Source: Facilibium subflavum
GTDB lineage: Bacteria > Pseudomonadota > Gammaproteobacteria > Francisellales > Francisellaceae
Direction of reading: 5' to 3'
NCBI RefSeq assembly: GCF_003574485.1
Contig: NZ_QLIT01000202.1
Span: 1 to 33,971, forward strand
Length of the DNA stretch: 33,971 bases
The position numbers and the translations under genes were made by a program. Positions 1 to 33,971 of this stretch are shown piece by piece; position 1 is the stretch's first letter, and each line of letters starts with the position of its first letter. The notes beneath the pieces were generated by a model, which worked only from the letters and a program-made list of their open reading frames with translations, did no database searches and had not been told where the DNA came from.

Positions 1-736
1 TAGATGCGTTTACCCTGATAAAAATTTCTCTTGCTTTATCAGTTAAATAAGTCCAGGCAATCACAAGATCGCAAGCCGGATCACCAACAGCCATACCACC
101 AAAATCAATCACACCTGATAATTGATTATCTTTAATGAGTATATTGCCTGCTGCAAAATCACCATGGATCCAAACTGGCTTTTCTTGCCAAGAGGTTGCA
201 CAAGCTTTCTCCCATAAAGCGATTGCAGCTTTAGAATCAATAACATTTGCTAAATTTGCAATTTGCTCACGGGCACCTTTATCATAAACGCTTATATGAC
301 ACCCACGCCAGAAGTTATGCTGGCCAGGCTTTGGGCCTTTTACATCTTTAATCGCTTGAAGTTCTTTCAAAAAAGTTGCTAATTGAAAAGCAATATTTTC
401 TAATGCTTTATCATCAAGCTGTGTAAGGTTGGCACTTCTGCCTTCAAGCCATTTATAAATTGAAAACAGATAAGGGTAATCATCAGATGGTTTTCCCATT
501 TTAATCGGTGCAGGAATTGGGATGCTTACATATTTTGCCAGTTGTGGCAGTAATTCTTGCTCTTTAGGCACCTTTAAAGCATAGCTTTTTGCTGTTGGCA
601 TACGAATTAACATATCATCGCCAAGTCGGTATGTTCTATTATCATGACCTTGTTGCTCAACTTCAGTTACAGTTAAGCCTGTGTATTCAGGAAATTGAGT
701 GGCTATTAGTTTTTTTGCGAGTTCAACTGTAATCAT
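1..736 (-). CDS. APH-family phosphotransferase, partial (C-terminus beyond left edge)
   Basis: The reading frame opens with ATG at 736 and is still open at the left edge, giving 245 residues. It has the core of the aminoglycoside/choline kinase-like (APH) fold: a catalytic loop HGDFAAGN (H191, D193, N198) and a metal-binding IDFGG (D211, G213), followed by the GDPACDL segment common in antibiotic phosphotransferases. The family transfers the ATP gamma-phosphate to hydroxyls of aminoglycosides, macrolides or other small metabolites, and the substrate cannot be read from this sequence. An AAGG lies 7 nt before the ATG. It sits 95 bp downstream of the GNAT-kinase fusion gene on the same strand, so it may be the last gene of that accessory transcript or have its own promoter. 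Kinase fold is secure; an antibiotic target is only a guess. Confidence 0.85.
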   Translation of the reverse strand, partial: MITVELAKKLIATQFPEYTGLTVTEVEQQGHDNRTYRLGDDMLIRMPTAKSYALKVPKEQELLPQLAKYVSIPIPAPIKMGKPSDDYPYLFSIYKWLEGRSANLTQLDDKALENIAFQLATFLKELQAIKDVKGPKPGQHNFWRGCHISVYDKGAREQIANLANVIDSKAAIALWEKACATSWQEKPVWIHGDFAAGNILIKDNQLSGVIDFGGMAVGDPACDLVIAWTYLTDKAREIFIRVNAS

Positions 737-831
737 GGTAAAACCTTATTAATTAATTTTTGAGCAATATGCATTTGAAAAGTTCGTAACAGCAGTCTGT
801 CAGTTGCTAATATTTTCATTGTTTTAACGCC

Positions 832-2424
832 CTATGTGTTATTTTTACATGTTGCCATAAATGTTTTCAATAAATCTGTGAGCTTCCAGTATTCATGCTT
901 GATTAGATTATCTATTCCACAAGCTCGTATAAATCGATCTTGATCGACTAAGCCATAAACAATGTTTACAATCTTTGATGTGGCAAGCGCATCCTCGAAA
1001 TCCCTATCAGATGTAAAGTAGGGTTGATAGTTGTTAAAGCAAGCAGCCTTGAGTCTATGATATAAATCATCTTCTTCAGATAAACCATGATGTTTTTTCA
1101 TTTGATATAAAAAATTTATCAAGGAGAAGAAGGGATGGGATATTACAATCTCGCCTAAGTCAATAATTGTTATTCTTTGATTTGTCTCATCAACCAGTGT
1201 ATTGTTATCATTAAAGTCAGGCTGGACAATGGTCTCAATGATTTGAAACTCTGCTAATTTCTTGCATAATTTGGAAACGGTAGAGGTCAGGTCACTGAGC
1301 TTTTTGATTTCGATTTCTGATAGGCTACAAGCCTTTAACAAATTTTTTTGCTGAATTAGCTGAGTGTATAAATCAGGCATTTTCTCTAAACGGTAGTCTG
1401 GAACGCCCATCCGAAGTAAGGTATTGACATGGTTAGCCATATCGTTTTGTAAGCAGGTAAATTGATCAATGGTTCTAAAGACTAACTCCTCACTAAAATT
1501 TTGGTTTAATGTTTCTCGTAACGTTTGACCTGCATTTTTCATTAAAAAGCAATTTAACTTTGAGTTTTCAGCAATAATCTGTGGCAGTGAAGCATTTGAA
1601 TTTTTTTCCAAAAATTGAATGAATTTTGCCTCTTTCGAGAACATTTCTGGTATTTTTTTTAGATAGAAAACTTCATTGCCAGTATTTATTTCGAAAACAT
1701 GGGACCATGGCGTTTTAGTGATAGCTTGACTCATTGCAAATGCTTTATTATCAGTTATTTTGAGAATATCTTTGGCCCAGTTAATTATGTGAAATCCTGA
1801 GGGTTTGCTTTTATCACTAGACCAAGAGTAATCTAGAGCAGGCAACTTTTTTATGTTATTAGTGGAATATATATAATGTTGAGCAAGATGCTTAGGTGTA
1901 CAATCAACTGAATCTCGATCTATGGTGCCCTCATTAGAAAAGTTTAACCTGATTGCAACTGCGCTGCTTTTTTTGTTTTCAATTTGCATTGAGATAACAA
2001 CTTTGTGAGCAGAAAGCACATCAAAGGCAAAACGAGTTAAAGCATTAGCATACTCCGTAACAAGCCCTTGGCCTTGATAGTCTACATCACACCAGTAGCC
2101 AATTTCATAAAGGCCATCATCGGGATCACTCCTATCATTATAACCGCTGGCTCCAATGATTCTTTTATCCTGTTTATGAATCACAACCATTGGAAAATCT
2201 TTAATACAACCTGACTCCCAAGAAAACATGCCTCTTTGAACAAAGGTTCGTGTCGCGTCAATACTGGGATCTTTTGCCCAAGGCTGCCACTTTTGTAGTA
2301 TTTCCAAAGAATTATTGATTGCTTTATTTATTTCAATTTCATCGCCGAGCCGCACCGGCCTTATGATTAGTCGCGGTGTTTCTATTTGCTTTAGTGTATA
2401 GATTGATTTTGTTTTTTCAGTCAT
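832..2424 (-). CDS. Two-domain protein: GNAT acetyltransferase fused to APH-like kinase
   Basis: The protein has 530 residues. Residues about 14-185 form a RimJ/RimL-type GNAT domain: an ETPRLIIRP start, an acidic YEIGYW strand and the acetyl-CoA pyrophosphate loop YQGQGLVTEYAN at 116-127. Residues about 215-525 form an APH-type kinase domain: a candidate ATP lysine at K256/K257, a catalytic loop QPDFNDNN (D403, N408) and IDLGE (D422, G424). The usual catalytic-loop His is Gln at 401. The layout resembles the bifunctional AAC(6')-APH(2'') enzyme, though with a RimJ-like rather than AAC(6')-like N-terminal domain. No strong Shine-Dalgarno sequence precedes the ATG at 2424. The gene lies 67 bp downstream of another GNAT gene, the gap being partly a gene remnant. 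Domain calls are secure; the substrate is unknown. Confidence 0.85.
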   Translation of the reverse strand: MTEKTKSIYTLKQIETPRLIIRPVRLGDEIEINKAINNSLEILQKWQPWAKDPSIDATRTFVQRGMFSWESGCIKDFPMVVIHKQDKRIIGASGYNDRSDPDDGLYEIGYWCDVDYQGQGLVTEYANALTRFAFDVLSAHKVVISMQIENKKSSAVAIRLNFSNEGTIDRDSVDCTPKHLAQHYIYSTNNIKKLPALDYSWSSDKSKPSGFHIINWAKDILKITDNKAFAMSQAITKTPWSHVFEINTGNEVFYLKKIPEMFSKEAKFIQFLEKNSNASLPQIIAENSKLNCFLMKNAGQTLRETLNQNFSEELVFRTIDQFTCLQNDMANHVNTLLRMGVPDYRLEKMPDLYTQLIQQKNLLKACSLSEIEIKKLSDLTSTVSKLCKKLAEFQIIETIVQPDFNDNNTLVDETNQRITIIDLGEIVISHPFFSLINFLYQMKKHHGLSEEDDLYHRLKAACFNNYQPYFTSDRDFEDALATSKIVNIVYGLVDQDRFIRACGIDNLIKHEYWKLTDLLKTFMATCKNNT

Positions 2425-2441
2425 TAAAAATGATATCCAGT

Positions 2442-2479
2442 TTACAATTTCTTGATTAATAAGTAGTGCGGCTTACCAC
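2442..2479 (-). pseudogene. Remnant C-terminus of a lost GNAT paralogue
   Basis: Read on the minus strand this short stretch encodes GKPHYLLIKKL followed by TAA at 2444-2442. It closely matches the C-terminal GKPHHLLINK of the adjacent GNAT gene. No start codon or upstream coding sequence accompanies it, so I read it as the tail of a second tandem copy left by deletion. A simple local duplication of 28 bp would look the same. Confidence 0.5.
2452..2479. repeat. 28-bp direct repeat, copy 1
   Basis: It is identical to 2511-2538 at 27 of 28 positions; the one difference is A versus G at the fourteenth base. The start-to-start distance is 59 bp. This copy lies between the two genes, and the other copy lies inside the 3' end of the GNAT gene ending at 2492. 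Confidence 0.9.
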
Positions 2480-2491
2480 ACAGAAGGGCAG

Positions 2492-3055
2492 TCAAACGTC
2501 AAAAACCTTGTTGATTAATAAGTGGTGCGGCTTACCACTGCCACTGCAATCACCACCCATGACGAAATCAGCAACGTGTTTAAAACCCGCCTTTTCATAT
2601 ACGCGTTTTGCGCGTGGGTTATCGCTTGCTGGGTCAATCAAAAATATATCTGCCTTTTCATCAAATGAATCTCTGAAAAAATCAATAAATTCAATTAAAG
2701 TTTTAGCACCATACCCTTTGCCGATATACTTCGTATTGCCAATCATGTAATCTAAGCCGTAAGTATGGCCTGTTTTAGATAAGTGTACTAATTTCAGGTT
2801 GCCAATATTATCTTGTATGGTTTCTTGGATTGTCATCAGCATGGCGTACGGCTTACCAGAATCTAGTGCAATCCAATAAATATATTTACCATCACAGTAA
2901 TCTGATGGCTCTTTTCTACCACCCATAAAGTTTAAAATGTCATCTTTATGTCCTTGAGTATTATCCCAGAATTCCTGCACATGAGGCTCTGCTAACCATG
3001 AAAAAATTATTTCTTTATATGCAGTACTTGCTTTTTCAAAAGTAATCTTATTCAT
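2492..3055 (-). CDS. GNAT acetyltransferase, AAC(6')-like
   Basis: The protein has 187 residues from the ATG at 3055. It belongs to the GNAT group containing aminoglycoside 6'-N-acetyltransferases: an N-terminal WLAEPHVQEFWDN motif, an acetyl-CoA loop GNTKYIGKGYGAKTL, and the late DPASDNPRAKRVYEKAGF motif. The family moves an acetyl group from acetyl-CoA to an amine; aminoglycosides are one possible substrate. The frame extends upstream to 3136, but ATG 3055 has a GAGGA 5 nt before it and overlaps the upstream stop codon by 8 nt (ATGAATAA), so it is the likely start and is translationally coupled to the nuclease gene. The 3' end contains one copy of the 28-bp repeat. Confidence 0.85.
   Translation of the reverse strand: MNKITFEKASTAYKEIIFSWLAEPHVQEFWDNTQGHKDDILNFMGGRKEPSDYCDGKYIYWIALDSGKPYAMLMTIQETIQDNIGNLKLVHLSKTGHTYGLDYMIGNTKYIGKGYGAKTLIEFIDFFRDSFDEKADIFLIDPASDNPRAKRVYEKAGFKHVADFVMGGDCSGSGKPHHLLINKVFDV
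2511..2538. repeat. 28-bp direct repeat, copy 2
   Basis: This is the partner of 2452-2479. It encodes the GKPHHLLIN part of the GNAT C-terminus on the minus strand, which suggests that copy 1 was once coding as well. Confidence 0.9.
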
Positions 3056-4094
3056 CACTGTCCTCATCAGAGTTAATTCTTTTCGATAACTCAGATTCAA
3101 GCTCTTCAATCGTTGGTAGTGATGTTTTAATATCATCAGGTAATGAATCTTCTAGGCGATATTCAGCAAGTCCTATTGGTTTTGTCATATCACGCAATGC
3201 ATATTCTGCTAAAACACCCACCTTTGATCGACACAGAATTAAGCCAATAGATGGGTTATCACCAGAATGTTTTAATAAATCATCAACAGCAGATAAGTAA
3301 AAATTCATTTTGCCTGCGTATTCTGGTTTAAACTGACCAGACTTGAGTTCTATAACAACAAAAGAACGTAGTTTTATGTGGTAAAAAAGCATATCAATAT
3401 AGAAATCCTGATCTTCAACTTGCAAGTGATATTGCCTTCCTAGAAATGCAAATCCTTCACCTAGCTCTAAAAGAAATTGTTCTATGTGCTTTACTAAACC
3501 TTTTTCGACTTCTCGTTCTTGAGCTTTGTCTCCAAGACTTAAAAAATCAAATAAATATGGATTTTTCAGTGTAGATTGTGCTAGGTCTGATTGAGGTAAC
3601 GGTAATTTTTTATCAAAATTGGTAACGGCCGTGCCTTTCCTTTTATGTAATTTGGTTTCTATTTGCATTGACAGTACGTTTCTAGACCAGCCTTTTTCAA
3701 CTGTTTGATTTACATAGAAATTTATTTGCTCTTTATCTAGTCCTGAGTACATAAGGAGTACGATATGTCCCCAAGGGATTTGGTCAACAGCCTGTTGACC
3801 AATTTCAGTTTGGCTAAATTCCTCTGCAAATTTACGCATATATTTAAGGTTCTGGGGGCTAAATCCCTTCATATCTGGGAACTCTGCTCTTAAGTCTATT
3901 GATAGCTGATTAATAATCTTAGCTCCCCATCCTTCTTTTTCTTGCGACTGCAAAATAATATTGCCTATGTGATGATAAAGATTAATTAGCTCGTTGTTAA
4001 CTTTAACAGCAGCCCTATATCTTGATGCAGTTACACGCGTTTTAAGCTCTAGAAATAATTTGTTGTATTTTTGATCAATAATCATTTTTCCCAT
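3048..4094 (-). CDS. yhcG: YhcG/DUF1016-family PD-(D/E)XK nuclease
   Basis: The protein has 348 residues. Residues about 10-165 match the DUF1016 N-terminal helical domain, with markers SRYRAAVKVNNELINLYHHIG and VDQIPWGHIVLLM. Residues about 175-330 are the nuclease domain, with D234 in FYIDMLFYH and E249-L-K251 in FVVIELKSG forming the PD-(D/E)XK core. YhcG proteins are predicted nucleases often found near restriction-modification genes. Here there is no hsdM, hsdR or hsdS; the neighbours are acetyltransferases. The ATG at 4094 shares its A with the upstream TAA (TAATG), giving tight coupling. A second in-frame ATG lies at 4085. Family assignment is firm; the cellular role is unclear. Confidence 0.9.
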   Translation of the reverse strand: MGKMIIDQKYNKLFLELKTRVTASRYRAAVKVNNELINLYHHIGNIILQSQEKEGWGAKIINQLSIDLRAEFPDMKGFSPQNLKYMRKFAEEFSQTEIGQQAVDQIPWGHIVLLMYSGLDKEQINFYVNQTVEKGWSRNVLSMQIETKLHKRKGTAVTNFDKKLPLPQSDLAQSTLKNPYLFDFLSLGDKAQEREVEKGLVKHIEQFLLELGEGFAFLGRQYHLQVEDQDFYIDMLFYHIKLRSFVVIELKSGQFKPEYAGKMNFYLSAVDDLLKHSGDNPSIGLILCRSKVGVLAEYALRDMTKPIGLAEYRLEDSLPDDIKTSLPTIEELESELSKRINSDEDSDE

Positions 4095-4561
4095 TATTTT
4101 TGCTCCAAATATAATTTCACACCTTCGTGGCTGGCTTTAAATCCCAGCTTTTCGTAAAATCGAAGAGCATCTGTGCGTTCTTTATTGGTGGTTAATTGAA
4201 GAATTGTGGCGCCATGATCGAAGCCCCAATTAATGACAACTTCAATCATCTGCTGCCCTAAATTCTGACCTCTAATGCTTGAATTGACTCTAACGGCTTC
4301 TATCTGCAAACACGTGGATCCTAAAAAGGTCAGTGAAGGCATTAAGGTTAAAGGGCATGTTCCTATTACTTCTCCATCATTCTCAAGAACCATGAGATAT
4401 TGATTTGAATCACTGTCAATTTTAGCAAATGCATCAAGGTATTCTTGCGCCACTTCGCTACCCGCTTGCTCACGCGTACAACCTAATTTGTCATCAGCGA
4501 GTAGCTTTATAATTTGACTAAAATCGCCGATTTGCGCTTTTCTGTGTGTAACATTATTCAT
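4094..4561 (-). CDS. GNAT-family N-acetyltransferase
   Basis: This is a single-domain GNAT of 155 residues. It has IEAVRVNSSIRGQNLGQQMIE (strand 4 plus the acetyl-CoA pyrophosphate loop, RGQNLG) and the C-terminal RTDALRFYEKLGF. It differs from its AAC(6')-like neighbours and resembles the general small-molecule or peptide GNAT type, so the acceptor cannot be predicted. The start overlaps the stop of the upstream gene by 4 nt (ATGA at 4561-4558), and the stop overlaps the next start by one base, placing it inside a coupled series. No toxin-type context (a DUF1778 antitoxin) is visible. Confidence 0.85.
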   Translation of the reverse strand: MNNVTHRKAQIGDFSQIIKLLADDKLGCTREQAGSEVAQEYLDAFAKIDSDSNQYLMVLENDGEVIGTCPLTLMPSLTFLGSTCLQIEAVRVNSSIRGQNLGQQMIEVVINWGFDHGATILQLTTNKERTDALRFYEKLGFKASHEGVKLYLEQK

Positions 4562-5487
4562 CTTATTATACCGCCAATGTTAATTTCGAAATCTCTCTCA
4601 AAAAAATCAATCAAATGCTTTGCATATTGACGTAAATTTTTTGTATCATTTGTTATTAATAATTTATGAACGGAACCAGCTCTTGTGGCTCTACTATTTA
4701 TAAAAAACTCATTAAGTTCAGGAGTTATGCAGTACTGCTCATATTGGATTGGTTTTATTTCCTCTTGATTCTTCAAGTTAAATTTACTTCTTACTAAGGA
4801 TTCAAAAACACTCCGCAATTGAATTGAAGCATCAATTCTTAGATCATGATTAATATAGTAAATGCTTTTCCAAAGATTGGATAAAATATAGAATGGCTGT
4901 AAATTATATTGGCAATTTTCATCTTTAATTTGCAGTATGGAATCGAAATTCTTAATTGCTTGTTTAGCAAATTTTAAATCAGATATACAACATGGTTCTT
5001 TTTGAGACATTGATTCGCATGCTATTTCATATGCTTTGCTCGAAAAAGAAGCTCCACTATTGATGTAATCATCAAATGGCATTAAGATCTTGTCGACAGT
5101 ATTTGGAATCATAAATTGATCAATGTCATTGGTTATTTCTGCTCTTTTTAAATGATTTGAATAAGTAACATTTTGCTGTGCTTTTCTTTGTTCATTATAG
5201 ATAAGTGCATTGATTGCATTGATAACTTCTTTTTGAAGGCTGATTGCTATACTTTTCTCTGCTTTTTCAAAATCGTTAAGCTCGTTAAGATTTAATATTG
5301 GACACATATATCCCAACTCGCAATCTGAAAAATCAAGAAAATAATAAAAATTATTAAAAAAGGATATTTTGATGCCGTAGTGCAAGGTACACTCGAACAT
5401 GATCTTATGACGCTTTTGAGAAGAGTCACAAAGAATATTGCGCAAATCAAAAAAGGCTATTAATCCATTAATAGAGAAATAGCTCAT
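4558..5487 (-). CDS. Unrecognised A+T-rich protein with HEPN-like C-terminal motif
   Basis: I do not recognise the family of this 309-residue protein. The N-terminal 65 residues are hydrophobic and beta-rich without a clear signal peptide. The middle (70-190) and C-terminal (195-300) parts look helical. Near the C-terminus, helix LRSVFESLVRSKFN (224-237) is followed by SRATRAGSVH, with R269-x4-H274, and another helix ending DFFERDFE. That order resembles HEPN ribonuclease folds (R-x4-6-H), but this is inference from a short motif. Hand counts of three 60-nt stretches (from 4621, 4861 and 4921) gave 25-27% G+C against 42% at 9481, hinting at foreign origin. Both ends overlap neighbours by 4 nt (ATGA). 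Confidence 0.75.
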   Translation of the reverse strand: MSYFSINGLIAFFDLRNILCDSSQKRHKIMFECTLHYGIKISFFNNFYYFLDFSDCELGYMCPILNLNELNDFEKAEKSIAISLQKEVINAINALIYNEQRKAQQNVTYSNHLKRAEITNDIDQFMIPNTVDKILMPFDDYINSGASFSSKAYEIACESMSQKEPCCISDLKFAKQAIKNFDSILQIKDENCQYNLQPFYILSNLWKSIYYINHDLRIDASIQLRSVFESLVRSKFNLKNQEEIKPIQYEQYCITPELNEFFINSRATRAGSVHKLLITNDTKNLRQYAKHLIDFFERDFEINIGGIIR

Positions 5488-6353
5488 TTTCCCCCTCCAT
5501 CGATTATGGTTCCTTGGTGAAATACCATTTGCAGGCGACCATCAATTGATATCCAAATTGAAGAGCGCAATACTTCAATGCCACTTTCTAGCGTTCTAAA
5601 ATTTATAAGATACGTAGTATCTCCTAGTGATTTTACCTCAAAATATTTTGCATTTAATTCTTTTGGTTCTTCGTTTGGTAACCTGCTCAGGATATCTTGT
5701 TTATTATAAACCAAACCAGATTTGCCAAACTCTTTAAAATCATCAGCCAATAACTCATCTAAAGTATTAATGGATTTTCGTGTGGCAGAGACAAGAAGCT
5801 TCTTTTCTAACAATTCTATTTCGTTAAAATCATTTCTAGGCTTAACCATCAGAATTACAGATTCACTAGTTTGATCATCAAAAGGTTTAAAGCCCGCATT
5901 CTCATAAGTTTTTCTTGCAGCCAAATTGCTGCTGTTAGGATCAACCAAGGCGTAATCAAACTCTGTAAACACATGACTTTCTAAAAATAATCCTAAGGAC
6001 TTGGATCCAATGCCTTTACCAAGGTAATTTTCATCGCCAATAAACATATCTATTGCTGCAAGTGACTTTGGCAAGTTATTTAATTGCTCGCTATCTCTTG
6101 AGAAATCATACGCATTATAATACTGGATATAGCCTATAGGTTGTTTGTCATATTCAATTATAAAAGCATGTATTGGTTTGATTTCATTGCCAATCTGTTT
6201 GTAGCCATCAACATAGCTTGTGTATTTTTCTTTAACGCGTTTTAAAGTGTAATTCGTCTCATTATCCCACCATTTTTTTACATGGGGTGTCTGTAACCAG
6301 GAAAGTAAAATGGTGAAATCTGAATGAGAAAGTGGTTTAAAACTTATTGTCAT
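5484..6353 (-). CDS. AAC(6')-like GNAT fused to NTF2-like (DUF4440) domain
   Basis: The protein has 289 residues. Residues about 1-170 match the AAC(6')-Ib-like GNAT group: LLSWLQTPHVKKWWDN, PIGYIQYYNAYD, MFIGDENYLGKGIGSK and DPNSSNLAARKTYENAGF. Residues about 178-289 look like a DUF4440/SnoaL-type NTF2 fold, with LLADDFKEFGKSG, a SIWISIDGRLQMVFHQG strand pair and a terminal TIIDGGGK. The frame can begin at GTG 6359, but ATG 6353 is the likelier start. It is the first gene of the coupled accessory series; no good sigma-70 promoter is seen in the 92 bp before it, so read-through from metIQ is possible. Aminoglycoside modification is plausible for the first domain and untested. Confidence 0.85.
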   Translation of the reverse strand: MTISFKPLSHSDFTILLSWLQTPHVKKWWDNETNYTLKRVKEKYTSYVDGYKQIGNEIKPIHAFIIEYDKQPIGYIQYYNAYDFSRDSEQLNNLPKSLAAIDMFIGDENYLGKGIGSKSLGLFLESHVFTEFDYALVDPNSSNLAARKTYENAGFKPFDDQTSESVILMVKPRNDFNEIELLEKKLLVSATRKSINTLDELLADDFKEFGKSGLVYNKQDILSRLPNEEPKELNAKYFEVKSLGDTTYLINFRTLESGIEVLRSSIWISIDGRLQMVFHQGTIIDGGGK

Positions 6354-6445
6354 AATCACTCATAATATCTATCGCTTTTAAGAACATCATGTCATTGTTA
6401 ATCATTATCTGTGATACGACAAGCAAATAGACAGTTATTTTTGTT

Positions 6446-7903
6446 TTACCATGCAGCAATCGCTGCATCATCTGGATAAAGTTTTTGTGCAAGCTTCTCA
6501 ACTTTAGGTGACTGATAAGCCTCAACAAATTTATGTAAAAGCGGGTCATTTTGATCTTGGTCTCTGACCACGATGATATTGGCAAAAGGTGAGTCTTTGG
6601 GCTCGACAAACAATGCTTGTTTTAAGGTCAGATGTGCTTTTGGCAAGAAATCGTTATTAATCACGGCAAGGCTGACACTGTTTAAATTATTTGCCACCTG
6701 ATCAGCTTGTAATGGAATGATCTGAAGCTTATAGGGGTTAGAAATAACATCATCAAGATTTGCCTTCCAGGTAACCCCTGGCTTTAATTTAATTAAGCCT
6801 GCATCTGCTAAAATCATCAATGCGCGGCCACGATTTGTTGGATCATTTGGAATAGCGACTTTAGCACCAACAGGGACAGCATTAAGTGAGTGTATGCTGT
6901 TAGAGAATAACCCCATTGGATAAATAAAAGTTTTACCAATAGATGTGATTTTATAGCCAAACTGCTTGATCTGGTTTTCTAAAAATGGAATATGTTGAAA
7001 AACATTGGCATCAATATCACCATCACTTAAGGCACGATTAGGCAGGTTATAATCACCAAAAGAGATAAGTTTTACATCTAAGCCATATTTATCAAGGGCG
7101 ATTTGCTTGACTAAGTGCATGATCTTGTCTTGCTCTGGTGATTTTGTATAACCGACCGTAATAATATTTGTTTTCTGTGCTGACTGATAAGTACTATAGC
7201 CAATTTGAGCAACTGATCCGATTGCCAATAAGCCTGTTAGCACCCATACACTGATTAACTTTTTCGTCTGGGTTAAAAACTTCCCATAAGATTGGCATAA
7301 CTGCACTAAGATAATCAGTAAAATAACGCCACCATAAAGCAAAAACAAATTGCCATCGTTATAGCCTTGGAAGTAGGTCAGATCTCCTAAACCGCCACCA
7401 CCAACAATACCAGCCATTGCTGAATAACCAATAAGGCCGATTGTGGTCAGCGTTGCCGCATCAACCAGCAATGTTTTGGCCTCGGGTAAAAGGACTTTAA
7501 AGATGATTTGTGCTTTGGTCGCACCCATCGAATTTGCCGCTTCAATCAAGCCTTTATCCACTTCAGCAATTGCAGATTCAGCAAGCCTTGCATAAAAAGG
7601 CAGTGCGGCAATGGCTAAAGGGACAATTGATGCAGTTGTACCAATTGTTGTGCCAACGATAAGCTTTGTTACCGGGTACAATAAAATCAACAAGATAATA
7701 TAGGGAATGGAGCGGGTAACATTAACAATAAACCCGACAACTGTGTTAAACAGGCGGATGGCTAAATTGTTTTTGTTATAAGATAAATGCAATAATACAC
7801 CCAATATTAATCCACCAACAATAGCAATCACCGTGGCAATAAAAACCATGTAAACAGTCTGCCATGTGGCAAGCAGTAGATTAAAAAGCATTTGCTGCAG
7901 CAT
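6446..7903 (-). CDS. metIQ: Fused methionine ABC transporter permease and binding protein
   Basis: The protein has 485 residues. Residues about 1-215 are MetI, a permease with several membrane helices and the EAA loop EAANSMGATKAQ near 121-132 that contacts MetN. Residues about 218-240 form a further membrane helix. Residues about 246-485 are a MetQ/NlpA-type binding protein (VGYTKSPEQDKI, DIDANVFQHIPFL, PNDPTNRGRAL). The binding domain would be held to the permease on the periplasmic face instead of by a lipid anchor; there is no lipobox Cys. The longest frame starts at TTG 7909, but ATG 7903 has GGAGGT 8 nt upstream and is chosen. The start overlaps metN by 23 nt. Confidence 0.92.
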   Translation of the reverse strand: MLQQMLFNLLLATWQTVYMVFIATVIAIVGGLILGVLLHLSYNKNNLAIRLFNTVVGFIVNVTRSIPYIILLILLYPVTKLIVGTTIGTTASIVPLAIAALPFYARLAESAIAEVDKGLIEAANSMGATKAQIIFKVLLPEAKTLLVDAATLTTIGLIGYSAMAGIVGGGGLGDLTYFQGYNDGNLFLLYGGVILLIILVQLCQSYGKFLTQTKKLISVWVLTGLLAIGSVAQIGYSTYQSAQKTNIITVGYTKSPEQDKIMHLVKQIALDKYGLDVKLISFGDYNLPNRALSDGDIDANVFQHIPFLENQIKQFGYKITSIGKTFIYPMGLFSNSIHSLNAVPVGAKVAIPNDPTNRGRALMILADAGLIKLKPGVTWKANLDDVISNPYKLQIIPLQADQVANNLNSVSLAVINNDFLPKAHLTLKQALFVEPKDSPFANIIVVRDQDQNDPLLHKFVEAYQSPKVEKLAQKLYPDDAAIAAW

Positions 7904-8933
7904 AGCCAATGACCTCCATTTTTAAATCTTGATTATTTAAATAAGTCAACGCATCTTCCCAGCTCTTTTTCTCACCTTGCATGTGGCATATGGTTACACC
8001 AACAGATTGGGATTGTACGCGTTCAATATTTGCCTGGATGATGTTGCATGCAACATTAAATTTCCGGCTAAGTTCAGCAATAACAGGTGTTGTGATAGCA
8101 TCACCAAGAAAAGTTAATTTGATCACAGGGCTTAAGTTTTCACTATGATACGGGTTATCAAACAGCTTTTGCTCGATATCTTCAGGCAATTTTAAATGCA
8201 TACTGTTTTCAGTGAAGTTTTTGGCAATTTTGGTTTTGGGGTTTAAAAACAACTCAGTAACGGTACCAACTTCTTGAATAATCCCTTGGTCAATAATGGC
8301 GACTTTGTCACATATTTTGCGGATAACATCCATTTCATGGGTGATTAATACAATTGTAATACCAAGCTCTTTATTTAACCGCTTTAATAATTTTAAAATC
8401 TGATCCGTTGTTTCAGGGTCAAGTGCAGAAGTTGCTTCATCACATAAAAGGGCAATTGGATCACTGGCTAACGCGCGCGCAATCCCAACACGTTGTTTTT
8501 GGCCGCCGCTTAGCTCATCAGGATAACTTTGTGCTTTTTGTGATAACCCAACCAGATCTAAAAGCTGTGTGACTTTTTCATGAATAGTTGTTTTAGCGAT
8601 GTGCTGCAGCTCCAAGGGAAAGGCAACATTATCGTGCACTGTTCTTGATGATAATAAATTAAAGTGTTGAAATATCATGCCTATTTTCTGCCTTGCTTTT
8701 CGTAAGGCATCAGCTGATTTTTTCGTTAAGTCATCATCATTAATGATTATCGTGCCTTCTGTTGGCTGCTCAAGCAAGTTTAAGCAACGGATCAAAGTGC
8801 TCTTTCCTGCGCCACTTTTACCAATAATGCCAAAAATTTCGCCACTTTTGATCTCAAGATCAATACCATTTAAGGCGATGTGACGCGTATTTTTGCCAAT
8901 ATATTCTTTTTTTAGGCCTTCAATACGAATCAT
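7881..8933 (-). CDS. metN: Methionine import ATP-binding protein MetN
   Basis: This is a 350-residue ABC ATPase. Walker A is GKSGAGKST at 38-46, the signature is LSGGQKQR, Walker B is ALLCDEATSALD, and the switch histidine lies in ITHEMDV. After about residue 265 comes the ACT-like NIL domain of MetN, which in E. coli binds methionine and slows transport. It drives import of L- and D-methionine through the fused MetIQ protein encoded immediately downstream. The ribosome binding site of metIQ lies within the last codons of this gene, so translation is likely coupled. An AAGGG lies 10 nt before the ATG at 8933. Confidence 0.95.
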   Translation of the reverse strand: MIRIEGLKKEYIGKNTRHIALNGIDLEIKSGEIFGIIGKSGAGKSTLIRCLNLLEQPTEGTIIINDDDLTKKSADALRKARQKIGMIFQHFNLLSSRTVHDNVAFPLELQHIAKTTIHEKVTQLLDLVGLSQKAQSYPDELSGGQKQRVGIARALASDPIALLCDEATSALDPETTDQILKLLKRLNKELGITIVLITHEMDVIRKICDKVAIIDQGIIQEVGTVTELFLNPKTKIAKNFTENSMHLKLPEDIEQKLFDNPYHSENLSPVIKLTFLGDAITTPVIAELSRKFNVACNIIQANIERVQSQSVGVTICHMQGEKKSWEDALTYLNNQDLKMEVIGYAAANAF

Positions 8934-9225
8934 AGTTGTTATACCCTTCGTTTTGTAGAAATAAATGGTTAAAAAAATATCCTAGCAAGGTTTATCAGCA
9001 AAAGGAAAGGAAAAATTGATTTTATTCGATTAAGGCCAGATACAGAGCATTTTAAAGCCGTATTTTTTATAATTGATTGGTGTTACGCACTTTCCATTTT
9101 TGCATATTCTTTCAAGGACTTCTCATTAAGTCTGGTTTAATAATCATCATGTGGATCGCCACCAAGCGGCGGATGATGAGATTAAAAATAAATAGAATGT
9201 GAAAAATGGATAAGAGGTGTAAGAA
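8934..9225. other. Noncoding gap between metN and pepA
   Basis: This 292-bp gap holds no convincing gene. Its metN-proximal part must carry the metN promoter, though I see no good -35/-10 pair. Its pepA-proximal part is occupied by the folded element at 9094-9209. No riboswitch class that I recognise, including SAM-binding types, is apparent. Confidence 0.6.
9094..9209 (+). ncRNA. Candidate structured element (three-stem junction)
   Basis: An outer stem pairs 9094-9109 with 9195-9209: 15 pairs with one bulged G. Inside are two hairpins. One pairs GGACTT (9116-9121) with AAGTCT (9128-9133). The other pairs 9141-9150 with 9173-9184 around a CGCC/GGCG inner stem (9157-9160 with 9168-9171). Two non-Watson-Crick positions are G-U pairs if the plus strand is transcribed but A-C mismatches on the minus strand, which favours a plus-strand RNA. 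It could instead be a small palindromic repeat, or the 3' end of the pepA message. It is not a standard terminator, having no U tract. Confidence 0.4.
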
Positions 9226-10632
9226 TTATTTTATTTGATCGAGGATATATTGCACTAATAATGGTACTGGGCGGCCGGTAGCATTGGCTTTTTCAAAAGT
9301 ACCCATAGCACTGCCTGCTGTATCTAAATGTGCCCAGCGATATTTCTCAGTAAAGCGTGACAAGAAAAGTGCGGCAGTAATACTGCCAGCAGCACTGCCA
9401 CCAATGTTATTCATATCGGCAATCTCGCTTTTAAGCATTTCATGATAGTCTTGGAACAAAGGTAAATGCCATGCAGGGTCGTTTGCCTTTTGGGCCGCTG
9501 TTTTTAAGCTTTCAACCAAAGCATCATCATTACCAAACAATCCACTTATTCCACCGCCAAGTGAAACAACCATCGCGCCAGTTAGTGTGGCAATATCAAT
9601 GACAACTTCCGGGTTGTATTTTTCAATATAAGTTAGTGTATCACATAGGGCAAGGCGACCTTCGGCATCTGTATTCCCAATCTCAACAGATAAACCTTGC
9701 ATGCTTTTTAATACATCACCTGGGCGATAAGATTTGCCATCAATTGAGTTTTCAACCAAAGCAACAGCGCCGATAACATTAACAGGCAGCTTAAGATCAG
9801 TAATGGCTTTCATCACGCCATAAACTGCAGCAGCACCACCCATATCCATTTTCATGGTGCCCATGCCTTGCCAGGGTTTTAAACATAAGCCACCGGTATC
9901 ATAAACCATACCTTTTCCAACAAGAACAAGTGGCTTTTGATCTTTTTGGCCGCCAAAATATTCCATACAGGCAATATAGCTTGGCATTGATGAACCACGA
10001 CCTACAGCGGTAATACAACCCATGCCTAGCTTGTGCATATCATCTTCAGTTAAATAGTGAAGATTAAGCTTATCATTTTGCTGTGCAAGCTTTTTTGCCT
10101 CATTAAGCATATAGTCGGTATCACAGATATTAGCAGGAAGGTTTTTTAAATCTTTTGCATAGTTTTGTCCTTGTGCAATGCATTGGGCAAGGTGAATCTG
10201 TTTTTGAGCTTCTTCTACATGATTAGATTGAATCTCAACATGCTCTAATACATATGTTTGCTTTTCTTCTTTTAATTGATCAAACTTATAAGCGGCATTA
10301 ACAAGCGCTTCAACAAAAACGCGAGTTGCATTTTCACCAAGTTTTTCAGCATTTACGGCAACCTTGGTGATATTCAGCGATTTTAATTGATTAAAAACGG
10401 CATTAATCGTTTTACGAATACCGGTAATGGTAAGTTTGTCTTGTTTACCTAAGCCTGCAGCAATATAACAATGTGCATCCGTCGTAACAGGTAAAACTTC
10501 TGAGAGTTTTGCCTTGAAAAAGCCATTATCAAGGCTTTTTTGAATCGATGTGATATTACTTTTTTCACCTTCAAATAAAAATATAATTTGTGCACTGCTG
10601 TTGTTTAGCTGTTTAACGGCTGAAATCTTCAC
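9226..10632 (-). CDS. pepA: Leucyl/cytosol aminopeptidase (M17)
   Basis: The protein has 468 residues, somewhat shorter than E. coli PepA (503). All metal and catalytic residues align with E. coli PepA at a constant offset of 30: K240, D245, K252, D263, D322, E324 and R326, within GKGMVYDTGG, KMDMGGAAAV and NTDAEGRLALCD. M17 enzymes are cytosolic two-metal exopeptidases that remove N-terminal residues from peptides; some also bind DNA. The start is GTG at 10632, with GAGGA 4 nt upstream. It is transcribed divergently from metG, and the perfect inverted repeat at 10689-10717 lies about 57 bp upstream. Confidence 0.95.
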   Translation of the reverse strand: MKISAVKQLNNSSAQIIFLFEGEKSNITSIQKSLDNGFFKAKLSEVLPVTTDAHCYIAAGLGKQDKLTITGIRKTINAVFNQLKSLNITKVAVNAEKLGENATRVFVEALVNAAYKFDQLKEEKQTYVLEHVEIQSNHVEEAQKQIHLAQCIAQGQNYAKDLKNLPANICDTDYMLNEAKKLAQQNDKLNLHYLTEDDMHKLGMGCITAVGRGSSMPSYIACMEYFGGQKDQKPLVLVGKGMVYDTGGLCLKPWQGMGTMKMDMGGAAAVYGVMKAITDLKLPVNVIGAVALVENSIDGKSYRPGDVLKSMQGLSVEIGNTDAEGRLALCDTLTYIEKYNPEVVIDIATLTGAMVVSLGGGISGLFGNDDALVESLKTAAQKANDPAWHLPLFQDYHEMLKSEIADMNNIGGSAAGSITAALFLSRFTEKYRWAHLDTAGSAMGTFEKANATGRPVPLLVQYILDQIK

Positions 10633-10688
10633 TTTATCCTCGCTTAAATTTTAATATTTATATTGTTTTTTAAAAAAATTGCCTGACT

Positions 10689-10717
10689 TTATGTAAATGT
10701 CCCCATAATTTACATAA
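10689..10717. promoter_or_regulatory. Perfect 10-bp inverted repeat, operator-like
   Basis: The arms TTATGTAAAT (10689-10698) and ATTTACATAA (10708-10717) are exact reverse complements separated by 9 bp. The site lies in the pepA/metG divergent gap, 57 bp from the pepA start and upstream of the metG promoter. Its size and symmetry suit a dimeric helix-turn-helix regulator. I do not recognise the motif. Confidence 0.55.
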
Positions 10718-10823
10718 ACGTAACGTATTTTATAAAAGTGTCTCAAATTATCTCTTTTGAATCAAGGTGATACTAGCAAGTGCCAGATGAAAGAAGAAGA
10801 AATAAAGTTCATGACAAGAGTAC

Positions 10824-10852
10824 TGTAAAACGATCTATAAGTGGTATATAAT
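10824..10852 (+). promoter_or_regulatory. Candidate sigma-70 promoter of metG
   Basis: A consensus -10 TATAAT at 10847-10852 lies 17 bp after TGTAAA (10824-10829), a partial -35 match. The predicted start site leaves about 25 nt of leader before the metG ATG. Confidence 0.55.
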
Positions 10853-10883
10853 AAGCGCCATTGTAAATGATTCTGATAATTTT

Positions 10884-12914
10884 ATGCGAAATATTTTGGT
10901 GACAAATGCCTTGCCATATGCCAATGGCCATCTTCATTTAGGACATATGTTAGGTTATATCCAGTCGGATATTTGGGTGCGCTTTCAAAAATCACAAAAC
11001 CATCAATGCCATTTCGTGTGTGGCAGTGATACGCATGGCACACCAATTATGCTTAAAGCGCAAAAGGAGGGGATTCGTCCGGAAAAACTTGTTGCTGAAA
11101 TGGCGCAATCTCATCTGAATGATTTTATGGATTTTGAGGTTGAGTTTGACAATTATCACTCGACACATAATACCTTAAATCAGGAAATTGTTGAGGATAT
11201 TTACAAAAAGCTTCAAGCCAATAATTTGATTGAGACAAGAGAAATTGCCCAGGCGTATGACCCTAAGGCAAACATGTTTTTGCCAGATCGATTTGTAAAA
11301 GGAATATGCCCGAAATGTAAGGCACCTGATCAGTATGGCGATAGTTGTGAGGTATGCAGTGCAACGTATTCCCCACTTGATTTAATTGCGCCAAGATCGG
11401 TTGTGACCGGTGAGTGTCCAATTGAAAAAACAAGCGAGCACTATTTCTTTAAATTGAGTAGCTTAAGCCAGGATATTGAGAAGTGGATGAAGAGTAATAA
11501 GGCACTACAGCCTGAGATTAATAACAAATTAAAAGAGTGGTTTCAATCAGGTCTGCAAGATTGGGACATCTCACGTGATGCGCCTTATTTTGGTTTTCCC
11601 ATTCCTGGAACCAATGAGCAGAAATATTTTTATGTCTGGTTAGATGCGCCCATGGGTTATTTAGCCAGTTTTAAAGATTTCTGCAATAAAGCAGGTATTG
11701 ACTTTGACAGCTATTGGAAACAAGACTCCCAAGCGGAACTTTATCATTTTATTGGTAAAGACATTGTGTATTTTCACGCACTTTTTTGGCCAGCAATTTT
11801 GCATGCTGTAGGCTATCGCACACCAACGGGTGTGTTTGCCAATGGTTTTTTAACCATCAATGGGCAAAAAATGTCGAAATCACGCGGAACGTTTATTTCA
11901 GCTAGAACTTATTTAAATCATTTGCATGCCGACTATCTGCGTTATTATTTTGCTTGCAAGCTAACGACCAAAATTGATGATATTGATTTGAACCTGACTG
12001 ATTTTATTCAAAAAGTAAATTCAGACTTGGTGGGGAAAGTTGTAAATATTGCAAGCCGTTGCGCAGGTTTTATTCATAAACGTTTTGATGGGATGCTATC
12101 TGATAATGTGATTGATCAGGATCTGGTTGATGAATTCACACAGGTGCATGACAAGATTACCCAGTGTTTTGAAACACGTGATTTTGCGCAGGCAATGCGT
12201 ATCATTATGAATCTGGCGGATAAGGCAAATCAGTTTGTCGACCAGCATAAACCATGGCAACTTATTAAAGAAAAAGGCAATGAACAAATTGTACATGATG
12301 TTTGTAGTCTTGGTGTTAACCTGTTTAAAATAATTATGGGTTATTTAAAGCCTGTTGTACCGGCTTTGGCATTAAAGGCTGAGCAGTTTTTGAATATATC
12401 ACAACTGGCGTGGGCAGAGATTCCAGCGCTATTATTGAATCACAAAATAAATAAGTTCAAACCTTTATTAGCTCGTATTGAGCAAGATAAAATTGAGGCG
12501 ATTTTAATGGAGACGAAAAATATGCAGGCACAACAGGAGAAAGCAGCGATAATAGAGGCTGATAACGTTGAAAATGCACTTGATATTGCAGATGAAATAG
12601 CGATTGATGATTTTATGAAGGTCGATCTTCGTATTGCTAAAATCATTGCGGCTGATCATGTTGAAGGTGCGGATAAACTACTTCGTTTAATGCTGGATTT
12701 AGGTGGTTTGCAAAAGCAGGTATTTGCTGGCATTAAATCAGCGTATAATCCAGAAGACTTAATAGGCAAGCATACAGTGATGGTTGCAAACCTTGCGCCA
12801 AGGAAAATGCGTTTTGGTTTATCTGAAGGCATGGTGCTTGCAGCAGGGGATGGTAAGGGATTGTATTTGTTAGAACCGCATGAAGGTGCAAAACCTGGAA
12901 TGCGAGTTCGTTAG
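10884..12914 (+). CDS. metG: Methionyl-tRNA synthetase
   Basis: The protein has 676 residues, the long MetRS form. The class I signature HLGH is at 18-21 and KMSKS is at 329-333. A zinc knuckle has cysteines at 142, 145, 155 and 158. The C-terminal 110 residues (from about 570, [14 protein letters not shown] to PGMRVR) form the EMAP/Trbp111-type tRNA-binding and dimerisation domain. It charges initiator and elongator tRNA-Met in the cytosol. No clear Shine-Dalgarno sequence precedes the ATG at 10884; the leader is A+T-rich instead. It is encoded near metN/metIQ, so methionine uptake and charging are neighbours although on opposite strands. Confidence 0.97.
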
Positions 12915-12943
12915 TTATATCTTAATAAACATTATCAAATGAT

Positions 12944-14155
12944 TTATTCATATGATAGATTTGTTATCAGCCGGTCATATTCTTGATGTGACTGGCGCAC
13001 ACAATCCTCCATTGCCAGCCGTGTAAAGTAGTTACCACTTAAATAAAGCTGGCTTTCTTTATGTAATAGCTGATAAAGCGCATCTAAGAATGTCTTATGT
13101 TTTGCATGATACATTGGTACGATGTTTTGCTTGTGATGTATGTCGATAACAGCCGTTTTTTTAATTGCTAATTTTGCTAAAAAGTGTGTAATAAGCGTTT
13201 GTATAGGGGTGTTTATATCATGAAAATGTATGCTAAATCCTCGGTAATCAGGATGATCAATAACATCACGAGAAACCATGGCATAAAAGTCCTGCTCAAC
13301 GCCAATAATCCCAGCTAAAGGTTTAATGTGGCTTGTCTGGCTTTTATCAAGGATAATGCCTGCCGTATGAATAATTGATTTTTTGGGTTGATAATGAAGT
13401 GTTGCTATTGGATGGTTTATTTGTGCAAGCAGGGCTTGTGTAATATGCCATGGTGTGGCAAGCAGCAATTTCTCACTGTAAAAGTCCTCTTTGCTTGTTT
13501 GAATGTGCCATAAACCATTGCGATAACAAATTTTATGGCATTCATGATCGAGTTTCAGGTCATATTCCTTAGAATCAAGATGACAAAACAGACTTTGCAT
13601 CCCGTTTTTAAAAGTAAAACTTCTTGGGTAAGCTTTGTTTTTTTGACGTTTTTTAAATAAAAATTCGGCAGGGAAGTTTTGGCTTTTTTGGCATAAGACA
13701 GCATTAAAACAGTATTGTAAGGTTTCTTGATAATTACGTTGGCCAAACAAAAATGAAAAGTATTGTGATACGGTTTTATCATTGGCTTTTATTAAATTAA
13801 ATAATGGCCAGCCGACCCCGGCGCGTATCAAATTTAATTCACTTAGGATAGATGTAATACAACCATCTTTGCTCATAAGCTTAAATGGCTGCTTTTGTCT
13901 TTTTTGAAGGTGGTTAATTGTCCTATTTTGTTGGCAGTACGCAATAAGATGATGATAGGAGTTATAAACGGTGTGTGCGCCCATTTCAAGCCAAAACGAT
14001 GGTGCTTTACTTGAAACAATGGTTTCAATACAACCGCCTAATTGATTATTTTTTTCTATGACAACCGTAGACAAGCCCTGGTTTGCTGCTTTTTGTGCAA
14101 AACTTACACCTGAGATACCCCCACCAATCACAGCAACTTGGTAATGATTCATCAT
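12944..14155 (-). CDS. FAD-dependent oxidoreductase, protoporphyrinogen oxidase-like
   Basis: The protein has 403 residues. It has an N-terminal dinucleotide-binding motif VIGGGISGVSFA (G11-G16) followed by IEKNNQLGGCIET, the start typical of the amine oxidase / protoporphyrinogen oxidase superfamily. The C-terminal LYLSGNYFTRLAMEDCVRQS matches the second FAD-contact motif of that group, where a glycine-rich stretch precedes a helix. Middle residues are divergent. A porphyrinogen oxidase role is possible, but no haem gene is adjacent. Its ATG (14155, or 14152) overlaps the truD stop by 4 nt, implying coupled translation. It ends 29 bp from the end of metG, facing it. Confidence 0.75.
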   Translation of the reverse strand: MMNHYQVAVIGGGISGVSFAQKAANQGLSTVVIEKNNQLGGCIETIVSSKAPSFWLEMGAHTVYNSYHHLIAYCQQNRTINHLQKRQKQPFKLMSKDGCITSILSELNLIRAGVGWPLFNLIKANDKTVSQYFSFLFGQRNYQETLQYCFNAVLCQKSQNFPAEFLFKKRQKNKAYPRSFTFKNGMQSLFCHLDSKEYDLKLDHECHKICYRNGLWHIQTSKEDFYSEKLLLATPWHITQALLAQINHPIATLHYQPKKSIIHTAGIILDKSQTSHIKPLAGIIGVEQDFYAMVSRDVIDHPDYRGFSIHFHDINTPIQTLITHFLAKLAIKKTAVIDIHHKQNIVPMYHAKHKTFLDALYQLLHKESQLYLSGNYFTRLAMEDCVRQSHQEYDRLITNLSYE

Positions 14156-15159
14156 GCATCCTGATTAAGATAGCTTTCAGAGTGACTTAAAGCATCAACC
14201 AGGCTTGTTGCATAACTGCCACAAGGCAAGCTGAAATCAAGCTTTAATAAATGGTTATCGTGGTCAAATTCATAGGTTATATCCTGGGGTATAATCAAAG
14301 TGCTGCGAAATTGCATATCCATTTTATTTATTAAAAAATCGACATATTGCTGATGCTTGCGGCAAAAATCCTGATATTGCGTTAAGGCATTGTGTTGAAA
14401 ATGCAGCTTTTGCTCCTTGCCAACCAGCACGCCTGCAAGCGCTAATTTATGCAATTTTATCCGCTGGTTGATATCTTCAAGGGTTTCATCTGTCACCATA
14501 AAAAAGCTATTGCTGTTGATAAGCCCGACAATATCGCCAGGCATTGCTTTATATAAGGTGTTTTGTTGTTTTTTATAGTCAATATAGGCATTAAATAGAT
14601 AGGCGCGAATGACAGAATATAGGAAACCCTGCTCACTTTTTTCCGGTTGATATTCCCCAGCAATCCATTGTTGCGCTTTTTCAAGATTGTCAAATCCAAA
14701 GCGTTGTATACCGTAATAGTTTAAAAAGCCATTGGTTTTGATCTGTTCTAATTTTGTCTGAATATCTGTGAAAGGCTGGCTTACTTCACGTATTACCAAT
14801 GAAAAGCGGTTAAATTTATGCGTGCCAATTTTAAGCTTTTTGTGATGGCGTGTGATATCTAACAGGGTGATGCCTGGATGATGAAAACCACTGAAATCTA
14901 TTTCCTTTTTACCTGGATAATAAACAGAAATCCATTGTCTGGTGATTGCATGTTTATCTTTTAAACCAGAGTAGCCAATATGATGTCTGGGCAGATTGCA
15001 AAACTGTGCCAGTTTCTTAATAAGCTCTTTTGTATTGATTCCTGTTTTTTCAATATATAACCAAATGTGCTCACCTTCACCTGTGAGATTAAAATCAATC
15101 TCTTCTGTAACAATAAAATCAGCAGGAGACTGTTTTAACAGGCCGATATTATTTGTCAT
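14152..15159 (-). CDS. truD: tRNA pseudouridine(13) synthase TruD
   Basis: The protein has 335 residues, close to the E. coli length of 349. The family motif GYSGLKDKHAITRQW contains the catalytic Asp, D68. The FLNYYGIQRFG segment and the late CGSYATSLVDAL tail are also family marks. TruD converts U13 of tRNA-Glu to pseudouridine. Its start at 15159 lies inside the end of the upstream yhcB-like gene (11-nt overlap), and its stop overlaps the flavin oxidoreductase start, so the three genes form one tight run. Confidence 0.95.
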   Translation of the reverse strand: MTNNIGLLKQSPADFIVTEEIDFNLTGEGEHIWLYIEKTGINTKELIKKLAQFCNLPRHHIGYSGLKDKHAITRQWISVYYPGKKEIDFSGFHHPGITLLDITRHHKKLKIGTHKFNRFSLVIREVSQPFTDIQTKLEQIKTNGFLNYYGIQRFGFDNLEKAQQWIAGEYQPEKSEQGFLYSVIRAYLFNAYIDYKKQQNTLYKAMPGDIVGLINSNSFFMVTDETLEDINQRIKLHKLALAGVLVGKEQKLHFQHNALTQYQDFCRKHQQYVDFLINKMDMQFRSTLIIPQDITYEFDHDNHLLKLDFSLPCGSYATSLVDALSHSESYLNQDA

Positions 15160-15538
15160 TCTTACTCTCGGCGTAGTCTTTTGGCACTATATGTCTGGTT
15201 GATTTATTTTCATCGTTGGTGTTATCGGTTTTCAATGTATCTACACTGCTTAAAAAGTTTTGTACATGTGTATCTTTATGCCCAACAGGTGATAAATTAA
15301 GCTTAACACGATACTCTTGTGCATGTTGTTGCAGCTTAGAGAATTCCTGATAAATATTTTCCATAATCTCCTGGGTCTTATAGACGTGTTCATTAATGGT
15401 TGTTTGGTAATGTGCTAATTCTTCTTTTGCTTTGTCAAGTTCCTGCTGTACTGATGTATTTGCTTTTTTCATTACAAAGCCAATAAAAAAGCCGACAATA
15501 AACGCACCAATAATTGACAAAACCAAAGCTAAAATCAT
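15149..15538 (-). CDS. zapG: YhcB/ZapG-like single-span membrane protein (DUF1043)
   Basis: The protein has 129 residues. A membrane helix at about 2-22 (ILALVLSIIGAFIVGFFIGF) is followed by KK and a coiled-coil region (about 28-80) rich in Gln and Glu. Then comes a low-complexity polar tail with LNLSPVGHKD, a part of the family that is usually conserved. YhcB in E. coli is an inner membrane protein linked to cell division and envelope growth. The tail beyond about residue 100 appears disordered. It is the first gene of a run with truD. Confidence 0.75.
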   Translation of the reverse strand: MILALVLSIIGAFIVGFFIGFVMKKANTSVQQELDKAKEELAHYQTTINEHVYKTQEIMENIYQEFSKLQQHAQEYRVKLNLSPVGHKDTHVQNFLSSVDTLKTDNTNDENKSTRHIVPKDYAESKNDK

Positions 15539-15610
15539 CTCATCTCCTTTTGTGGAAAAAGTGTGTAGTTACTTTATTGTAACGCTTCTAAGCGGGAAAT
15601 AATAGTGAAT

Positions 15611-16090
15611 TTATTGCTGAATCAGCAATGCAACAGCATAGCATGCAATGCCTTCTTTCCTGCCGACAAAGCCAAGTTTTTCAGTCGTTGTTGCCTTGAT
15701 ATTAACTTGATTAAGATCCACATTGAGTAACTGCGCAATACATTGACGCATTGATTGGATAAAAGGGGAAAGTTTTGGTGCTTGTGCGGCAATCGTGATA
15801 TCAATATTGCCAATCTGGTAATGCTTTTTTGTAAGTATTTGTATGGTATTTTGCACAAAGAAGCGGCTTTGCTTGTTTTTATATTCTTTATCTGTGTCAG
15901 GGAAATGCTGACCAATATCACCAAGCGCAGCAGCACCCAGTAAAGCATCTGTTAATGCATGCAAAACAACATCACCATCTGAATGTGCTTTAAGGCTAAA
16001 ATCAGCAGGGATTTCAATTCCGCCTAAAAATAATGGAGCTTGCTTTTTAACTATTTGGTGGACATCATAACCATGACCAATTCTAAACAC
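15611..16090 (-). CDS. ispF: 2-C-methyl-D-erythritol 2,4-cyclodiphosphate synthase
   Basis: The protein has 159 residues, the usual length. Metal ligands D9 and H11 lie in GHGYDVH and H44 in VVLHALTDAL; the AHSDGD loop and the terminal TTTEKLGFVGRKEGIA motif are present. IspF closes the cyclodiphosphate in the MEP isoprenoid pathway, so this organism makes isoprenoids by that route. The partner ispD is not adjacent in this window. The start overlaps the upstream rhodanese gene by 8 nt. Confidence 0.96.
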   Translation of the reverse strand: MFRIGHGYDVHQIVKKQAPLFLGGIEIPADFSLKAHSDGDVVLHALTDALLGAAALGDIGQHFPDTDKEYKNKQSRFFVQNTIQILTKKHYQIGNIDITIAAQAPKLSPFIQSMRQCIAQLLNVDLNQVNIKATTTEKLGFVGRKEGIACYAVALLIQQ

Positions 16091-16469
16091 TTTGAGGCTC
16101 CTGTGTTACCTCAAAGTCATTGCCAACCCAATGACGAAAACCGCCATCAACTGAGATGACATTATGGTAGCCCATTTTTTGTAAATTATCTGCACTTAAG
16201 GCAGATCGAAAGCCACCGCCACAGTATAAATACATCTTTTGGTCTTTATTAGGGATAAGGTTCTCAATTTTGACTTCAATAACACCACGGCTTAGGTGTA
16301 TTGCTCCTGGAATATGGGATCGGGCATACTCGGATTCTTCTCTGACATCAATTAATAAACCATCTAATGTATCATGGTCAAGCATTTCTTTGATATGAAA
16401 TACGTCACACTCTTTAATCTGTTTTTTGGCATTGTTAACTAATGCTAAGAAAGCGGGATTATGTTGCAT
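16083..16469 (-). CDS. Rhodanese-like sulfurtransferase domain protein
   Basis: This is a single rhodanese domain of 128 residues. It has LLIDVREESEYARSHIPGAIHLS and the active-site loop CGGGFRSA with C83. Members carry persulfide sulfur on the cysteine for transfer or detoxification; the acceptor is unknown. AAGGA lies 8 nt before the ATG at 16469. It leads a two-gene unit with ispF, probably from the promoter at 16565-16593. Confidence 0.88.
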   Translation of the reverse strand: MQHNPAFLALVNNAKKQIKECDVFHIKEMLDHDTLDGLLIDVREESEYARSHIPGAIHLSRGVIEVKIENLIPNKDQKMYLYCGGGFRSALSADNLQKMGYHNVISVDGGFRHWVGNDFEVTQEPQSV

Positions 16470-16564
16470 GGTTGATATCCTTTTGTTGTTCTACATATGA
16501 TTTTGGTTTCAAATGCATAATTTAAATTATCCGGTAGTTAACGCTTGCAAGCTGGTTTACAAGT

Positions 16565-16593
16565 ATTACACAAGTATAGATTTCGCTAGTCAA
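16565..16593 (-). promoter_or_regulatory. Candidate sigma-70 promoter for the rhodanese-ispF unit
   Basis: On the minus strand TTGACT (16593-16588) and TGTAAT (16570-16565) are separated by 17 bp. The predicted leader to the ATG at 16469 is about 89 nt. Confidence 0.5.
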
Positions 16594-16729
16594 TAGAATG
16601 ACGAAAAAAAAGATGCATTGCAATGCTTTTGTTAATGAAGTTTTATGACTTTTCATTTATTCCGCTAGGAATTTTCACTAAAGGCCGATAAACTGGTAGC
16701 TATACCGTGTTTTTTTATTGGAGCTTGGC

Positions 16730-17323
16730 ATGTCTTTGGACAAAGCAGCTAAATTAACGATACAAGAAGTCAACGATTTGGATGATCTGTTATTATCTAT
16801 CTACCCAGAACCGCCGAAAAACCCTGAAGATGAAGAACATGTTTTTGCCGTGTCAATGTTAGATGGTTATTTGACTTCTGTATTATTAGCGCCGCGCGAG
16901 ATTCCTTATCAACAATGGCTTGTTGGGCTTTGGCGTGATGATGAAATCCCTGTTTTTAAAAATGATGAAGAAAAAGAGCGACTTCTTACACTGGTAAACC
17001 GGTATTATCAGATGCTAAAAAGACAGTTCTCCCAGGATTTAACAAACTTTGAACCTTTAGTATATTATACACTTGATAGTGGCAATGCTATTCCTCAGGT
17101 TGATTTGTGGCTGGATGGCTTTGAACGCGGAATTGAATATTTTGAAACCTATTGGGTCTTGAATCAGCAGATTGAAAAAGTGATCGATAAAATTTTAGCA
17201 TTTGATGATATGTTGAATTTTGATCATTTAAAACTTGAAGAGAGAAACAAAGCGTTACCAAAGCTGACAGACCTTGTTATACAATTGCATGCGTTAAATC
17301 AAAGCAACCCGGAAATCAAATAA
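16730..17323 (+). CDS. UPF0149 (YgfB/YecA) family protein
   Basis: The protein has 197 residues from ATG 16730, which has GGAG 6 nt upstream; the longer frame from TTG 16718 is unlikely. The N-terminal segment EHVFAVSMLDGYLTSVLLAP followed by WLVGLW matches the UPF0149 motif. YecA relatives carry a C-terminal SEC-C zinc motif; this one ends without it, so it is closer to the YgfB-like form. The function of the family is poorly defined, so none is assigned. It is strongly acidic in its N-terminal half. It sits upstream of trxB on the same strand with a 77-bp gap. Confidence 0.8.
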   Translation: MSLDKAAKLTIQEVNDLDDLLLSIYPEPPKNPEDEEHVFAVSMLDGYLTSVLLAPREIPYQQWLVGLWRDDEIPVFKNDEEKERLLTLVNRYYQMLKRQFSQDLTNFEPLVYYTLDSGNAIPQVDLWLDGFERGIEYFETYWVLNQQIEKVIDKILAFDDMLNFDHLKLEERNKALPKLTDLVIQLHALNQSNPEIK

Positions 17324-17358
17324 TCTTATTTTACTTCTACACAATTAGCGCTTTTCCT

Positions 17359-17387
17359 TTTACAATGCCAGCAGTTAGTTTTATTGT
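17359..17387 (+). promoter_or_regulatory. Possible promoter upstream of trxB
   Basis: TTTACA (17359-17364) and TATTGT (17382-17387) are 17 bp apart. A start about 7 nt later would fall at the AGGAG ribosome site, giving an almost leaderless message, which weakens the call. Confidence 0.3.
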
Positions 17388-17400
17388 ATGTCAGGAGTAA

Positions 17401-18357
<957 letters not shown>

Positions 18358-18426
18358 TTCATCATTTATTTTCAGTTAGAAGTTGAATATTTTCTTAAAA
18401 TAGGGCATGATTTGAGCGCAAAATTG

Positions 18427-18489
18427 AAAGCATGCTGCCAATACTCGCTTACAAAGTGTATATGGGTGTTTGCTTAGGGAGCATGCTTT
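18427..18489 (+). other. Long-loop hairpin between trxB and infA
   Basis: AAAGCATGCT (18427-18436) is the exact reverse complement of AGCATGCTTT (18480-18489), with 43 nt between. Four T residues follow the right arm core. It may fold in the trxB 3' end or mark a small RNA. The long loop makes it atypical as an intrinsic terminator. Confidence 0.4.
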
Positions 18490-18572
18490 TGCAAAATAAG
18501 TAAATTTGGCTAAAATTTAACTTATAAGAAAATAAATATTTTAAAGTTAATAAAGTTTTTATAGAGGACAGA

Positions 18573-18791
18573 ATGGCAAAAGAAGATTGTATTGAGTTGG
18601 AAGGTACGGTTATTGAGACACTACCGAATACGATGTTTCGTGTTGAACTTGAAAATGGTCACACGGTGACAGCACATATTTCCGGGAAGATGCGTAAAAA
18701 CTATATCCGTATACTTACAGGCGATAAGGTCACTGTCGAGATGACGCCTTATGATTTGACGAAAGGGCGTATTAAATTCCGTAATAAATAG
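18573..18791 (+). CDS. infA: Translation initiation factor IF-1
   Basis: The protein has 72 residues, the exact usual length. It is one OB fold, [15 protein letters not shown] to [12 protein letters not shown], with the conserved [11 protein letters not shown] core. IF-1 blocks the ribosomal A site and helps IF-2 and IF-3 during initiation. GAGGA lies 5 nt before the ATG. It ends 13 bp from the end of the convergent MscS gene, leaving no room for a terminator between them. Confidence 0.98.
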
Positions 18792-18804
18792 CTATATTTT
18801 ATTT

Positions 18805-19656
18805 CTAATTTACCTGCATTGGTGCATCGTTTTCAACGTGAATTGTTCTTTGTGGGAAGGGGATTTCAATATTATTTTCATCAAATGCAAGTTTTGCACT
18901 TTCATTTAAATACCATTTAGTCTCTAAGAAATCAGCGCGTTTAGTCCAGTAGCGCACTAAGATATTTACACTACTATCAGCAAGTTCATCAACTCTAATA
19001 ATTGGCATTTTATCTTCTATTTTTATAATGCATTCATTGTTATCAATAAGCATTTGTAAAATTTCTTTGGCCTTTTTAAGGTCACTGTCATAACCAATGC
19101 CAATGACAAAATCATTGCGTCGGAATTCATTATTAGAGTAATTGGTAAGAACACGAGAGGTCACAATATTATTAGGTACTTTTACCTCGCGGCCATCGGT
19201 TGTTCGCAGTGTACAAAAGATGAAATCAATTTTTTCAACAGTACCCATTGTGCCGCCAATATCGACAAATTCCCCAATTCTAAAAGGATGGCTTGAGACA
19301 ATAATAATGCCGGAGGTTAACAGATTAACCGATGAGCGAAGCGACATGCCAATCCCGACTAATACGGCAACAAGTGCACCTGTAATCGGTGTGGTTGGAA
19401 TGCCCAGTTTGCTTAAGGCCATTAAAACGACAAAAATGATTAAAAGGATATACAGGATTTGTGCCAGGAACATACAAACGGCACTATCTAGACGTGTCTT
19501 AAGTAGAAACTTTGATACGGTGTTTTTAATAATTTTTGCAACAGGCCAGCCAATTGCAAGAATTAACAGCGCAGTAATCACTTGTGGTAAATGTTCAAGT
19601 GCCGTCATTAAAAACCATTGACAGTACTGATAGATCGTATCAAAGCTAAATTGCAT
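18805..19656 (-). CDS. Small-conductance mechanosensitive channel (MscS family)
   Basis: The protein has 283 residues, near the E. coli MscS length of 286. About three N-terminal membrane helices occur (roughly 15-40, 62-82 and 88-125). The pore helix region GALVAVLVGIGMSLRSSVN leads into the beta domain SHPFRIGEFVDIGGTMGTVEKI, and the VPNNIV turn typical of MscS follows. These channels open under membrane tension during osmotic downshock. A TATAAT lies on the minus strand at 19695-19690, but no good -35 accompanies it. Confidence 0.93.
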   Translation of the reverse strand: MQFSFDTIYQYCQWFLMTALEHLPQVITALLILAIGWPVAKIIKNTVSKFLLKTRLDSAVCMFLAQILYILLIIFVVLMALSKLGIPTTPITGALVAVLVGIGMSLRSSVNLLTSGIIIVSSHPFRIGEFVDIGGTMGTVEKIDFIFCTLRTTDGREVKVPNNIVTSRVLTNYSNNEFRRNDFVIGIGYDSDLKKAKEILQMLIDNNECIIKIEDKMPIIRVDELADSSVNILVRYWTKRADFLETKWYLNESAKLAFDENNIEIPFPQRTIHVENDAPMQVN

Positions 19657-19725
19657 TGTTTGTTCCCTAAAGCAAAAGATAATGTTTTTATTATATATTA
19701 CTTATCGATAATGCTGCGTTATTTT

Positions 19726-19744
19726 ACAGCAAAGAAGTTGCTGT
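19726..19744. other. Perfect 7-bp hairpin upstream of the MscS gene
   Basis: ACAGCAA (19726-19732) and TTGCTGT (19738-19744) flank a 5-nt loop between the end of the POT gene and the MscS promoter region. No T tract follows on the minus strand, so it is not a typical terminator. It could be a regulator site. Confidence 0.35.
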
Positions 19745-19768
19745 TTAGGGATGTGTGAAGCTAGAATA

Positions 19769-21241
19769 TTACTCAATTACTTCATTGATTTGATGATCAG
19801 GCGTATGCGTGTCTTCCTGGTTGATATATTTGTTTAAAAAAGGTCTTGATAGCCACATCAATACTGCAATACCCAGGGTAACTAAACCAATCTCGGCAAA
19901 CACACCTGTGTAGGTGTATAGGCTTTCCATGGTTGTCATTGTAACACCACTTGGCGGTGAAGTGAGATTTCCAACAAAGGCGCCAATGGGTCCGGCAAGC
20001 ATAGAAGTTAGAAACCAAATGCCCATGACAAAACCTGAAATAGCGCTTGGGCAAAGCTCAGCAACCATTGCAACACCTAAGCCTGAAACAAGCAGCTCAC
20101 CGGTTGATTGTAAGGTATATGTCAACACCATCCACCAAGGAGAAGCAAGACCATTAGTTGCGGTAAATCTTGGTAAAAATAAGACCAAAAACGCAAGACC
20201 ACATAATGTCATGCCAAAGCAGAACTTTGTTGCATGCGTGCCAGGCGCTTTTTTATAAATCCAAGCTAAAATAGGGGATGCAGCAATGATGACAAGCGGA
20301 TTTAATACCTGGTAGGATGCTGCAGGAATTGTCCAGCCAAATACGTTACTATCAATGTTATGCAGTGCAAAAAAGGTAAGTGAAGTTGGCATCTGGTTAT
20401 ATAAAACGAAGAACACAATACCCTCTAAAATAAGCAAAAAAGCAATTAGCATTCGGATTCGCTCATGGCCTTTAAGGGAGAATGCGGTTTTTAAGAAATA
20501 TAAAAAACCACCAGCAACAACAATATAAACAATGGTATAGCATATACTGGTATGTGGCAGCAATTTTCCAAAGATAATCACACTAACAATTGAAGCGATG
20601 ATAACGGTTAATAAGCGACCAAATAACATTGGATTTTTCCCTGCCTTGGTGCTGATCCCACTGAGTAATTTATAGAAGATAAAATAGTTCCCAAGACCTA
20701 ATAACAAACCAAAAGCACTGATCCAGAAGGCGGCGGTCCAGCCATAAGCTTGAGCGGCGATTGGTGCAATTAACATTGAAACAAAAGAGCCAAGATTAAT
20801 TGCCATGTAATAAAGTGTCATCGCACCATCTAATGCTGGGTCACCTTTTTGGTAAAGCTTTGAAATCAAGGATGAAGGGTTTGCTTTAAATAAAGCATTA
20901 CCAACAATAATCCCACCCAGGGCGTAAAAAACAGTCGTTGGCGTTGATAATGCAAGTGCCAGGTAGGATAAAAATAAGATGATCGCACCTAAAGCAACAG
21001 TTCGTTTAGCACCAAGGTAGTTGTCACCAATATAGCCCCCAACCCAGATAAAACCATAGACAAAGGCAGAAAAGGATCCAAATGTGTAAATGCTGATCTC
21101 TTGGCTGAATCCAAGTTGATCGACAAAGTAAAGTGCCAGGATAGCTTGTGTTGCATAGTAGCCAAATCGCTCCCAAAGCTCAACGCCCCAGATAACCCAA
21201 AATGGTTTTGGCAGACCACGCGATAACGTGTCAGTTGACAT
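19769..21241 (-). CDS. Proton-dependent oligopeptide transporter (POT/PTR2 family)
   Basis: The protein has 490 residues with 12-14 hydrophobic segments. The defining POT motif ExxERFxYY is present at 21-29 (ELWERFGYY), followed by the GGYIGDNYLGAKRTV loop. The later family segment is LVSGLGVAMVAELCPSAISGFVMGIWFLT. POT carriers import di- and tripeptides with protons; the exact peptide range is not predictable. GGGGAG lies 7 nt before the ATG at 21241. With pepA also present, imported peptides could be used as amino acid sources. Confidence 0.94.
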   Translation of the reverse strand: MSTDTLSRGLPKPFWVIWGVELWERFGYYATQAILALYFVDQLGFSQEISIYTFGSFSAFVYGFIWVGGYIGDNYLGAKRTVALGAIILFLSYLALALSTPTTVFYALGGIIVGNALFKANPSSLISKLYQKGDPALDGAMTLYYMAINLGSFVSMLIAPIAAQAYGWTAAFWISAFGLLLGLGNYFIFYKLLSGISTKAGKNPMLFGRLLTVIIASIVSVIIFGKLLPHTSICYTIVYIVVAGGFLYFLKTAFSLKGHERIRMLIAFLLILEGIVFFVLYNQMPTSLTFFALHNIDSNVFGWTIPAASYQVLNPLVIIAASPILAWIYKKAPGTHATKFCFGMTLCGLAFLVLFLPRFTATNGLASPWWMVLTYTLQSTGELLVSGLGVAMVAELCPSAISGFVMGIWFLTSMLAGPIGAFVGNLTSPPSGVTMTTMESLYTYTGVFAEIGLVTLGIAVLMWLSRPFLNKYINQEDTHTPDHQINEVIE

Positions 21242-21494
21242 AATTATTCTCCCCTAATTGTTTAAGCTTTTTTGTATAAATGCCTATATAATTATGCGCT
21301 CTTTTTAATCTTAAATAGCATTGTAAATTTTCAATATAAGCAGATGCACTCAAATATTTATAAAGAAGTTTTGTGTTTGATGCAAATGGTTTTTTAGTTT
21401 ATTTACATGTTTTTACTAAGGTATACAGAATATGCACAAAAAATGGACCGTATCGCATCTTCAAGGTAGTAAATATACGTGAAAATTTTGAGGA

Positions 21495-22070
21495 TTATAT
21501 TGCTTTACAAAGCTTTTGAATAATTTCAGGGTAAAATTGATACTCAATTTGTTTAATTTTCATTTGTAATGTTTCGGCAGTATCGCTTGGATTAATATCA
21601 ACACAACGTTGTGCAATAATTTCACCACCATCAAGCGTTTGATCAACATAATGTACCGTAGTGCCATGCTTTTTTTCGTTAGCCATTATTACACGCTGGT
21701 GGGTATGTAAGCCTTTAAACTTTGGCAGCAGTGACGGATGGATATTAATGATTTTTTTGGGATACTTGTTAACAAAGTCTTCTGATAGGATGCGCATAAA
21801 ACCAGATAAAATAATGAAGTCAGGTTGAAAGGTATCAATACACTGACTTAGCTGGTTATCGTAGTCCTTTTTTGACATAGAAGGGCGTTTGGGGAGGAAA
21901 AAACTTGGAATATTTGCTGTAATCCCACGGGTCATTGCCTGGCAGTTTTTATCACAAATGACAGCATTAATGCGAATGCTGGTATTTTGGTTATGTAATT
22001 GATCAATCATTGCTTGCAAGGTTGAACCAACCCCTGAGCATAAAACAACAAGGTGTTTCGTTTTAGTCAT
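21495..22070 (-). CDS. purN: Phosphoribosylglycinamide formyltransferase 1
   Basis: The protein has 191 residues from ATG 22070; the frame runs on upstream to 22139 only because it overlaps purM. The N-terminus [15 protein letters not shown] binds the GAR phosphate. The catalytic region has INIHPSLLP (Asn and His) and [13 protein letters not shown] (the family Asp is in this segment). PurN adds a formyl group from 10-formyltetrahydrofolate in purine synthesis. The start overlaps the purM stop by 8 nt (ATGACTAA), as in many bacterial purMN pairs. Confidence 0.95.
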
Positions 22071-23106
22071 GGCAATACCGGATTGCGGGTTGACCATGCT
22101 CACGGTTATCAATAAAGCCGATCTCCCAGGCATTTTCACCTAAGTTTTCAAGTGCATTAAGTATACTTTGCTTTTGTGCTGGATTAACAGCAAGAATCAT
22201 GCCAGCACCACAGTTGAAGGTCTTAAGCATTTCATCTTGGGGAATATTTCCTTGGCGCTGAAGCCATTGGAAAATCTCTGGAAATTGCCAGCTGGCAAGG
22301 TTGATAACGGCTTGTTTTGACTGAGGTAAAACCCGAGGGATATTTTCCGTAAACCCACCGCCTGTAATGTGACTTATCGCATGGATGTCAAAAGTATCTA
22401 ATAAACTTAAGATTGTTTTAACATAAATTTTTGTTGGCGTTAATAGTGTTTCACCTAATGTTGTGCCATTAAATGGCGTGTTAAGCTTAGTATTGTGTGT
22501 TTCAAGGATCTTTCTTACCAGTGAATAGCCATTGGAATGAATTCCTGATGAACCAATGGCAATTAAAGTATCGCCTGCGGCAACTTTTTCACCTGTGATT
22601 ATATTTGATTTTTCAACAATACCAACACAAAATCCAGCAAGATCATATTCATCATTATGATACATGCCAGGCATCTCCGCTGTCTCACCACCAACTAAGG
22701 CACAACCTGACTGTTTACAGCCATCGGCAATGCCTTCGATTACTTTTGTTGCCTTTTCTACACTAAGCTTCCCTGTGGCATAATAATCTAAGAAAAATAG
22801 TGGTTCGGCACCGCCAACAATCAAATCATTGACACACATTGCGACCAAATCAATGCCAATGCTGTTATGGCGATTCATGTCAAAGGCCAGTTTTAATTTT
22901 GTACCAACACCATCAGTGCCTGAAACCAGTACCGGATTTTTATAACGATGCAAGGGTAACTCAAACAAGGCACCAAAGCCGCCTAATCCAGTCAAAACTT
23001 CAGCTCTTGTGGTTGATTTTGCTAATGGTTTTATATTATCGACCAAGCGGTTGCCAGCCTCAATACTAACACCGGCATCACTATAGCGAATTGTTGTCTT
23101 TGACAT
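22063..23106 (-). CDS. purM: Phosphoribosylformylglycinamidine cyclo-ligase
   Basis: The protein has 347 residues, the usual length. Family segments include [40 protein letters not shown] and [16 protein letters not shown]. PurM uses ATP to close the imidazole ring of AIR in purine synthesis. It is preceded by 53 bp after the rsmE stop, on the same strand, so the four genes rpiA, rsmE, purM and purN could be one transcript. Confidence 0.97.
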
Positions 23107-23159
23107 ATGATTTAACTACATGATAAGGGGTTGTGGCGCTGATTATAAAATAAAAAAAA

Positions 23160-23897
23160 CTAAAAGTCTCCCCAAAGTGTCTGTAGAATCGCACAAATTG
23201 CTAAGGGTGCTGTTTCTGTGCGCAAGATTCTGGCACCAAGTTGCAGATCTATTGCATGATGATTAAGCGCTGCGTCAACTTCCTTTTGGCTTAATCCACC
23301 TTCAGGGCCAATAAATATATGAAAACGCCGGGCATTTGGATATTGTTGTTTAAGTGTTTTAATATTGGTATGTGCTTTAGGGTGTAAAATGAGTTTTAAG
23401 TCACAGTTTTCTGCTAATGCTTGATCCAGTAAAGCAATTTGGTGAACCTTGGGTACAAAGACACGCCCACTTTGTTCTGCGGCACTTATCGCAATTTTCT
23501 GCCAATGGAATTGCTTTTTTTCCTGCTTTTCTGCAGTGAGTTTATAGTCAACATGTGTAGATAGGATAGGGGTGATCGATTTAACACCAAGCTCAGTTGC
23601 TTTTTGGATGACAAGCTCAAGCTTGTCGCCTTTGGATAAAGCCTGGAATAAATGGATGTCAATATTAGATTCATTTTGCTTTACCTGTGATGTTTTGGCA
23701 ACTATTACAGCGGCCTTTGGGTCGGCTGTAATAATCTCAGCAAAATATTCCAAGCCATCTTCGTTGTTAAAAAAAATAACGTTATGTCCTTTTTTAAGCC
23801 GTAATACACGGATTAAATAATGGCTAAGCTCTCCAGGCAAAGTAATCTCAGTATCAATAGTATTGATGCTTTGGCAATAAAGTCGTGAAATTCTCAT
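23160..23897 (-). CDS. rsmE: 16S rRNA (uracil(1498)-N(3))-methyltransferase
   Basis: The protein has 245 residues. It has an N-terminal PUA-like part (PGELSHYLIRVLRLKKG) and a SPOUT knot with FIGPEGGLSQKEVDAA and LGARILRTETAPLA, the two S-adenosylmethionine-binding stretches. It methylates U1498 in the ribosome decoding region. Only 3 bp separate its start from the rpiA stop, so it is in the same operon. Confidence 0.96.
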   Translation of the reverse strand: MRISRLYCQSINTIDTEITLPGELSHYLIRVLRLKKGHNVIFFNNEDGLEYFAEIITADPKAAVIVAKTSQVKQNESNIDIHLFQALSKGDKLELVIQKATELGVKSITPILSTHVDYKLTAEKQEKKQFHWQKIAISAAEQSGRVFVPKVHQIALLDQALAENCDLKLILHPKAHTNIKTLKQQYPNARRFHIFIGPEGGLSQKEVDAALNHHAIDLQLGARILRTETAPLAICAILQTLWGDF

Positions 23898-23900
23898 TGT

Positions 23901-24584
23901 TTATTTAATAATTTCAATATCACCGTCATTTTTAGCAATAAGCATCACATCCGCAGCATGGACGGCAAAAAGACCATTGCAGACAATACCTGTGATTTGA
24001 TTTAGTTCTCTTTCTAGCTGCAATGGGTTGTCAATTTCAAGATTATGAACATCTAAGATAATATTACCATTATCAGTAGTAAAACCTTCTCGATATATTG
24101 GCTGACCACCAAGCGCTACAAGTGCTTTGGCAACATAGCTTCTTGCCATGGGGATGATTTCCACAGGTAAAGGGAAGCTGCCAAGACGCGTAACAAGTTT
24201 ACTTTCATCGATAATGCAAACAAACTTTTCACTGGAAACACGGCATATTTTTTCACGTGTTAATGCGCCACCACCGCCTTTAATTAACTCTCGGTGTTTG
24301 TTGGCTTCATCGGCACCATCAATATAAATATCGACTTTGTTAGGGTAGTTAAGATCAACCACTTCAAAGCCGTGTTCTTTTAAGCGCTTTGTGCTTTCAT
24401 CAGAGCTTGAAACGGTTAATTCGACCTTATGTTTAATCTGTGCGAGCGCATCAATAAAACAATTAACCGTGGAGCCTGTGCCAATACCAACGACCATGCC
24501 TGGTTTGATATAATCAAGCGCTGCTTGTGCAACCTGCTGCTTTAGCTGTTGTTGATTTTGTATTTCTTTTTTATGAAAAAACAT
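23901..24584 (-). CDS. rpiA: Ribose-5-phosphate isomerase A
   Basis: The protein has 227 residues, slightly longer than E. coli RpiA at 219. The phosphate loop GIGTGSTV is at 33-40; [11 protein letters not shown] supplies catalytic acids and [14 protein letters not shown] follows. It interconverts ribose 5-phosphate and ribulose 5-phosphate, feeding PRPP synthesis, which suits its placement ahead of purM and purN. The first ten residues are additional and rich in Lys and Gln. It appears to head the operon. Confidence 0.96.
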
Positions 24585-24609
24585 TACGATAACCTTTCAA
24601 TAAAACAAT

Positions 24610-24630
24610 GTGCTTTTATTGTGCTTTATT
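24610..24630. repeat. Short tandem repeat upstream of rpiA
   Basis: GTGCTTTTATT is followed directly by GTGCTTTATT, then GTGG. The repeat lies 26-46 bp upstream of the rpiA start, where a minus-strand promoter would be expected. Confidence 0.5.
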
Positions 24631-24877
24631 GTGGCAGAATTCTTAGGAAAAACAATGGTTATACATGGCTTTTCTCAAGAATCAGGCATGTTAAAAGGGT
24701 TGTTTTGTGTGTTCATGCTATTAATCACTATACTGCGGGAGTGGGCTGCTCATATCAAAAATAGGATGAAAAGTAGACTGATAAAGTGTCGGTAACAATA
24801 AAAGTGTATAGTGACTTGAGCTTTTAGTGTGGTATTGGCTTTTTGAGAGGGTTTGCCAATTGCTATAGAAAAAAGCA

Positions 24878-24961
24878 GCATATTCTTCTATTTCCAAGTG
24901 CTCAGACTACCCTATAGAATATTCGATCAGGCGAAGAATAATCATCATAATGCTCCGCCTG
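24878..24961 (+). repeat. Second, divergent copy of the intergenic element
   Basis: It shares GCATATTCTT (24878-24887; also 9102-9111) and AATAATCATCAT (24937-24948; also 9139-9150) in the same order, followed by a CGCC within ten bases. CAGGCG (24928-24933) pairs with CGCCTG (24956-24961) around the shared segment. It could be related by descent or by chance in A+T-rich DNA. Confidence 0.35.
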
Positions 24962-24973
24962 TATGTGTAATAA

Positions 24974-25002
24974 TTGACTATGTGTCAGTTGAAAAGTTTA
25001 AA
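24974..25002 (+). promoter_or_regulatory. Candidate sigma-70 promoter of the sedolisin gene
   Basis: TTGACT (24974-24979) and TTTAAA (24997-25002) are 17 bp apart. The start site would leave about 25 nt before the ATG at 25034, with GGAG at 25025-25028. Confidence 0.55.
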
Positions 25003-25033
25003 TTAACGTCGTGAATAAAAAGCTGGAGTTATT

Positions 25034-26425
25034 ATGATTAAAAAGAAAATTACTTGGCTGTCAGCAATGGTACTGTCTGTTATGATGACGAATGTCTATG
25101 CTGGTGTACAATATTTAACAATTGGGAATAGTAAAATTCCTGGGCATTATTCAAAAGAGGGCACTTTTATTCCTTCTACAACATCAACTAACTCAGTTTA
25201 TGGTGAGCCAACTCAGAAAAAATTTGTTAATGCGTTGTTACAGTCTGACTATATAACAAATAATCACGATAGTAGCAATCTAGATATTTCAAAGTTAAAG
25301 ACAAACTATATTATAGGCGGTGTTATGCCACAAGGGCAGACTACGTCATATAAGAATCAAAGTACAATAGGTATTTTAGCAGATAGGGCGCAGCTAACAT
25401 ATCAGTCTCCTCAACAATTGTACACTGAGTATGGTATCAATAAGGACAGTGACTCTTCCCACGGGGTTATTGCCTTTGTTGAGTGGGCAGCGCCAGTAGA
25501 GAGTGATTTGGAAGAATATTCAAATACCTTTAATCTGTCAAAAGCCAATTTAACAACTTACTATAGCACAGCCAAAGGACTGGTTTCGGCAGTGGACTAT
25601 CCTAACCCGCCAATGGTTAATAGTTCAGTTTATACCTCATTGGTATCAGAAGCTAACCTGGACACGCAAGTTGCTCACGCTATATCTCCTTTGGCACAGT
25701 TATACGTCGTTGTTGTCGGAAATGATTTGCCCAATTTTTATAAAAACTTTGACAATGCAGTAATTCAAGCAATTCAGCTTGTGCAAAGTAAGGGTGGTGG
25801 AGAGCTTTCATTTAGTGTTTTTGCTAATGGTGAACCAAAATCTGAGCTGGCAACTATTTTAGATAAAAATAATTCAAATGTCGTGGTTACTGCAGCTACT
25901 GGAGATGATGGTGGTTTAACCATCGATACAATCGCGCAGTTTAGTCATGTTATTGCAGCCGGTGGGACAAAAATTCTTGCAGATGATTCTACACAACCGG
26001 CACCTCAATCACTATGGTACACTTCTGCTAATGAAGGAGGTAATGGAGGCGTGATTCCTAACTCTTCGCCACCAGAATATCAAAAAGGCTTGGGCTATTC
26101 TGGTCGAGCTACCCCTGATATATCGTTTGATGCGGACCCTGCATCAGGTGTTGCCATATTTCTAAATGGCAATGAGATTGATATCGGTGGTACAAGTGCC
26201 TCAGCACCAGCGCTGGCAGCAATGATAAATAGGTCTGGTCTGTTTAAAAATACAAAGGCAGTATTAAATAACATTTACGCTCATTATTTTGCTCCAGGCA
26301 CCTACGATGGTTTATATGATGTGACTCAAGGGCATAACCCTGGTGCACCTGGTAATGCAAAAAAAGGTTATGATACAGCCACAGGTCTGGGCACACCATA
26401 TGGCCTTGATGTATTTAGAAGCTAA
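25034..26425 (+). CDS. Secreted sedolisin-type serine-carboxyl peptidase (S53)
   Basis: The protein has 463 residues. A signal peptide spans about 1-23 (KKK, a hydrophobic core, then VYA before Gly). The catalytic set of sedolisins is visible: E206 and D210 in SEANLDTQVAH, oxyanion Asp D291 in AATGDDGG, and nucleophile S388 in GGTSASAPALAAM. The C-terminal calcium site is also there, with YDVTQGHNPG and GYDTATGLGTP (D429 and D447 in the usual places). S53 enzymes are secreted endopeptidases that are usually most active at acid pH. Only about 90-110 residues precede the catalytic core, roughly half the usual pro-region. It stands alone with its own promoter. Confidence 0.88.
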   Translation: MIKKKITWLSAMVLSVMMTNVYAGVQYLTIGNSKIPGHYSKEGTFIPSTTSTNSVYGEPTQKKFVNALLQSDYITNNHDSSNLDISKLKTNYIIGGVMPQGQTTSYKNQSTIGILADRAQLTYQSPQQLYTEYGINKDSDSSHGVIAFVEWAAPVESDLEEYSNTFNLSKANLTTYYSTAKGLVSAVDYPNPPMVNSSVYTSLVSEANLDTQVAHAISPLAQLYVVVVGNDLPNFYKNFDNAVIQAIQLVQSKGGGELSFSVFANGEPKSELATILDKNNSNVVVTAATGDDGGLTIDTIAQFSHVIAAGGTKILADDSTQPAPQSLWYTSANEGGNGGVIPNSSPPEYQKGLGYSGRATPDISFDADPASGVAIFLNGNEIDIGGTSASAPALAAMINRSGLFKNTKAVLNNIYAHYFAPGTYDGLYDVTQGHNPGAPGNAKKGYDTATGLGTPYGLDVFRS

Positions 26426-26614
26426 AGGTTTTTGTATACTAGGCAACAAATTTAGGTGTGTTTGCTAAACCGATAAATCCTGGCTTATGTGCTTTTCATC
26501 TAATATTACCTCCCGTGTTGAATCAAAATAAATGATTAGACATTTCATGGCAGTTTTTTTACTATACTATTTTTCGTATGAGAAGGCAGTGAAAATCATG
26601 ACAGGGTTGGTAAT

Positions 26615-28798
26615 ATGACACTTTTATTTACCATTTTAATTCTAGTAATTGTATTTTTAATCATAGGGTCACTTTTTTTGTGGCCAACAAGAACGCTTAT
26701 TTTTGCAATGCAAATAAAAGAGCGTCAGCGTTATATGTGTAATTTTTATCATGTAAATTACATCCCTATGTTCAAACCCGCCGTGGTGATCAGCAACAAA
26801 ATCAACCTTTTTTTAGCGGTATTGTTAAGACAAATAGCCAAGCAAAAAGTCACGGTGATAATGGAATGTAAAAAACCATTAAGCCGTTATTTGAATTATT
26901 TACTACAGCGTGCTGGGATTGAAATATTATCACAGGAGTTTTTGCCATCATGGTCTAATGAGGGTATTTTATTAGTTCACCAAAGTCTTTATAAAGAAGC
27001 TATAAAACTGAATAATGAAATTATTCCCATGCAAGTTTGTGGTTTTGAGTGCATTAAATATACCTCAGGTAAAAATGTGCCTCAGTGGTTGCACTTAAGC
27101 TTTTTTGAAGCAATTGGTATTGATCTTGATGACAAGGCGCTTAGTGATCTGTTAGGTGTGAAAAATATTTATGCCTGGGATCGCTATATTGCCTTGATGC
27201 CAAGTATTCCTGAAGTGTGGGTTAAACAGGCAAAAGCAAGAAAAGGCAAAAAGGTTATTGCTGATTCAACAGGGGTTGAGTTGAGTTCAGAAAAACTCTT
27301 GGTTGCAACCTTGGCATTATCACAGTTACTAGAGTCACAGCTGCGTGAACAAGATACAGTAGGGATTTGCCTGCCGCCGAGTGTGGGTGGTTCGATGGCG
27401 ATGATGTGTCTGATGGTATTAGGAAAAACCATTGTTAACCTAAACTATACCGCTTCACAAAAAGCGCTTGATGCTGCGATTAATGAGTCAGGTATCAAGA
27501 CAATTATTACCTCAGGGCGGTTTATCGAGCAATTAAAGAAAAAAGGTTTCCATTTGGAAGAGGTCTTTAGTCAAAGCAATATCATTTTACTGGAGGATGC
27601 CCGCCAGCAATTAAGCAAACTAACACTATTCAAATATTTATTAAAGGTGAAACTATCAAGTGCTGATGGGTTGATTAGGCGCTATGTTAAAAGCGTTTCT
27701 ACCGATCATACAGCCGCTATTTTGTTTAGTAGTGGCAGTGAAGGCAAACCTAAAGGGGTGATGTTAAGTCACAAGAATATCTTAGGTAATATTAAACAAT
27801 CGATGATTATATTAGGGGCAAAATCAAATGATTCTATTTTAAGCATCTTACCTATTTTCCATGCCTTTGGTATGACAGCAACAACATTACTGCCACTTTT
27901 AGAAGGGGTTTTCATGGTTTGCCATCCTGATCCAACAGATGCAGCAATGCTAGGTATTTTAGCTGAAAAATATAAACCAACGATTTTATGTGGGACATCT
28001 ACCTTCTTTCGGATGTATTCTCGCTCACGTCAGTTACAATCTGAACAATTTGCTTCTTTAAATTTTGTTGTTGCAGGTGCTGAAAAATTATTGCCTGAAG
28101 TTCGAACAATGTTTGAGAAAAAGTTTAATAAGGTTATTTATGAAGGGTATGGGACGACTGAACTTTCGCCGGTGGCCTCGGTTAACCAGCCTGATACAAA
28201 AGATAAAATTCATAATAAGATCGGTACTGTTGGCAGCGCGGTCCCAGGTGGGCGTTTTATGATTATTGACCCTGAGTCAAAAAAAGAGTTGCCAATAGGG
28301 GAAGCCGGCATGATCACCTTTGGCGGTGTGAACGTTATGAAAGGTTATCTGCATGATCCAGAGAAAACGAATGAAGTGATTTTTAAACGAGATCGTATTC
28401 GTTGGTATCAAACTGGTGATAAAGGTTCTTTGGATGAAGATGGTTATTTAACGATTTTAGATCGGTATTCTCGTTTTGCTAAACTTGCTGGTGAAATGGT
28501 GAGTTTGTCGGTGGTTGAAAGTGAAATCATCAGCTTATTAGGTGTGGACGATGAAGAGACTGAAGTATTAGCAGTTGCAACACCTGATAGTAAAAAAGGC
28601 GAGCAGATCAGCCTGCTTTATACAATGGACATGGATGCAGATGAGCTAAAAACAAAAGTGAAATCATCTAATATCAATAACCTCTTAAAGCCACAACACT
28701 ACTTTAAGGTTGATGAGATTCCAAAGCTTGGTTCTGGAAAAACGGATTTTGCTGCAGCAAAAAAACAGACCCTGGCACTATTAGAAAAACAACATTAA
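26615..28798 (+). CDS. aas: Aas-like acyl-ACP synthetase with degenerate acyltransferase half
   Basis: The protein has 727 residues, collinear with E. coli Aas (719). Residues about 215-727 form an AMP-binding synthetase: P-loop SSGSEGKPKG (372-381), YGTTE (512-516), YQTGD (598-602) and C-terminal K709 in GSGKTDF. This half should activate fatty acids with ATP for transfer to acyl carrier protein. In E. coli the N-terminal half is a PlsC acyltransferase with NHVSFID and FPEGR; here the aligned segment is NKINLFL (61-67), so the catalytic His and Asp are gone, and no FPEGR is visible. One membrane helix lies at 3-23. It is therefore probably a synthetase only, and a true Aas role is doubtful. 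Confidence 0.85.
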   Translation: MTLLFTILILVIVFLIIGSLFLWPTRTLIFAMQIKERQRYMCNFYHVNYIPMFKPAVVISNKINLFLAVLLRQIAKQKVTVIMECKKPLSRYLNYLLQRAGIEILSQEFLPSWSNEGILLVHQSLYKEAIKLNNEIIPMQVCGFECIKYTSGKNVPQWLHLSFFEAIGIDLDDKALSDLLGVKNIYAWDRYIALMPSIPEVWVKQAKARKGKKVIADSTGVELSSEKLLVATLALSQLLESQLREQDTVGICLPPSVGGSMAMMCLMVLGKTIVNLNYTASQKALDAAINESGIKTIITSGRFIEQLKKKGFHLEEVFSQSNIILLEDARQQLSKLTLFKYLLKVKLSSADGLIRRYVKSVSTDHTAAILFSSGSEGKPKGVMLSHKNILGNIKQSMIILGAKSNDSILSILPIFHAFGMTATTLLPLLEGVFMVCHPDPTDAAMLGILAEKYKPTILCGTSTFFRMYSRSRQLQSEQFASLNFVVAGAEKLLPEVRTMFEKKFNKVIYEGYGTTELSPVASVNQPDTKDKIHNKIGTVGSAVPGGRFMIIDPESKKELPIGEAGMITFGGVNVMKGYLHDPEKTNEVIFKRDRIRWYQTGDKGSLDEDGYLTILDRYSRFAKLAGEMVSLSVVESEIISLLGVDDEETEVLAVATPDSKKGEQISLLYTMDMDADELKTKVKSSNINNLLKPQHYFKVDEIPKLGSGKTDFAAAKKQTLALLEKQH

Positions 28799-28860
28799 GC
28801 TTTACCCGCTTATGAAGGCCTAGTATGATAATGGCATTATTTAATTAAATATAAAAGTGA

Positions 28861-32038
<3,178 letters not shown>

Positions 32039-32042
<4 letters not shown>

Positions 32043-32539
32043 TGGATGAAAACAAGCAAATTGCCTATTTTGCTGGTGGATGCTTTTGGGGCGTGGAGTA
32101 TTATTTTTCGCAAAAACCAGGTGTGATCAGTACAGAAGCGGGTTATATGGGTGGTGATATTCAATCCCCTTGTTATGAAGAAGTAAAAACAGGAAAGACT
32201 GGGCATTTAGAGGTTGTTAAGGTTGTATTCAACCCAAAAGAAATCGACTATATGGAACTGGCTAAGTTATTTTTTGAGATCCATGACCCAACCCAGACTG
32301 ATGGACAGGGGGTTGATATTGGCACCCAGTATTTAAGCGCTATTTTTTATCTTGATGAAGCGCAAAAATGTATTGCACAAAAGTTGATTGATCAACTTAG
32401 ACAAAAAGGGTTGGATGTTGTTACAAAACTAATTGATGCAGCAGGCTATACATTTTGGGTGGCAGAAAACTATCATCAACAGTATTTCAGCAAGCTTAAT
32501 CAAGCGCCAACTTGCCATATCCCCGTTAAACGATTTTAA
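32039..32539 (+). CDS. msrA: Peptide-methionine (S)-S-oxide reductase
   Basis: The protein has 166 residues. The active-site GCFWG contains C15; further family marks are GYMGG, TGHLEVVKVVF, IHDPTQTDGQGVDIGTQYLS and ENYHQQYF. MsrA reduces methionine S-sulfoxide with thioredoxin-supplied electrons, and TrxB is encoded in this window. A C-terminal Cys in PTCHIPVKRF could be a resolving residue. Two ATGs stand together at 32039 and 32042; the former overlaps the purK stop. There is no fused MsrB. Confidence 0.96.
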
Positions 32540-32551
32540 GGAAAATATTCG

Positions 32552-33067
32552 ATGATGAATGAAATTACCGAGAATATCCAAACTTATTATGATCTTTCTT
32601 ATCCTTTGGCTGAAAAAATGCGAATGATCGATGATTTGGCAGATCAGCTAGGTGAGCTTTTAGATTGGGTATTAAGTGTCGATTTTCAAGTGGTACAAAA
32701 ACCGGCACAAAATACTGATAACCCTGAGTATTTGCCTGATGGTGAAGATCACAGTCAAAATGAAATGAATAATAAAATACAGACAAGTCTTTATGCTGTG
32801 ACGATTATTGCAGGTGATATCGATGATGACGATGCCCCTGTTTTTTTTGCTACAGCCTGTGCTGATGAAGCATTGATTCGATTACAGACCTATATTGATT
32901 TGATGGAAAAGCTTGAAATTCGTAACTTAGCTTACTCAGAAGCGCATTATGCAAGCGTGCTTAAAAAGCTTGAAGACTATTATAATCAAGATTGTGAAGA
33001 TGTTTTGGAAGAAATTGCCTTAATAAGCTTTTTCGAATTTAATACGCGTTTGAATATGGCTGATTGA
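32552..33067 (+). CDS. Unrecognised acidic protein
   Basis: I do not recognise this 171-residue protein. It looks mostly helical, is very acidic (a GDIDDDDAP stretch in the middle, many Asp and Glu residues), and has no signal peptide, membrane helix or cysteine cluster. AAGG lies about 10 nt before the ATG. It lies 12 bp after msrA on the same strand and is probably cotranscribed with ligA, purK and msrA. It is transcribed toward the BCCT transporter gene, with 13 bp between the ends. Confidence 0.7.
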   Translation: MMNEITENIQTYYDLSYPLAEKMRMIDDLADQLGELLDWVLSVDFQVVQKPAQNTDNPEYLPDGEDHSQNEMNNKIQTSLYAVTIIAGDIDDDDAPVFFATACADEALIRLQTYIDLMEKLEIRNLAYSEAHYASVLKKLEDYYNQDCEDVLEEIALISFFEFNTRLNMAD

Positions 33068-33080
33068 TCAGCATAGCGAA

Positions 33081-33971
33081 TCAGGCAAGTGTTTTATCTG
33101 CCGTAGAGATATGCAAATAATATAAGTACTTTTCATATTGTGTGATGACATCAGCAATAACCTGCTCTTGTGTGTAGCCCATAATATCGTATTGCTGGCT
33201 ACCATGCTCTAGAAAGACTTCAGCGCGATAATAGTGATTTTTCTCATCTGCTTCATCAATGTTTTTTTCTTCAGTATCAGCTAAAAGATAAGCGCGTAAA
33301 TGAACGCTATAGACAAAATCATGCATATCAAGCTTTGGAATCACCAGTCGTATGCTCTCAGGGTTAAGTTGGCAATGAATGTTAATGCCATCATCTTTAA
33401 GCTTTGTGCTGACTTCGTGGAGTGCGGGTCTTACTGTTTGCTTTAAAAATGCAATAGCTTGTGCTTTATCAGGTTTCTCTAATAGACTATCAAGGCGCTT
33501 TTGCCAGCTTGTGCTAGCTTGTGTGTATTGCACACTTGTGGTGTGTGTTTGAATACTTGAAAGCTTTAGGTAATCTTCACGAAGCGCTTTTACCAGTGCA
33601 ATACAGATGAAAAACAAAATAATCACCAGTGGAAAAGCACTGGCAATACTTGCAGTTTGTAAGGCAGATAATCCACCTGAATATAAAAGAGAGATTGCCA
33701 AAAAGCCTTCTAATAATGCCCAGAAAACCCGATGCCAAAGAACAGGTTCTTTGGCACCGCCACTGGCAATAATATCAATCACCAGTGAGCCTGAGTCTGA
33801 TGAAGTAACAAAGAAGGTAACAACAAGCACAACGCCAATAATTGAAGTAACTGAAGACAAAGGAAAGTGTTGTAAAAACTCAAATAATGCAACTGGTATA
33901 TTATGCTGTGATGCATCTAGTAGCGCTTGTGCGCTGCCATTGATAACAAGGTTAGGGAAGCGCACAAAATA
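33081..33971 (-). CDS. BCCT-family transporter, BetT-like, partial (N-terminus beyond right edge)
   Basis: The frame stays open through the right edge; a GTG at 33965 is internal, preceded in frame by Phe and Tyr codons. About 296 C-terminal residues are present. The TSSDSGSLVIDIIASGG segment and following membrane helices match betaine/choline/carnitine transporters. From about 33530 down to 33081 is a long soluble tail with YYRAEVFLEHGSQQYDIMGYT, the C-terminal regulatory region typical of BetT-like carriers. Such carriers import compatible solutes or their precursors such as choline. The exact substrate is not readable from this part. Confidence 0.88.
   Translation of the reverse strand, partial: YFVRFPNLVINGSAQALLDASQHNIPVALFEFLQHFPLSSVTSIIGVVLVVTFFVTSSDSGSLVIDIIASGGAKEPVLWHRVFWALLEGFLAISLLYSGGLSALQTASIASAFPLVIILFFICIALVKALREDYLKLSSIQTHTTSVQYTQASTSWQKRLDSLLEKPDKAQAIAFLKQTVRPALHEVSTKLKDDGINIHCQLNPESIRLVIPKLDMHDFVYSVHLRAYLLADTEEKNIDEADEKNHYYRAEVFLEHGSQQYDIMGYTQEQVIADVITQYEKYLYYLHISTADKTLA

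Follow-up and report, generated by a model that had tools for sequence, protein, structure and literature searches.

Whether a tightly packed string of acetyltransferase, kinase and nuclease genes forms one machine or a collection of circulating genes is the question raised by the first part of this window, by which we mean the whole 33,971-nucleotide stretch analyzed here, which makes up all of contig C197, one of the 378 contigs of a draft genome of 2.87 Mb. Seven minus-strand genes, running from 6353 down to 2, follow one another end to start, and the original prediction raised the possibility that they act together. Our data indicate that the cluster resembles a pool of resistance-type genes more than one new machine, and we consider it likely that drug-modification-type genes circulate horizontally here as an array in which the nuclease YhcG rides as cargo. 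The features of the cluster, referred to below as W7 to W1, are as follows.

5484..6359, minus strand: W7, AAC(6')-like GNAT fused to DUF4440 (SnoaL/NTF2-like), with a start at ATG 6353 or GTG 6359
4558..5487, minus strand: W6, orphan protein of 309 aa without a family
4094..4561, minus strand: W5, single-domain GNAT
3048..4094, minus strand: W4, YhcG/DUF1016 PD-(D/E)XK nuclease, PADLOC candidate PDC-S02
2492..3055, minus strand: W3, AAC(6')-like GNAT, a shortened version of an AAC(6')-GNAT(-GNAT) fusion
2449..2538, minus strand: duplication scar, a 31-nt copied end of an AAC(6')-like gene
832..2424, minus strand: W2, fusion of a RimJ-type GNAT with an APH domain of weak score
737..831, minus strand: remnant of a RimJ-type GNAT gene, complete in genome G017, where the same two genes flank it
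2..736, minus strand: W1, APH(2'')-like APH, broken off past about residue 240, where the contig ends

The computed junctions are, in order, overlaps of 4, 4, 1 and 8 nt and then gaps of 67 and 95 nt; the overlaps agree with those originally described, and Pfam bore out the predicted content of four GNAT domains, two APH domains, one nuclease and one unknown protein, adding the DUF4440 domain in W7 that had been missed. The cluster lies downstream of metN/metIQ on the same strand. In this neighboring locus, metI and metQ (methionine ABC permease and substrate-binding lipoprotein) are fused as a single gene at 6446-7909. A search for the insertion junction next to metNIQ gave no readable empty site, since the genes surrounding metG are ordered differently in the relatives. 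Promoter-like matches were no more frequent than in shuffled sequences and terminator-like matches only slightly more so; a shared operon promoter was rejected since the scans did no better than shuffles. A search for Rfam elements found none.

What might the enzymes of this cluster do? W7 combines Acetyltransf_8 with DUF4440 (Pfam) and its nearest solved structures are AAC(6') enzymes (E 1.5e-18); the fusion was found only in the window, and W7 matches in 30 family genomes span one half or the other only. W5 (Acetyltransf_1, Pfam) has homologs in G025 (61%, broken), G052 (44%), G124 and G131, with its 3' end kept in G003. For W3 (Acetyltransf_8, Pfam), the longer AAC(6')-GNAT(-GNAT) fusion was found in G030, G025, L126 and a Legionella plasmid. 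W2 contains Acetyltransf_3 and an APH domain below the Pfam cut-off (E 0.0024), while W1 contains an APH domain (Pfam, E 1.9e-37) and has APH(2'') gentamicin kinases as its nearest solved structures (E 3e-15). No copy of the fusion protein was found in the viral contigs searched. Homology thus supports a role in small-molecule modification, as originally suggested, with AAC(6') nearest to W7 and APH(2'') nearest to W1. None of the cluster's enzymes reached a curated AAC or APH family cut-off: against the AAC(6') NCBIfam models the best score was 68 bits versus 340 for W7 and 45 bits for W3, and against APH(2'') W1, which is also truncated, scored 57 bits versus 625. Judging from fold and closest kin, these acetyl- and phosphotransferases probably inactivate toxic small molecules, aminocyclitol-like or other, and such molecules would probably be met inside or around protist hosts.

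The orphan W6 had been described as possibly HEPN-like. We found that W6 matches no Pfam family, HEPN-type profiles included, even at E 10, and that the two R-x4-6-H strings it contains are at chance level, as approximately 50% of shuffled sequences carry at least one. An AlphaFold2 model, made without relatives, reached a mean pLDDT of 33. With no profile, a chance-level motif and no usable fold, the HEPN identity of W6 is not supported. Relatives of W6 were absent from plasmids, phages, viral contigs and 369 class genomes, except for one decayed 66-residue match in a single distant genome (G052). Residues 76-209 of W6 give a weak match (E 1.6e-4) to the PADLOC profile for the retron-associated PRTase.

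Could the cluster nevertheless be one defense system, with a nucleic acid or a signal as the target of the GNATs and kinases, and with YhcG and the orphan executing the defense? The overlapping genes on one strand, the status of YhcG as a PADLOC candidate defense gene and the orphan's weak retron-associated match would fit such a system, whereas an orphan lacking homologs beyond one decayed fragment and carrying a HEPN motif at chance frequency would not. Homologs were sought gene by gene and their surroundings then read, and neither the 30 family genomes nor 135 relatives conserve the seven genes as one unit. Instead, the relatives hold the same modules single, shuffled, eroded or fused, together with other genes of resistance type (CPT, VOC, nucleotidyltransferase, metallo-hydrolase and more GNAT genes). 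In G017, a GNAT gene and part of a W2 homolog (75%) lie on one contig, and the rest of W2, the RimJ-type GNAT and W1 (73%) on another; a further G017 contig carries W3-type fusion fragments, VOC, GNAT, methyltransferase, a W1-type APH (71%) and metallo-hydrolase, mostly joined by short overlaps. In G030, which belongs to another family, W3 (89%), a second GNAT and W1 (75%) are fused in one frame, followed by CPT, a C-terminal remnant of YhcG, DUF1697, a repeat of the APH end, and then GNATs and a nucleotidyltransferase. In G025 the W3-type fusion comes straight after the broken W5 and the intervening YhcG is absent, and L126, from a bin whose Rickettsia typhi label is doubtful, has CPT, YhcG, GNAT and an AAC(6')-GNAT-GNAT fusion in that order. 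This single and shuffled occurrence in relatives is what the original prediction had named as evidence against its proposed functional unit, which our data do not support. One defense system is largely refuted by the shuffling, and we regard it as very improbable.

The shuffling has left traces within the window itself. The gap at 737-831 contains the first codons of a RimJ-type GNAT gene, identical at 24 of 24 nt to the intact G017 gene in the same place, and in the region of the 67-nt gap (2449-2538) the last 31 nt of the AAC(6')-like gene are present as a second copy; judging from these remnants, both gaps are rearrangement scars. W1 stops matching all of its relatives at residues 239-242, where the contig ends, and the last 19 bases of the contig recur once in the same genome, on another contig, next to an 89-aa open frame that resembles a transposase C-terminus by eye and has no Pfam match. 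Since the loss of matches coincides with a contig end whose 19 bases recur elsewhere, W1 was probably broken by an insertion sequence. Erosion is seen in G003, where the last W5 codons, the whole of YhcG and the first nine W3 codons are followed by the tail of a W3-type fusion, the W3 codons meeting the fusion tail at a short A/T-rich similarity. At L100, a direct repeat of approximately 145 bp (5925-6073 and 7735-7880), composed of an APH end and a CPT start, flanks CPT, a YhcG remnant and DUF1697, and looks as if the flanked block had been duplicated or integrated by recombination.

Such damage could mean that the cluster is a decaying, functionless gene graveyard left behind by mobile elements, and the scars at W3/W2 and W2/W1, the broken W1, the broken homologs in G025 and the split W2 in G017 are all consistent with this. 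However, six of the seven frames are open, and W3 and W4 have low dN/dS values (approximately 0.08 for W3 and 0.05 for YhcG) relative to horizontally related copies. By this measure W3 and W4 are shown to be under purifying selection, which is strong for YhcG, and we find a graveyard quite improbable.

Our data also bear on how these genes arrived. YhcG of the window and of G003 are 98% identical in amino acids and 95% in nucleotides while MetG of the same pair is only 78% identical, which argues that the YhcG block moved horizontally. W3 is 89% identical to its G030 counterpart; a search for MetG in G030 found none, and in two other members of the family of G030 MetG is 54-57% identical. These identities clearly indicate that W3 and W4 were acquired horizontally.

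We then considered whether YhcG is only a passenger. W4 has both YhcG domains (DUF1016_N, E 1.6e-43; YhcG_C, E 1.1e-63; Pfam) and the catalytic D ... E-x-K residues (DFYIDMLFY...VVIELKS), and it matches the PADLOC candidate defense profile PDC-S02 at E 4.9e-150. YhcG has been predicted to be a nuclease, with its function left unassigned (PMC1189080), and a rickettsial conjugative plasmid element carries DUF1016 as cargo, with its nearest kin in Legionella (PMC4316617). Among the YhcG relatives listed in our matches, some of which come from metagenome bins that may mix contigs, two lie directly behind Tn3 transposases (L096, 51%; L107, 66%), so YhcG may be a regular passenger of Tn3-type transposons. 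The L096 unit (2877-7610; contig C17 of the window's own genome) and the L107 unit (7-4890; G028) each consist of a Tn3-family transposase and a resolvase, with YhcG directly downstream of the transposase. The YhcG genes of L124 and L125 (72%) follow an integrase-core transposase and an AAA ATPase, and those of L121 and L134 lie among conjugation genes. The order integrase-core transposase, AAA ATPase, YhcG forms a transposon-like unit conserved between two bins (L124:2-3215 and L125:668-4966), with a resolvase in L125.

Among the same listed relatives, three YhcG genes lie in or beside GNAT genes: L123 (a Holosporales MAG, 73%), L126 (66%) and L128 (an alphaproteobacterial MAG, 65%). Adding the window and the eroded G003 copy to these three alphaproteobacterial MAGs, YhcG is found in or beside GNAT arrays at several places, and since this clade's YhcG occurs there in several distant genomes, its co-location with GNAT genes is not a one-off. 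A Pfam tally of two genes on each side of YhcG gave, in a first batch, four Acetyltransf_1 proteins among 111, namely those of L123, L126 (two) and L128. In a batch of more distant YhcGs (117 proteins, very long ones excluded), Acetyltransf_1 was missing from the list of 25 families, which leaves room for one such protein at most; type I restriction genes dominate that batch. HsdM, HsdS and HsdR were sought near the window YhcG and none was found. In a tree with several weak forks, array-borne and transposon-borne YhcG fall together in two subclades; because the two kinds interleave, YhcG probably entered arrays at least twice.

These observations raise the possibility that YhcG does work for the array, its cuts driving insertion, amplification or reshuffling, or that arrays are kept through YhcG serving as an addiction or anti-competitor gene. 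Its repeated presence in or beside GNATs in the window, L123, L126 and L128, the remnant in G030 and the eroded copy in G003, the repeated entry into arrays read from the tree, the strong purifying selection and the CPT gene that adjoins both YhcG in L126 and the YhcG remnant in G030 all argue for such a role. On the other hand, most arrays examined here are without YhcG (G017, G025 and the Legionella plasmid stretches), and a common mobile-element pool in intracellular bacteria can explain the neighbors. Further, the YhcG inside the GNAT array of L123 (6001-7041) has an intact frame in which D-L-L replaces the catalytic E-x-K, removing the catalytic lysine, and is possibly inactive. On balance, we judge a working role for YhcG to be rather unlikely, and the more specific proposal that selection keeps this clade's YhcG as a functioning member of drug-modification arrays in bacteria associated with protists, for example through cutting at module borders to drive shuffling or through array retention, is unlikely as well.

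The reading that we prefer, a circulating drug-modification-type array with YhcG as cargo, would work as follows. The array would grow and shrink through insertion, short-repeat deletion and gene fusion, and each new member, given the end-to-start packing, would probably be translated by coupling from the gene upstream. YhcG would be brought in by transposons or conjugative elements and maintained by selection for an activity of its own, separate from the drug chemistry; most likely, it would cut competing or invading DNA or stabilize the element. The hosts, to go by the named relatives, would be protist-associated. Against YhcG as pure cargo, it recurs beside GNATs (L123, L126, L128) more than cargo would require, with none found near the distant YhcGs, and the array reading leaves W6 and W7 unexplained. 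Overall, our data point to a common pool of antibiotic-modification-type genes that is actively rearranging in bacteria mostly living with protists, and whose genes are packed precisely end to start, without integron sites. Should the recurrence of YhcG prove functional, it would offer a role open to testing for this very widespread family of nucleases.

How does this cluster compare with known systems? The open-access literature searched yielded no paper on a combination of YhcG with a GNAT array. Like integron cassette arrays, the window holds a shuffled, one-strand string of resistance-type genes, but an integron array was rejected since the first four junctions overlap and leave no room for attC. 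No integron integrase was present among the neighboring proteins scanned with Pfam, the contig ending at base 1. YhcG genes associated with type I restriction belong to the same protein family, and their Hsd neighbors are missing at the window copy. The bifunctional AAC(6')-Ie / APH(2'') and related aminoglycoside-modifying enzymes are the nearest structures or profiles for W7, W3 and W1, yet the window proteins fall far below all curated cut-offs and have other domain combinations. The RAGE of the R. felis plasmid pLbaR (PMC4316617) likewise carries a YhcG-family nuclease as mobile-element cargo in intracellular bacteria, although YhcG lies inside transfer genes there and among drug-modifying-type enzymes here. 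Conjugative Legionella plasmids, for example L. anisa NZ_CP082855.1, couple a bifunctional GNAT/APH gene to an APH gene and have a run of APH, GNAT, GNAT and GNAT genes with short overlaps, similar to the packing of the window; 58% identity is found there to the W3-type fusion in its second GNAT domain. The stretch viewed lacks YhcG, the AAC(6')-DUF4440 fusion and the orphan gene, and it lies on a plasmid, whereas the contig that forms the window carries genes of chromosomal type.
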